Shown here: one piece after another, positions 1 to 50,525 of the stretch
How the letters are laid out: the number at the start of each line of letters is the position of its first letter
Position numbering within the stretch: position 1 is the stretch's first letter
Virus record (IMG/VR): IMGVR_UViG_3300023179_000158
Span: 1 to 50,525 of that record
Length of the DNA: 50,525 nt
Direction: 5' to 3' (one strand)
Origin: a virus
Notes under the pieces: model-generated
Seen by the model: only the letters and a program-made list of their open reading frames with translations
The model's database searches: none
What the model was told of the DNA's origin: nothing
Translations under genes and position numbers: made by a program

Positions 1-519
1 GGTGTTACAACTACTCACGAAGGATACTTTGATGAGAAAGGTAAACCAGTAGTAGACAAGAAAACTAAGGCAGTGAAACCTGCTCCAGATCCTGCTTGGT
101 TGTTATTTGAAAAATGTATGAGGGGTGATACTAGTGACAATATCTTTAGCGCCTATCCAGGGGTAAGAGAGAAAGGAACCAAGAACAAAGTTGGACTTAG
201 AGAAGCCTTTGGTGACAAAGATAAGAAAGGATTTTACTGGAATAATCTTATGTTACAGCGTTGGATGGACCATGAAGGTAAAGAACATCGTGTGTTAGAA
301 GATTATCTACGTAACGTTCAATTGTGCGACTTATCTGCACAGCCAGAACATATTAGAACCATAATTAATGAAACTATTTCTAGCGAAATAGCCAAAGAAA
401 AGAATGTAGGTCAAGTCGGTATACGACTATTAAAATTTTGCTCAGAATATGATTTGGTTAAAATCAGTGAACAAGTCCAATCATACGCTGAACCACTTAA
501 CGCGAGGTATTGTGAATGA
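1..519 (+). CDS. rnh: RNase H / 5'-3' exonuclease (FEN-1 family), C-terminal part, cut by window edge
   Basis: The frame is open from base 1, so the gene begins upstream of the window; a GTG at 73 is internal, not a start. The visible part contains GDTSDNI followed by a K-rich, G-containing segment (about codons 42-65), the helix-three-turn-helix DNA-binding signature of FEN-1/T4 RNase H and the Pol I 5' nuclease domain. Such enzymes remove RNA primers and 5' flaps during lagging-strand synthesis. The metal-binding aspartates of the N-terminal half lie outside the window. The gene ends TGA and overlaps the next ATG by 4 bp (ATGA). The family call is from motif reading; assignment to T4-type RNase H rather than a Pol I-like 5' nuclease is inference from the T4-like setting. 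Confidence 0.7.
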   Translation, partial: GVTTTHEGYFDEKGKPVVDKKTKAVKPAPDPAWLLFEKCMRGDTSDNIFSAYPGVREKGTKNKVGLREAFGDKDKKGFYWNNLMLQRWMDHEGKEHRVLEDYLRNVQLCDLSAQPEHIRTIINETISSEIAKEKNVGQVGIRLLKFCSEYDLVKISEQVQSYAEPLNARYCE

Positions 520-1004
520 CAGCAGAAGCAAAAGTATTAGTACCAAATAAAGAATGGTTAGTAAAAACAGAAGCGGGCAAAGTTGGAGGAATAGCCAAAA
601 ATAAAAAAGGATATCTGTTTTATCAAAAAGGTAAAACATTGGCCTTTAGAAATTTAGACGAAATTAATTCCACATTAGGTGTTGCCATAAGTGAAGATAA
701 CACTAAAAAGTTCAAGCCTAATCAACAAGAAACACACTCAATTTATGATTATCCTTGTAGTTCAAAACCTTATCAACCTGTATACAACGTAAAGAAAAAA
801 CTACCTTTATTTGCCAAAAGTGATAAAAGCAAAAGCCAATATTGTGCCGGCTACTACACTATCAAGTTTAGAAAAGGCTGGGTTAAAAGTTTCTGTCCTA
901 AACTAATTACACTGGATCGTTATCCATTTCATGGTCCATTCAAATCTGAACAGGACATGAAAACACAACTTAATACAATTAATAAAAATGAAACAAACAC
1001 TTAA
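516..1004 (+). CDS. Conserved phage protein of unknown function, 162 aa
   Basis: No function recognised. The protein is basic, rich in lysine and aromatic residues, with three cysteines around residues 87-130 and a tail with YCAGYYTIKFRKGW, the most conserved-looking segment. No signal peptide or membrane segment is visible. The start ATG overlaps the RNase H stop as ATGA, with a GAGG about 9 nt upstream, so the two genes are translationally coupled and probably co-transcribed. The 3' end overlaps the next gene by 17 bp. From memory, similar proteins occur in marine T4-like phages without an assigned role. Confidence 0.7.
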   Translation: MTAEAKVLVPNKEWLVKTEAGKVGGIAKNKKGYLFYQKGKTLAFRNLDEINSTLGVAISEDNTKKFKPNQQETHSIYDYPCSSKPYQPVYNVKKKLPLFAKSDKSKSQYCAGYYTIKFRKGWVKSFCPKLITLDRYPFHGPFKSEQDMKTQLNTINKNETNT

Positions 1005-1206
1005 TACATTGCCAATTGAAGAGTTCCTAAATAAAGCCCGTGTGGCCATTAAAGGCAACCAAAAAGAAGTATGCCTTACAATAAAAGAAGCCACAGATCT
1101 TCAAAATAGTCTCAGTGTAGTAATGACCAGGTTAGCGGGTGACCTAGATAAATCTGCTCCTAGTTTAGACATTATAGAAGTTAGAATGAACGGTGGTAGT
1201 TTTTAA
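988..1206 (+). CDS. Small unknown protein, 72 aa
   Basis: No function recognised. Predicted to be mostly helical (LPIEEFLNKARVAIKGN, then TIKEATDLQNSLSVVMTRLAG), with no membrane segment. It starts inside the end of the preceding gene (17-bp overlap) without a clear Shine-Dalgarno sequence, so translation probably depends on coupling. The regular spacing in this tight gene row supports it being real despite its size. It could be a small regulator or binding protein, but nothing in the sequence decides this. Confidence 0.6.
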   Translation: MKQTLNTLPIEEFLNKARVAIKGNQKEVCLTIKEATDLQNSLSVVMTRLAGDLDKSAPSLDIIEVRMNGGSF

Positions 1207-1250
1207 TTTTTGACATGCTAAATATATACGCACTTATCGGAGATGTGTAT

Positions 1251-1550
1251 ATGAGCAGGCCGAAACCAAAGGTATTATTAGAAGTTACTAGTAAAAAAAC
1301 ATACAAAACTGAGCAAGTATTAGAGGCCGATGCCATTTGGGCTGTATTCTATCAAGGCAAGCCTATTAATCTCAAAACATCAAGTCTAGTAGGTCAACAA
1401 CTTGGCCCAAAATACAAAAAAGTCAGTTTCTCCAATAGTGGGCATGCCTTCAATTTGGCTGAAAAATTGAATAAAATGTTCTCTACAGACCAGTTTAGTG
1501 TGTACAAATTAACCACTGGACAAGAACTCAAACATGAACATAAAGACTGA
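1251..1550 (+). CDS. Small unknown protein, 99 aa
   Basis: No function recognised. The frame is open from an ATG at 1215, but I place the start at 1251 (MSRPKPKVLLEV) because CGGAGA lies about 7 nt upstream of it, while the 1215 ATG has none. The protein is basic, with a predicted mixed alpha/beta fold (VLLEVTSKKTYKTEQVL, AIWAVFYQGKPINL). It overlaps the next gene by 17 bp. A GCTAAATA sequence at 1217-1224 resembles a degenerate T4 late promoter, and TTGACA at 1210-1215 lacks a matching -10, so promoter use is unclear. Confidence 0.6.
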   Translation: MSRPKPKVLLEVTSKKTYKTEQVLEADAIWAVFYQGKPINLKTSSLVGQQLGPKYKKVSFSNSGHAFNLAEKLNKMFSTDQFSVYKLTTGQELKHEHKD

Positions 1551-1914
1551 AATTACCAAATATGTAGCAGACAAAAACGGGCTACCTACAGACGACAAAA
1601 GTATTAGAGAACTCAAAAGAATATGGTGGTGTAGCACCAGAAACAAGCCCAAAGGCGGTCTACAATTAACCAATGAAGGCGTAGATCAACTTATATTGGC
1701 AGACATCAAATGTCATCTAATAAAAATAGACAGGTCCTTAGAACTTACCAATCAAAATATCATTTGGTTAGACAATTTTATAGACTGCCCTTGGCACCTA
1801 ACTGATAAAGACATAAGAATGTTTACAGAAAGAATGGCCATTCAACTAGTGTTGTTTTCGGGCAACATTCAAAAATACTTGTTTAGTCGCTCAGAAAGTT
1901 TAAAAAGTCATTGA
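1534..1914 (+). CDS. Conserved phage protein of unknown function, 126 aa
   Basis: No function recognised. The most distinctive part is WLDNFIDCPWHLTDKDIRM (about residues 86-104), preceded by an IWWCS motif near residue 30 and followed by a hydrophobic helix (MAIQLVLFSGNIQ). I recall proteins with this IWLDNFIDCP-type core in marine T4-like phages, always unassigned. The start lies 17 bp inside the preceding gene. Its TGA stop lies within the TTGACA -35 box of the promoter for the next gene (1911-1916), so this gene closes the RNase H transcription unit. Confidence 0.65.
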   Translation: MNIKTEITKYVADKNGLPTDDKSIRELKRIWWCSTRNKPKGGLQLTNEGVDQLILADIKCHLIKIDRSLELTNQNIIWLDNFIDCPWHLTDKDIRMFTERMAIQLVLFSGNIQKYLFSRSESLKSH

Positions 1915-1939
1915 CAGTATCTAAGATATCTCATATAAT
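1911..1939 (+). promoter_or_regulatory. Sigma70-type promoter for the MoxR gene
   Basis: TTGACA at 1911-1916, a 17-bp spacer and TATAAT at 1934-1939 form a perfect consensus sigma70 promoter. The -35 box contains the TGA stop of the upstream gene. Transcription would start near 1946 and give a leader of about 50 nt before the ATG at 1997. This predicts expression by unmodified host polymerase early in infection. Confidence 0.85.
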
Positions 1940-1996
1940 ATATACATATTGAAACATTAGTTCAATATTCCACTAACAAATTTTTAGAGAGATAAC

Positions 1997-3076
1997 ATGG
2001 CTGAACAAATGTCTGCTAATCGTACTGTTTCGCCCAACGAGGCAAAACGTTCAATTCGTAAGTGTATCAAAGTCAAACGTCCTGTGTTTATGTGGGGTCC
2101 TCCAGGTATCGGCAAGAGTGATATCGTTAAACAAATCGGCGACGAATTCGATCGCGAAGTTATCGATGTTCGTTTGAGTCTATGGGAGCCTACTGACATC
2201 AAAGGTATCCCTTATTACAATAGCCAAGCCAATACAATGAGTTGGGCACCTCCTGCAGAACTGCCCACTGACCCGGAGTCTACTGCTATTCTGTTCTTAG
2301 ACGAACTCAATTCTGCGGCTCCTGCTACCCAGGCAGCGGCTTATCAACTTATTTTGAATCGTCGTGTGGGAACTTATATCCTGCCCAAAGGCGTGGCTAT
2401 TGTGGCTGCTGGTAACCGCGAGACTGACAAGGGCGTAACTTATCGTATGCCTGCTCCGTTGGCTAACCGTTTCCTACATTTGGAACTTCGTACAGACTAC
2501 GAAGATTGGTTACAATGGGCTACCAACAACCGTGTTCACGAACAGGTTGTAGGTTACATTGGCTTTGCCAAGCAGGATTTGTACGATTTTGATCCAAAGA
2601 GTTCAAGCCGTTCATTTGCTACTCCACGTTCTTGGTCATTTGTTAGTGAGTTGTTAGAGGATGACGACTTAGATGAGGGTACCTTAACCGATTTGGTAGC
2701 AGGTGCCGTAGGTGAAGGTCTCGCTGTTAAGTTTATGGCACACCGTAAGGTTGCTAAGCAGATGCCTAAGCCTGAGGATATTCTAGCAGGCAAAGTTAAG
2801 AAGTGTGATATCAAAGAGATTTCGGCAATGTATTCACTTACCGTAAGTCTTTGCTACGAACTTCAAACTGCTAACCAAAAGAAAGTTAAGGATTGGGACG
2901 CAATGGCAGATCAGTTCTTTGGCTTTATGATGGATAATTTCCCAACTGAGTTGGTTGTTATGGGCTCAAAGGTTGCATTAACTAACTATGCACTACCGTT
3001 TGACGCCAGCAAGTTGAAGAACTTTGACAGGTTCCACGACAAGTATGGCAAGTACATCATCCAGGCAATGGAATAA
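1997..3076 (+). CDS. MoxR-type AAA+ ATPase
   Basis: A 359-aa AAA+ ATPase. Walker A is GPPGIGKS at residues 34-41, Walker B is ILFLDE with D102/E103, and a sensor-1 segment (VAIVAAGNRETD) is followed by the PAPLANRF motif with the arginine-finger region near residue 160. This layout, with the AANR-type sensor 1, fits the MoxR subfamily. MoxR ATPases usually act with a von Willebrand A (VWA) protein to remodel or load metal into protein targets; the next gene encodes such a partner. The gene has its own consensus sigma70 promoter, an AGAGA ribosome binding site, and ends at a rho-independent terminator. Its target in infection is unknown; host protein remodelling or a role in particle assembly are both possible. 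Confidence 0.88.
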   Translation: MAEQMSANRTVSPNEAKRSIRKCIKVKRPVFMWGPPGIGKSDIVKQIGDEFDREVIDVRLSLWEPTDIKGIPYYNSQANTMSWAPPAELPTDPESTAILFLDELNSAAPATQAAAYQLILNRRVGTYILPKGVAIVAAGNRETDKGVTYRMPAPLANRFLHLELRTDYEDWLQWATNNRVHEQVVGYIGFAKQDLYDFDPKSSSRSFATPRSWSFVSELLEDDDLDEGTLTDLVAGAVGEGLAVKFMAHRKVAKQMPKPEDILAGKVKKCDIKEISAMYSLTVSLCYELQTANQKKVKDWDAMADQFFGFMMDNFPTELVVMGSKVALTNYALPFDASKLKNFDRFHDKYGKYIIQAME

Positions 3077-3099
3077 AAAAGGCCCGCAAGGGCCTTTTT
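3076..3099 (+). terminator. Rho-independent terminator after MoxR gene
   Basis: AAAAAGGCCC, loop GCAA, GGGCCTTTTT: a 5-bp GC stem extended by A-U pairs and followed by a T run. It starts at the MoxR stop codon and precedes the promoter of the VWA gene, so it separates the two transcription units. Confidence 0.88.
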
Positions 3100-3101
3100 A
3101 C

Positions 3102-3130
3102 TTGCTCTCTAGGCAACGAGATAGTATAAT
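3102..3130 (+). promoter_or_regulatory. Sigma70-type promoter for the VWA gene
   Basis: TTGCTC (3102-3107), 17-bp spacer, TATAAT (3125-3130), placed directly after the terminator T run. The -35 box matches three or four consensus positions and the -10 is perfect. AAGGAG at 3146-3151 provides a strong ribosome binding site for the ATG at 3158. Confidence 0.7.
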
Positions 3131-3157
3131 TATGTATATGTTAACAAGGAGTCAACA

Positions 3158-4402
3158 ATGGCATCAGTAATGAAATCTGAAAAAACTAGGAAAGTAGAGC
3201 CTAAAAACTTTACGCCAGCAGAAAAGAATAAGATTATAGAAAAGTTGGTAACTGCTCGTGTTGGGTTATTGCTACGTCATCCGTTTTTTGGCAATCTTGC
3301 CACACGTTTGAAACTGGTAGACGCCACCGACTGGTGCCCTACGTTGGCCACTGACGGAAGGACTTTCTACTACAATAATGACTTTGTAAACCGCATGACT
3401 ACTAAGGAATGTGAGTTTGGATTCGCACACGAAGTCCTACATAATGTGTTTGACCATATGGGACGCCGCGACGGAAGAGATCCGCAACTTGCTAACATTG
3501 CCGCAGACTTTGCTGTCAATCAAATCTTAAAAGATGAGCGTATCGGCGAAGTGCCTAACTGGATACAGATCTTTCAAGATGACAAATTTCGCGGATGGAG
3601 CTATGAGCAGATCTATGATGATCTAGAAAAGCGGGCTTGCAAAATTGATATCAATAGCCTAGGTGAATTATTAGATGAACACCTAGATGGGGAAGGTGAT
3701 GGTGATGGGGGAGGTGACCAACAAGATGGTAAGGGTCGCCCAAAACTTACTCCAGAAGAGAAGAAAGCCATCCGTGACGAAATCAAAGAGGCCATGGTCG
3801 CCGCTGCCCAGAGTGCCGGGGCAGGTAAGGTTCCGGCAGGCCTAGCACGCCTCATTAAGGACTTTACTGAGCCAAAAATGGATTGGCGGCAAATGTTGCG
3901 TATGAACATCCAAAGCCTAATTAAGAGTAATTTCAGTTTTGCCCGTCCAAATCGTAAAAGCCAACACTGTGGTGCTGTATTGCCAGGTATGATGAACGAG
4001 GAAACCATTGACGTAAGTATTGCTATTGACATGAGCGGTAGTATTAGCGATAAACAGGCTAAGGACTTTTTGAGTGAAGTTAAAGGTATCATGGACGAGT
4101 ACAAAGACTTCAAAATTGACTTGTGGTGTTTTGACACAGACGTCTATAACTATGCTCAATTTACCGGAGATACGTCAGACGAAATTATGAATTACAAAGT
4201 AGCAGGAGGCGGTGGAACTGCATTTGAAGTTAATTGGGCGTTTATGGAACGTGAGAACATTGTGCCCAAGAAATTCATTATGTTTACAGATGGATATCCT
4301 TGTAGCAGTTGGGGGGACGAGGATTATTGCGATACCCTGTTCATTATACATGGTAACGAATCCATTATAGCACCATTCGGCCAGACTGCTCATTATAAAT
4401 AA
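3158..4402 (+). CDS. VWA-domain / metallopeptidase-like protein, partner of the MoxR ATPase
   Basis: A 414-aa two-domain protein. Residues about 20-170 look like the putative metallopeptidase domain that often precedes VWA-like domains (DUF2201 type): FAHEVLH gives an HExxH motif at H91-H95, followed by NIAADFAVN. A flexible acidic Gly/Asp linker occupies about residues 176-195. The C-terminal part (about 280-414) is a VWA-like domain with the metal-ion-dependent adhesion site DMSGS at D291 and a later GGGGT(A). It pairs with the MoxR ATPase upstream, as MoxR and VWA genes commonly do. It has its own promoter and a strong ribosome binding site, suggesting separate dosage. Catalytic activity is inferred only from HExxH; the domain may be purely structural. 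Role in infection unknown. Confidence 0.82.
   Translation: MASVMKSEKTRKVEPKNFTPAEKNKIIEKLVTARVGLLLRHPFFGNLATRLKLVDATDWCPTLATDGRTFYYNNDFVNRMTTKECEFGFAHEVLHNVFDHMGRRDGRDPQLANIAADFAVNQILKDERIGEVPNWIQIFQDDKFRGWSYEQIYDDLEKRACKIDINSLGELLDEHLDGEGDGDGGGDQQDGKGRPKLTPEEKKAIRDEIKEAMVAAAQSAGAGKVPAGLARLIKDFTEPKMDWRQMLRMNIQSLIKSNFSFARPNRKSQHCGAVLPGMMNEETIDVSIAIDMSGSISDKQAKDFLSEVKGIMDEYKDFKIDLWCFDTDVYNYAQFTGDTSDEIMNYKVAGGGGTAFEVNWAFMERENIVPKKFIMFTDGYPCSSWGDEDYCDTLFIIHGNESIIAPFGQTAHYK
4394..4401 (+). promoter_or_regulatory. Candidate late promoter, TATAAATA
   Basis: An exact match to the T4 late promoter element, overlapping the end of the VWA gene, with transcription expected to start near 4407. It could drive the unknown gene at 4460. 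TATAAATA is expected several times by chance in AT-rich DNA of this length, so position is the only support. Confidence 0.45.
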
Positions 4403-4459
4403 ACATAGTAGTTTATGCCATTAAATAGAAACGAAGTAAATCCATTAGGGGTATTAAGG

Positions 4460-4708
4460 ATGCGTAAGTTATCCTTTATACCCGAACATTTTGTCAGTAT
4501 AAAAGCAGAAACCTACGTGGATATACAGGCAATAAATCATTGGATAACATATAATTTGAAAGGCAGATTCGCTATAGTACGAAAGCAAGATGTTAATCAA
4601 CAGAACAAAATTTCGGACGTAGTAGAAATAGGTATGGAAGATCCTAAAGAACTTACAATGCTGTCTTTAGGATGTCCACATTTACATAATAAAAAGGAAC
4701 TTTGGTAA
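4460..4708 (+). CDS. Conserved phage protein of unknown function, 82 aa
   Basis: No function recognised. I choose the ATG at 4460 (MRKLSFIPEHFVSI) over the upstream in-frame ATG at 4415: TAGGGG lies about 9 nt before 4460, nothing resembling a ribosome binding site precedes 4415, and proteins I recall from marine T4-like phages begin with a similar MRKL-x(3)-PEHF sequence. The body has an IxxWI-x(3)-LKGRF motif. No membrane or signal segment. The stop overlaps the next start (TAATG), showing translational coupling. Confidence 0.6.
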   Translation: MRKLSFIPEHFVSIKAETYVDIQAINHWITYNLKGRFAIVRKQDVNQQNKISDVVEIGMEDPKELTMLSLGCPHLHNKKELW

Positions 4709-4929
4709 TGGAAAATGAAGAACAAGTAGCGCAGCCACAGGCACCTGCTCAGCCAGAATTGAGTATTGTAGATTTACAAAATTTACGATCAATTGTAGAG
4801 ACTGCTGTCCGCAGAGGAGCGTTTCAAGCAAATGAAATGACCGCAGTGGGTGGCGTATATGACAGGTTAAACAACTTCTTAAACTCAGTAATGCCTAAAA
4901 AAGAAGAACCAGAACAGCCTGCCCAATAA
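4708..4929 (+). CDS. Small unknown protein, 73 aa
   Basis: No function recognised. The start is the ATG at 4708 (MENEEQ), sharing one base with the preceding TAA; AAAAAGGAAC lies about 10 nt upstream. Both ends are rich in Gln, Pro, Ala and Glu and look disordered. The centre (VDLQNLRSIVETAVRRGAFQ, then MTAVGGVYDRLNNFL) is a predicted helical hairpin. This centre resembles small proteins in other marine T4-like phages as I remember them, without a known role. Confidence 0.6.
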   Translation: MENEEQVAQPQAPAQPELSIVDLQNLRSIVETAVRRGAFQANEMTAVGGVYDRLNNFLNSVMPKKEEPEQPAQ

Positions 4930-4938
4930 GGAGAACAT

Positions 4939-5559
4939 ATGAAACACGTTGGGAAGATGAAGAATAATGGGGCCAAGGTTGCTATTGTATATAGAACTTT
5001 ACCCGGAGATTCACAGAGTGCCTTAGTCGTAGGAACAAACCAGTTAGGTGATACTTATCATGATGCGCTAATGTCTGTAATACAGGAAAATAGCGGTCAG
5101 CAAGCAAATGAATTAGCAGATATTTTAGCTGTAAGAAAATTTCCAGACGGAGTTTACATGCTAGAATGGCTCCATACTAGGGGTCATCTAAAGAAAGTAC
5201 CTACCAAAGGTGTTTTGGTAACTCCTACACCAACTGATAGTATTCCTTTAGACGAGCTCAACGTAATTATAGCAGAACAAAAAGGCGTCTCGGTTGACGA
5301 TCTAGCAGTAACAGACGGTTCTAAACCTGCTAAGAAAGATGATCCTACTAAGACAACCAGTGTAAGTGTTAATGCCGGAGACGAAACTTTAGTCGAAGAA
5401 TTAATACATAATTCTAAACCGGAAGAGCCGTTGTCGCCTGCCCAATTAAGATCTAAAGCAGATAAATTGTTTAAGGAAGCACAGCAACTTCGTAAACAAG
5501 CAGACGAACTAGATCCTCCTAAGCGTAGGACTAAAAAAGTTACAGCATCTGCTGAATGA
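4939..5559 (+). CDS. Conserved phage protein of unknown function, 206 aa
   Basis: No function recognised. Residues 1-125 look folded (KVAIVYRTLPGDSQSALVV; YHDALMSVIQ; LNVIIAEQKGVSVDDL). Residues about 126-165 are a low-complexity Lys/Asp/Thr linker. The C-terminus (about 165-206) is a charged helix with coiled-coil character (LRSKADKLFKEAQQLRKQA) ending in a basic PPKRRTKK patch. AAGGAG 7 nt before the ATG is a strong ribosome binding site. The stop overlaps the DHFR start as ATGA, so it is coupled to the nucleotide-metabolism genes. The basic tail suggests nucleic-acid contact but this is only inference. Confidence 0.65.
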   Translation: MKHVGKMKNNGAKVAIVYRTLPGDSQSALVVGTNQLGDTYHDALMSVIQENSGQQANELADILAVRKFPDGVYMLEWLHTRGHLKKVPTKGVLVTPTPTDSIPLDELNVIIAEQKGVSVDDLAVTDGSKPAKKDDPTKTTSVSVNAGDETLVEELIHNSKPEEPLSPAQLRSKADKLFKEAQQLRKQADELDPPKRRTKKVTASAE

Positions 5560-6053
5560 TTAATGCTATCGTAGCAGTCGATAATAACCAGGGTATAGGT
5601 TATAAAGGATCTATGCCCTGGCCCCATCTTCACTATGACATGCTTTGGTTTAAATTAATGACTGAAAACAATGTCATTATGATGGGCAGAAGAACGTGGG
5701 AAAGTATGAATAAGCGAAATTTGCCCAATAGAAAAAGTATTATAGTATCTAAAAAAATGGATCCAGAAATGGATATCTGGATGCCAGACATAGACTCTGC
5801 TATTACATATTATAAAATTTACCTTCATAGTAAAGATTTATACATTATAGGCGGTGGCGAAATCTATAATGCCTGTAAGTCATTTGTACAAAAATGGTAT
5901 GTTACGGAAGTAAACAAAAACTATGACTGCGATACGTTCTTTGATTATAATTTTGTAAAACAGACAATTAAAAATAGAATAGAAATAGCAAAATTTGAAT
6001 CACCGGTTGAACACACAATATACGAGTATAATAATGAAACATCAAGAATATGA
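5556..6053 (+). CDS. frd: Dihydrofolate reductase
   Basis: 165 aa, normal for DHFR. It reduces dihydrofolate to tetrahydrofolate with NADPH, recycling the folate consumed by thymidylate synthase. Visible signatures: N-terminal INAIVAVDNNQGIGYKG with the MPWPHL loop, the NVIMMGRRTWESM nucleotide-binding segment, the NRKSIIVS strand and the IIGGGEIY glycine motif. In most bacterial DHFRs the catalytic acid follows the PW-x-L element; here HLHYDM supplies an Asp at about the expected place. The ATG overlaps the upstream stop as ATGA, and the 3' end overlaps thymidylate synthase by 20 bp, so both enzymes are made from one message, as with T4 frd-td. Confidence 0.93.
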   Translation: MINAIVAVDNNQGIGYKGSMPWPHLHYDMLWFKLMTENNVIMMGRRTWESMNKRNLPNRKSIIVSKKMDPEMDIWMPDIDSAITYYKIYLHSKDLYIIGGGEIYNACKSFVQKWYVTEVNKNYDCDTFFDYNFVKQTIKNRIEIAKFESPVEHTIYEYNNETSRI

Positions 6054-6918
6054 ATACCTAGATGCTCTAAAACTTATCTTAGACACAGGTGACGAACGTC
6101 CAGATAGAACCGGCATTGGCACAAAAAGTATTTTTGGTATGCAGTTACGTTTCGATTTGGATGAAAATTTTCCTGCTATTACTACAAAAAAATTAGCATG
6201 GAAAGCCGTGGTAAGCGAGTTACTTTGGTTCATAGAAGGCAGTGGTGATGAGTTTAGATTGAGGGAAATACTTCACGGTGATAGGTATATAGATAAAAAG
6301 ACTATATGGACAGATAATGCTCAAGCACCTTATTGGACTGGCAAACGACTGCAACGGCATCCTGGAGACTTGGGAAGAGTATACGGTGTCCAATGGCGCA
6401 AATGGCGTAAACCCTTAATTAGAGTAAACAAAGTAGTTCTTCAAAACCACGACCAACTTCTAGAACTAGTTGCGGGTATTAAACATGATCCATATAGCCG
6501 CAGGCATATTATCACAGCATGGAATCCTGGTGAACTAGAATTAATGGCTTTACCTCCTTGTCATATGATGGCACAGTTTTATGTCAACAATGGAGAACTA
6601 AGTTGTCAAATGTATCAACGTTCTGCTGATATGTTTTTGGGGGTGCCATTTAACATTGCCAGTTATGCCTTGTTCACAAATATGCTAGCGCAGGTTTGTA
6701 ATCTAGAACCAGGTGAACTTATAATTACGCTAGGCGATGCCCATATCTATAATAATCATATTGAGCAGGTTCGTGAACAGTTGTCACGCACACCATTAAG
6801 TTTTCCAGAACTATACCTAAACCAGGACATTACGTCTATTACAGATTTTACAATGGACGATATAGAACTGCGTAATTACCAGAGCCACGAAGCAATCGCA
6901 GCACCTATGGCTGTTTAG
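6034..6918 (+). CDS. td: Thymidylate synthase
   Basis: 294 aa, close to T4 Td (286 aa). It methylates dUMP to dTMP using methylene-tetrahydrofolate and yields dihydrofolate for the neighbouring DHFR. Motifs: RPDRTGIGTKSIFG near the N-terminus (phosphate-binding Arg), the LPPCHMMAQF active site with Cys176, then SCQMYQRSADMFLGVPFNIASY (quoted in parts: QRSAD and LGVPFNIA), which bind phosphate and folate. The frame is also open from a TTG at 5995, but the ATG at 6034 gives the normal N-terminus. Unlike T4 td, the gene is not interrupted by a group I intron. It ends TAG, overlapping the converging fibre gene by 4 bp. Confidence 0.95.
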   Translation: MKHQEYEYLDALKLILDTGDERPDRTGIGTKSIFGMQLRFDLDENFPAITTKKLAWKAVVSELLWFIEGSGDEFRLREILHGDRYIDKKTIWTDNAQAPYWTGKRLQRHPGDLGRVYGVQWRKWRKPLIRVNKVVLQNHDQLLELVAGIKHDPYSRRHIITAWNPGELELMALPPCHMMAQFYVNNGELSCQMYQRSADMFLGVPFNIASYALFTNMLAQVCNLEPGELIITLGDAHIYNNHIEQVREQLSRTPLSFPELYLNQDITSITDFTMDDIELRNYQSHEAIAAPMAV

Positions 6919-8105
6919 AGTATTAGTGCTTCTACAAAAATACTAGCATCACTGCTATCTTGTAGAGCGATGGCAAAGACATCGGGATGTCCGGGAGGTG
7001 TGCTTCTTGCTAATCCATAATCTGTAGCAACAAGCCTGTCACCCTTCTTAACAATTCCCTTGTATCTAACAGGAACACGACCTTTTAGAGCAACGGGGAT
7101 ACCATCAGCCAAATCTTGATTCATTAAATAAGCAGGATACATAGAAATTACACCAATAGCCCGATCGCCCTCTTTACAAAAAGTAACCTCTTTACTCCCT
7201 CCGATGGACATTACAGTGCCCGGCGGATATGTCTGATCTGGTAGGTACTTTTCAGCAAGGTCTGCATATCTAGCCGCAGTGGCAGTAACATTAAGAACGT
7301 TACTTCCTGCATCATAAGATAAATTTGAATTAACTTTTAACGATTGGCCGCCGCTGGTTCCATCTACAAAAGGCAAATAATGGGTGCCAGATACTGTAGA
7401 ACTTACCGTGGTATAAGTGGAAGTGTTTGCTCTTAGAGCGTGACTAGCAGTTCCCCAAAAATAGTTTCCTTCTGTTTCAGAACTACCAGATGAATCTGCC
7501 CCTGCCAGTGTAATTCCCTTCTTAACACCGTTAGAAAATTTAGAAGTTAACTCTGTACTTGTAGGGGAAATTGACGAAACATCATCAGATATTTTTGAAA
7601 ATACCACTAAAATGTCGGAACCAAATTTACCTTTTATAACAGGAAAACTTATACCTGTAACTGTATCAACTTCTTCATCAGGTACCCAACTGGCTCGAGA
7701 TGTACTAGCATTTGCCGGTCCGATAGTTACAAATGTACTACCATCATATGCTTTTAATTGATTGGTGCTAGTGTCAAACCATAGGTCTCCAGTTACTGGG
7801 TTATCTGGATTAGATGCACTCTTAACTGTTAGACTGGCGATACCTTTAAAGTTTTTTCCGTCATAGGATATTTTTAATTGCCTTGTATCTGTATTATTAT
7901 CAAACCACAGTTGACCTTGTAATGGCTTAGAAGGAGCACTTGTATTTGAAAAATTTTCTAACAGTTTTACAAAGTTCTCATTGAAAACTTCACCGTATCC
8001 AGAATAATTTCTACCTACTAAAGACAGACTTGTGCTAATATCTAAACTAGCATCATTTAGTGTAGTTAATTTAGTACCGTTAGTTTTGTTAATAATATAT
8101 GGCAT
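6915..8105 (-). CDS. Tail fibre/virion structural protein, paralogue 1
   Basis: 396 aa. The N-terminal 80 residues carry a module shared with the next two genes: SLSLVGRNYSGYGE, then a LLENFS stretch and GQLWFDNNT. A second GDLWFDTS element follows near residue 107. The middle is Ser/Thr-rich, fibre-like. The C-terminal 115 residues form a distinct folded domain (YADLAEKYLPDQ, PPGTVMSIGG, RVPVRYKG, GDRLVATDYG), of a kind seen at the ends of tail fibres. Likely a fibre or baseplate appendage subunit. It is the last gene of the - strand virion block, lying 6 bp after its neighbour. No terminator is visible at its end. Confidence 0.7.
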   Translation of the reverse strand: MPYIINKTNGTKLTTLNDASLDISTSLSLVGRNYSGYGEVFNENFVKLLENFSNTSAPSKPLQGQLWFDNNTDTRQLKISYDGKNFKGIASLTVKSASNPDNPVTGDLWFDTSTNQLKAYDGSTFVTIGPANASTSRASWVPDEEVDTVTGISFPVIKGKFGSDILVVFSKISDDVSSISPTSTELTSKFSNGVKKGITLAGADSSGSSETEGNYFWGTASHALRANTSTYTTVSSTVSGTHYLPFVDGTSGGQSLKVNSNLSYDAGSNVLNVTATAARYADLAEKYLPDQTYPPGTVMSIGGSKEVTFCKEGDRAIGVISMYPAYLMNQDLADGIPVALKGRVPVRYKGIVKKGDRLVATDYGLARSTPPGHPDVFAIALQDSSDASIFVEALIL

Positions 8106-8111
8106 AATTCT

Positions 8112-8873
8112 TTACCAAGATGATGCGCTCAACGCAACCCTTCTCCATTTATCCTTCATATAGCAAATATAGATATAACCAGAATCCCATGCTATTTCGC
8201 CCACTTCACCTGTGGCATTTGATGTAGCGGGAACGTTACTTGCTATAATTGTTCGCCCTGTTATCTGTATATCACCTAACAAGTTCAAACCTCTAACACT
8301 GCTTGTAGTGGCAGTTGTAATATAATTAAACTGTGTTCCAGTGCTAATATAAAAATTGCTTCCAGAAACAAACCCCAGTGTTTCACCAAAGTTTTTCATT
8401 AAGGTTACATCTTTGCTTACATTGTCTAGATCTTTCAGAATATATGTAGGCAATGCCCATCCATTCTCACCCACAAACTTAGGAAAAATAGGACCCACTG
8501 TATAAACATTGTTATTTGCAACTACCTTTAATTGTTCATTCGAAATATCAAACCAAACATCACCAGATATTAGGTTAGAAGGTTCAGCGCCTGCGATGAT
8601 AGCGCCGCCTACGTTTTTAAACTCTTGATCATATACTTTTAATCTCTGTGATGTAGTATCATACCACAGTTGACCCTTCAATGGGTTTCTAGGAGGGCTA
8701 CTATTGGAACTAGCATCATTGCTTAACAATTTGATAAGATTATTATTCCAATGCTCACCGTAGCCACTATAATTTTTACCAACTAGTGTTAAACTGGTAG
8801 TTGTTTGATCTATAGATCTATCTGCTAGCGTAACTAGAGTAGTTCCATCTGGATTTAATATAGTATAGGCCAT
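8112..8873 (-). CDS. Tail fibre/virion structural protein, paralogue 2
   Basis: 253 aa. It has the same N-terminal module as its neighbours (SLTLVGKNYSGYGE, NLIKLLSN, KGQLWYDTTSQRLKVY) and a second GDVWFDIS element. Its C-terminus (about 218-253) has GEIAWDSGYIYICYMK followed by WRRVALS, which closely resembles the C-terminus of the collagen-like protein at 11006-11890. It is the shortest of the three and lacks both the collar domain of paralogue 3 and the C-terminal domain of paralogue 1. It starts 1 bp after the stop of paralogue 3. Probably a structural subunit of a distal tail appendage. Confidence 0.65.
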   Translation of the reverse strand: MAYTILNPDGTTLVTLADRSIDQTTTSLTLVGKNYSGYGEHWNNNLIKLLSNDASSNSSPPRNPLKGQLWYDTTSQRLKVYDQEFKNVGGAIIAGAEPSNLISGDVWFDISNEQLKVVANNNVYTVGPIFPKFVGENGWALPTYILKDLDNVSKDVTLMKNFGETLGFVSGSNFYISTGTQFNYITTATTSSVRGLNLLGDIQITGRTIIASNVPATSNATGEVGEIAWDSGYIYICYMKDKWRRVALSASSW

Positions 8874-8874
8874 G

Positions 8875-10320
8875 TTATGTCTTAATTATATAATATGTTG
8901 TAGTAGTTACAGCACCTTGCGTAGAACTTACATACAGACTAGGTATTGTAAAGTTAGCGCCAGACCCACCGTAATGATATCCTAACACTGTGAACAAATC
9001 ACTATACGTGGATGTACTTAGACTTGTACCTGTACAATACATCCAACCTTCAGGCAATGTATTTGTTACTGTTGAACCTGCCCATAGACGCAGTGTCCCA
9101 GGCATGTCTAAATAATTTTGAGCATATACATTGGTAGCATACACATTCTGATAGGGCAATGACTTAGTTCCCAATGAATTTGTGGCTGTGCTAGGTCTAA
9201 CATTACCTGTTACCAAAGTGTTAGTAACCGTTGTGACACCAGTTACACGTAAATTACCTGTAATGCCGGCGTTTCCGCCTATGGATAAATTGCTAGAAAC
9301 GAACCCATGTGTTCCTGAAAAACTATTTACAGTTAATAAACCATTAATAGTAGTATTTGTATTAACAGTGATTAGATCCTTATCAACACTTACTCTCGAA
9401 GTGCTAGCACCATAGGTTTTAATATTAATCTTACCACCAGACTTATTATTCAATATAACAGCGTCTGATCCATCTTTATAAAATTGTATGTATTCGGATG
9501 TAGGTGTACCTGATACTCTTATAACAACACCGTCTCTACCCTGTGAACCTGCTGTGCTTGGGGTTTCGTAGACAACTTTGCCTGTAATTTTTTGACCTAC
9601 CGAAGTGCTATCATTCTTTAGTAGATAGTTAGCAGCCAGTTCTGAACCTAACTTTTCAGCATTTTCCACTGTACCGTAAAATTTAAAACCAGTTAATGAA
9701 GTTAAATTTACACCAGGTTTAATAGATGTAAATCCTAAAATACTAGGATTAGGTGTAAATTCTGTATCGGAACTTATGACAGCAACTACTGTTCCTTCTG
9801 ACCATAACTTAGCGATCTTATGATTATTAGCACCTGTATCTGCCACAGTGTCAATTGTTAACCCAGTTTGATCCGATCCAGAACTAGAACTAGGACCAAC
9901 CAATGTCCAACTGTTACTGTAATATAATTTTAAGGCATTATTGCTGGTATCAACCCATAGGTCGCCATTCTTTAATCCGCTTATAGGACTTAGTTTAGGA
10001 TCTGTAGCCTGTTGATATATACCAGTTACCAGTGGCCAACGAACAGCACTGGCCGTACCATCCATGACACGTAGGACTTTACGATTTTTATTACTGGTAT
10101 CATACCATAATTGTCCTTCAATAGGATTTTCTGGTGGTATAGGTCCTGAAAAGTTTTCTAACAAATGCAGAAAATTCTCTGCGTAGGCTTCACCATAATT
10201 AGGATAACCACGACCAACAAGTTTAAGACTGGTATCTACTGTGTTAATACCAGGAGGCATATCCGGCACAATCACTGTGCTTGTATTGCTGGAATCTGAA
10301 AAACTTAACTCATATGGCAT
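8875..10320 (-). CDS. Tail fibre protein with C-terminal tail-collar domain, paralogue 3
   Basis: 481 aa. The N-terminal module (SLKLVGRGYPNYGE, HLLENFSG, EGQLWYDTSNK, later GDLWVDTSNNALKLYY) is shared with the two downstream genes. The centre is Gly/Ser/Thr/Asn-rich with beta-strand periodicity. The C-terminal 75 residues form a phage tail-collar-like domain: GTLRLWAGS, LPEGWMYCTG, YSDLFTVLGYHYGG and FTIPSL, the pattern of short-tail-fibre collar regions. Likely an adsorption fibre. The start ATG at 10320 has GGA about 10 nt upstream. Family assignment comes from motifs; host receptor unknown. Confidence 0.72.
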   Translation of the reverse strand: MPYELSFSDSSNTSTVIVPDMPPGINTVDTSLKLVGRGYPNYGEAYAENFLHLLENFSGPIPPENPIEGQLWYDTSNKNRKVLRVMDGTASAVRWPLVTGIYQQATDPKLSPISGLKNGDLWVDTSNNALKLYYSNSWTLVGPSSSSGSDQTGLTIDTVADTGANNHKIAKLWSEGTVVAVISSDTEFTPNPSILGFTSIKPGVNLTSLTGFKFYGTVENAEKLGSELAANYLLKNDSTSVGQKITGKVVYETPSTAGSQGRDGVVIRVSGTPTSEYIQFYKDGSDAVILNNKSGGKINIKTYGASTSRVSVDKDLITVNTNTTINGLLTVNSFSGTHGFVSSNLSIGGNAGITGNLRVTGVTTVTNTLVTGNVRPSTATNSLGTKSLPYQNVYATNVYAQNYLDMPGTLRLWAGSTVTNTLPEGWMYCTGTSLSTSTYSDLFTVLGYHYGGSGANFTIPSLYVSSTQGAVTTTTYYIIKT

Positions 10321-10322
10321 GA

Positions 10323-10988
10323 TTATATTCCATTAGCAAGGCTCTGTATCCTTACTGTATAATCTATCTGTATCATTCTATTCAATGATTTTTGAACGGG
10401 ATGAAATATAACGTGAGTAAGCAGATCACCTAGACCTGCACCATCTGGACTATAGGCCTTAAGCCCTAACTCATCAAATACAAAGTCTCCGTCGGAGTTA
10501 GTGGCATTATCAAATGCGCTCTGGGTAGAAGGCTCACCGAAATCAAGTAGGCAACTTACTAGCACATCTGAATAGGCTGTGCCAAGAACATGTCTAACTT
10601 CCATAAAATTTCTTGCTGGATCTATGCTGCTGGCTTGCCTAGCATCTACAGTTTTATAGTATGTTTGATTATATAATCCAGCATTTAGTCCCACAGTGTT
10701 TGGTGTTAGATAAGTTATTACACCAGTTTCATCCACTCGTGTTCCGCCATTACCGAACGCCATTTCTGCAATCATTCCAAAACCTTGATTACTGACACTA
10801 CGTGCTAAGGCCAAACTAAAATTTTCGTAATGTATAGCGTTTCTTTTATCAATAAACACTTCCTTAGTTACAGGATCAAATATTTTAATATGACCCTGTA
10901 GGCTAATATTACCCTGCTCGTTTGGCTTGGTTTGAGACTCTGTTGCCTGTGGAATCTTTTCACTTTTCATGTTGTTAGACTGTTCCAT
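10323..10988 (-). CDS. Conserved virion structural protein, 221 aa
   Basis: The frame opens at 11036 but the segment upstream of 10988 overlaps the preceding gene, so I start at 10988 (MEQSNNMKSEK); 10970 (MKSEK) is the alternative. The first 30 residues are polar and probably disordered. The body contains GHIKIFDPVTKEVFIDKRNA, then FGNGGTRVDETG and YLTPNTVGLNAGLYNQ, a combination I remember from structural proteins of marine T4-like phages. It sits between the collagen-like fibre and the fibre trio, so it likely belongs to the same appendage. A CATAAATA late-promoter motif lies 5 nt before the 10988 ATG, with no ribosome binding site; see findings. Confidence 0.68.
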   Translation of the reverse strand: MEQSNNMKSEKIPQATESQTKPNEQGNISLQGHIKIFDPVTKEVFIDKRNAIHYENFSLALARSVSNQGFGMIAEMAFGNGGTRVDETGVITYLTPNTVGLNAGLYNQTYYKTVDARQASSIDPARNFMEVRHVLGTAYSDVLVSCLLDFGEPSTQSAFDNATNSDGDFVFDELGLKAYSPDGAGLGDLLTHVIFHPVQKSLNRMIQIDYTVRIQSLANGI

Positions 10989-10993
10989 AATGA

Positions 10994-11001
10994 TATTTAT
11001 G
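10994..11001 (-). promoter_or_regulatory. Candidate late promoter, CATAAATA, 5 nt before an ATG
   Basis: On the - strand, CATAAATA is followed by TCATT and the ATG at 10988. T4 late promoters start transcription 5-7 nt after this element, which would place the first base at or beside the start codon. If the alternative start at 10970 is used, the leader would be about 18 nt, with GGAAC as a possible ribosome binding site. Confidence 0.55.
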
Positions 11002-11005
11002 TTAA

Positions 11006-11890
11006 TTAAAATGTGCTTCCAAACACACGTCGCCAAGTATTAGTACCTACACAGATATAGACAAAATTGCTATCGTATGCTATAACTCCTACTACACCTG
11101 TGCTAGAACTATTAGCAGGAACAGATACAACCGTTAATGTAGCAGGTCCTTGCGGGCCTTGAGGTCCTGTAACGCCTTGCGGGCCTTCTGGACCTTGCGG
11201 TCCTGTGTCTCCTTGCGGTCCTTGAGGTCCAGTATCGCCCTGTGGTCCTTGTGGGCCCTGCGGACCCTGCGGTCCTGGAACTGAGGAATCTGCACCAGTA
11301 GCACCTGTTACTCCAGTAGGTCCAGATGGTCCTTGTGGTCCGGCACTACCTCTAACACCAGCAGGCCCTTGCGGCCCTTGTGGTCCGGTAGCACCCTGTG
11401 GTCCTTGTGGTCCAAACACACCTTGAGGTCCTTGAGGTCCTTGAGGTCCTTGAGGTCCGGTAGCACCTCCTGGGGTTCCTTGAGCACCGCTAGGTCCTTG
11501 TGGCCCCTGTGGTCCAAACACACCTTGAGGTCCTTGAGGTCCCTGTGGTCCGGTAGATCCTGTAATAGAAACACCACTAGGTCCTTGTGGGCCTTCTGGA
11601 CCAGTAGGTCCGGGCCATCCGGTATATCCTTGATTACCTTGAGGACCTGATGGGCCAGTAGGTCCAGGTACATTGCTAACACCGCTAGGCCCTTGTGGAC
11701 CTTGAGGACCTGTTATGCTTGTACCCGACGGGCCTGTAGGTCCTGTGGCTCCCATTAAACTTACTTGACTAACTTGATCCGCAAACTTTTGAAACTGAAT
11801 TCGTTTAGCAATGCCGCCATCACTTACCACAAAGTAAGTGGTAAGAGTCGACGCTGTATTAATTGTAGGTAATTGCGTAATCTTTGGCAT
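11006..11890 (-). CDS. Collagen-like fibre protein
   Basis: 294 aa. Residues about 1-45 ([20 protein letters not shown]) form an N-terminal anchor. Residues about 46-250 are collagen-like G-X-Y repeats, dominated by GPQ and GP(S/T), with a few interruptions such as SNVPG and VSITG. The last 40 residues form a small folded tip ([21 protein letters not shown]). A trimeric triple-helical fibre is expected. The tip matches the C-terminus of the fibre protein at 8112-8873, suggesting a shared trimerisation or attachment module. The start has AAGGA upstream with suitable spacing, and the gene follows the giant protein gene by 1 bp. It probably attaches to the baseplate or distal fibres; exact position unknown. 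Confidence 0.8.
11145..11755. repeat. Collagen-type 9-bp periodic repeat region
   Basis: The DNA encoding the G-X-Y segment is a run of degenerate 9-bp units on the + strand reading like CCTTGAGGT/CCTTGTGGT. Four identical units stand in tandem at 11421-11456. The identity of neighbouring units at the DNA level suggests recent expansion and a tendency to change length in steps of three residues. Confidence 0.85.
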
Positions 11891-11891
11891 A

Positions 11892-14800
11892 TCAATATCC
11901 TTCTAGCGGTTCATTATCTTCATCTGTTATGGCAAATCCGCTATCTTCAGTTAGTGCAGGATCTCCTCCATAGTAGTATTTGTCTGGTAGTTCGGCTGGT
12001 CTTGCCTGTAAAAATAGCGCAGCAGTACTAGTGCTTTCCATTAATGATAGTGTTGTGGATGTTGTTACTGCATCGTTCCATACACTAGACCTATCAAAAT
12101 CTTTCTTAATTACAGTTAACTTAATACCTGCTTGAACACCTTCTTCAATATTTAATATAATATCGTTTGTTAAAGTATTAATAGTAAACTCTGCATCCTT
12201 GTAAGTTAATCCGTTATATTCATAACCGTTAACACTTTCGGACTTGTTAGATCTAGTGTAAACCCAAACTTGATTAGTTGCTGTAACTATATAGGCTGTG
12301 CCCAATACTTCTGTAGTTGGTATATCTGCCACAGTAGCAACAGACCCAACGCTGGTAATCACAGGGCTATCATAACTTTGTGTAACATCATGAGTGAATA
12401 TACCTGTCTTTCTTAATGGTCTTCCACCGTAATAAACGCTAACTTGGTCTTCTAATCTCGCTGTGGATTGAATATATGTGTTTGTAGAGATAGTGTTTAA
12501 CGGAATGCCATCATTAACAAATTTATGTTCTAGAGTGGTTGTTCCTATTAGGTCTCTATGGCCGGATAAATCTAAATCAATTTCATGATCGTATGATAAA
12601 ATTGGATATGTATTAACTGCATACTCTGTCAATCTGTCTTGGCGCAGCATACGATCTTGATAGGGCACTGTTTGAGCAGAGCCTTGATCTATGACCTTGC
12701 TCATAACTTCTGAGTAATATGCTGGAGCAGTTCCTAATGTGCTACGACGTAACTGACTCAGTACATTTCCTGTAATTTTAAAGAATTCAATTCGCTCTCC
12801 GTCTAGTAAAATCACACCTGGAATATTCTTACTAGGAATGGGCTGTGTTAACACACTGGCATCTGCTACATGTATTTCTGTATCTTCAAAGTACAATTCT
12901 TGTGTTAGATATGTGGTATTTTGCTTAGACAAACGTTTGAAATGCGTTCTGTTAAAGATATCATTGAATATTCTATATCCAACAATAGTAGTGGCTAACT
13001 GGTCACTGCTCACAGTTTTTATAACAATACTATCACTAGAACTATGTTCGTATTCATCGCTAACTTGAATAGTAACCATATCGTCTAATATTTCAAAATC
13101 ATGACGATTAACCAAAGGTACACCATTAACTATGACCCAAACATAATTTTCATTTAGGGCCGGTCTAGATAATTTGTACCTACGACTGGCCACACCTGCA
13201 AACCTCTCTGTTCTTACAAACATGTCATCATTGTTTGAATAGGTTAGCACACGCAAGGTTCCAGTTGTTACTGTGGCTAATGATGTTAAACTAAAGGTAG
13301 ATGATGTCAAATACCATTCATAATCTATGTTGTCAGGAGGAATACTTTCTATTGCTATAACATCATTAGTGGCCAAAGGATAGGTTAGTGTTACCGTATT
13401 TCCTGCTACAGAATAATCCGAATAATCAATAGTTGAACCATTTATATAAACATTTACGGTAGATGTAGATAATGTTCCAGAATTGTTAATTGTGTAACTT
13501 GTTACAGCGATATTGCTTACTTCATAATAATCAATATGTGGTGATGTTAGATATCTAGAACCTATATCATCTGTCAGCTCAACTATCATTTGTGCTGCTG
13601 CTGGTTGTATAACACCTGAGGGCAATGTTAAGTTAAATGTAGTTTGAGTTGCTGTCCACTCAAAAACTTGCTCAGTAATTTCATTATAGTATTTGTTAAC
13701 TGTGCCAAAGAACCAAGCACTAACTGTATTCTCACCATCTGGTAAATTGTAGACATTTACTGCTGCTCTATTACTAGTCTCATTGGCGTATGTTAACATG
13801 TAACCATAATTACTGGTAGTGGTTACTTGATTAATTGGTTGCCCGTTGACGGTTACATAAGCACTTTGGACGGTTCCTAATATGGCTAAACTTTGAATTT
13901 GTGTGGAAGTATACAGATCTAAACTACTGGTAGTTACTACTGTTAAACTTGCAGAATCAATAACACCTGCTTCTATACTGCTTCTTCCTCCACCCACACC
14001 AACAATGGTTAATCCTAACTGACCTGATGTAGGTTGTGGTGGTATTATAATTTCATTTGATGCCCAGTCAACACTATATTGAGAAGAAGTTGTAAAATTA
14101 GTGGTTGTAGAATATTCTAGAATATAATTTTCATAGACTGCTGTAATACTTAAAGGTGAAGGTGGGGTAATCGTTAATTGGAATGTAGAGGTAGTTCCAC
14201 CGGTAACCTCATAGTAAGTTGATACTATAACAGGAGCACCTTCGGGATTCTTAGTGTATACATTTATACCTAGGCTCTCATTAACCTCACCTGGTATTAA
14301 TTCTTCAGGAGCGTAACTGGTATTAGAACTAATAAACGCATCTCCAACAATAGATATATCCTCTGGATTGATACCTAATGCACTAACACGAGTTCCTGTT
14401 GTCCATCCTCCACCATCTATAGTACTGTCTAATATTGTTGTGTTATAATCATATGACCAAAACTCAACAGACCCTATGTTGTAAATGGTTGTAAGAGTAT
14501 TATTAATCCAAGAAATTTGTGATGTAGATGTTAAATCAACTGTGATTGTAGAACTGAACTTAACAGAATTCGTAGCAGTTATGATGCTATCTACTTTTAC
14601 CGAGTTGTATTGATAAACCACCTGGTCATAAAAGAATGTGCTGGTAGTTTGTTCGGGGCTAGCACTAACAATATTTACAAATTGTCCAACTGCTATACCT
14701 GTTGTAGTAGACAATATCAATGTATCTGTTCCTACAGATGATGTAGACGCAATCTCAATACTGTTATAAAATCCTATATCATCTGCCCAAGAACTTATAC

Positions 14801-17800
14801 CATAACTTGATGTTGTGCTTTCATTACCTGCTCTATCTCTAAGCGTCCAATTAATGCCCCACTTGGTAGAATAATCAAACATCAAACCTTCAATTCTTGT
14901 TCTAGGATATACAATGCCCGACATAAGTTGTCCTAGGTCTAGACCAGGCATTCCAGATGTTGGGTTGTAATGATTAACTATCCTATCTACAGCATTAAGT
15001 ATGCCAATATTTTTGTGGTACTGAACTTCTACTGTCTGCCCAGAAAGCGGAACATAGTTAATAAACACCACCTTACAATATTTTTTATTGTATTCTTCGA
15101 TGTCACCTAGATAATTGTTAAAATACTCTATTGTATAATCTGCACTTAGAACAAGATTACCATCCAATGTAACAGTAATTAAATTTTTATCCGGAGTGGC
15201 TAACCAAGATAAAACAAATTCATAATCGCTACCATTACAGATAAATCTATCAACGGTATCTAAATCATCGATAATACCAGTTCTTGTGATACGATCAAAT
15301 TTCATACCTACTGTAAAAGATCTAACCTTACCGTTGGTTAATTGAGCATAACCAACTGCTGTTCGCGTTACATTATTACCGCCGCCAATTAAGTAGATAA
15401 TCGGAGGAATTGTGTATCCAGACCCGGGATTAGTAATCTCAAAATCAACAACTTCACCGGACCTAACATAGGCAATAGCAGTGGCGCCTGTACCTGTATC
15501 ACCGATCTGTGCCACAATTTCAACTGTAGGGGCCACTGTGTATCCAGCACCGCCATCACTAACTGTAATATCACCTATAGAATATGTATAATTGTCGGCC
15601 CAAGATTTCCAAGGATACTGATCTAACTCACTATCACCTATACCAACAGTTCTAATTTTATCTAGATCTGGATCGTATACAGCAGGTAAATCAAAGTCAG
15701 TTGTGTAAGTTCTACTAGATTCTACTTCATTATAATTTGTAATGAAGTTTCTAATCTGTGTATGATATGGCTTTACTTCACGCAGATAATCTTCATAATA
15801 ACTGCTATTCTGTAACTTGTAGATTGGACGCTGATCTAAACCACCTGCATAATTAACAACATTAATAAATGAAGTCTTAAAGGCCCAATCTAATAATTTC
15901 TGTTCCTGCATGGCAAATTTAACTGCCTTGAAGAAAAATAAGTTCCAATTAATTTTTAATTCATTTACAAATAGATCTTCTTTTAATGCTTTAAGAATAT
16001 ATTCAAGTTCCCTATCAGGTGTCTGATCATATAATGTTTGATCGTAACTGTTACCATTATCAAATGTTAGGTCACTGGTAGCATAATTCCAAACATTATC
16101 CTTTATTTGAACTGTACCTTGTTCAGCATAAATGATATCATACCCGTTACCATAAGAACCAAGACCGTCAGTCTTTTCTAAAATAATATATGTTCCTAGT
16201 CCGGCATCACGCACTTTGACGTAATCACCAGTTTGAATATCTTCTAATGAATCTAATTCATATAGTTCACTAACAGTGTAACCAAGATCTTTGTATTCAT
16301 TATAGTTTTCACCGACCCAATCTACTTTATCCCAATATAAAGGTGTGTTATATTTTTGTGTCTGTGCCCTAACCCATGCGGCTGAAACTGTATTGTAGGC
16401 AAACTTTGTCCATTTACCGTCAAAGTCAACATCCGCTTGAACTATAACACTGTAGGATCTTACAGTAAGGCCAGGTGCTTCTACAAATTGTGAACCGGGA
16501 TTAACTATGTCAACACTGACTACTTGGCCTAATTCGTCAATAACAGTCTCTAGTTCTGCACCTTTATTATCTGATATATTGATAGATGGCGCCAGTTTAT
16601 AACCGAATCCAGGATTTTCTATAGATACAGAAATAATTTTACCATTATCAACTGTACAAGATAACTCTGCTCTAACAAAATTTCGTAGATCAATTAATAA
16701 TAACCCCTCGTTATCTTCAACAATTTGATCGTACTCTCTACTATAAACATCGGGAATACTTTCTTGTTGATTAAGATTTTGTAAACTATATGTGCCTACA
16801 ATGCGTTCCTTAATTAAAACGCTGTTGGTAAATTCAATTAGATTTCTTAGAGCAGAAAATCTGTCCTTAAACATTGTCTGTCTAGGACGAATTTCTATAC
16901 CATAACGTTGTCTAGCACTGAGATCAGGATCTGGAACTGGATTTCCTAAACTGTCATGACCTAATAAACTATCAAATAGTTTCTTTTCTAAAAGAGTATT
17001 TGCTACACTGGTAGCAGATCCTTCCTGTAATAGTAACCATTCGGTATGTTTGGGAATAGGATTATCTATGATGTCAGTAGCAAGATTTAGATTTATTCTA
17101 TCACCTACTAATAGATTACCAACATTGCTTAGGGCAATAGCGTCACTGTCAATCACAGCAGCATAGCGTAGTCCGTATAGAGTAGGATCTTGTATAATAC
17201 TAGCAACCTGATAAGCACTTACCCTTCTGTTTTTAGCATTTGGCACAGTGATCTTATTCTTTACCCAATAATAATAGACATTTATGAAACTACCGTTTAG
17301 CGGATTATATACTTGTTTGACACTTAATACTGTATTATCTGGAAACTTAGGTTGTCCACTTATACCTAATGTAAGTCCAGCAGGTGTATCTGCTTGTGCG
17401 GCCCATTCACTAGGTAGCAGTTCGCTGGCTACCCATTCATATACGTCTATAGTAGCACCAGGGAACAACTTGCCCCAATTATTTTTTCTATAGGTAAGAT
17501 CGCCTTGTTCGTATACAAGGTACTTGGCTGTGCTCAAATCCCACCATAGGTCGCCCACTTGCTGGTCTGTCCAATTTGTATTAACATCGTTAACTGTAGA
17601 ATCAATACCTATTGAATAAACGGCAGGATCCTGAACAGACTTATAACGAATATCTTGTTCTGCTATACCAGCAATTTTACCTTTTAAAGGATCAATGACA
17701 TCTAGATAATCTATAACTTCTTCATTGAAAGAATCTAATAAACAAATTCTGCGTAGTGTAGAAACATCAACTAGGCTGTCTTGATATCTATACTCATTCC

Positions 17801-20800
17801 AACTTGTGGCAGCAGTGTCTTTCTTGTAGAATTGGTAGAAAGAACTTCTAGCATCGTCTGGCAATGTGATATTTCTGAAAGCAGGAGCACCTACATAAAT
17901 TGAGTTGTCGTTTAGAGAAACACTGTAGCCATAATTTGTTCCTGTGGACATGTCCACAGGACCTAATTCATCTGCTAGTCTAAACAGGTCTGTCTTACGG
18001 TTGTAAACATAGGCACTACCCGAGTAAACCACAGTATCAAAGAATGTGGTCCCTTCGCTGTCAAATGTTGTAGCAGTATAATTTAGTTCGCTAGTAGGGT
18101 CGTTCTCATATCCAGATAGCAATTCACTATATACATCAAATGTTAAATGAATATTTCTGTTAAGTCCTATGGCACTTATAACGAGTTCGGTAGCATCTGC
18201 ATTGACATCGATACTTTGACCAAACTTCATACCGTATCCTGTTACCGGATTATTAATAGTCTGTAATAGATCAAACTCTCCATCTACATTCTTATAAACT
18301 ACAACTTTACCATATGATTGATCAATTCCTCTAGCATCAGGAGCAGACACAAACATGTATTCACCATTAGATGACACGCAAATTTCTTCACCGAACTTAG
18401 AATTTATACCAAACGGACCTACAATACTTTGAGCAAATGTGCTGGCTGTGGTTTTATAAACAGAAATGTATCCTGTACTATTTTGGTAACCCGGAGCACT
18501 GATAGCAAATACAGAACCATCAACGGCACCGCTGACAGCCGAACCGAATCTACTACCTGCTCCAACAGACGATGTTGTTAGTTGCCCAACATAATTAAAA
18601 TCAACTGTGCCGGCAGTAGTGTCAAAACTGTAAACATAAACACTACCTGTTCCTACAGCCGAAGTATATGGAGCACCTACATATAGATAGCTGCCTGTTA
18701 CATAAATAGAACTTCCAAAACGCTCATAACTAGCAGGATTAGGACTTAATAACACACGCTCTCTATTTTCTTCTAAAAGAATAGGATCAACAGAACTTAC
18801 AACAATTAATCCTTCTTGCAGATATGTGGAACTAGATCCGCTATCATCACCATAGCGCAGGTCACTAACGTCATTAGATTTGTTTTTATTGGTAGCAGGA
18901 GCACCTGCTATGAATAGTCCATGTCCAGTATCATTGAAATCTATATCATGATAGATTAAACTTTGTCCTAGATCAGTTTCGCTACTGGCATCGTAGTATG
19001 TATCGGTACCTTTGTTTACACCGTATCTAAATCTTTGCACTACGTTCTGACCAGATTCTGTGTAAACAACAATACTACCTGTGCTGGCAGCATTTTGAAA
19101 TCCAGGTGCTGCTACAGCAAAATATCCTGTGGAACCAACTTTGCTAATATTGTATCCAAGTTTTTGATCATCAGGATTTGTAATCGAATTAACTGTTTTA
19201 ATATTATAATTATTAGTCTTTTTATAAATAATCCAATTACCATTGCCATCATCATCTATCCATACCTTACTATCTTCGGGTAATTTTAACAACTCTGAAT
19301 CAGGTGCTAAATTATTAAATGAATCAAATCTTACACTGACAAACTTAAACAATAAACCCAACTCAGTAGTATCTATAACACTGACAAAATTTCCTGTAAA
19401 GTTTATTGTAAATTGATTAAGTTTTGGTATGTCGATTACCTTGTAGATACCATTAACTTGATCGTCAAATTGACTGATACTAATTAAATCCCCGACACTT
19501 AGTCCATGAATACCCTTTGTCTCAACGGTCATTTGATCTACTGTAGCGGGATCCATAAATGATCCTGTAATACGAGTAGAACATAAAGTATATCTTAAAA
19601 CGTCCCAATCATTATTGCTCTTATTGGCCAACCATAAAACATCACCGTCATTAAGCAATCTATTGTTTTGAATATCCAGTGCTGTCTGCTCATTTAGAGC
19701 AGTAGCATCAACATCGTCTAAACGAACATAACCTGCTGTCTGTAATTCAAACAGATCTAGCCCACCAGTTGTTACAAAAGTATTTTTTGCATTGTAGATA
19801 GAAGGAGAGATTAGTCTATCAGAAGATGTTGAATAATAAATTAAGTCATTTGGAGTGACCGGCACATCGTCTACAAAATTAATTACCTGGGGATTTTCAA
19901 TAAACTTACCTTCTCGTAAAGGTACTTCATATTCTTTGTATGTTTCAAATGAACCGTAATACCCAATTCTAAAAGCCCATTCTTCTGTGTAATCTATTTC
20001 ACCTTGTAGATTGTGTAGACTTGCTTTGGCCAATCTAGTAACTGAATTTCTAGTTCCTTTTTCTTTAATAAACCCTTGATAAAATTTATATTGACTTACA
20101 GGATTTGTAAAGATGTTGTTTAGATACGTTCTAGGTGTATAACCAATTAGGTGCTGCGCCATTTTCTGTTGAGCACTATCAAAATTATCAATGTCTAAAC
20201 TGTAGAAATCTTCAAATTGATTTATCTTATAATCAAAGTTAGGCAATAAACTGGCAACAGGTCTTTCTCCCAACAGTGCCCACTTGTCAAACTCAAACTT
20301 TTCTGCTCCTAATATAGTTTCATCGGCGGCATAATACTTACTGCCAAATTTAACTATATCACCTATGGTATAGTTAGAATAACTTTGCCAATCTCTAATA
20401 ACAGCAGTATCATATACAAATCCAGGACTAAAGTAATCACCGTCCCATGACTTGGTTCTAAATCCAACCACCTTCATTCTGCGCTGTCTATAACCACTAC
20501 CAATGTCATAGATTGTGTCGTTAAACATTGTGCTATTGTTAAACACTATAGCATGTTCTTTCTGAACACTGTTTAATCTAGCAAAGTATATGCCATCGGT
20601 AGAGTTGTTAGTAGAAATTGTACATACACCATCTTCTCTGTTAATACTTAGATTTTGTTTATTAAATGGTATGCCATTGGCCTGTAGTAAACTATACTCA
20701 TAAAATGAATTAAAAATATTATCTACAACAGTATTGTTTAATTTAAATTTAATTTTATCTGCAAATGGACTTAGTGTAATAACACTGTTTTGTGCCCAAT

Positions 20801-23800
20801 TTTGCGAGGTCCAATATAAAAATTCCTTGGCGGTAAAATTCCAATCTATAACAGAATTTAAATCAACATTAAATTCATCAAAGATAAATCCTTGATCTGT
20901 AAGCCAAGCACCATAGCCTATAATTAAATCATAAACATCTTGAACACGATCGAATTCTGTTCCGTAAGGAATTATCTGTAATTTCTTTTCAAATCGTGCT
21001 ACATTTTGAACAGTGACACCATTCTTCACAGGCAAAGAAGGTAGTCGTTGGAAGTATTCGGCGACAAATGAACTGCCACTTTTATGAGATGTTTTTACTC
21101 TGTAAAAATCATTTTGATATAAAACAACTTGACCCTTTTCGTAGTTAACTTGATCATTTGCAACTACAGCGGTTACATTATCTGTATTAGTTAGACCTCT
21201 GTTAACACTGGTTATAGCACTATCCCTCCATACGGTATAGTTTTCACTAACACCTCCTACTGTTAAAGCACTGGTAGTGATAGATCTAAAAGGAGTATAG
21301 ATAGTAAAGTAAGGATTCTTAACGTCGTATCCTTTTACAATAAATTTACCATCTTGTTTTTGAACAATGATACCTGATATGCCCGATGACTTAACAACAT
21401 TACTGGTGTTTAAAATAAGCCTATAATCTTCTTGAGGAAGTATAGCACCCGGACTAGAACTTACAGGATCAATAGCATCAATAATAATCTGAGATTTATC
21501 TTTGCTTATGAAACCACCAACTTTGTAAAATAGATTAAAATCTACATTTGATAAATCTTCTATGAGTTGCGTTAGGTAATTACGTGTTCTTTGTAGACCT
21601 GCTTCCACAACAAATACACTGTAACCAGTGGATAATACTCCATTATTAGTATATACATCAACATTTTTCAAACTAAGGAATTCTAAATCACTACCGTACA
21701 CCCATTGATCCGCTAGGTTCTTAGACATTCTAGATGTATCAAACATTAGAGATGCGTAAGATGCAGGTTGTGTTAGCGCCAATAACTTTTGAACTACGAA
21801 CGGCCAGAAACTGCTTTTCCTCCATGCAGATTCTGCAGGTCCAAAATCGCCAAATACCCAATTCTGCCTTATGTTAAATGTAGTTGCATTTGTAGAAATG
21901 TATAATGTAGGATCTACTAGGTCGCCGTTTTCATCAACTGGTAATAGACCAGATAATCCTGGGCGGCTATAAAAACTATCAATTCCTTGTCTACTACCTT
22001 GACGAATTCTACCTGCTTCTAAATCCTCCCATAATATATCATTACCGGATGTGTAAGGAGCAGGACCGTATTCTTCTTCCCACCAACTAGGTTGTGAACC
22101 AAATCCAAGCATTTCCCAAGGATGTGTATTAGGACGATCAGTATCGTATAGATAGGTATAAACTGCTCTCCATGATCCTTTTAGGTTAACACTTAAAGGA
22201 CTACATAAACTATCTTTGTAATTGAATGTAAAGGGATTAGTTTCATCAAAGGCAGAATTGTCATAAGGATTAATACCATATGTACCTGTCCATTTGATAA
22301 AATCATTGTTGACAATTTGTTCTAATTGAATATTAGAATAGGCATTGGTTCTAAATGCGCCATGTTTAACCCTGTTTACATCCAGTAATTCGGGCCTATA
22401 TTCTACTTTGATATTATTATAGATACGTAATTCTAGTTCTAAAATTAAATCATCTCTATAATCACCATAGGCCTTAATAATACTACCGTCGTGACACTGT
22501 ATAACATTAATGGAGTCAACATAACTTTGATCTAAGAATATCTTTGGTTCGTATTTGGGATAAAGACCTAACTTGCTAGGTGTAGCAGGAACAAATGAAC
22601 CAACAGTACTAGCATAATCATCAATGGTTAATACATCATTAACAGTTAAAGATGTTAGTATTTCTACAGAACTGTCATTTGTAAACAGATAATCGACACC
22701 ATGTAATAACTGGCTATCATTTAGATATACTAGAACACTTCTATTAGATAATGAAGTTAACGTAAAATCGTTAGCAATAGGATAAATGGTATTGTTTACA
22801 TTAGTTATAGTCCAGGTGCGAGACTTTTTATCTGTTCCATAGGCCAGCATGTCCGAATAATAATAAGAACTTAATAAATTTTTATCATTATTAATAATTT
22901 TCAAAACCTTATCCACGCTGTCTTTAACAGACAATGAATTATCGATATTAATAATCTGGCGTAGGAATGACAGTTTAAATTGATTATATTGATTGGCAGC
23001 AATATCAAGAGCAGCAATAACATCATGCTCTTTCTTACCTATAAAAAAGTTAGCAAATGCAATAGGATTAATATTGGCAATTAACCTAAAAGCATAACGT
23101 TCCAAGACGTCTGTGTCTCGTAGTACAGTATCTTCTGGTAATCTATCTAAGGCTGTTTGTAAATGATCTGCTACTTGACTTAATGTTAGACTTTCTATGC
23201 CTGTATTCAATGGATTGTTTGTTAACCCTAAAGGAGGTTCATAATATCCGTTGGCATTAGGAGCCTGATCGGAATACACTTTGAATAAGATATCTGTTCC
23301 CGCATTAATAGAGTTAACAAATGTAACTAGGCATTGATTATTAGGAAAAGAAATCGAAAAGCCCGACTTTAATTTTGTTAAACTAGTATTTGATTGTCTT
23401 GTAAAAACTTCTAAAGTAAAATCTGCCTCTTGGGGATTATCTAGACAGGTAAGATAGGCAGTGGTTGTCGACTCTGTGATAGACTTGTATTCTAATATAG
23501 GAACTTGATACTGCTCTGCTTCTTGCCAAACATTAACAAATCTATCTCCGTCATTGTCTGCAAATTTTAAAAAAGTTTCAGCAGTACTAATAATATCTGT
23601 TTGGTCAAAGGCCACTGCCTGACTTATAGTCTCATTACTAAAATAATTCTTGAATAAGAAACTGCCTACTCCAGAACTATTTCTATATTTTAAAGGAAAA
23701 CCTAATATAGGATCACTGGTGCCTGTTCCTACTTCATAACCAAATACACGATTGCCGGCAAAACTACTCTTTTGACTGGCCTCACTATAACTCACACCGT

Positions 23801-25430
23801 CTGCATCGAATAAATCAAATAGTGGTGCTTGATTTAGTGTAGTGTGTTGTTGAGATTTTACCCAGTCGGATCCATTAAACCACCAACTTGTTCCTTTGTT
23901 AACTGTTCCTTTTAATACACAAACACTAGACTCTGCTAATGGCTCATCAACTAAAACTAATTCTAATCTTGGAACAGAATTAATTACAACGTAATTAACT
24001 TCGTAAATTTTATTTCTTACTTCATCATCCTCGTCGGCAGCAAAAACTACACGGTCCCCTTGTTCTAATAAAACACCATCTACATAATAACCGACAGATC
24101 CTTCCACAAAACTAAATGCATCTAATGTGGTCGTATCGACTAGGTCAACGCATCCGAGACCGCGTGTACCAAAATTATATAATTTTAAATTGGCCTTAAA
24201 TTCAATAATAGGCCTACGTGCTCTTTTATCTACAGGATATATTGGTTCAATGTCATTGGCTTCTGCACTGGCAACAATAACATCTTTGTGTACCCAACGA
24301 TTATACCTAGACCAAGGATTTAGATCTAAACTGGCTCGATTAATTGTGACATATTCGGGATTAATAGGTAATCTTGTTGAACTGTCAAACCCATACGAAT
24401 CAAAAGGATCACTATCAAAAGTTTCTTTATGGTTATCTGCTATACTCTCGGCAACTAATAGGTCAGCAGCATCTACTAATTTTATGGCACTTCCTACGCC
24501 TTCTACATAAAATTCTTTGTCAATGTAATATTCTGGGTAAACTTCTCCGCCGAAGCGTATTTTCATACCGTTGCTTAACCTAATACCAGTACCCGATACA
24601 TAATCCTTTTTGCCCAGTATCTCTAATTCTACATCAATTCTAGAATCATCTGAAAGAGTTTTAACAGCAATACGCCCTCTACTTAATTCTCCTTCACCAC
24701 TTGAATAAAACAGCGCATCAGGTGTGCTATTATCTATAGCAATTGTTAAAACGCCGGTACTGGTTCCGTTATTTGTTACCAAATAGTTGTATTGGTTGGC
24801 GTCACCTAATGACGGTGTAGTTTTAATATAAAAACTATAAACGCTATTAACTGTAAAATTATATGTATTACCACGATATAAAATTAACAATGGATCTTCA
24901 GTTAGACCGTCAGGACTAAAAACAAATGAAGTCTGCAGAGCATTATCTGTAACTGTATAAGTGCTGGTGCTATTAAGTTGTTGACCAGTAATAGTTACTA
25001 CATCCGGTCCATTTACTAACCAATAATAATTTTGATAATTTACAAACTTATCTAGATCAATATGTGGATTGTATGAATAATAACTAGCCCTATAAAGTTT
25101 ATCAAAATTATCTACGGTTCCATTGTTGAAGGCAATTTGATTTGTTAAATCGTCTATGCCTACAACATCCTGCACATCACCTAAACTGTTTTTAACAACA
25201 AGCGCAGGCTCTAGTTGATAATTCTGTCTAAGTTCTGTGCTTTCGCTTACATATACATCATTGGTAGAATCATAATTGGGTGTAAGTTTGGAACCAATGT
25301 AACCATCTAATCGTTCAAGTTTAGGAGGTTGAATAAGGTGATCTAATGTACTGGCTAAAAATTTAGAGTTCTTATCTGTTCTAAAAAACTCTGGTAGTAA
25401 ATTTACACTCTTAATTGTTCTTTCAGCCAT
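11892..25430 (-). CDS. Giant virion structural protein, 4512 aa, with FG-GAP repeats
   Basis: One uninterrupted 13.5-kb gene, over a quarter of the window. The N-terminus ([18 protein letters not shown], then [20 protein letters not shown]) looks like a particle-attachment region. Residues about 2090-2535 hold repeated FG/GAP elements ([48 protein letters not shown]), the pattern of a beta-propeller. Around 2930 and 3285-3350 there are [17 protein letters not shown] and [10 protein letters not shown] units. [12 protein letters not shown] lies near 3215. It follows gp6 by 2 bp in the position where other T4-like phages have gp7/gp8/gp10-type genes, so it may link the baseplate wedge to fibres. 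That role is inference. The start has GGAAC about 9 nt upstream. From memory, other marine T4-like phages also carry one very large structural gene here. Confidence 0.8.
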
Positions 25431-25432
25431 TC

Positions 25433-28400
25433 TTATGTTCCGCTAGTAACCACTGTTCCTGTAGTCTTTAATTGACTGGCTGTAATTGCATCTATGATTT
25501 CTATATCAGATGCAGATGCTCCGTTAACAAATATCTCATTAGATAGACATGTCACTTCATATAGACTACCAAATGCTGTATTAGATTTAGGTACAATAAT
25601 AATATTTGTTATGTCTGGTGTGAGTAAATTCATTACATAGGTAACTAACTCACTAAAATAAAAAGTCTGTCCAAAATCCCAATTTTCTAATCTAAAGAAA
25701 TCCTGTATAGCCGACAGGACCTTACTCTTAACTTCATTGTCACTTACAGGACGTAGAGGATTTTTTACTACTTTAAATGTGGCCTGTAAATTTTCAGGTG
25801 CCTGCGAACCAAATAACACCTTGTATTTTACACTTTGGTAAATTAACTCATCACTGACAGTTTTGATAGGTTCGAGTAGTCCAGAATACGATTGTTCTAG
25901 ACTTTGGCTAGTAGGTGCAAGAGGTTCTGTACCTTGCCCAGTTAATAACCATGAACGATATTCAGTGTCATAGGCCTGTGTTAATAGATATACATCGATT
26001 ATATTTGTCTTAGAAGGATCTATTCTTCTATCTTCGCTGCTGTTGTGTGTATATTGAAATTTAATATCCGAACGTCCTGGGAAGGCAATATAATCTGATT
26101 GGTATACCCAAGGATCTGTAATTTCCGTATCAATTTCACTGTACATTTTTACTACATTAAAATCCGTATCATAAAAATAGTAAAGATCACCTTCAACTCT
26201 AGCAGTAGAAGGAACATTATCTGGATTGGTATAGGCAGTTATTATGTCACTGTCTGCTAAAGCATAACGTAGTCCGTCTGACTGGCGCTGAAAATATACA
26301 AATTTATTCTTTTGCCAATTACCGTCTAGACCAATAACTGTACCTGTAGATGTTTGATCTACAATGTTCGTAAATGAATCAGGATCGGCAACTTGCCCAG
26401 TTTCTACTCTATCATAGAAACTAACTTTAACTTTCTTAGGTTCTACATATCCATCAGTTTCTACAACAGGTTTGTCAATTTGCCATAGGTAATCTTTACC
26501 CAGGCCTGTCATTTGACTGTTAGGATCTGTGTTAATACTTAGAACCTTAACTTGATCTTTGACCACAGAATTAGTTGTGTAATCAAAATTTACACTATTA
26601 TCGTCGACATAGAATGCTGTTTCTTTATCACTTTCAAATATATAATCAGTAATTCTGTATCTTACTTTGTAATTCTTCCCTGTCCATGTAAATGCGATTA
26701 GCCAACTGCTATCTAAATTAGCATTTTCTGTATTGCCTTGATTAGTAAGACTGAACGAATTAATTAGATCTAAATTAGTATCTAAAACTATGTTCCAAGA
26801 AAAAGTTCTTTGACTAAAACTTAAACCAAAATTACGTTTATTCAAACAGAGATTTACTAACTCTGTTTCAAAAGCATATGTATAAACATCTATAAATCTA
26901 GGAATAATTTCACTAGGTAAACCACCAGTTGGAATAACATTACTCAATGTTATAGGTCCCGTGCCGTCATCTAAAGCACCATCGCCACTGTTAGATCCAT
27001 CACCTACAACATTAACTACCTTGGCCCAAATATAATTTAATGTTGTAGCACTAGCATTACTGGTTAGTTTACCGCTGGCTGTAAAATATTTGCCGCTCGG
27101 AGGAACAAACTTAATTAAAGCACCTTGTGTAAGATGTTTGAAATTGCTCGAGGTAAATTCACCTACGCTTAAAGCCAGTGTTCCATCGGTAAAATATCCC
27201 TTAGCTTGTCCTGTTACAGGTGCAACCCACGAACCTAATCCTGTTAACTCCGGTCTATAATATTGATCATAATAGAATGACTTTAATGATTCGCTAGCCA
27301 CTACAGGTTCTAACTTAGACTTAATGGCAGAAAATATTTCATTTCTATTAGTATAATCAAATTCAAAATTTTGTTCTTTAGTATCTTGATAAAGTATACC
27401 GTCGGCGGCAAATATATTAGTCTTACTATATTTTCCACTTACATCACTTAATTCAAAATACTTGCTCACACCACTAGAAATACGGTTAACACTCTTAACT
27501 TTTAAAATACCTGTGCCTAAAGTCAATGGAGCGATATTGTAATCTTCAGCAGTTACCATTCTATTTTGAACATAGTAGGACTGCGGTGCCTTGCTTTGTA
27601 TACTAGCATTGGCCTCAGTAGCAGCAGCATTGTTTACCGTGTATTGTAAAGCCATTGTTAGGGTAAGTGTATGCGACTGACCTAACTTATTGACATAGGG
27701 AATCTCGACAACGATGCCACTCATTTGTTCTGGTTTGATAGAATATGTCAGACCGTTGCTTTGTCTATAAAATAATCTGAACGAACCTTTGGGTAAATTA
27801 CCGAAATTGCCATCTGCAAAGTTTAAATCAATTTGATCTTGGTCTCTTGTAGACACAGAATAGATATTACGTTGATTTTTATCTAGACTGTTGTAGATAA
27901 TATTGTTGCCAACTACATCAGGAACTTTTGTCCACAATGTTGAATAGTTGTTATCAGCATCTAATTGCCACAACCATACATCAGTATTATTAACATTGCC
28001 AACATTAATTCCGACTATTTCATTGGCCACAGGATTTTCTAGTGTAAAATTACTAAGAGCAAGTTCACCTTGTCTAAAATGCACAAAAAATCCAGTGTTA
28101 AAACTTCCTGTGCCTTGATTATCATTTTTATAAATTAGACTAAATGTATTACCAGGAGCAGGTGCTTCCTCATATATGCTGGTTTTGCCTGCAAAACTAC
28201 ATGGAACTATTTCAAAATTCATAGATGTTCCATTAATATTCTTACTAAAGGAATAAATGGGAACATCTGCGTTGCTGCTGTTGATTCTATACTGCTCAGT
28301 TAAAACACCATCAATAGTTTTACGATCATATGGCTTACCAAAATTAAATGATCCTGCCATTGAACTATTAAGAATAGTAATAAATTGATTATACCAACTG

Positions 28401-28846
28401 GTGTTAGTTGTGTCGTTCCACGCTATGGTAACATTGGCTAGGTTGATGCCGTTAGAATCAATAACACTATCTGTAGTAGCAATTGATGTTAATTTTAAAA
28501 AACCACTAGCAGGAACATTTCTGCTGGGCACATAACTGATTAACTGCGCCAATCTCAATATGCTATCACGGCGCTGTGCTGTTTCTATAAAGTTTTCTCG
28601 GGCATTTAAATCAATACGAAAACTTAGATTTTGTCCTAGGTATGCTATTAGGTCAATTAGGGCAATATATTCACTACTATCAATAAAATCATTAAAATCT
28701 TCAGGATAATTTTCCTGAAGATATTGTATCATTGTGCGACGAAGTGTTTCAAAGTCATAACTTTGAAAGTCTGCGTTTCTAAATGATTGGTATATTTTCT
28801 TCCAATCTTCAGTTACAAGTAGTTTATTATTGGTAGCGGGTATCAT
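25433..28846 (-). CDS. 6: Baseplate wedge protein gp6
   Basis: 1137 aa, much longer than T4 gp6 (660 aa). The N-terminal 140 residues show the gp6/baseplate J-like start: WKKIYQSFRNADFQSYDF, QYLQENYPEDFNDFID, YIALIDLIAYLGQNLSFRID, LNARENFIETAQRRDSILRL. The C-terminal part resumes conserved baseplate-type sequence (VLSAIQDFFRLENWDFGQTF, FYFSELVTYVMN). gp6 forms the ring of wedge dimers that holds the baseplate together. It follows gp25, as in T4-like phages. The added length lies in the middle and may provide surface-exposed domains. CATAAATA at 28865-28872 is a plausible late promoter, with a leader of about 12 nt and no clear ribosome binding site. Confidence 0.85.
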   Translation of the reverse strand: MIPATNNKLLVTEDWKKIYQSFRNADFQSYDFETLRRTMIQYLQENYPEDFNDFIDSSEYIALIDLIAYLGQNLSFRIDLNARENFIETAQRRDSILRLAQLISYVPSRNVPASGFLKLTSIATTDSVIDSNGINLANVTIAWNDTTNTSWYNQFITILNSSMAGSFNFGKPYDRKTIDGVLTEQYRINSSNADVPIYSFSKNINGTSMNFEIVPCSFAGKTSIYEEAPAPGNTFSLIYKNDNQGTGSFNTGFFVHFRQGELALSNFTLENPVANEIVGINVGNVNNTDVWLWQLDADNNYSTLWTKVPDVVGNNIIYNSLDKNQRNIYSVSTRDQDQIDLNFADGNFGNLPKGSFRLFYRQSNGLTYSIKPEQMSGIVVEIPYVNKLGQSHTLTLTMALQYTVNNAAATEANASIQSKAPQSYYVQNRMVTAEDYNIAPLTLGTGILKVKSVNRISSGVSKYFELSDVSGKYSKTNIFAADGILYQDTKEQNFEFDYTNRNEIFSAIKSKLEPVVASESLKSFYYDQYYRPELTGLGSWVAPVTGQAKGYFTDGTLALSVGEFTSSNFKHLTQGALIKFVPPSGKYFTASGKLTSNASATTLNYIWAKVVNVVGDGSNSGDGALDDGTGPITLSNVIPTGGLPSEIIPRFIDVYTYAFETELVNLCLNKRNFGLSFSQRTFSWNIVLDTNLDLINSFSLTNQGNTENANLDSSWLIAFTWTGKNYKVRYRITDYIFESDKETAFYVDDNSVNFDYTTNSVVKDQVKVLSINTDPNSQMTGLGKDYLWQIDKPVVETDGYVEPKKVKVSFYDRVETGQVADPDSFTNIVDQTSTGTVIGLDGNWQKNKFVYFQRQSDGLRYALADSDIITAYTNPDNVPSTARVEGDLYYFYDTDFNVVKMYSEIDTEITDPWVYQSDYIAFPGRSDIKFQYTHNSSEDRRIDPSKTNIIDVYLLTQAYDTEYRSWLLTGQGTEPLAPTSQSLEQSYSGLLEPIKTVSDELIYQSVKYKVLFGSQAPENLQATFKVVKNPLRPVSDNEVKSKVLSAIQDFFRLENWDFGQTFYFSELVTYVMNLLTPDITNIIIVPKSNTAFGSLYEVTCLSNEIFVNGASASDIEIIDAITASQLKTTGTVVTSGT

Positions 28847-28864
28847 AATTTTTAATTTACACCG

Positions 28865-28872
28865 TATTTATG
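28865..28872 (-). promoter_or_regulatory. Candidate late promoter for gp6, CATAAATA
   Basis: A NATAAATA element on the - strand in the 46-bp gap between gp25 and gp6, 18 nt before the gp6 start codon. The rest of the gap is AT-rich without another signal. Confidence 0.55.
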
Positions 28873-28892
28873 GTAAAAATAAACATGGTATA

Positions 28893-29330
28893 TTACTGAA
28901 CAGACAGACCAAGTTTTTGATCGAACGTTAATCGCATGTTAGCAGACTGATCTGTACCATTTAAAACTAGTGTAATTTCTAAAATATACCCGTGTTTGTA
29001 TTCTGTAAGGTCTAATTGGGTAGGTGTTACTCTAGGGTCACTGTTACAAATTGTATTAATATCTTCTCTTAACAAATCTGTAGTTTCATCAGTGAGAGGT
29101 TCCATTAGTAAGTCCCAAATAACGCTGCCGAATTCGGGATTCATCACACGTTCACCTTTTTTAGTTTTGAAATGATTCAGAATATCCTGTTTAATTAATT
29201 CAAAATCAAATAACTGAACGTTCCTGCCGTCACCTGCAACCGTGCTGAAACCTTTGTAGAAGTGGCTGGCCTTTCTAGGTTGCTGTTTGACAACCTGTCC
29301 AGATCCTATTTCAATTGTTTTATATGCCAT
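28893..29330 (-). CDS. 25: Baseplate wedge protein gp25
   Basis: 145 aa, close to T4 gp25 (132 aa). It belongs to the GpW/gp25 family that forms a conserved baseplate wedge core and starts sheath assembly. Visible signatures: a LIKQDILNHFKTKKGERVMN helix-loop with the family's KGER element, followed by PEFGSVIWDLLMEPLTD (the FG-x(2)-WDLLFEP-like core), and a C-terminal beta region. It lies between gp5 and gp6, in the usual order. No ribosome binding site precedes the ATG; instead an AATAAATA motif stands 5 nt upstream. Confidence 0.93.
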   Translation of the reverse strand: MAYKTIEIGSGQVVKQQPRKASHFYKGFSTVAGDGRNVQLFDFELIKQDILNHFKTKKGERVMNPEFGSVIWDLLMEPLTDETTDLLREDINTICNSDPRVTPTQLDLTEYKHGYILEITLVLNGTDQSANMRLTFDQKLGLSVQ

Positions 29331-29335
29331 AACAA

Positions 29336-29343
29336 TATTTATT
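29336..29343 (-). promoter_or_regulatory. Candidate late promoter for gp25, AATAAATA, 5 nt before the ATG
   Basis: On the - strand, AATAAATA is followed by TTGTT and the gp25 ATG at 29330. It matches the NATAAATA late consensus; initiation at the usual distance would give a leaderless or nearly leaderless message. Confidence 0.6.
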
Positions 29344-31440
29344 TTAGGCTGTTGAGGCCTTTCTTGCTTCGTAATTGGCTATTTCTTGCTTGACGTAGGC
29401 CAACTGATTCTTTACTTTAACAGCAGCATCGGCCTTGGTAACAAAACCTTTCTTATCCTTATCTAAAGGATTAGCAGCATATTCTGCTGTGCCTGCCCTA
29501 AACAAGACATAATCGTTAGGCTTGCCTACAGCAGCAGGCCATAATATTCCCATATACAGATCTTCTATACCTGGAGAAGATACCCTACTAACAGGACCAT
29601 TCTGGAAATATTTTTGTACCCAATCCATCTGCTGCGTTCTTGTTAGTCCTGCTAGATATTGTGTGGTTGTACCTAGCCCTTTAGCAGTAGCGGCCATGAA
29701 CTGTATTAGGCCAGTAGCACTTGATTTAGGATTACGCTTGGCAGGATCAAATGTTCTGCCCGTTTCAAAAGCCATACAGGCAAGCAAATCTAGATAATTA
29801 CAGCCTAATCGACTAGCTACTGCCTTAACTTTGTTAATAAATTCTTCATCTTTGGCCCAATCACTAGGTTGGTTTTTATTTGGAGTAGGCAGGGCACTGT
29901 TAGTGCTTTCACCATAACTATTGGCACCGGCGTATGAATCTGTATTTGATCTACTAAACTTTGTTCTATCGATATTTTCGTGCTGCGGCCAAGGTTCATG
30001 CGTTGGCACACGTTGCATAATACTGCTAATATCATCTGTCTTATATAAATTGCCGTCGGTCCAAGCGGCATCTTTGCTAACATTAGGTAAAGTATATAAA
30101 GGCAATTCAGTAGGACGTTCTGCTTCGACCGCAGATTCGGCCTTGGCTGCTGTTGGTCCATTCATGTGTATTTGATTAGCAGTGCTTATCATATCTCCTA
30201 CCGATGACACAGCGGTATCTCCGTTAGTAGTTAAGAAAGTTCCACCTTCGGATAATATATTAATTCTTCCTGCACTGGTCTGTAATAGATTGCCGTTGAC
30301 CTTAAGATTATAATCTCCTAACGCAGTAAATTTTATTGTGTCTTTCACTGAATGATTATAAGTTCCACCAAATTCCAACTTACCGCTTTGATTAACAATT
30401 AGATTATAATCCTGTGTGATGTTGAAATTAGCAGTATTACCAACTTTAACATTAAAATTTCTTGCTGCTTCTAAGTTAAAATCTCTTTCAGATCGTAAGT
30501 TAAAATCACCTTCGGTATGTATACTAACACTGTCCCCTGCATAGATATCCAGTTTACCATCGCTGGTCATTTCTATCCAAGCAGTGCCCTTGCTATTGGC
30601 TATATAGATAAGGTCTTGTGTATTGTGTAAAAGTATTTGATGCCCTGTTCTTGTTCTTATTCTTACTAATTCATTTTCACCATTGAGGTCACCGTCATCC
30701 ATAACAAAGGTATGACCGCCCAATCTACTAATAGGAAATTGTCTATTGCCCTCATAGCCCAATTTACCTTTTTTGCCTTCAGGATCTAGTGGACCTGGAG
30801 TGCTAATACCAAAAACCATACTAGGTGTTTCTCTTCTAGCACTGCTACTGGTAACTCCTCTAATACTGTCAACTAACAAGCCCTGTGCCAGCAGTTTTTC
30901 AGCAAAGGGATGAATGGCCTTTTTAATAAAATACGGATCTTTATTGGTGTTTAAGGTTTGACTGCCTTTGTGTATTTCAGCGACTGGTAACAGATCTGTA
31001 CCGTAGGTTCTCTGCTGTTCGGGTGTGATAGCAGTTTGGTCACTGGCAGCAATACCGGGCATCATGTGGTTTTGGAATTCGGCTGGCAAACAGGCTAGAA
31101 CATAACCATCATTAACATTGCCCATGACAAATACTACTAACACCTTAGTACCTACATCAGGAGGTACCATCCACATACCGTAACTTTTTCTTACGTCGTT
31201 ATAATCGCTGCTGTTGTTACCTTCGAACTTGGCAGAAGTATAACCTAAAAACGGACTGGTCCATTTTACAATAAATGTTCTGCTCTGTAAATCACTAGGT
31301 ATGGCTGTATTTTTCTGTAGAACAACTTCCAATGATCCCATATAGGTAGGATCGAGATTGTTAGTGATCTCTGCAATATAGGGACCAGGATGGGGTAATA
31401 CTCCTGGAGATCTCTGTTCTGTAGAAATCATAGGTCTCAT
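29344..31440 (-). CDS. 5: Baseplate hub/spike protein gp5 with C-terminal lytic transglycosylase domain
   Basis: 698 aa. Residues about 15-140 form the OB-fold (GPYIAEITNNLDPTYMGSLEV, later MWMVPPDVGTKVLVVF). About 240-420 form the spike beta-helix with short repeats (GDFNLRSERDFNLEAARNFN), typical of gp5/VgrG needles. About 535-640 form a lysozyme-like domain: LLACMAFETG with the probable catalytic Glu559, then SATGLIQFMAATAKGLG, a transglycosylase pattern. It pierces the outer membrane and cuts peptidoglycan during injection. In T4 gp5 the lysozyme lies between OB-fold and needle; here it is at the C-terminus and of a different family. The start has AGGA about 7 nt upstream, and overlaps the preceding stop as ATGA. 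Confidence 0.88.
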   Translation of the reverse strand: MRPMISTEQRSPGVLPHPGPYIAEITNNLDPTYMGSLEVVLQKNTAIPSDLQSRTFIVKWTSPFLGYTSAKFEGNNSSDYNDVRKSYGMWMVPPDVGTKVLVVFVMGNVNDGYVLACLPAEFQNHMMPGIAASDQTAITPEQQRTYGTDLLPVAEIHKGSQTLNTNKDPYFIKKAIHPFAEKLLAQGLLVDSIRGVTSSSARRETPSMVFGISTPGPLDPEGKKGKLGYEGNRQFPISRLGGHTFVMDDGDLNGENELVRIRTRTGHQILLHNTQDLIYIANSKGTAWIEMTSDGKLDIYAGDSVSIHTEGDFNLRSERDFNLEAARNFNVKVGNTANFNITQDYNLIVNQSGKLEFGGTYNHSVKDTIKFTALGDYNLKVNGNLLQTSAGRINILSEGGTFLTTNGDTAVSSVGDMISTANQIHMNGPTAAKAESAVEAERPTELPLYTLPNVSKDAAWTDGNLYKTDDISSIMQRVPTHEPWPQHENIDRTKFSRSNTDSYAGANSYGESTNSALPTPNKNQPSDWAKDEEFINKVKAVASRLGCNYLDLLACMAFETGRTFDPAKRNPKSSATGLIQFMAATAKGLGTTTQYLAGLTRTQQMDWVQKYFQNGPVSRVSSPGIEDLYMGILWPAAVGKPNDYVLFRAGTAEYAANPLDKDKKGFVTKADAAVKVKNQLAYVKQEIANYEARKASTA

Positions 31441-33773
31441 GGTCGATTCCTGTTAAGGAAAGCAGCCAAAGGACTGGCAACATTTGTATTAAACACAGCG
31501 GTGGCCGCAGATGTTATTTGTTGTATTATGTTTATACCCTGTGTACGAGCAGCAGACTTACCAGCAGTAGATACCTGAGCCGTAACTAATTGATCGTAAG
31601 GATTAGGTTCAAATTGTAATTTCTGCATTTCTGTAGGTTGAACTTGCCCAGGATTTACAAATTGTCCCGGCATACGTAAAACACTTAATGTTTGTCTAAA
31701 AACACCGTCCTTAAAACTACTTTTTACAGTGTTAACCCTATATACTCCGCCGAAGGGAACTTGATTTTTATCAAATTGGTATAGACCATTTTCTCCTATA
31801 TCTACAGGATTTTTGAAGACAATATTAATAAACACTTCTTTGAAATGATAGATAACTTCCCCATCGACAGATAGAATTGTATCACCGGGAATGTATGTGG
31901 GTTTATAATTTCCCTGCCCCAGTGTGGTTAGATAAACTGGATCACCTAAAATTTCTAGGTCACCTGTTAACAAACTGGCCTTAGAATTAACTATGGCCTC
32001 GTGCATATTTCTAGTAAGCACATCTAAGGGTTTAACACTGACAGGTCCGGCTACCCCTATATTAGGTAATTGTTGAAAGTTTGGATTTACATTAATCTGA
32101 GGAGTTCCTACCTGATCCCGCTGAATGTTTCTTACGTTATCCGCAGACAATCTGGGATCATTTTCGTTATCAGGTGCAAGTTGTCCATCTGAAAACCTAT
32201 AATCAGTTACACCTAATGCCTTAGGAACTGCTTCAAAAAATAGTGTATTGAAATTTAATTTAAATCCTATGAGATCCGGATTGGTTCCGCTATAGATATA
32301 GTTATAAGTTCTTATTGCTTTCTTTTGTAATATCTTTGTATCATATTTTTCACTTTGAAATCCAGGTATTCTTGTAAAATGTAATTTGTAAGGAACAATT
32401 ATATATCTAAATGTTTGATAGTTACGCTTAGTAACAGCATCTATTTCACCTACTTCAACTTCTGTTAAAATAGCAAAATAAGTTACCATATCGTCATCGT
32501 CTAATAGATCATCAAGTTTATCTAATATGCTTCTTGTGTATTCGCAGTCTCGCAAAATGGCTATAATACATTCGTGGATACGTGATTTTTCTGGAAATTG
32601 TACAGCGACTTTTTCAGGAGTGTATCTAGTGTATCTAGGATCAGTTGCAGCGGTTTGATTATCCGCTGCTCTAACCTGTGCTTGAGTTGCTCTACGTTGT
32701 CCAGAACTGTCTACTGCGGTCGCGTTACCTGGATCGGGAAATCGATAAAGGCTTTTATCTTTTAGTAACTCTACTACCTTGCTGTCACTGAAAAGATTTT
32801 TATTTTTTTCATAATTAAGTTTACCATCAACAAGTTCACCAAATTTTATTTCGTATTTGTCAAAGCGAGTGGCATTCTCAGAGGGTTTGTAATCTTTGTC
32901 AGTGGATTTAATTTGATTGTTTACACTATCTTCAAAATTTTGCAGTATCTCACCAACTGTATTACCTGCTAATTGAATAGGATCTTTTAGAATATTGGCA
33001 TTACCAAATGCTGTATCTTGAAATGGTATACATTGACAGGTGTATTTTGTGCCACGTTCACTTACGTCTGCTTCGAAGTTATTAAATTTTATAACAAAAT
33101 ATCTTTTAGTGTATTCTATAGCCTCAGGATTGGGTATATCTTTGTCATCGGGATAGCCTAAAAACTCCATCATGAGTACGAAACTGGCACCAATATAACT
33201 GGCGTATCCAGAACTAACCGCAGCAACATGTAGGGCCTGTGGAAATCCATTTATGCTATAAGGTTCAAATACTTCGAAATTGATCTTGGTAGCGAAACTG
33301 GTATTGGTATTAGGCGTAAAACTCATTAAGGTTTCAATCTCAACATTGTCGATATACATGTCGAACTTGCCAACACCCCTAGCATTAAAGTCGTCTACCA
33401 GCTCTTTACCTATCTCTTTATCAACTTCTGTAGTTTGATACGCTCTGGAATCACCTTCTGCTCTAAAACTCTTTGTAACTTTTACACCGCTTACGGCTTC
33501 CTTATTAAATCCGCTGGTGCCTTTACCACCAGACTTTAATACTACAAAATCAAAATTATATCCTTTAGATCTATAAGTATCCGGATTGGCTACCTGTTCT
33601 CTAGATAAGGCCGCTAGCGTAAAATTATAGGTGTAAGATCTATACTTGTTAAGAACATTTTCTTTAACAAACGGAGGTAAATTTTTTTGCTCAGTTACTA
33701 TTCTTTTACTTGTTACAGTAAGACTGGCGCCGGGTGTAACTGTTTTTCTTTCAACTGTGCTTTCTGTAGTCAT
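31437..33773 (-). CDS. Baseplate hub-like structural protein, 778 aa
   Basis: Its order between gp53 and gp5, with a 4-bp overlap to gp5, suggests a hub partner of the spike (the T4 gp27 position), but I see no decisive gp27 motif. The N-terminal half has a predicted beta-rich fold (YNFTLAALSREQVANPDTYR, KFDMYIDNVEIETLMSFTPN, INFEVFEPYSINGFPQAL). The C-terminal half has INIVFKNPVDIGENG and GVYRVNTVKSSFKDG. The last 60 residues are Ala/Thr/Gln-rich. From memory, marine T4-like phages carry an annotated virion structural protein of similar size here. It is about twice the length of T4 gp27, so it may combine several hub functions; this is inference. Confidence 0.62.
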   Translation of the reverse strand: MTTESTVERKTVTPGASLTVTSKRIVTEQKNLPPFVKENVLNKYRSYTYNFTLAALSREQVANPDTYRSKGYNFDFVVLKSGGKGTSGFNKEAVSGVKVTKSFRAEGDSRAYQTTEVDKEIGKELVDDFNARGVGKFDMYIDNVEIETLMSFTPNTNTSFATKINFEVFEPYSINGFPQALHVAAVSSGYASYIGASFVLMMEFLGYPDDKDIPNPEAIEYTKRYFVIKFNNFEADVSERGTKYTCQCIPFQDTAFGNANILKDPIQLAGNTVGEILQNFEDSVNNQIKSTDKDYKPSENATRFDKYEIKFGELVDGKLNYEKNKNLFSDSKVVELLKDKSLYRFPDPGNATAVDSSGQRRATQAQVRAADNQTAATDPRYTRYTPEKVAVQFPEKSRIHECIIAILRDCEYTRSILDKLDDLLDDDDMVTYFAILTEVEVGEIDAVTKRNYQTFRYIIVPYKLHFTRIPGFQSEKYDTKILQKKAIRTYNYIYSGTNPDLIGFKLNFNTLFFEAVPKALGVTDYRFSDGQLAPDNENDPRLSADNVRNIQRDQVGTPQINVNPNFQQLPNIGVAGPVSVKPLDVLTRNMHEAIVNSKASLLTGDLEILGDPVYLTTLGQGNYKPTYIPGDTILSVDGEVIYHFKEVFINIVFKNPVDIGENGLYQFDKNQVPFGGVYRVNTVKSSFKDGVFRQTLSVLRMPGQFVNPGQVQPTEMQKLQFEPNPYDQLVTAQVSTAGKSAARTQGINIIQQITSAATAVFNTNVASPLAAFLNRNRP

Positions 33774-33775
33774 TA

Positions 33776-34075
33776 TTAAATGCCTAGATCTTTTCTCAAT
33801 GTGCTTAGTTTTGGCAAATAAATTTTAACACCTGCTACCATATCATATACAGGATCTTTTAATACTTCACTGTTTCTTTGACTAAACACCCACCATAGGT
33901 TTTGATCTTGATATAGTTTATAGGCTAGAAGATCTGGCCTATGCTCATATTCTTTGGAAACTTCCCATAATACATCATCTGTTTCATAGGTAAAATTTCT
34001 AAAAGTCATGATATCTAGGTAACCTTTAGAATTATCACTAGAATAATAAGGACTTGTTTTACTATATATAGGCAT
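33776..34075 (-). CDS. 53: Baseplate wedge protein gp53
   Basis: 99 aa, shorter than T4 gp53 (196 aa). The core HRPDLLAYKLYQDQNLWWVF (about residues 46-65), followed by DPVYDMVAGVKIYLP, is the gp53/LysM-like pattern of short baseplate wedge proteins. It helps close the six wedges around the hub. It starts next to the stop of the preceding gene (1-bp overlap) and has GGA about 9 nt upstream. The order tube cap - gp53 - hub - gp5 - gp25 - gp6 is consistent with a baseplate operon. Confidence 0.78.
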   Translation of the reverse strand: MPIYSKTSPYYSSDNSKGYLDIMTFRNFTYETDDVLWEVSKEYEHRPDLLAYKLYQDQNLWWVFSQRNSEVLKDPVYDMVAGVKIYLPKLSTLRKDLGI

Positions 34076-34830
34076 TATAGATATCCGGTATTCCTAAATG
34101 TAGATCCTTTAGTCTGTGTTAACCAATCATCAACACTAAACTTCTGCATTTCATTTCTACTATACATTGGTAAGCAATTTACAGTAAGTTGGCTTACCAC
34201 AGGCACTGTATCTTTACCATAAGTATTATTTTCTTTTTCTTTACCTAGTGTAAAATAATCAACGCTGTCTGGTAGATCTACCTTAAAATTTTGTACTACA
34301 ACGGGCACATTGTTAAACATATAATCACCATAGCCCTGTAATCTACATATAGGCGGTGGACTACCTGCATAAGCATCATTGGCGGTTCTCATCTTAGTTA
34401 GAGATTTTAACAAATGTATTGTGGCCAAATATACTCCTGCATCTTTTTCATTTTGAACTGTGAACTTTCCTGTTATACTGATAGCACCGACACTGGACCT
34501 TTGGTAAAAATGCTGTGTAAAATTACTATGAATAGAATTAACTGGTGTATAATCAGATCTAACGTCGTAGTTTATGTTAGGTGTGTATGGAAAAATTATG
34601 CCTTTTAGATTATATAACTCGCCGTAGATCCCCGATGTGGTATAATTCAAATACATGTCTGGTACGCGGATACGCACACGCATGTCATTGTTTGTTCCAT
34701 TGCCACGTATGCTATAAATATTAACTGACGCAGGTTTAACCGTTGGCACACCGGTAGTAAACAAATCCCCAGTTTCAGTATTTCTTCTTTTGGTGCCTTC
34801 GCTAAGGGCATAATCTGATCCGTTGGCCAT
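34075..34830 (-). CDS. Baseplate tail-tube cap/initiator-like protein (gp48/gp54 type), tentative
   Basis: 251 aa. It is the first gene of the - strand virion block. Motifs: YTPVNSIHSNFTQHFYQRSS, ISITGKFTVQNEKDAGVYLA, HLLKSLTKMRTAND, SPPPICRLQGYGDYMFNNVPV. The IT(G/A)KFT(V/I)QN and GYGDYMFNNVPV elements resemble the tail-tube-like fold of gp48/gp54 and related baseplate proteins in marine T4-like phages (from memory). T4 gp54 and gp48 are longer (320 and 364 aa). Function as platform for the tail tube is inference from fold type and position. GAGGA is well spaced before the ATG. A GTTAAATA sequence 18 nt upstream may be a degenerate late promoter. Confidence 0.55.
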   Translation of the reverse strand: MANGSDYALSEGTKRRNTETGDLFTTGVPTVKPASVNIYSIRGNGTNNDMRVRIRVPDMYLNYTTSGIYGELYNLKGIIFPYTPNINYDVRSDYTPVNSIHSNFTQHFYQRSSVGAISITGKFTVQNEKDAGVYLATIHLLKSLTKMRTANDAYAGSPPPICRLQGYGDYMFNNVPVVVQNFKVDLPDSVDYFTLGKEKENNTYGKDTVPVVSQLTVNCLPMYSRNEMQKFSVDDWLTQTKGSTFRNTGYL

Positions 34831-34848
34831 AAATATATCCTCTATGCC

Positions 34849-34856
34849 TTATTTAA
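34849..34856 (-). promoter_or_regulatory. Possible degenerate late promoter, TTAAATAA, at head of virion block
   Basis: The divergent region 34831-34945 must hold a promoter for the long - strand block. The best late-like match on that strand is GTTAAATA, two mismatches from TATAAATA. I see no better element within 115 bp. Confidence 0.35.
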
Positions 34857-34891
34857 CCAAAAGAAAACTGCTAATATTAAGAGTGTTTTGG

Positions 34892-34919
34892 TTGACACAA
34901 TGCCAATTTGTGTTATAAT
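34892..34919 (+). promoter_or_regulatory. Sigma70-type promoter for gp55
   Basis: TTGACA (34892-34897), 16-bp spacer, TATAAT (34914-34919): both boxes perfect. AAGGAA at 34927-34932 is a ribosome binding site with a rather long spacing to the ATG at 34946. It places the late sigma factor gene under host polymerase control. Confidence 0.85.
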
Positions 34920-34945
34920 AATTAAAAAGGAACTATAACAATAAT

Positions 34946-35866
34946 ATGAGTATCGGACTACTAACCACCAGAAAAGTAAAATACCTAAACAATAGAGACC
35001 TATTAGCAGAAATACACAAGAGTAAATGCAGTTTTTCAAGTTTTACCAAACCAGAATATCAACAATATGACATTATATTGCCAAGTCTAAATAAAGTTAA
35101 CATTAGGACCATAGCTGAAGCCAAACGAAATCGTGCCAAAAGAATGGGCATTGAAGCCTTTACCCGTGCTCGATTAGCGGGTGATAAAAAGATCAAACTA
35201 CCAGAATGCACTCCGGACTATAAAACTGTTGCCAAAACAGAGATAGTTATACGAATTATGACTTTTGATCATATTCCATTAACACCTGGACGTAAAAAAA
35301 CTACTAAAACTAGAGCCGATGGTCATGAAAAAGTTAACTTCCCTCCGTTTCAACATTGGAAATTTAACAACCAAGACGAACTAGTCTGTGTGGGCAAGAG
35401 TCATTGGAAGGGAGGAATGAAGACTGGTAAGTTTAGTAAAGAACACGGACGCATCACAGAGGGGCTGGGTAGAATGTTTATCAAGTTATCAGAACGTTAT
35501 GCTCAACGTAGCAACTGGCGAGGATATACCTATATCGATGAAATGAAAGGTCAGGCTATTCTACAACTTAGTCAAATCGGTCTACAGTTTGATGAATCAA
35601 AATCAGAAAATCCATTTGCCTATTACACAGCCGCAGTTACAAATTCATTTACTCGTATTCTAAACATCGAAAAGAAGAATCAAAACATCCGCGATGACAT
35701 GCTAGAAGAAAACGGACTTACACCAAGTTCGACTAGACAAAATGCTCACGAATATGCCGAGGAAACTGCAAGACAGGCAGAACTATATAAAAATCTGCGT
35801 ATGCCCAAGAGTGAAGATGCAGATATAGAAGAGGAAGAAGATACCGAAAGCGAAGAAAAGGCTTGA
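34946..35866 (+). CDS. 55: Late-transcription sigma factor gp55, with long N-terminal extension
   Basis: 306 aa against 185 in T4. Residues about 170-260 (MFIKLSERYAQRSNWRGYTY, MKGQAILQLSQIGLQFDESK, PFAYYTAAVTNSFTRIL) form the sigma region 2-like core that recognises the TATAAATA element and binds the polymerase coiled coil. The first 165 residues are basic and not part of T4 gp55; they include LLAEIHKSKCSF and HWKGGMKTGKFSKEHGRI. The C-terminus is very acidic (DADIEEEEDTESEE), a place where T4 gp55 has its clamp-binding motif, though I cannot identify that motif here. The gene has a consensus sigma70 promoter and sits next to gp47-gp46, as in T4. Its TGA stop lies in the gp47 -35 box. Confidence 0.88.
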   Translation: MSIGLLTTRKVKYLNNRDLLAEIHKSKCSFSSFTKPEYQQYDIILPSLNKVNIRTIAEAKRNRAKRMGIEAFTRARLAGDKKIKLPECTPDYKTVAKTEIVIRIMTFDHIPLTPGRKKTTKTRADGHEKVNFPPFQHWKFNNQDELVCVGKSHWKGGMKTGKFSKEHGRITEGLGRMFIKLSERYAQRSNWRGYTYIDEMKGQAILQLSQIGLQFDESKSENPFAYYTAAVTNSFTRILNIEKKNQNIRDDMLEENGLTPSSTRQNAHEYAEETARQAELYKNLRMPKSEDADIEEEEDTESEEKA

Positions 35867-35892
35867 CAAAACATCTGTAACTCTGCTATACT
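35863..35892 (+). promoter_or_regulatory. Sigma70-type promoter for gp47-gp46
   Basis: TTGACA (35863-35868, containing the gp55 stop codon), 18-bp spacer, TATACT (35887-35892). TAGGAGA at 35898-35904 precedes the gp47 ATG at 35914. The promoter can add to read-through from gp55. Confidence 0.8.
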
Positions 35893-35913
35893 TTTTGTAG
35901 GAGAATATTAACT

Positions 35914-36927
35914 ATGAACCTTTTTAAAAAGGTAGCGTGTTTTACTGATCTTCACGTAGGGCTGAAGGGAAACTCAACCATACATCTTAAAGATTGCGAA
36001 GAGTTTGTAGATTGGTATATTGCAACTGCTCAAGCCAATGGATGTGAAACTGGTATATTTCTAGGTGATTGGAGTCACAATCGTAACAGCCTAAACCTAA
36101 TCACTCTGGATACCAGTATGAGGTGTTTGGAAAAATTAGGCGCTGCATTTGAGCAATTCTTTTGGTTTCCGGGCAATCATGATTTATACTATAAAGATAA
36201 ACGCGACATCCATAGCAGTGTCTTCGGACGCCATATACCTGGTGTGACTGTCATAGACTCTGTGACCACTCAAGGCGGTGTCACTCTTGTACCGTGGTTG
36301 GTAGGTGACGAATGGCGCACTATTGAAAAGATCAAAAGCAAATATATATTTGGGCATTTTGAACTACCTCTGTTCTATATGAATGCCATGGTTCAAATGC
36401 CCGATCACGGAGAACTACAATCGCATCATTTTGTTCATCCAGAATATGTGTTTAGTGGACACTTTCATAAACGCCAGCAACGTGACAAGGTCATCTACAT
36501 AGGAAATGCGTTTCCCCATAACTTTTCAGATACCTGGGACGATGAACGAGGTATGATGATTTTAGAATGGGGCGGTAAACCGGAATTTATTGATTGGCCA
36601 GATTGTCCTAAATTTAGAACAGTTAAATTATCAGACCTAATTGATCGTAAAGATGAGATTATGAAGTCGAAAATGTATCTAAGAGTAAACTTAGATATTG
36701 ATATCAGTTTCGAAGAAGCAAATTTTATTAAAGAAACTTTTATTAAGGAACATGACATTAGAGAAATTAGTCTAATTCAAGACAAAGCGAACTTAGAAGG
36801 CAGTTACGAAGATAATCCAGATACCACATTTGAAAGTGTAGACCAAATTGTAAGCGAACAAATACTTAACATAGACAGCAAAGAAATAGACAAAAAATTA
36901 CTTCTGGACATTTATAACAATCTATAA
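35914..36927 (+). CDS. 47: Recombination nuclease subunit gp47 (Mre11/SbcD-like)
   Basis: 337 aa, like T4 gp47 (339 aa). It is a calcineurin-type metallophosphoesterase: FTDLHVG (D12, H14), GDWSHN (D52, H55), FPGNHDLYY, GHFELP and GHFHKRQQ supply the two-metal site. With gp46 it resects DNA ends for recombination-dependent replication and helps degrade host DNA. It has its own sigma70-type promoter, and the last A of its TAA is the first base of the gp46 ATG, so the two subunits are translationally coupled. Confidence 0.95.
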   Translation: MNLFKKVACFTDLHVGLKGNSTIHLKDCEEFVDWYIATAQANGCETGIFLGDWSHNRNSLNLITLDTSMRCLEKLGAAFEQFFWFPGNHDLYYKDKRDIHSSVFGRHIPGVTVIDSVTTQGGVTLVPWLVGDEWRTIEKIKSKYIFGHFELPLFYMNAMVQMPDHGELQSHHFVHPEYVFSGHFHKRQQRDKVIYIGNAFPHNFSDTWDDERGMMILEWGGKPEFIDWPDCPKFRTVKLSDLIDRKDEIMKSKMYLRVNLDIDISFEEANFIKETFIKEHDIREISLIQDKANLEGSYEDNPDTTFESVDQIVSEQILNIDSKEIDKKLLLDIYNNL

Positions 36928-38705
36928 TGTTTAACATTAAAAATTTAACAGTAAAAAACTTCATGAGTGTGGGTAATCAAACCCAGGCTGTAGACTTTGA
37001 TCGTGAACATCTTACTCTAGTGCTAGGTTCAAACCTAGACCTAGGAGGAGATGATACTGGATCGAGAAACGGTACAGGTAAAACCACAATCATCAACGCT
37101 CTCAGTTATGCATTATACGGGCAGGCATTGACTAACATCAAAAAAGAAAATCTTATCAATAAGATCAATGGTAAGAACATGCTGGTCACTGTAGAGTTTG
37201 AAAAACACAACATCAGGTATCGTATAGAGCGAGGGCGCAAACCCAACATCTTAAGATTTTTTGTCAACGATACAGAAGTTAAAGACGAACATGAAGATGA
37301 AAGTCAAGGTGATAGCAGAGAAACGCAAAAGGCCATAGATGACTTATTGGAAATGAGTCATACTATGTTCAAGCACCTATTGGCTCTAAATACCTATACT
37401 GAACCTTTTCTTAGCATGAGGGCTGCTGATCAGCGCGAAGTTATAGAACAACTGCTAGGTATTACTATTTTAAGCGAAAAGGCCGATCATCTAAAAACAG
37501 CCATTAAAGAAAACAAAGAAGCCATACAACAAGAAAATGCAAAAATAGAAGCAATCAAGACTGCAAATGAAAATGTACAAAAAAGTATCGATAGTTTACA
37601 ATTAAAAAGTTCTGCATGGGATAACAAGCATCAACAAGAATTAGAAAATCTAGGTCGCGCCATTGTCAATCTAGAGTCGGTGGACATTGAAGCAGAATTA
37701 CAGGCACATAGAGATCTAGCAATATGGTTAGAGAACGATCGTAAACTGACTCAACTTAGAAAACAAATGACAACTCTAGAAACTGCGGTCATGCAGGCTG
37801 CTAAAAGTGTAGACAAATATTCTAAAGACTATGACATGCTGATGGGCAAAACATGTCCATCATGTAAACAAGAGTTACAAGATCATAATCACGAGGATAT
37901 GATTAAAGAAGTTTCAAAGAATCTAGCAGATGCCAGCGAATATTCAGACAAGGTAATACGCGATTACGGCCTAGTAGTTAATGAAGTTGATGCTATCGTT
38001 AAACACCCCAAGAGACCGGATACCTTTTACGATACAGAAGCAGAAGCACTAGGACACAAAAATAACCTAAGTAATTTAGAAAAAAGCCTACTGGAAAAGG
38101 CCAGCGAACAAAATCCATATCAGGAACAAATCGAAGAATTAAAACACACCGCCATACAAACTATAGACTGGACTACTATAAACGAATTAACTCGTGTTAG
38201 AGATCATCAAGATTTTCTGTTAAAATTATTAACAAACAAAGACAGTTTTATTAGAAAGAAAATTATAGATCAAAACTTATCATACCTAAACAAACGTCTA
38301 AGTTACTATATTGATAAACTAGGATTACCACATCTAGTTAAATTTCAAAACGATCTAAGCGTAGAAATAACCCAACTAGGACAGGATTTAGATTTTGACA
38401 ATCTAAGTAGAGGCGAGCGTAATCGACTAATTTTATCAATGAGTTTTGCTTTTAGAGATGTCTGGGAAGGACTATACCAATCAACAAACTTATTGTTTAT
38501 TGATGAACTAGTAGACTCAGGTATGGACTCTGCGGGTGTCGAAGCAGCATTGGCAGTATTAAAGAAAATGGCCAGGGAACGCAATAAGAATATATACTTA
38601 ATCAGCCATAAAGATGAACTGATAGGTCGTGTTAACAATGTTCTAAGAGTTATAAAAGAAAACGGCTTTACATCATATTCCAACGATATAGAATATGTCA
38701 ACTGA
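36927..38705 (+). CDS. 46: Recombination nuclease subunit gp46 (Rad50/SbcC-like ATPase)
   Basis: 592 aa, close to T4 gp46 (560 aa). Walker A RNGTGKTT is at residues 47-54, a zinc hook CPSCKQEL has Cys310 and Cys313, the ABC signature LSRGERNRL starts at about 493, and Walker B LLFIDE has D526/E527 followed by VDSGMD (D-loop). Two coiled-coil arms flank the hook (about 180-300 and 320-440). It works with gp47 in DNA end resection and recombination-dependent replication. Its end overlaps the next ATG by 11 bp. Confidence 0.96.
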   Translation: MFNIKNLTVKNFMSVGNQTQAVDFDREHLTLVLGSNLDLGGDDTGSRNGTGKTTIINALSYALYGQALTNIKKENLINKINGKNMLVTVEFEKHNIRYRIERGRKPNILRFFVNDTEVKDEHEDESQGDSRETQKAIDDLLEMSHTMFKHLLALNTYTEPFLSMRAADQREVIEQLLGITILSEKADHLKTAIKENKEAIQQENAKIEAIKTANENVQKSIDSLQLKSSAWDNKHQQELENLGRAIVNLESVDIEAELQAHRDLAIWLENDRKLTQLRKQMTTLETAVMQAAKSVDKYSKDYDMLMGKTCPSCKQELQDHNHEDMIKEVSKNLADASEYSDKVIRDYGLVVNEVDAIVKHPKRPDTFYDTEAEALGHKNNLSNLEKSLLEKASEQNPYQEQIEELKHTAIQTIDWTTINELTRVRDHQDFLLKLLTNKDSFIRKKIIDQNLSYLNKRLSYYIDKLGLPHLVKFQNDLSVEITQLGQDLDFDNLSRGERNRLILSMSFAFRDVWEGLYQSTNLLFIDELVDSGMDSAGVEAALAVLKKMARERNKNIYLISHKDELIGRVNNVLRVIKENGFTSYSNDIEYVN

Positions 38706-39009
38706 AAAATTTGATCAATATAAAGAAGTATACTCAAAATATATTCTTCTTGCTATAGAATTGCATAACTACCATCAACAGTTTATTAGTCGTCGAGGCT
38801 TTCGAACTGCTAAAGTACTTAGAAGTAAGATCAAAGAAATAATGGCAGTTGAAAAAGTACTGTGGAAAATTAGTGTAGCGGCCTATGAAGAATGCCTAAT
38901 AAATTTTAAAGAAGAGCAACGCCAAAAAAAGGCTGATTTAAAGGCATGGAAAAGGGCTCATCCCGGAAAGCCCGGTAGGAAAAAAAGGATATTAAATGGA
39001 AACAACTAA
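38695..39009 (+). CDS. Small basic protein of unknown function, 104 aa
   Basis: No function recognised. Mostly helical (YSKYILLAIELHNYHQQFI, TAKVLRSKIKEIMAVEKVLW), strongly basic at the C-terminus (KADLKAWKRAHPGKPGRKKR), which suggests nucleic-acid binding. It starts inside the end of gp46 and overlaps the Hc1-like gene by 14 bp, so it is part of the gp55-gp47-gp46 transcription unit. From memory, a similar protein follows gp46 in other marine T4-like phages. A link with recombination is only suggested by position. Confidence 0.65.
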   Translation: MSTEKFDQYKEVYSKYILLAIELHNYHQQFISRRGFRTAKVLRSKIKEIMAVEKVLWKISVAAYEECLINFKEEQRQKKADLKAWKRAHPGKPGRKKRILNGNN

Positions 39010-39193
39010 ACAACAACTACAAAAAATTTATGAAGAATTTCTAAAAGAAGATGATAAATTCGAAGCCGGTAATGCTGCGGCAGGTACAAGATCACGTAAG
39101 GCTCTTGCCGAACTTGCTAAACTTGTCAAGGCACGCCGCAATGAAATTACCGCAGAAAAGGCTGCTCGTAAAGAGGCTAAAACTGCAAAATAA
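38996..39193 (+). CDS. Histone H1-like (Hc1-type) DNA-binding protein, 65 aa
   Basis: The central sequence FEAGNAAAGTRSRKALAELA (residues about 22-41), followed by KLVKARRNEI, matches my memory of the Hc1 family of histone H1-like proteins, which have GN-x-AAGTR-x-RKAL-x-ELKKL. The rest is Lys/Ala/Glu-rich helix ending in KAARKEAKTAK. Such proteins bind and condense DNA non-specifically. Only the conserved N-terminal unit is present; the long Lys/Ala/Pro tail of chlamydial Hc1 is absent. Possible roles are protecting or compacting phage or host DNA. Located just after the recombination nuclease genes, with a 14-bp overlap to the upstream gene. Confidence 0.6.
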   Translation: METTKQQLQKIYEEFLKEDDKFEAGNAAAGTRSRKALAELAKLVKARRNEITAEKAARKEAKTAK

Positions 39194-39196
39194 TCA

Positions 39197-39631
39197 ATGT
39201 CTTGGACATACCAAGGTACGATTATCAATGAATTACCGGAGGACTGTGTAGGTTTTGTTTACCTCATTACTAACACAGTCAATAATAAAAAATATATAGG
39301 CAAAAAATTATCTAAATTTTCAAAAGTAACTTACAAAACATTAAAATTAAAAAACGGCACAAAGAAAAAGAAACGCATAAAATCTAAAATAGACTCAGAC
39401 TGGCAAACCTATTATGGCTCAAATGAACAACTCAACAAAGACGTAGCACAATTAGGCACAGATAAATTTGTAAGAGAAATATTATACTTCTGTAATTCAA
39501 AGGCAGAATGTTCCTATATTGAGGCACGAGAACAATTTACACGTAAAGTACTAGAATCAGACGAATACTATAACGGACATATACAAGTCCGTGTCCATGG
39601 CACACATATCAAAGGCAAATTAAACGGTTAA
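39197..39631 (+). CDS. GIY-YIG endonuclease (Seg-like, putative homing endonuclease)
   Basis: 144 aa. The nuclease domain starts GFVYLITNTVNNKKYIGKK (about residues 15-33): here the GIY is GFVY and the YIG is intact. A Lys-rich insert (about 36-58) follows, then WQTYYGSNEQLNKDV, FVREILYFC and a Glu-containing CSYIEAREQ that should hold the catalytic metal-binding Glu. Free-standing GIY-YIG genes of T4-like phages (Seg type) are often homing endonucleases, but this short compact kind is widespread in marine phages and may have another DNA-processing role. Located 3 bp after the Hc1-like gene and directly before the hairpin-rich region. Confidence 0.8.
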   Translation: MSWTYQGTIINELPEDCVGFVYLITNTVNNKKYIGKKLSKFSKVTYKTLKLKNGTKKKKRIKSKIDSDWQTYYGSNEQLNKDVAQLGTDKFVREILYFCNSKAECSYIEAREQFTRKVLESDEYYNGHIQVRVHGTHIKGKLNG

Positions 39632-39819
39632 TGGCTAGCGCAGGCTAACATCATGCGCCCTAGACCTGGATCCAGTATCGCAGGGACGGAATGCTCACCG
39701 CCGTAGTGAGTACTCAACCACTACCCCAAAAGGATGTAGATCACAAAACGCCGTGATTTGGTTGTTTGAATAGGTTAACACAAAGGCAAAAAGAAGGGTA
39801 ACTCCCTAACGGACATATA
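39571..39819 (+). repeat. 13-bp direct repeat TAACGGACATATA, in the endonuclease gene and the following intergenic region
   Basis: Exact copies at 39571-39583 (inside the end of the GIY-YIG gene) and 39807-39819. Translated in the matching frame the second copy continues NGHIDVCV against NGHIQVRV in the endonuclease, so similarity extends a few codons beyond the exact match. This may be a remnant of a duplicated endonuclease 3' end, or chance. Confidence 0.5.
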
Positions 39820-40056
39820 GACGTCTGCGTGTTTATATGTGCCTGCCGTCGGATAAAGACTGAGCTCGTGGTACCGGCCGACCGCCACTGTAACGCTCTA
39901 ACGTAGAATGACTTGCTAACTCGGATGATGACAAGTATATCTTTGCCCGCCCTGGGCAAAGTATGACCATTAAATCTGGATGATACTAAACATCTTCGAT
40001 GTAAAAATTGCGATGAGCGTGAGCGAAGAGCAAACGAACGCAGTTCGTTTCATTGT
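39632..40056. other. Hairpin-rich intergenic region without a gene; possible structured RNA or decayed element
   Basis: No convincing coding sequence on either strand. By eye it is richer in G and C than its neighbours. Inverted repeats in order: GCGCA/TGCGC (39638-39658), CTGGATCCAG (39666-39675), CTCAC/GTGAG (39694-39710), ATCAC/GTGAT (39740-39757), ACATATA/TATATGT with inner ACG/CGT (39813-39840), GTCGG/CCGAC (39848-39882), CTTTGCCC/GGGCAAAG with a 5-nt loop (39941-39961), ACATC/GATGT (39990-40002 approximately), and AAACGAAC/GTTCGTTT with a 3-nt loop (40032-40050). None is followed by a T run, so they are not typical terminators. It lacks a tRNA T-arm and recognisable group I intron core. 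It would be transcribed as the 3' part of the gp55-to-endonuclease unit. Confidence 0.45.
40032..40050. repeat. Perfect inverted repeat, 8-bp stem
   Basis: AAACGAAC GCA GTTCGTTT just upstream of the TATAAATA late promoter. It is the strongest hairpin of the intergenic region and lacks a following T run. Position suggests a boundary or regulatory element ahead of the late gene at 40092. Confidence 0.6.
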
Positions 40057-40064
40057 TATAAATA
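40057..40064 (+). promoter_or_regulatory. Late promoter for the gene at 40092, TATAAATA
   Basis: Exact T4 late promoter element, 27 nt before the ATG. Transcription would begin near 40070 and give a leader of about 20 nt with AGGA before the ATG. A 12-bp perfect palindrome CTACTCGAGTAG (40072-40083) lies at the start of this leader. Confidence 0.7.
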
Positions 40065-40091
40065 ACATCATCTACTCGAGTAGGAATTAAT

Positions 40092-40649
40092 ATGAAAATC
40101 GCTCAACTACTACAATCGGTTAATGAAGCAGGTGCAAGATCAGCTTCCCAACAATCTTCAATGCAGGCTGCTGCTTCAGGAACTACACCTCCTCCTAATC
40201 TAACAGTTCAACAAGGGGGCAGAGGACAACCTCGAGCTACTACAACAGCACCTACAACAAACGCAGCACCTACAACAAACGCAGCACCTACAACAAACGC
40301 AGCACCTACAACAAATGCCGGGCCGGGATTAACACAGCCGTTACCTCCTGCAGATCCAAATGCACCTAGTCTAGCAACTAGGATTGGACGTGGCATAGGA
40401 GCTGCTGGTAAGGCTATAGGAGCAGTAGCAGGTGTTCCTCAAGGTTTAGGGCGTGCTATAAAGAAAGGGTACCAAGCAGGAGTAGATACTATAGGTGGAC
40501 CAGGCGCTTCCCCCGCAGGTGGAGCTCAAGCCGCATCTGCTCAGAGCGTTCAGGCTACAAATAATGAGTTAGATCAGTTGAAAGCCACTCTACAGTCACT
40601 AGACCAAAGGATGCGTAGAGCAGGGTTTGAAGAATCAAAAAAACGGTAA
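40092..40649 (+). CDS. Repeat-containing small protein, possibly an internal head protein, 185 aa
   Basis: Not recognised by family. The N-terminus MKIAQLLQSVNEAGARSAS is a short amphipathic helix resembling the targeting peptides of T4 internal head proteins (e.g. MKTYQEFIAEA), which gp21 protease cuts after (L/I)-x-E; here the match would be VNE, a weaker site. Residues about 20-90 are low complexity, with four APTTNA repeats (53-76). About 95-155 are Gly/Ala-rich with small basic patches (GRGIGAAGKAIGAVAG, LGRAIKKGYQAG). The C-terminus (about 157-185) is a short coiled-coil helix. It has a perfect late promoter, so it is a late, probably virion-associated protein. Its end overlaps the converging gene by 15 bp. 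Confidence 0.6.
   Translation: MKIAQLLQSVNEAGARSASQQSSMQAAASGTTPPPNLTVQQGGRGQPRATTTAPTTNAAPTTNAAPTTNAAPTTNAGPGLTQPLPPADPNAPSLATRIGRGIGAAGKAIGAVAGVPQGLGRAIKKGYQAGVDTIGGPGASPAGGAQAASAQSVQATNNELDQLKATLQSLDQRMRRAGFEESKKR
40248..40319 (+). repeat. Tandem repeat, 4 x 18 bp
   Basis: Four units of GCACCTACAACAAACGCA encode APTTNA. Three are identical and the last differs at the end (AATGCC). The unit length is a multiple of three, so copy number can vary without shifting the frame. Confidence 0.92.
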
Positions 40650-40841
40650 TCCGCTTTCTTTTGTAGTTTCTAGATTTTCTTTTATTAGTTCACTGATTAT
40701 TTCTCTATCAGTTACATCTAATTGATAGGCCTGTTCCAAGTTTAATGCTCCTCGCATGTACCAGGCCATCTTATATAATTCTTGTTTTAGGGCTTTTGAC
40801 TCTTTGTCCAAGTTATCTACTTCTACTTGGATTTCGGCCAT
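40635..40841 (-). CDS. Short tail-assembly frame downstream of gp26-like gene, probably reached by -1 frameshift
   Basis: 68 aa from the ATG at 40841 (MAEIQVEV); the frame is also open upstream through TTG codons at 40847 and 40853 and further back to the end of the gp26-like gene. Helical and acidic (LDKESKALKQELYKMAWYMRGA, LDVTDREIISELI). No ribosome binding site precedes the ATG. The gp26-like gene ends 9 nt upstream in the +1-related frame and has a T TTT TTC heptamer at 40865-40871, so slippage would fuse this segment to it. In other phages the second tail-chaperone frame is made in just this way. A free 68-aa product is the alternative. Confidence 0.65.
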   Translation of the reverse strand: MAEIQVEVDNLDKESKALKQELYKMAWYMRGALNLEQAYQLDVTDREIISELIKENLETTKESGLPFF

Positions 40842-40849
40842 TGTCAATG

Positions 40850-41725
40850 TCAAAAGCCTTGCCCGAAAAAATCAGAATTATTAAAAGTAATAGGAATTTT
40901 ATAAGTTGGTGGTGCGCCTAGTTCTTGTTGTTCAGGTGTACTTTGGAATTCTAGAGGCTTCATATCGTTGTGTTCTTTCAGCAACTTGATGTGTGATTGA
41001 ACTTTTTCAAATATTTCTTTGTCTGTATTGGATATAAATTCTTGAATGAAATGCGGGTTAGTAACTTCACCTTGAGGTGTAACGATTTTGTATATAGACT
41101 CACCTAATAGATTAACCGTAATATCAGTTAGTTTGGCAAAACTTTCATTAAAAATTTCCAACTTTTTATCATCAGGTATAGTATCATCGTTGGCCATATT
41201 AAGGATTCGGTTTGTTTCAAACGTTTTTACACTGGTTTTATTCAAGTGACGATAGGTTAATGGTTTAACATATATAATTAACTCATCATTTACGGCTACC
41301 TGTTCTGTCCATGAATTATAACTTTGTTGATCTAGTAAATGTCTAAGGTCTATGTCATAATCTACTTCTTCGTCTGTATTGGGAACCTTAAATTTTAAGG
41401 GCATACGTTCCCCATAGGTAGCAATACGGATTGCAATTAAAATAGTATCTAAGTCTAGATTGGGACAGTTCCAGGCATTTTTAATATTTGGCAAACAACT
41501 TTGTATAACATCCACTATCGCTTGACCATTCATTAGAGCGTCGGGAGTCTTGAACAATAACTCGTCTTTGGCAGTCATGGAATACACGGGATATTCACCA
41601 TTTTCAGTAATCACAATAGATCCCGGCTCCCAAAACTTACCTTGACTGGGCAGTTGAATATAAATTTTAGGTTGACGCATCCACTGACTTAATGGATTGG
41701 TCTTTTGGGCTGCTTGATATTGCAT
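40850..41725 (-). CDS. 26: gp26-like baseplate hub/tail assembly protein
   Basis: 291 aa. The sequence IYIQLPSQGKFWEPGSI, GEYPVYSMTAKDELLFKTPD, ALMNGQAIVDVIQSCLPNIK and DTILIAIRIATYGERMPLKF is the pattern of the T4-type baseplate hub assembly family (gp26; T4 gp26 is 208 aa). T4 gp26 acts with gp51 in hub and tape-measure assembly, a chaperone-type role. The gene lies divergently from the tape measure gene. It has a perfect TATAAATA late promoter and GGAG ahead of the ATG. Its 3' end contains the -1 slippery heptamer; frameshifting would yield 363 aa. Confidence 0.78.
   Translation of the reverse strand: MQYQAAQKTNPLSQWMRQPKIYIQLPSQGKFWEPGSIVITENGEYPVYSMTAKDELLFKTPDALMNGQAIVDVIQSCLPNIKNAWNCPNLDLDTILIAIRIATYGERMPLKFKVPNTDEEVDYDIDLRHLLDQQSYNSWTEQVAVNDELIIYVKPLTYRHLNKTSVKTFETNRILNMANDDTIPDDKKLEIFNESFAKLTDITVNLLGESIYKIVTPQGEVTNPHFIQEFISNTDKEIFEKVQSHIKLLKEHNDMKPLEFQSTPEQQELGAPPTYKIPITFNNSDFFGQGF
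40865..40871 (-). promoter_or_regulatory. Canonical -1 frameshift heptamer T TTT TTC
   Basis: In the gp26-like frame the codons are GAT TTT TTC, i.e. X XXY YYZ in the correct phase. After a -1 slip the next codons are CGG GCA AGG CTT TTG ACA TTG ACA ATG, which run straight into the 40841 frame. The zero frame stops five codons later (TGA at 40850-40852). A small CATT/AATG inverted repeat lies about 17 nt downstream; no strong stimulatory structure is evident by eye. Confidence 0.65.
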
Positions 41726-41766
41726 GTTTTAACTCCGATAAATAAAGAATAGGATATTACCTATAT

Positions 41767-41774
41767 TATTTATA
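41767..41774 (-). promoter_or_regulatory. Late promoter for the gp26-like gene, TATAAATA
   Basis: Exact T4 late element on the - strand in the 75-bp divergent region, giving a leader of about 35 nt with GGAG before the ATG at 41725. No comparable element is seen for the tape measure gene on the + strand; TATACT at 41773-41778 has no -35 partner. Confidence 0.72.
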
Positions 41775-41800
41775 TACTACTTTAATAGCCATTTAAACAC

Positions 41801-44104
41801 ATGAACGGTGCAACAGAAGCCACACTAGCAGAATTACTAGCCGAAGCTAAGGCTATGAATGTGAATTTAGTTTCATTGAACAGAATGATCAATTCACCTA
41901 ATTCTGGCATTAACAGCGCCAGTAATAGAGCAGCACAGGGAGTAAACAATTTAGGCAATGCTGCCAGCAATGCCGGCACAAAATTAAATTTACTTGCCGC
42001 AGCAGGCAACGTCATAAGCGGAACTTTTAGTTTTTTCAGCGGTATTATAAGTTCGGTTATAGGAGGACTTACTGAAACAGCAAAAAGCCTATATGCTTTT
42101 AGTTTAAAGGCCGCAGAAGGAACAGCACGCCTTAGTGATTTTTATGACTCTTTTAAAAATTTACCTTTAGGTTTAGGTACCTTAATGGGAATCCTAGCAG
42201 ATCAAACTAGGATAAACGAGCGATTACTAGATACCTATAGAAGTATTACATCTGCAGGAGTGTCGTTTGGTGGTAGTCTCAGTGATGTTAGAGATGCTGC
42301 TACAAGAACATTTTTATCATTTGAAGAATTAGGTAGAGTAAGCAGAGATAATAGCGAAATATTTGCCACCATGGGGGGCAATGTAGATAGGGGATTTAAT
42401 AAATTTGTTGATACACAGAACAAATTAATAACGAAATTTGGTAGCCAACTTCTAGGATTAGGATTAACGTCTGAGGGTGCTGCTAACATGCTGGCAATTT
42501 TTATGAACAATGCTGGTAATTTAAGCAGAGCAGAACTGGCCAATAATGATCTACTTGCACAAAGTGTGGTCAATATTACCACGCAGATGGACGCTTATTC
42601 TAAAATTACTGGTAAGAGTCGCGAAGCACTTGAAGCAGAAATGAAGAAGAAATCCTTTGACGCTGCTTGGAAAACATTTACTGCTGGCATGAGTCCGGAA
42701 AAAGCAGCCAGTGCTCTTGCTGCTATAGAATTAGCCACTGCCAAGGGAGGTGAAGGTGCAGGTGACGCTCTGAAGCAAATGTTTATGACAGGCGGTCAAA
42801 TTTCTACACCTATAACAGAGGCGGCTAAGGCGTTTTATGTTCAGACACAGGGCGGCGCAGAGACATTTACTCAACAGATGTATGATTCCGTGCAGAACAT
42901 GCGTGCTGGAAGTGAAGAACAACTTTCAATGCAAATGGAGGCAACTAGACGTTTAGGCCAACAGTATAATGAATTCATAGGACCTATGGGTGAGATGGGT
43001 GCTATACGGTCATTACAAGGTGACAAATTTGTCAATAATTTTAACTTGATGAACACAGCTTTAGTAGATGGACGTAGAACGCAGGCAGAACAACAACGGG
43101 CAGTTGCCGAAGCCCTGCAGAAACAAAAAGATCAGGCTAATGGCAGTGCCCAATCATTTGCAAAGGCCGAATTAAACATTAGACAATTTGGCAACGCATT
43201 GAACGGTATTATAGGTGGTGTGCTAGCACCGTTTTTAGAATTAGCACAAAGATTTAGCCAAGCATTCTTAGAGTACCTTATTCCTGTTGCTACAGATTTA
43301 GCGAAATGGCTAGGGGACCAATTACAGGCAATTAGGTCTGCCTATGGAAGCGGGGGATTCACTGCTGCGTTTCAACAAATATTGAAAAGTTTAGGCAGTG
43401 GTGTAGATAATCTTATCGAAATGTTTAAACCCACTTGGGAAAAAATTCAACCTATGGTAATGACTGCCATAGACGACACATGGAATTTTGTTAAACCATA
43501 CATGGTTAGGGCATTTGATGGTCTAGTTGAATTTTTAAAACCGTATCTGATGAGAGGTTTTGCTGCAATAATGGATGAAATTAATGGGCAAATTTATAAA
43601 ATGACAGGCGGAAGATATGGTGATGATAGAAATAGATCTGAAATTCGAAGAGAATTTGATTTTCAACAATCTATAATAGACGCTACCAATAAGGCAATTA
43701 GAGATGGCAATGCTTCTGCAGAACAATTAGCCGCATCTGTAGTAGCCAAGAATAAACAGTTACAATTGTCTGAAATAGAAAAACGATATATAGGTCTAAG
43801 TGATTCTGAAAAAGAAAAATGGAGAATGCCTGAAGTTAGACATAAAGGTACACTAGGTATGACAGGCAATTGGTGGGAAAAAGAAAACGCTACATTAAAT
43901 GTTCAAGCGGGAGAGAGTGTGGTCACTGAAGATCAAATGCGTCAAATTGTAGATACAGCAAGTCAGTCTGGGCTTGCTGATAGCATAAACCGCTTAAATA
44001 GTCTAACCGCAGAGTTAATTAGAACCACTAAACAGGTAGCTGCCAATACAGCGGCTAATGTTAGTGCTACAAAATCTCTAAATGATAACCTTTGGGCAGC
44101 ATAA
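41801..44104 (+). CDS. 29: Tail tape measure protein (gp29-type)
   Basis: 767 aa, longer than T4 gp29 (590 aa). Long helical protein with two hydrophobic stretches: about 55-110 (NVISGTFSFFSGIISSVIGG) and about 463-500 (ALNGIIGGVLAPFLELA), as expected for a tape measure that threads through the tail tube and enters the membrane. The N-terminus has coiled-coil character and the C-terminus ends in Thr/Ala/Asn-rich helix. It fixes tail length; if the T4 ratio holds, the tail would be longer than T4's. No Shine-Dalgarno sequence precedes the ATG. It is divergent from the gp26-like gene and is followed 3 bp later by the portal gene. The family call rests on length, composition and context. Confidence 0.78.
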   Translation: MNGATEATLAELLAEAKAMNVNLVSLNRMINSPNSGINSASNRAAQGVNNLGNAASNAGTKLNLLAAAGNVISGTFSFFSGIISSVIGGLTETAKSLYAFSLKAAEGTARLSDFYDSFKNLPLGLGTLMGILADQTRINERLLDTYRSITSAGVSFGGSLSDVRDAATRTFLSFEELGRVSRDNSEIFATMGGNVDRGFNKFVDTQNKLITKFGSQLLGLGLTSEGAANMLAIFMNNAGNLSRAELANNDLLAQSVVNITTQMDAYSKITGKSREALEAEMKKKSFDAAWKTFTAGMSPEKAASALAAIELATAKGGEGAGDALKQMFMTGGQISTPITEAAKAFYVQTQGGAETFTQQMYDSVQNMRAGSEEQLSMQMEATRRLGQQYNEFIGPMGEMGAIRSLQGDKFVNNFNLMNTALVDGRRTQAEQQRAVAEALQKQKDQANGSAQSFAKAELNIRQFGNALNGIIGGVLAPFLELAQRFSQAFLEYLIPVATDLAKWLGDQLQAIRSAYGSGGFTAAFQQILKSLGSGVDNLIEMFKPTWEKIQPMVMTAIDDTWNFVKPYMVRAFDGLVEFLKPYLMRGFAAIMDEINGQIYKMTGGRYGDDRNRSEIRREFDFQQSIIDATNKAIRDGNASAEQLAASVVAKNKQLQLSEIEKRYIGLSDSEKEKWRMPEVRHKGTLGMTGNWWEKENATLNVQAGESVVTEDQMRQIVDTASQSGLADSINRLNSLTAELIRTTKQVAANTAANVSATKSLNDNLWAA

Positions 44105-44107
44105 TAT

Positions 44108-45829
44108 ATGGCATGGAAAAAGTATTTTACACCAGTTAACACACAGGGCACAATGAGCCCTATAAGTGGCTCTATGACCAGTACTGGTCCGAATGCCAGC
44201 CGATCAAACTATTCTAGTTATTTGCCCGATGTTTATTCCGGACATCCTAATCGTCTAGAACGTTATGGACAGTATGACACCATGGATTGGGACAGCGAAG
44301 TTAATGCTGCTCTTGATATTCTTGCAGAGTTTTGTACACAGGAAAATGAAGAAAACGGTACTCCGTTTCGAATATTTTTTAAAGAATCTGCAACAGGCAC
44401 AGAAATAAAGATTATTAAAAAATATCTACAGCAATGGTGTAAGGCCAACAAATTTCATACAAGAATTTTTAAAGTTGTGCGTAATGCCTTTAAGTATGGA
44501 GATGTATTCTTTGTTCGTGATCCTGAAACACAGACATGGTTGTACATAGATCCTGCAAAAGTAGATAAAATTATTGTGAACGAAAGTGAAGGTAAGAAGC
44601 CTGAACAATATGTTATACGTGATTGGAATCCTAATTTAGAAAAACTAAACGCAACTGCAATTCAGCCCAGTAATGTACACGGCGGTGGTAGTCAATTCGG
44701 TGCTAGTTATGGTACAGGACAGGGTGGTGCAGGTGGATCACGTGGTATGGTAGGTGCCTATCCTACAAGCATTGCTTCCAGTAGATTTCAACAGAATCAA
44801 AATCAATATACAATAGATGCAGAACATGTAATACACATATCTATGAGCGAAGGATTAGATAACAATTATCCATTCGGTAACTCGTTAATGGAAAGCATCT
44901 TTAAGGTATTCAAGCAAAAAGAATTATTAGAAGATGCTATCATTATCTATCGTGTACAACGTGCTCCAGAGCGCAGAGTATTTTATATTGACGTAGGTAA
45001 TATGCCCAGTCATTTGGCTATGGCATTTGTAGAACGTGTTAAAAACGAAGTTAATCAACGACGTATTCCATCTGCTACAGGTGGCAGTCAATCGGTTGTT
45101 GATGCAGGGTACAATCCTTTGAGCATTAACGAAGATTATTTTTTCCCACAAACAGCGGAAGGTAGAGGCAGTAAGGTTGAAATATTACCAGGTGGAACTA
45201 ATCTAGGAGAAATTGATGACCTTAAGTATTTTACTAATAAACTTTTTCGTGCTCTACGCATCCCTAGTAGCTATCTACCTACTGGTCCCGACGACGGAGG
45301 AAGTAATTTTAATGACGGAAGGGTTGGAACCGCTTACATTCAAGAACTTAGATTCAACAAATATTGTGAAAGATTACAATCAATGATGCACGAGCAGTTT
45401 GATACAGAATTCAAATTGTATCTTTACAAAAAAGGCATCAACATAGACAACAATATTTTTGATTTGAGATTTAATCCACCTCAGAATTTTGCTTCCTATA
45501 GACAGGCAGAAATGGATACTGCCCGTGTTAATACTTTCGGAACATTAGTAGCTGTGCCATTTTTAAGTAAACGATTTGCCATGAAGCGTTTCTTAGGATT
45601 GAGTGCAGAAGAAATGGCAGAGAATGAAAAGCTATGGAAAGAAGAAAACATAGATGAAGATCCTGAAATGAGTGCTAGTGCTCAACTCCGAGGTGCAGGA
45701 GTTACAGCAAACAGTATTGGTGGAGATATGGGCGCTATGACTTCTAATACAGCGGAATTAGGAACTGAACCAGGAGCGCCTGGAGCAATGCCCGGTGGAG
45801 AAGCCGGAGAATCACCACCGGCAGTATAA
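44108..45829 (+). CDS. 20: Portal vertex protein gp20
   Basis: 573 aa, near T4 gp20 (524 aa). Motifs: DWDSEVNAALDILAEFCTQE near residue 60, NAFKYGDVFFVRD, HVIHISMSEGLDNNYPFGNS, IIIYRVQRAPERRVFYIDVG, KYFTNKLFRALRIPSSYLP and RFNKYCERLQSMM. A low-complexity Gly/Ser/Gln insert lies at about 190-225. The dodecameric portal is where head assembly starts and DNA enters. The last 60 residues are Gly/Ala/Pro/Glu-rich and probably disordered. No ribosome binding site is evident; the 3-bp spacing to the tape measure gene suggests coupling. Confidence 0.95.
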   Translation: MAWKKYFTPVNTQGTMSPISGSMTSTGPNASRSNYSSYLPDVYSGHPNRLERYGQYDTMDWDSEVNAALDILAEFCTQENEENGTPFRIFFKESATGTEIKIIKKYLQQWCKANKFHTRIFKVVRNAFKYGDVFFVRDPETQTWLYIDPAKVDKIIVNESEGKKPEQYVIRDWNPNLEKLNATAIQPSNVHGGGSQFGASYGTGQGGAGGSRGMVGAYPTSIASSRFQQNQNQYTIDAEHVIHISMSEGLDNNYPFGNSLMESIFKVFKQKELLEDAIIIYRVQRAPERRVFYIDVGNMPSHLAMAFVERVKNEVNQRRIPSATGGSQSVVDAGYNPLSINEDYFFPQTAEGRGSKVEILPGGTNLGEIDDLKYFTNKLFRALRIPSSYLPTGPDDGGSNFNDGRVGTAYIQELRFNKYCERLQSMMHEQFDTEFKLYLYKKGINIDNNIFDLRFNPPQNFASYRQAEMDTARVNTFGTLVAVPFLSKRFAMKRFLGLSAEEMAENEKLWKEENIDEDPEMSASAQLRGAGVTANSIGGDMGAMTSNTAELGTEPGAPGAMPGGEAGESPPAV

Positions 45830-45832
45830 ATA
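45825..45832 (+). promoter_or_regulatory. Candidate late promoter, TATAAATA, 5 nt before an ATG
   Basis: TATAAATA overlaps the portal stop codon and is followed by TTATT and the ATG at 45838. The next gene has no ribosome binding site and no later in-frame ATG near the N-terminus. Confidence 0.55.
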
Positions 45833-45837
45833 TTATT

Positions 45838-46086
45838 ATGTTTTTAAGAGAATTTATTTACTTTGACAAGCAATCTTCAGAACCTGTTGAAGATAACCGT
45901 TATTTGAGTCAAAACGATACCAGCGTTCTTAAAGATAAGGACGTTCGTAAAGTTCGTTTAACTCTCAAAACTCTTAATGAAATACGAAAAGCGGGCGAGG
46001 CTTTCGAAAAAGAGCGTAAAGAAGAACTTAGTTTAGTAAGAAAAATGTATGCTGCTCCACCACCAGAAGCAGCAGGACAGATGTAA
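45838..46086 (+). CDS. Small prohead-core-type protein (gp67 position), 82 aa
   Basis: It occupies the position of T4 gene 67, between portal and protease. The N-terminus MFLREFIYFDKQ is a short hydrophobic helix; the middle VRKVRLTLKTLNEIRKAGEA is a charged helix that I remember from small proteins next to gp20 in marine T4-like phages. Helical throughout, no membrane segment. Probably a core component of the prohead scaffold, but the sequence alone does not prove it. Starts 8 bp after the portal stop. Confidence 0.6.
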   Translation: MFLREFIYFDKQSSEPVEDNRYLSQNDTSVLKDKDVRKVRLTLKTLNEIRKAGEAFEKERKEELSLVRKMYAAPPPEAAGQM

Positions 46087-46243
46087 CTGGAATTTTTTTA
46101 CAATTTTTTTATCAATTAGAGGTAAAACTCTATCAACTTTAGGTCAAAATGAGTCGTTTTTGGCCTATTTCACATATATTATAAGATAACTCTGTAAATA
46201 TACTCGACAGCCTTGCCGCTACAGTTTAAGGAGAATAACGGTC
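46087..46243 (+). promoter_or_regulatory. Intergenic region before the head-core operon; candidate degenerate late promoter TGTAAATA
   Basis: AT-rich gap of 157 bp without a gene. It holds runs of T (46091-46110), a small TAGAG/CTCTA inverted repeat near 46117-46132, and TGTAAATA at 46193-46200, one mismatch from the late consensus. A message from there would have a leader of about 37 nt with AAGGAG before the ATG at 46244. Confidence 0.45.
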
Positions 46244-47254
46244 ATGACTAAATTTGAACAATTATTAGACTATCTCGTGAATGAAGAGATGGACAAAGCC
46301 AATGAGCTTTTCCACGAGATAGTTGTAGAAAAAAGCCGCGATATCTATGAAAATTTAATCGCAGAAGAAGAACAAGAAGAAGAAGTCGAAGAAGCAGCCG
46401 ACGAAGAAGTCGATGAATCTGATGAAGAAGTAGACGAATCTGCCGACGAAGATGATGTAGATGAGTCCTACGACGAGGACATGGAAGAAGCCGAAGAAGA
46501 ATTAGAAGATTCTTACATGATGGACGGTGATGACGAAATGCCTCCACAAGATGGTACAGATGACCTAGGTGCAGATGCTGGCATGGACGATATGGAAGCA
46601 GGAATGGGCGCCGAAGAAGAAGTCAAAATGGACATCATGGCAGCTATCGAAAAGTTAGAACAGGCCTTCGCAGCCATGGGCGGTGAATCATCTGCTGATG
46701 ATATAGGAAACGACATGGATGACATGGGTGCAGACGATGATAAGCCCGCAGAAGAAATGATGGGGTTTTCAGAAGGTCGTCGCATGACACGTGAGTATGT
46801 TGAGAAAGTTGGTAATGACTGGGATAAAAACAGTCAGAAACAACAGGGCGCAATCGTTGGTAAGAACACAGGCGACAGCATGCCTTCGGGAGAAAATACC
46901 AAAAGCCCAATCAGCTCAGGTAAAGGCAAGCCTACAACTGGTGCCACAGCACACAATATTCTAGGTGGTAAGGGCGGTATGGAAGGTGGACATAACACCG
47001 GAACAAGTCCAAACAAGCCAAGCAAAGGTATTAATCCAGAAAGTGGTGAGAAATTTACAAAAGGTGTTACTACAAACCTAGACGGTTCTACAACTGGTGT
47101 TAAGAAGTTAAGCAAGGTTGCAGGCGGTCACGGCGCTGAGAAGAAAGGTTCTGGCCCAGGTCCAGTAGGTTCTGGAACAGGTGACAAGGCTGGTCAAACC
47201 AGTGTTGGGCAGGTCAAGAGCCCAATCAATGGTGCTCCAGGACGTAACGCCTAA
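46244..47254 (+). CDS. Acidic prohead core protein, 336 aa
   Basis: Three zones. Residues 1-45 are helical (LLDYLVNEEMDKANELFHEI, VEKSRDIYENLIAEE), ending in IAE, a possible gp21 cleavage site of the (L/I)-x-E type. Residues about 40-175 are extremely acidic (Asp/Glu/Met repeats such as EEVDESDEEVDES). Residues about 190-336 are Gly/Lys/Ser/Thr-rich and probably disordered, ending SPINGAPGRNA. Acidic core proteins of this type accompany gp21-gp22 in T4-like phages and are degraded or expelled before packaging. The ATG has AAGGAG about 10 nt upstream. It is far larger than T4 gp67 (80 aa), so the equivalence is by position and composition only. Confidence 0.65.
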   Translation: MTKFEQLLDYLVNEEMDKANELFHEIVVEKSRDIYENLIAEEEQEEEVEEAADEEVDESDEEVDESADEDDVDESYDEDMEEAEEELEDSYMMDGDDEMPPQDGTDDLGADAGMDDMEAGMGAEEEVKMDIMAAIEKLEQAFAAMGGESSADDIGNDMDDMGADDDKPAEEMMGFSEGRRMTREYVEKVGNDWDKNSQKQQGAIVGKNTGDSMPSGENTKSPISSGKGKPTTGATAHNILGGKGGMEGGHNTGTSPNKPSKGINPESGEKFTKGVTTNLDGSTTGVKKLSKVAGGHGAEKKGSGPGPVGSGTGDKAGQTSVGQVKSPINGAPGRNA

Positions 47255-47266
47255 TAGAGATACGTA

Positions 47267-47896
47267 ATGAAACTAGCCTATCTACGTGAACATCTAAGTT
47301 TTGACCAGGCTCAAGCAGTGCTTGAGTCTGACGACAAGGATGGCAAAAGCCTTTATCTAAAAGGTATAGCAATTCAAGGTGGTATACGTAACGCTAATCA
47401 GCGTGTGTATCCTGTTGATGAAATTGAACGTGCTGTGAAAACACTTAACGATCAGATTCAAAATGGATATTCAGTTCTAGGCGAAGTTGATCATCCTGAT
47501 GATTTAAAAGTTAATTTGGACCGCGTTTCACATATGATTACTCAGATGTGGATGGAGGGTCCGAACGGATATGGAAAGATGAAAATCCTTCCAACTCCAA
47601 TGGGTAACTTAGTTCGTACCATGCTGGAAAGCGGTGTAAAACTTGGTGTAAGTTCTCGTGGTAGCGGCAATGTTAACGACATGAACGGCCATGTGTCTGA
47701 TTTCGAGATCATTACGGTAGATATAGTTGCTCAACCCAGTGCGCCCGGTGCGTATCCTACTCCTGTTTATGAACATCTCATGAATACACGCAATGGATAT
47801 CGTGCTATACAGGTTGCACAAGAAGTAAAAGAAGATCCAAAGGCCCAGAAATACTTGAAAGAATCACTTCTTTCGATTATAAAAGGTCTAAAATAA
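47267..47896 (+). CDS. 21: Prohead protease gp21
   Basis: 209 aa, like T4 gp21 (212 aa). A herpesvirus-type serine protease fold: GEVDHP with His76 and GVSSRGSG with Ser129/Ser130 as the catalytic pair, followed by VDIVAQPSAPGA. It matures the head by cutting scaffold, core and capsid proteins after (L/I)-x-E and also cuts itself; AVLE at residues 17-20 is a possible self-cleavage site. Located between the acidic core protein (12 bp) and scaffold gp22 (18 bp). Confidence 0.94.
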   Translation: MKLAYLREHLSFDQAQAVLESDDKDGKSLYLKGIAIQGGIRNANQRVYPVDEIERAVKTLNDQIQNGYSVLGEVDHPDDLKVNLDRVSHMITQMWMEGPNGYGKMKILPTPMGNLVRTMLESGVKLGVSSRGSGNVNDMNGHVSDFEIITVDIVAQPSAPGAYPTPVYEHLMNTRNGYRAIQVAQEVKEDPKAQKYLKESLLSIIKGLK

Positions 47897-47914
47897 GCCC
47901 GAGGAGAAAAGTAA

Positions 47915-49000
47915 ATGTTGGACGCATTCAAAAAGTTAGTCGAAAGTGGTGCTATTTCAGAGGATTTAGGTACTGAATTAGAAACCGCTCTTGCTGCTAA
48001 AATTCAAGAGAATCGCGACCAAGTCACTGCTCAACTTCGAGAAGAATTTGCTACAAAATATCAACATGATAAGCAGTTGATGGTTGAAGCAATCGACAAG
48101 ATGTTAAGCGAGAGACTGGCCGTTGAAGTGTCCGAATTGCATGAAGACAAAAAATCTTTAGCAGAAGCAAAAGCTCGTTATGAACAAAAAATGACAGCAG
48201 ATGCTAAGGTGTTAGAAAGTTTTGTTATCAAGCAGCTAGGTAAAGAAATTGTGGAGTTCCAAGGCGATCGTAAGAAAGTTAGTGAGAACTTTTCCAAGTT
48301 AGAGCAATTTGTTGTACACGCTCTAGCCAAAGAGATTTCAGAATTTGCTCAAGACAAGAAAGATCTAGCAAAGACCAAGGTCAAACTAGTTCGTGAAGCA
48401 AAAGCAAAATTTGAAGAAATTAAAGCTGATTTTATCAAGCAAGGTGCTCGTGTTGTCGAAAACGCTATCACTACCAAACTCAAGGCTGAAATTACTCAGT
48501 TGAGAGAAGATATTGACAGTGCTCGCAATAACGCATTTGGTCGCAAGATATATGAAGCATTTGCACAAGAATATTCTTCTTCATTCTTAAATGAAAAATC
48601 AGAAACAGCAAAACTGTTAAAGATTATTCAAAAGAAAGATCAGGAATTATCCGAAGCAAAGCAGGCTGTTGCTGAAAAGGCTACCATTGTAGAATCTAAA
48701 GAGCGCGAAATACGTGTTACAAAGGATTTAATGGAACGCAAACAGGTAATGGCAGAGTTATTAGCACCATTAGGTGCCGATAAGAGAGAGCTTATGAAGC
48801 AATTATTAGAGAGTGTACAAACTTTTAAACTTCAAACAGCTTTTGACAAGTACCTACCAACAGTGATGGAAGGCGAAATCAAGAAGCCAGCCAAGGCTGT
48901 ACTAACTGAGGGAACCGAAGTTACTGGGAATCGTGAAACAAAGCCAGAGGTAGGCTTAGATAATATATTAGACATCCGTAAGTTGGCGGGTCTAAAATAA
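47915..49000 (+). CDS. 22: Prohead scaffold protein gp22
   Basis: 361 aa, larger than T4 gp22 (269 aa). Almost entirely charged heptad-type helix (AKIQENRDQVTAQLREEFAT, KKSLAEAKARYEQKM, KDLAKTKVKLVREAKAKFEE), as expected for the coiled-coil scaffold core. The C-terminus (NILDIRKLAGLK) is a short conserved tail that may contact the capsid protein. It is degraded by gp21 during maturation. AGGAGA is well placed before the ATG, predicting high expression. Confidence 0.9.
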   Translation: MLDAFKKLVESGAISEDLGTELETALAAKIQENRDQVTAQLREEFATKYQHDKQLMVEAIDKMLSERLAVEVSELHEDKKSLAEAKARYEQKMTADAKVLESFVIKQLGKEIVEFQGDRKKVSENFSKLEQFVVHALAKEISEFAQDKKDLAKTKVKLVREAKAKFEEIKADFIKQGARVVENAITTKLKAEITQLREDIDSARNNAFGRKIYEAFAQEYSSSFLNEKSETAKLLKIIQKKDQELSEAKQAVAEKATIVESKEREIRVTKDLMERKQVMAELLAPLGADKRELMKQLLESVQTFKLQTAFDKYLPTVMEGEIKKPAKAVLTEGTEVTGNRETKPEVGLDNILDIRKLAGLK

Positions 49001-49019
49001 TTCAAGGAGACAAAAGGAA

Positions 49020-50201
49020 ATGTCACAACTATTAAATGAAAGATGGTCAGAGACCAAAGAAGCTCTGCTTGAAGGCCTATCTGGTGTTCGTCGTGCTTCT
49101 ATGAACGTTTGTTTAGAAAACACACGTAAGTACTTGGCTGAAAGTGCAACAGCTGGTGCAACAAGTGCTGGTAATATCGCTACATTAAACCGCGTTATTC
49201 TTCCAGTTATTCGTCGTGTTATGCCAACAGTTATTGCTAACGAAATTATTGGTGTTCAGCCAATGACAGGACCTGTTGCACAGATCCACACTCTACGTGT
49301 TCGTTATGCTGATGCTGCTGACGGTGTAGTAGCAGGTGAAGAGGCACTAAGCCCATTCAAGATTGCCGCTGCTTACTCCGGTAACAACAACGATAGCAAT
49401 CCTAAGGCTGATAGCACTGCTGCTCTAGAAGGTCGTCCAGGCCGTCGTATGAGCATTCAAATCTTGAAAACACCTGTGGAAGCCAAGAGCCGCAAACTAA
49501 GCGCACGTTGGACTTTCGAGGCTGCTCAAGATGCTCAAGCACAACAAGGTATCGACATTGAGGCAGAAATCATGGCCGCTCTAGCACAAGAAATTACTGC
49601 TGAGATCGACCAAGAAATCCTAGCTTCTTTACGTAGTTTAGCAACTGTAGAAGAAACATATGACCAGTCATTAGTTTCAGGTACAGCTACATTCGTTGGT
49701 GACGAACATGCTGCTCTAGCAATTCAAATCAACCGTGTTAGCAACTTGATTGCTCAGCGTACACGTCGTGGCGCTGGTAACTGGGCAGTTGTTTCTAACC
49801 AGGCTCTTACAATTCTACAGAGTGCAACAACATCAGCATTTGCTCGTACCACAGAAGGTACATTCGAAGCACCTACAAACACCAAGTTTGTTGGTACATT
49901 GAACGGCGCAATGCGTGTTTATGTTGATGCATATATGCCTGACACAACAGCACAGAATGATAACCAGATCCTAATCGGTTATAAGGGTTCAAGCGAGGCT
50001 GACGCCGCTGCTTTCTATTGCCCATATATTCCTCTAATGAGTTCTGGTGTTGTTCTAGACCCAGCAACATTCGAGCCAGTAGTTGGCTTCTTAACACGTT
50101 ACGGCTATGTTGAGTTAACAAACACAGCATCTAGCTTAGGTAACGCTGCCGACTATCTAGGTAAGGTTTCTATTACTACAGCTAACGTTAGCTTCAAGTA
50201 A
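49020..50201 (+). CDS. 23: Major capsid protein gp23
   Basis: 393 aa, shorter than T4 gp23 (521 aa). It has the HK97-fold T4-type signature: a scaffold-like N-terminal peptide, YLAE at residues 38-41 as the predicted gp21 cleavage site (T4 cuts after LAE65), LNRVILPVIRRVMPTVIANE, IIGVQPMTGPVAQIHTLRVR, and a C-terminal PYIPLMSSGVVLDP and GFLTRYGYVEL. It lacks part of the insertion domain present in T4. After cleavage the mature subunit would have about 352 residues. AAGGAG precedes the ATG and a strong terminator follows. Confidence 0.96.
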   Translation: MSQLLNERWSETKEALLEGLSGVRRASMNVCLENTRKYLAESATAGATSAGNIATLNRVILPVIRRVMPTVIANEIIGVQPMTGPVAQIHTLRVRYADAADGVVAGEEALSPFKIAAAYSGNNNDSNPKADSTAALEGRPGRRMSIQILKTPVEAKSRKLSARWTFEAAQDAQAQQGIDIEAEIMAALAQEITAEIDQEILASLRSLATVEETYDQSLVSGTATFVGDEHAALAIQINRVSNLIAQRTRRGAGNWAVVSNQALTILQSATTSAFARTTEGTFEAPTNTKFVGTLNGAMRVYVDAYMPDTTAQNDNQILIGYKGSSEADAAAFYCPYIPLMSSGVVLDPATFEPVVGFLTRYGYVELTNTASSLGNAADYLGKVSITTANVSFK

Positions 50202-50229
50202 TTTAGAAAAAGTTGCTTTAAGGAGATAC

Positions 50230-50256
50230 AAGAACCCGCTTCGGCGGGTTTCTTGT
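50230..50256 (+). terminator. Rho-independent terminator after gp23
   Basis: ACAAGAACCCGC, loop TTCG, GCGGGTTTCTTGT: a GC stem closed by a UUCG tetraloop and extended by A-U pairs with one bulged T, in the 3' region of the capsid operon. The T-rich 3' arm can act as the release tract. Confidence 0.85.
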
Positions 50257-50262
50257 TAAATA
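50255..50262 (+). promoter_or_regulatory. Possible degenerate late promoter, GTTAAATA
   Basis: The gene at 50324 lies after the gp23 terminator and needs its own promoter. The closest late-type element is GTTAAATA at the edge of the terminator, two mismatches from TATAAATA; the same variant occurs ahead of the - strand virion block. A GCGG/CCGC hairpin (50277-50290) would lie in the leader. Confidence 0.35.
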
Positions 50263-50323
50263 CACTGTCTAATTATGCGGCACCAACCGCGTAGACCTCG
50301 AACGTCATTATAAGGAGAAACAA

Positions 50324-50525
50324 ATGGGACGTCCAATTAAAAAGAAATTTTTCGGTAACCTAAATCAAGGTTCAACTAGCACCACAACTGACAACGGCAT
50401 TGGTGGTGAAGGAGTAGCTAGTGTAACCATATTAACAACTGGTTCTGGTTTTAATAGCACAACTACAACAGTTACATTTACAGCACCACAATTACCTGGA
50501 GGCGTTACAGCTCAAGGATCGGCAA
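50324..50525 (+). CDS. Virion structural protein, N-terminal part, cut by window edge
   Basis: 67 codons visible. MGRPIKKKFFGN is a basic start that I recall from a structural protein following gp23 in marine T4-like phages. It continues VASVTILTTGSGF and TVTFTAPQLPGGVTA, a beta-rich NxGxG(Y/F)-type repeat that also occurs in the giant protein. TAAGGAG lies 6 nt before the ATG, predicting strong expression. Candidate head decoration or accessory protein; the role is inference from position. Confidence 0.65.
   Translation, partial: MGRPIKKKFFGNLNQGSTSTTTDNGIGGEGVASVTILTTGSGFNSTTTTVTFTAPQLPGGVTAQGSA

Follow-up and report, generated by a model that had tools for sequence, protein, structure and literature searches.

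A conserved structured RNA of about 420 nt at a fixed locus of T4-like phages extends the Rfam family Polynucleobacter-1

Genes and features of the locus

The window, that is, the whole 50,525-nt stretch of DNA analysed here (IMG/VR record IMGVR_UViG_3300023179_000158), is from a T4-like phage, probably a jumbo phage. A same-strand operon including a gene for a gp55-like late sigma factor (34946..35866, + strand; phrog_12791, E 1.8e-85) lies upstream, and the conserved neighbourhood starts with a gene for a gp46-like recombination endonuclease subunit (36927..38705, +; phrog_77, E 1.4e-100). A SegE-like GIY-YIG endonuclease gene (39197..39631, +; Pfam PF19835, E 3.2e-32) follows, and a T4-type baseplate gene on the opposite strand (40850..41725, −; PF12322, E 1.2e-13) closes the neighbourhood. 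The recombination operon also contains a 65-aa histone H1-like (Hc1) gene (38996-39193; PF07432, E 2.8e-11). The GIY-YIG gene was assigned to the SegE family by PF19835 together with intact GIY, YIG, Glu and Asn motifs, and these catalytic-type residues were conserved in 88 homologues. PHROG 447 and many phage records label this family 'NAD synthetase', despite the PF19835 match.

Between the stop codon of the GIY-YIG gene (39629-39631) and the next gene, which begins at 40092, there is a gap of 460 nt. A first-pass annotation had described this gap (39632-40091) as gene-free and richer in GC than its surroundings, and both descriptions held. The ORF check found no credible gene, the sole ORF being a 72-aa antisense frame with a TTG start. 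The GC content was 0.48, whereas the window as a whole has 0.379; a GC content this high was reached by only 2.5% of windows of equal size. Among 105 homologues of class A, the class of the RNA described below, an antisense ATG ORF of at least 60 aa was found in just 10 and such a sense ORF in 4; this survey rules out protein coding on either strand.

Downstream of the RNA, the T4-type late promoter octamer TATAAATA (40057..40064, +) precedes a late gene encoding 185 amino acids (40092..40649, +). The product has no family match, and its N-terminus resembles the T4 capsid-targeting propeptide (MKIAQLLQSVNEAG), which it may be. Such capsid-targeting-like N-termini were found in 46 of the 102 ORFs behind the RNA versus 13 of 2244 other ORFs.

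A conserved structured RNA on the plus strand

The first-pass annotation had proposed Rfam covariance models as a check, and cmscan identified the first 135 nt of the element (39633..39767, +), its 5' third, as Polynucleobacter-1 (RF01718), with a score of 110.6 bits (E 3.1e-23; gathering score 37) over the full model (1-141). The 5' third is therefore a member of RF01718 by the score threshold over the full covariance model. No other family, including tRNA, tmRNA, introns and HEARO, matched in the Rfam scan of the window, and the group I and II intron and HEARO/omega-RNA models gave no match up to E 10.

Viral loci (80 in total) were collected via the GIY-YIG protein, and most had the RNA directly behind that gene; RF01718 matched 32 of the 40 GIY-YIG loci scanned. 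The 141-position model does not mark the end of the RNA, as conservation and covariation continued for about 290 nt further. Specifically, the alignment revealed the conserved blocks GGTAYMGGNYRACCGCC and CC-N5-GGGC-N-AAGTGTGAC, a paired ACTC-R-GAT/AATCT-R-GAT motif, a GAGCG..AGCGA hairpin and a terminal hairpin. Because these blocks lie far outside the Rfam model, the RNA extends to approximately 40055. In the alignment of 105 non-redundant homologues, conservation and compensatory changes covered the full length of the element, which we therefore place at 39633..40055 (+, about 420 nt), its 3' end being approximate and set at the end of the terminal hairpin (40050) plus a few nucleotides. 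Conservation beyond the model extends the RF01718 family and does not exclude the element from it. The last part of the GIY-YIG coding sequence (39571-39594) and a hairpin of the RNA (39807-39830) share a 24-nt direct repeat (83%), perhaps by chance.

Folding of the single sequence against shuffled versions, another check proposed in the first pass, did not beat chance (z −0.93, with 18 of 100 shuffled sequences folding equally well; z −1.25 in a second run). Coding controls averaged z −1.1, and the single-sequence test was set aside as uninformative (z −0.9 to −1.3, coding controls alike). The search for compensatory changes among homologues was positive. For class A (105 non-redundant sequences), RNAalifold gave an alignment energy of −146.3, compared with −53.6 ± 4.2 for column-shuffled alignments (z −21.9), and 62 of 103 pairs showed compensatory Watson-Crick exchanges. 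The ratio of G-U to A-C combinations was 3.8 on the + strand versus 1.3 for the minus-strand fold, an asymmetry indicating that the + strand RNA is the functional strand. The stretch 39633-40055 (+) is thus a non-coding, structured RNA, conserved at the RNA level along about 420 nt.

The 3' domain outside the Rfam model (39831..39986, +; alignment A1) contains a pseudoknotted core (UCGG/CCGA) and the motif pair ACUCGGAU..AUCUGGAU. With helices named beforehand on alignment A1, the covariation of this domain was 0.304, compared with 0.116 when shuffled (0/500) and at most 0.065 when slid. The named helices included the pseudoknot, in which UUGU pairs with an ACAA loop and which is swapped for other complementary pairs among homologues. 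Helix 6 of the same test is the hairpin CTTTGCCC-GCCCT-GGGCAAAG (39941..39961, +; 8-bp stem), which was kept across 53 homologues with 89.6% of cells paired, a figure partly lowered by misalignment. The terminal hairpin AAACGAAC-GCA-GTTCGTTT (40032..40050, +), also with an 8-bp stem and conserved across loci, had a perfect stem of at least 6 bp in 91 of 93 homologues, with 38 different stem sequences. Both hairpins had been picked out in the first pass and are indeed conserved parts of the RNA structure. The view that none of the hairpins is a simple terminator also stood: no T run follows the last hairpin, which is therefore no canonical intrinsic terminator.

These results bear on the proposal that the gap is a decayed mobile element, a pseudogene or a DNA recombination hot spot without RNA function. 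The gap does adjoin a gene of a homing-endonuclease family, and RNA classes are exchanged at this locus (see below). However, the strong covariation with strand-specific G-U pairing, the absence of any ORF remnant and the similar length kept across hundreds of loci make this proposal scarcely credible, and covariation refutes decay as the first-pass annotation had raised it.

Exchangeable RNA classes and chromosomal copies

Some GIY-YIG loci without RF01718 bear another structured sequence at the position of the RNA. Motif scans of viral contigs identified two further classes at the same place as class A, namely class B (z −13.0; 39 of 106 pairs compensatory) and class C (z −10.5; 38 of 103). 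Neither RF01718 nor any other Rfam model matched the class B and C loci L018, L046, L059, L075, L037 and L342. The covariance model R1, built on the class-A 3' domain, matched class C at E 1e-7 to 1e-10, as well as chromosomal copies; classes A and C therefore share a 3' domain, and their 5' halves differ. The link of class B to class A is a profile-HMM match of the class-B 3' end only (E 8e-10). In classes B and C, other perfect hairpins stand in the place of the 39941-39961 hairpin.

The order gp46, SegE-like GIY-YIG gene, RNA and baseplate gene is conserved and common to the three classes. Of 190 loci with sufficient sequence, 174 had the gp46 gene upstream; on the downstream side, 143 of 150 had the T4-type baseplate gene. 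In scans using RNA motifs only, the GIY-YIG gene was upstream in 226 of 228 testable phage loci (class A, 93/94; class B, 48/48; class C, 85/86); of the two exceptions, the contig of L113 ends inside an inserted SGNH-like gene, and L341 has about 0.6 kb of upstream sequence. Where extra sequence separated the GIY-YIG gene from the RNA, it held an unrelated gene in 43 loci and an SGNH-like gene in 5, and most of the inserted genes end at the RNA 5' end.

No short locus among 259 assignable ones carried two classes, and each long virus record with an A/C-type RNA had exactly one such copy. The 300-kb phage G617 carries two RNAs, one of class C at the usual locus (255.9 kb, L487) and one of class B, full in length, at 76 kb (76.3 kb, L488). 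The latter lies between an SGNH-hydrolase-like gene, which precedes it, and an endolysin-like gene, which follows it (names by eye). Changes of RNA class numbered 12 on the GIY-YIG tree, 13 on the gp46 tree and 15 on the baseplate protein tree, compared with about 40 when shuffled, the counts being approximate because the trees are fast, single-gene ones. These similar counts indicate that the RNA classes are exchanged at the locus and are bound no tighter to the GIY-YIG gene than to its neighbours, and together with the lack of short loci carrying two classes they mark the classes as exchangeable modules. Classes that replace one another are as expected of interchangeable parts with one function. 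A different RNA, the cis-regulatory freshwater-2 (RF02980), was found in the same kind of phage (L143, 603-674, −).

Copies were also found on bacterial chromosomes. A genome scan matched two Methylococcales MAGs and one mis-binned phage contig. RF01718 was present in 6 of 237 genomes of the methanotroph family, and in a wider sample of 369 genomes drawn from the class it was found only in one already-known genome. The methanotroph chromosomal copies have no GIY-YIG gene. In five of them (L436 and L446 to L449), a small divergent ORF (111-138 aa) neighbours the RNA at a distance of about 130-200 nt; its product has an N-terminus of the capsid-targeting-like kind, and its middle is rich in Arg and Pro. 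Among the chromosomal copies, L437 alone is near an integrase gene and tRNA-Leu, and others are near restriction- or TIR-like genes (names by eye). In L449 and L447, restriction-, TIR- and MORN-like neighbours were noted (names by eye).

These five loci are possibly satellites or defence islands. Relatives of the small ORF without an RNA sit behind helicase- and primase-like genes, and in two methanotroph chromosomes (L453 and L467) the small ORF forms a compact island together with one helicase-like and one primase-like gene, the RNA being absent. The primase-like genes of the islands had no Pfam primase match, no homologues of the small ORF were found in viral contigs, and T4-type late promoters before the chromosomal copies showed no clear excess over shuffles. 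To regard the chromosomal copies as phage satellites is attractive but unproven. Stand-alone copies, divergent from the adjoining ORF, speak for an independent RNA, and they offer an independent clue to its function.

Three of the alternatives for the RNA can be weighed on these distributions. The first is that the virion gene downstream has the RNA in its 5' UTR as a cis-regulatory leader. Weinberg et al. (2010, PMC2864571) provisionally marked Polynucleobacter-1 as cis-regulatory (Table 1: 'y' for RNA, 'y' for cis-regulatory, '?' for riboswitch), and a + strand gene follows the RNA in 54 class-A loci. However, that paper assumes cis-regulation for any motif upstream of genes, and the gene behind the RNA is convergent in 33 of 98 readable class-A loci, 14 of 45 class-B loci and 30 of 52 class-C loci. 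Moreover, where a + strand gene follows, the late promoter NATAAATA lies between the RNA and the gene in 46 of 54 (class A) and 17 of 19 (class B) loci, compared with 2 of 33 and 2 of 14 where the gene is convergent. The downstream genes appear to resemble one another in neither length nor sequence, except for their first residues, and the chromosomal RNAs point away from the adjoining gene. A leader function was rejected on the position of the late promoter and the convergent genes, and we regard it as very unlikely.

The second alternative is that the RNA is a guide-like partner or RNP cofactor of the GIY-YIG endonuclease, in a layout like that of IscB and its omega-RNA. The gene's place directly upstream with three RNA classes and its intact catalytic-type residues would fit, and the layout foreseen in the first pass was indeed found. 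An obligate pair is nevertheless ruled out by the chromosomal copies, which have no GIY-YIG gene, by the second RNA of G617, which sits behind another gene, and by the trees, as the RNA class fits the GIY-YIG tree no better than the gp46 tree. In addition, other genes or sequence intervene between the GIY-YIG gene and the RNA in about 50 loci, no RNA was found with same-family GIY-YIG genes in other contexts, and the Methylophilales phage Melnitz has the GIY-YIG gene, with no RNA found. The association looks like fixed synteny rather than partnership, which we consider improbable.

A cis-acting RNA of DNA replication or packaging, such as an R-loop or RNA II-like primer or a packaging RNA, is the third. 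This role would account for copies on phage-exploiting chromosomal islands, and it agrees with the adjoining recombination genes, the single A/C-type copy in those long virus records that have one, the chromosomal copies beside an ORF with a capsid-targeting-like N-terminus and the one near an integrase and tRNA-Leu. However, in two jumbo genomes the cumulative GC skew did not turn at the RNA, lending no support to the replication origin suggested in the first pass; one phage has two RNAs; and no known origin or packaging RNA family matched in the Rfam scan. Such a role is accordingly not one that we expect.

Proposed origin and action of the RNA, and comparison with known systems

A large structured + strand RNA that is cut from the transcript of the recombination operon and then acts in trans is, in our judgement, the probable explanation, held with some reserve. 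The RNA would be the last element of a gp55-gp47-gp46-GIY-YIG operon and would be transcribed with it, since all of these and the RNA lie on one strand, the RNA starts at the stop codon, and no late-promoter octamer is found upstream. In a scan of 92 loci, NATAAATA was absent from the 800 nt before and the first 400 nt of the class-A RNA and was found right behind it in 45; its absence before and within these RNAs suggests that they are made with the early/middle operon and not from a late promoter. Of the first-pass proposal that a structured RNA is transcribed with the recombination operon, structure and strand are established, and co-transcription is suggested by the layout. Conserved synteny alone could explain the link between RNA and operon.

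Processing would release the RNA, with its 3' end at the terminal hairpin, and the folded RNA may act in trans during infection, free or bound to protein, in the style of GOLLD and ROOL. The layout might also suggest that the RNA, as part of the 3' UTR, stabilises the gp46/GIY mRNA or controls it, considering that it begins right at the stop codon of whichever gene is upstream and has no evident promoter of its own. However, the copies with the divergent small ORF directly follow no same-strand gene, and the RNA, at 420 nt and with a pseudoknot, is bigger than one would expect of a stability element. A 3'-UTR function is thus unlikely, and we prefer a released, trans-acting RNA.

A blastn search with the RNAs of classes A, B and C as queries found nothing in 50,697 phage records; thus no cultured phage with any of these classes is known here. 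The best matches of the gp46 of the window are in the Pseudomonas jumbo phages Paride and PA5oct and their relatives (about 49% identity, 287 kb). Paride (L464, 8190-9500; OR805295, ~234.3-235.6 kb) and PA5oct (L463) have, at the syntenic position (gp55-gp47-gp46 ... baseplate hub), about 1.2-1.3 kb with tiny dubious ORFs only, and the single-sequence fold of the Paride region was far better than shuffled (z −5.05). In Sinorhizobium phage Phosso, a gene-free, GC-rich stretch (L465, 8480-9400; fold z −5.14) between the Holliday-junction resolvase and RNase HI genes is a candidate for a large RNA. The Paride and Phosso regions matched neither Rfam nor R1 or R2. We predict that a large RNA occurs at the Paride/PA5oct and Phosso regions. 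Paride and PA5oct on laboratory P. aeruginosa are a possible cultured test system, with which the question becomes testable.

At least three RNA classes are exchangeable at one fixed phage locus, and chromosomal copies occur without the endonuclease. A broader and decidedly speculative idea is offered here with considerable doubt. Jumbo T4-like phages might have a dedicated large-RNA locus, filled by exchangeable, partly unrelated classes (A, B, C and the 1-kb Paride/PA5oct form), and chromosomal islands exploiting or resisting these phages might carry a copy together with a small basic capsid-targeting protein. The RNA would then work in or on the virion, for example by being carried into capsids, or would be a hijacked helper function. 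The RNA occurs regularly in a widespread group of large phages, beside recombination and late-transcription genes, and for the study of large phage RNAs it provides a defined locus and usable alignments.

Among known systems, the T4 SegE-type GIY-YIG homing endonucleases include the upstream gene (PF19835, E 3.2e-32), but SegE-family relatives elsewhere have no RNA. The IscB-like pair of nuclease and guide RNA needs an obligate nuclease, whereas the RNA described here occurs without GIY-YIG in chromosomes and in the second copy of G617. GOLLD and ROOL (PMC12286853) are over 600-800 nt, compared with 420-520 nt for the RNAs here, and their covariance models gave no match, RF01718 being the only Rfam match. 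GOLLD and ROOL are often near tRNA genes, whereas the window has no tRNA and the RNA lies beside gp46. The homo-oligomeric RNA cage is a feature of GOLLD and ROOL. In phage ICP1, an approximately 800-nt orf-less transcript in the lysis cluster is likewise a large non-coding RNA to which no role is assigned (PMC7567579). ICP1 and its satellites are both rich in non-coding RNA; however, ICP1 belongs to another phage group, and its transcript is at another locus.

Polynucleobacter-1 is typed as an sRNA in Rfam and was described from Burkholderiales and from fresh water and estuary samples (PMC2864571). The RNA of the window resembles it in its full-model match over the first 135 nt, its occurrence in freshwater metagenomes and its lack of an assigned function. 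Unlike Polynucleobacter-1 as described, the conserved RNA here has about three times the length, belongs mainly to phages and has sister classes B and C without an Rfam match, and the cis-regulatory call is not supported. The whole RNA is an extended form of RF01718 with unlisted sister classes, of which only the 5' third was previously known, so that what Rfam lists as a short orphan sRNA is the 5' part of a structured RNA of 420 nt.

Follow-up and report, generated by a model that had tools for sequence, protein, structure and literature searches.

The question raised by the minus strand of this 50.5-kb virus record (the window) is how a short reading frame at the end of a gp26-like gene comes to be translated, and whether its product is joined to that of the gene before it.

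The gp26-like gene and the frame at its end

The gp26-like ORF (Table 1) scores 51.7 bits against the Pfam family T4_baseplate (PF12322), well past its gathering cut-off of 24.5, and also matches PHROG 150, a baseplate hub family. It therefore falls, like T4 gp26, in a family that Pfam describes as T4 base plate protein. The nearest named relatives of the protein are found in the T4-like jumbo phages Atu_ph07, Phosso, PA5oct, RaK2, 121Q and GAP32, at ~25-31% identity, and IMG/VR holds closer relatives with up to 70% identity.

Read on the minus strand, the gene ends in the codons AAT TCT GAT TTT TTC GGG CAA GGC TTT TGA. The canonical slippery heptamer that had been noticed in the preliminary description, T_TTT_TTC, is thus present and in the right phase. 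It had been placed five codons before the stop, where we count four sense codons between the heptamer and the TGA. Among the 117 loci compared below, the zero-frame stop lies one sense codon past the heptamer in 79. A -1 slip at this site would lead without a stop into the next frame, as had been proposed, since this frame is open to position 40638; the 76 residues added, which end in LETTKESGLPFF, would make a 363-aa fusion. As predicted from the sequence, the short (291 aa) and long (363 aa) forms, which would be the two versions of a tail assembly chaperone (TAC), TAC-N and TAC-NC, share their N-terminal domain.

On the opposite strand, a convergent gene (40092-40649) shares the last 15 bases of its 3' end with the end of the -1 frame; part of its product is of low complexity, with repeated APTTNA units. 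In addition, a SegE-type GIY-YIG homing endonuclease is encoded at 39197-39631 (plus strand; Pfam E 3.2e-32), near tail and portal genes.

Table 1. Features of the locus, with positions in the window, and the sister-clade loci used for comparison.
Feature	Position	Strand	Basis
TAC-N: gp26-like ORF, 291 aa, PF12322 / phrog_150	40850..41725	-	Pfam E 1.2e-13, PHROG E 9.4e-17; baseplate hub gp26 annotation in relatives
Slippery heptamer T_TTT_TTC, in zero-frame phase	40865..40871	-	sequence; in phase in 117/117 relatives
Zero-frame stop TGA, within 5' arm of stem	40850..40852	-	sequence
TAC-C: -1 frame extension, 76 aa plus stop (40635-40637)	40635..40865	-	open in all relatives; dN/dS 0.12-0.24 where computable; stops always in the other two frames; helical fold
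5' arm of candidate stimulatory stem, GGCTTTTGAC	40849..40858	-	6-nt spacer after heptamer; covariation in relatives
3' arm of candidate stimulatory stem, GTCAAAAGCC	40791..40800	-	covariation in relatives
Divergent neighbour, 767 aa, candidate tape measure and likely client (inferred)	41801..44104	+	virion structural family phrog_14121, E 4.4e-4
Sister-clade gp26 3' ends examined			L018, L122-L124, L126, L127, L129-L213

Conservation of the heptamer and proposed translation of the -1 frame

We compared 117 loci with a complete gp26 C-terminus, made up of the window, GenBank phage loci and IMG/VR loci; because a few of the IMG/VR loci duplicate GenBank phages and many of the 117 are related, these do not represent 117 independent events. 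A search for relatives starting from the Vibrio 2.275 protein found no related loci. The alignment of homologues that the preliminary description had proposed as a check bears out both the heptamer and its phase, which are kept in all 117 loci, as T_TTT_TTC in 115 and as T_TTT_TTT in RAS14 and XacN1; RaK2, GAP32, 121Q, PA5oct, Atu_ph07, Vibrio 2.275 and SCTP-2 are among the phages that carry it. In every one of these loci the heptamer is followed by an open -1 frame, 69-80 aa long where complete (one runs off its contig). Within the 76-aa class this frame is free of stops in 82 of 82 members, all of which have stops in both other frames, and dN/dS for the extension lies at 0.12-0.24 in the three comparisons with computable dS. 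Furthermore, in the 80 relatives that could be aligned without gaps, variability peaks at the third position of the zero frame upstream of the heptamer and at the third position of the -1 frame downstream of it. The locus thereby combines an in-phase X_XXY_YYZ heptamer with an open, conserved -1 frame under purifying selection, the marks of a -1 frameshift site.

The FF dipeptide that the heptamer encodes is itself invariant in the protein alignment, and the heptamer might have been kept for that reason and no other. However, these loci contain 426 further FF dipeptides, of which just 37 (8.7%) are coded as T_TTT_TTY, and the position before FF can be occupied by N, D, T, S, H, R, A or Y, yet the codon there always ends in T. 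With the octamer TTTTTTCG at zero entropy across the 80 ungapped relatives, conservation of the dipeptide has a negligible probability of being the explanation.

The downstream frame might instead be a separate gene that is translated by coupling, for example from the TTG that overlaps the gp26 stop in the window (TTGA) or from the ATG at 40841. Database records frequently list a small CDS of its own here, and in 15 of the 117 loci ATG is the second codon of the extension and can overlap the stop as ATGA (e.g., L006 and L030). No start position is conserved, however: start codons in the extension frame are scattered among the 117 loci, 47 of which lack any ATG, GTG or TTG within the first 12 codons and 12 of which lack one within 25, and a search across the relatives for a conserved start codon or Shine-Dalgarno sequence in the second frame found none. 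The AAGG in the window lies 3 nt before the TTG, too close to act as a Shine-Dalgarno sequence. In line with the earlier remark that the ATG lacks a ribosome binding site, the sequence upstream of 40841 reads CAAGGCTTTTGACATTGACA, without a Shine-Dalgarno. Since the starts are scattered and the ATG of the window has no such sequence, separate initiation is not the conserved mechanism; coupling also leaves unexplained both the invariant in-phase heptamer and the stem six bases after it (described below), and we regard it as very unlikely. In most of the annotated jumbo phage records (L006-L023 and L214), the extension frame is either left without annotation or entered as a hypothetical protein of its own, with starts that do not agree.

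The long form could also arise by slippage of the RNA polymerase, rather than the ribosome, on the run of six Ts, which is extended to seven in RAS14 and XacN1. Slippage on homopolymers is known in bacteria; by general knowledge, though, six Ts followed by a C make a short run for a polymerase to slip on, and a conserved final C with a spaced, covarying stem downstream is typical of ribosomal frameshifting. A transcriptional origin is, in our judgement, highly improbable. The comparative evidence thus argues with high confidence for -1 programmed ribosomal frameshifting at T_TTT_TTC, and the joining of two tail-assembly frames by this means, as first proposed from the window alone, is strongly supported by the invariant heptamer, the switch in the frame of variability, the lack of a conserved start and the covarying stem.

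A candidate stimulatory stem and a sister clade in the +1 frame

Downstream of the heptamer lies a stem that the preliminary description had not noticed: the RNA of the window can pair GGCUUUUGAC (40858-40849) with GUCAAAAGCC (40800-40791), giving 10 bp that enclose 48 bases, and in many relatives the stem reaches 13-18 bp. Of eight sequences that were folded, six have z-scores between about -4 and -8, with -2.8 for the window and -1.5 for RaK2. Across the relatives the stem is longer than in codon-preserving nulls (mean 10.6 versus 7.1 bp). The window's own 10-bp stem is only moderately unusual against such nulls (19 of 200), so that its support comes from the relatives. We tested covariation over 13 pairs in 52 aligned sequences, using 500 shuffles and a control in which the partner was slid by one base. 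In this alignment 93.5% of cells are paired and 64 changes are two-sided, with pairs 21/74, 22/73 and 23/72 exchanging G-C, A-U, U-A and C-G. The stem exceeds the shuffles on four of five measures (0/500); the covariation score is 0.290 versus 0.124, with none of the 500 shuffles reaching the observed value, and it drops to ~0.05 when the partner is slid by one base, a control that allows for the relatedness of the sequences, which the shuffles ignore.

In the window's clade, the covarying stem and its 6-nt spacing agree with the ~5-9 nt at which a stimulatory structure is looked for downstream of a frameshift site, and the pattern of covariation makes the stem a candidate stimulator. It is not universal, as the RaK2/Mimasvirus group keeps the heptamer with a stem that is weak or absent and nowhere convincing. 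Searches for an upstream Shine-Dalgarno stimulator found none in 79 of 80 sequences, and Rfam yielded no known RNA element. The 5' arm is fixed after the heptamer, and the distance to its 3' partner varies by subclade, at about +73, +66 (L048, L050, L093), +54 (L065, L066, L070, L081, L085, L095-L097) or +36 (L075, L089).

A different arrangement is seen in relatives of the gp26 proteins of immuto, Mel-JY01, LR756508 and SP-15, where a C-terminal domain related to that of the window (profile probability 93%) is encoded in the +1 frame. About 79 IMG/VR loci share the near-invariant junction TTT-(C/T)TT-T(GG/AC/TC)-CCT, and five SP-15-type loci have another +1 junction. This suggests +1 recoding in the sister clade, some members of which could use an overlapping start instead, as LR756508 could with its ATG. 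We give even chances to the broader view that this is one homologous chaperone family in which the direction of recoding goes by clade, being -1 at T_TTT_TTC and apparently +1 at TTT-YTT-T in the immuto/Microcystis-phage-like loci, with the stem of the -1 clade keeping a 5' arm that can overlap the zero-frame stop as its 3' partner moves among the four distances given above.

The chaperone reading and related systems

A chaperone role for the gp26-like gene is likely from its family and from gene order. The gp26 homologue is flanked in SP-15 and LIS04 by the tail tube gene and an annotated tape measure, and in immuto by a gene labelled tail completion protein and the annotated tape measure; this is the classical chaperone position. 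At the locus studied here, the divergent neighbour, which the preliminary description took for the tape measure, sits beside the portal, and the neighbouring gene is annotated as structural (ESI-MS/MS) in PA5oct and as similar to a tape measure protein in RaK2. It is a likely candidate for the tape measure. AlphaFold models TAC-N with confidence (pLDDT 85) and predicts a helical fold for the C-terminal domain (pLDDT 91). A search of PDB structures returned no significant match for either model, with chance-level matches for TAC-N that include no known TAC; the C-terminal domain has no named family in Pfam, PHROGs or the PDB and no convincing Pfam match. It does weakly match a Moogle protein named tape measure chaperone (structural match, prob 0.57).

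In phage lambda, a short chaperone, gpG, and a long form made by -1 frameshifting, gpGT, are tied to the tape measure. The heptamer of lambda differs from T_TTT_TTC. The locus in the window resembles this pair in having a short form and a -1 long form and departs from it in that its putative tape measure is transcribed divergently, not downstream on the same strand. In the mechanism we propose, most ribosomes would read the gp26-like frame to its stop to give TAC-N, and a fraction would slip back one base on T_TTT_TTC, probably helped by the stem that begins six bases further on, and read another 76 codons to give TAC-NC. By analogy with gpG and gpGT, TAC-N and TAC-NC may then cover the tape measure protein while the tail is being assembled, and the C-terminal domain of TAC-NC may recruit tube subunits.

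Frameshifting is reportedly conserved in several T4-like groups, and T4 itself is said to use genes 26 and 51. The chaperone genes of T4-like phages were identified by Vladimirov, Gautam and Davidson (Virology 2022, 566:9-15), as that paper is cited in PMC10885494 and PMC12846349, the second of which refers to it on poly-T -1 slippery sites in the TAC-N genes of T4-like phages. Some T4-like phages have, besides a short gene, a longer fused one that is separate from it (PMC10885494). At the chaperone locus of the Vandenendeviridae/Andersonviridae, as in Pseudomonas phage Adele and Citrobacter phage Moogle, TAC-N ends with a poly-T site, GTTTTT, and the -1 frame there is open (PMC12846349), an arrangement like that of the window, albeit in other phage families and with another motif. 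The preliminary description knew of no frameshift in the T4-type gp26/gp51 system; going by these citations, one had already been reported. The gene kind and the product pair are the same as in the T4-like TAC-N/TAC-NC genes so cited, and the locus is a further example of the frameshifted chaperone already reported for T4-like phages.

Unlike the window, T4 has no frameshift arrangement: gene 25 follows gene 26, and gp51 is encoded separately on the opposite strand. By eye, the C-terminal end of T4 gp51 resembles the C-terminal domain described here, so that gp51 looks like a gp26-type domain followed by this domain, and T4 would therefore be a two-gene version of the same product pair. A comparison of the chaperone profile with the single T4 gp26 and gp51 sequences gave weak, non-significant matches (probability 12% or less). 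This proposed relation of gp51 draws on the title of the 2022 paper, on the citations of it and on inspection by eye.

These results correct how the gp26 region has been annotated across a large group of T4-like jumbo phages, in which the second frame is as a rule either missed or entered as a hypothetical protein. They also support a change of name for the gp26-like gene, from baseplate hub subunit to tape measure chaperone. The stem offers a directly testable candidate for a stimulator of frameshifting. The same homologous domain is apparently attached by a -1 shift, by a +1 shift or as a separate gene, depending on the clade; if the direction of recoding does go by clade, the family would provide a natural series for studying how evolution rebuilds a frameshift signal or reverses it.
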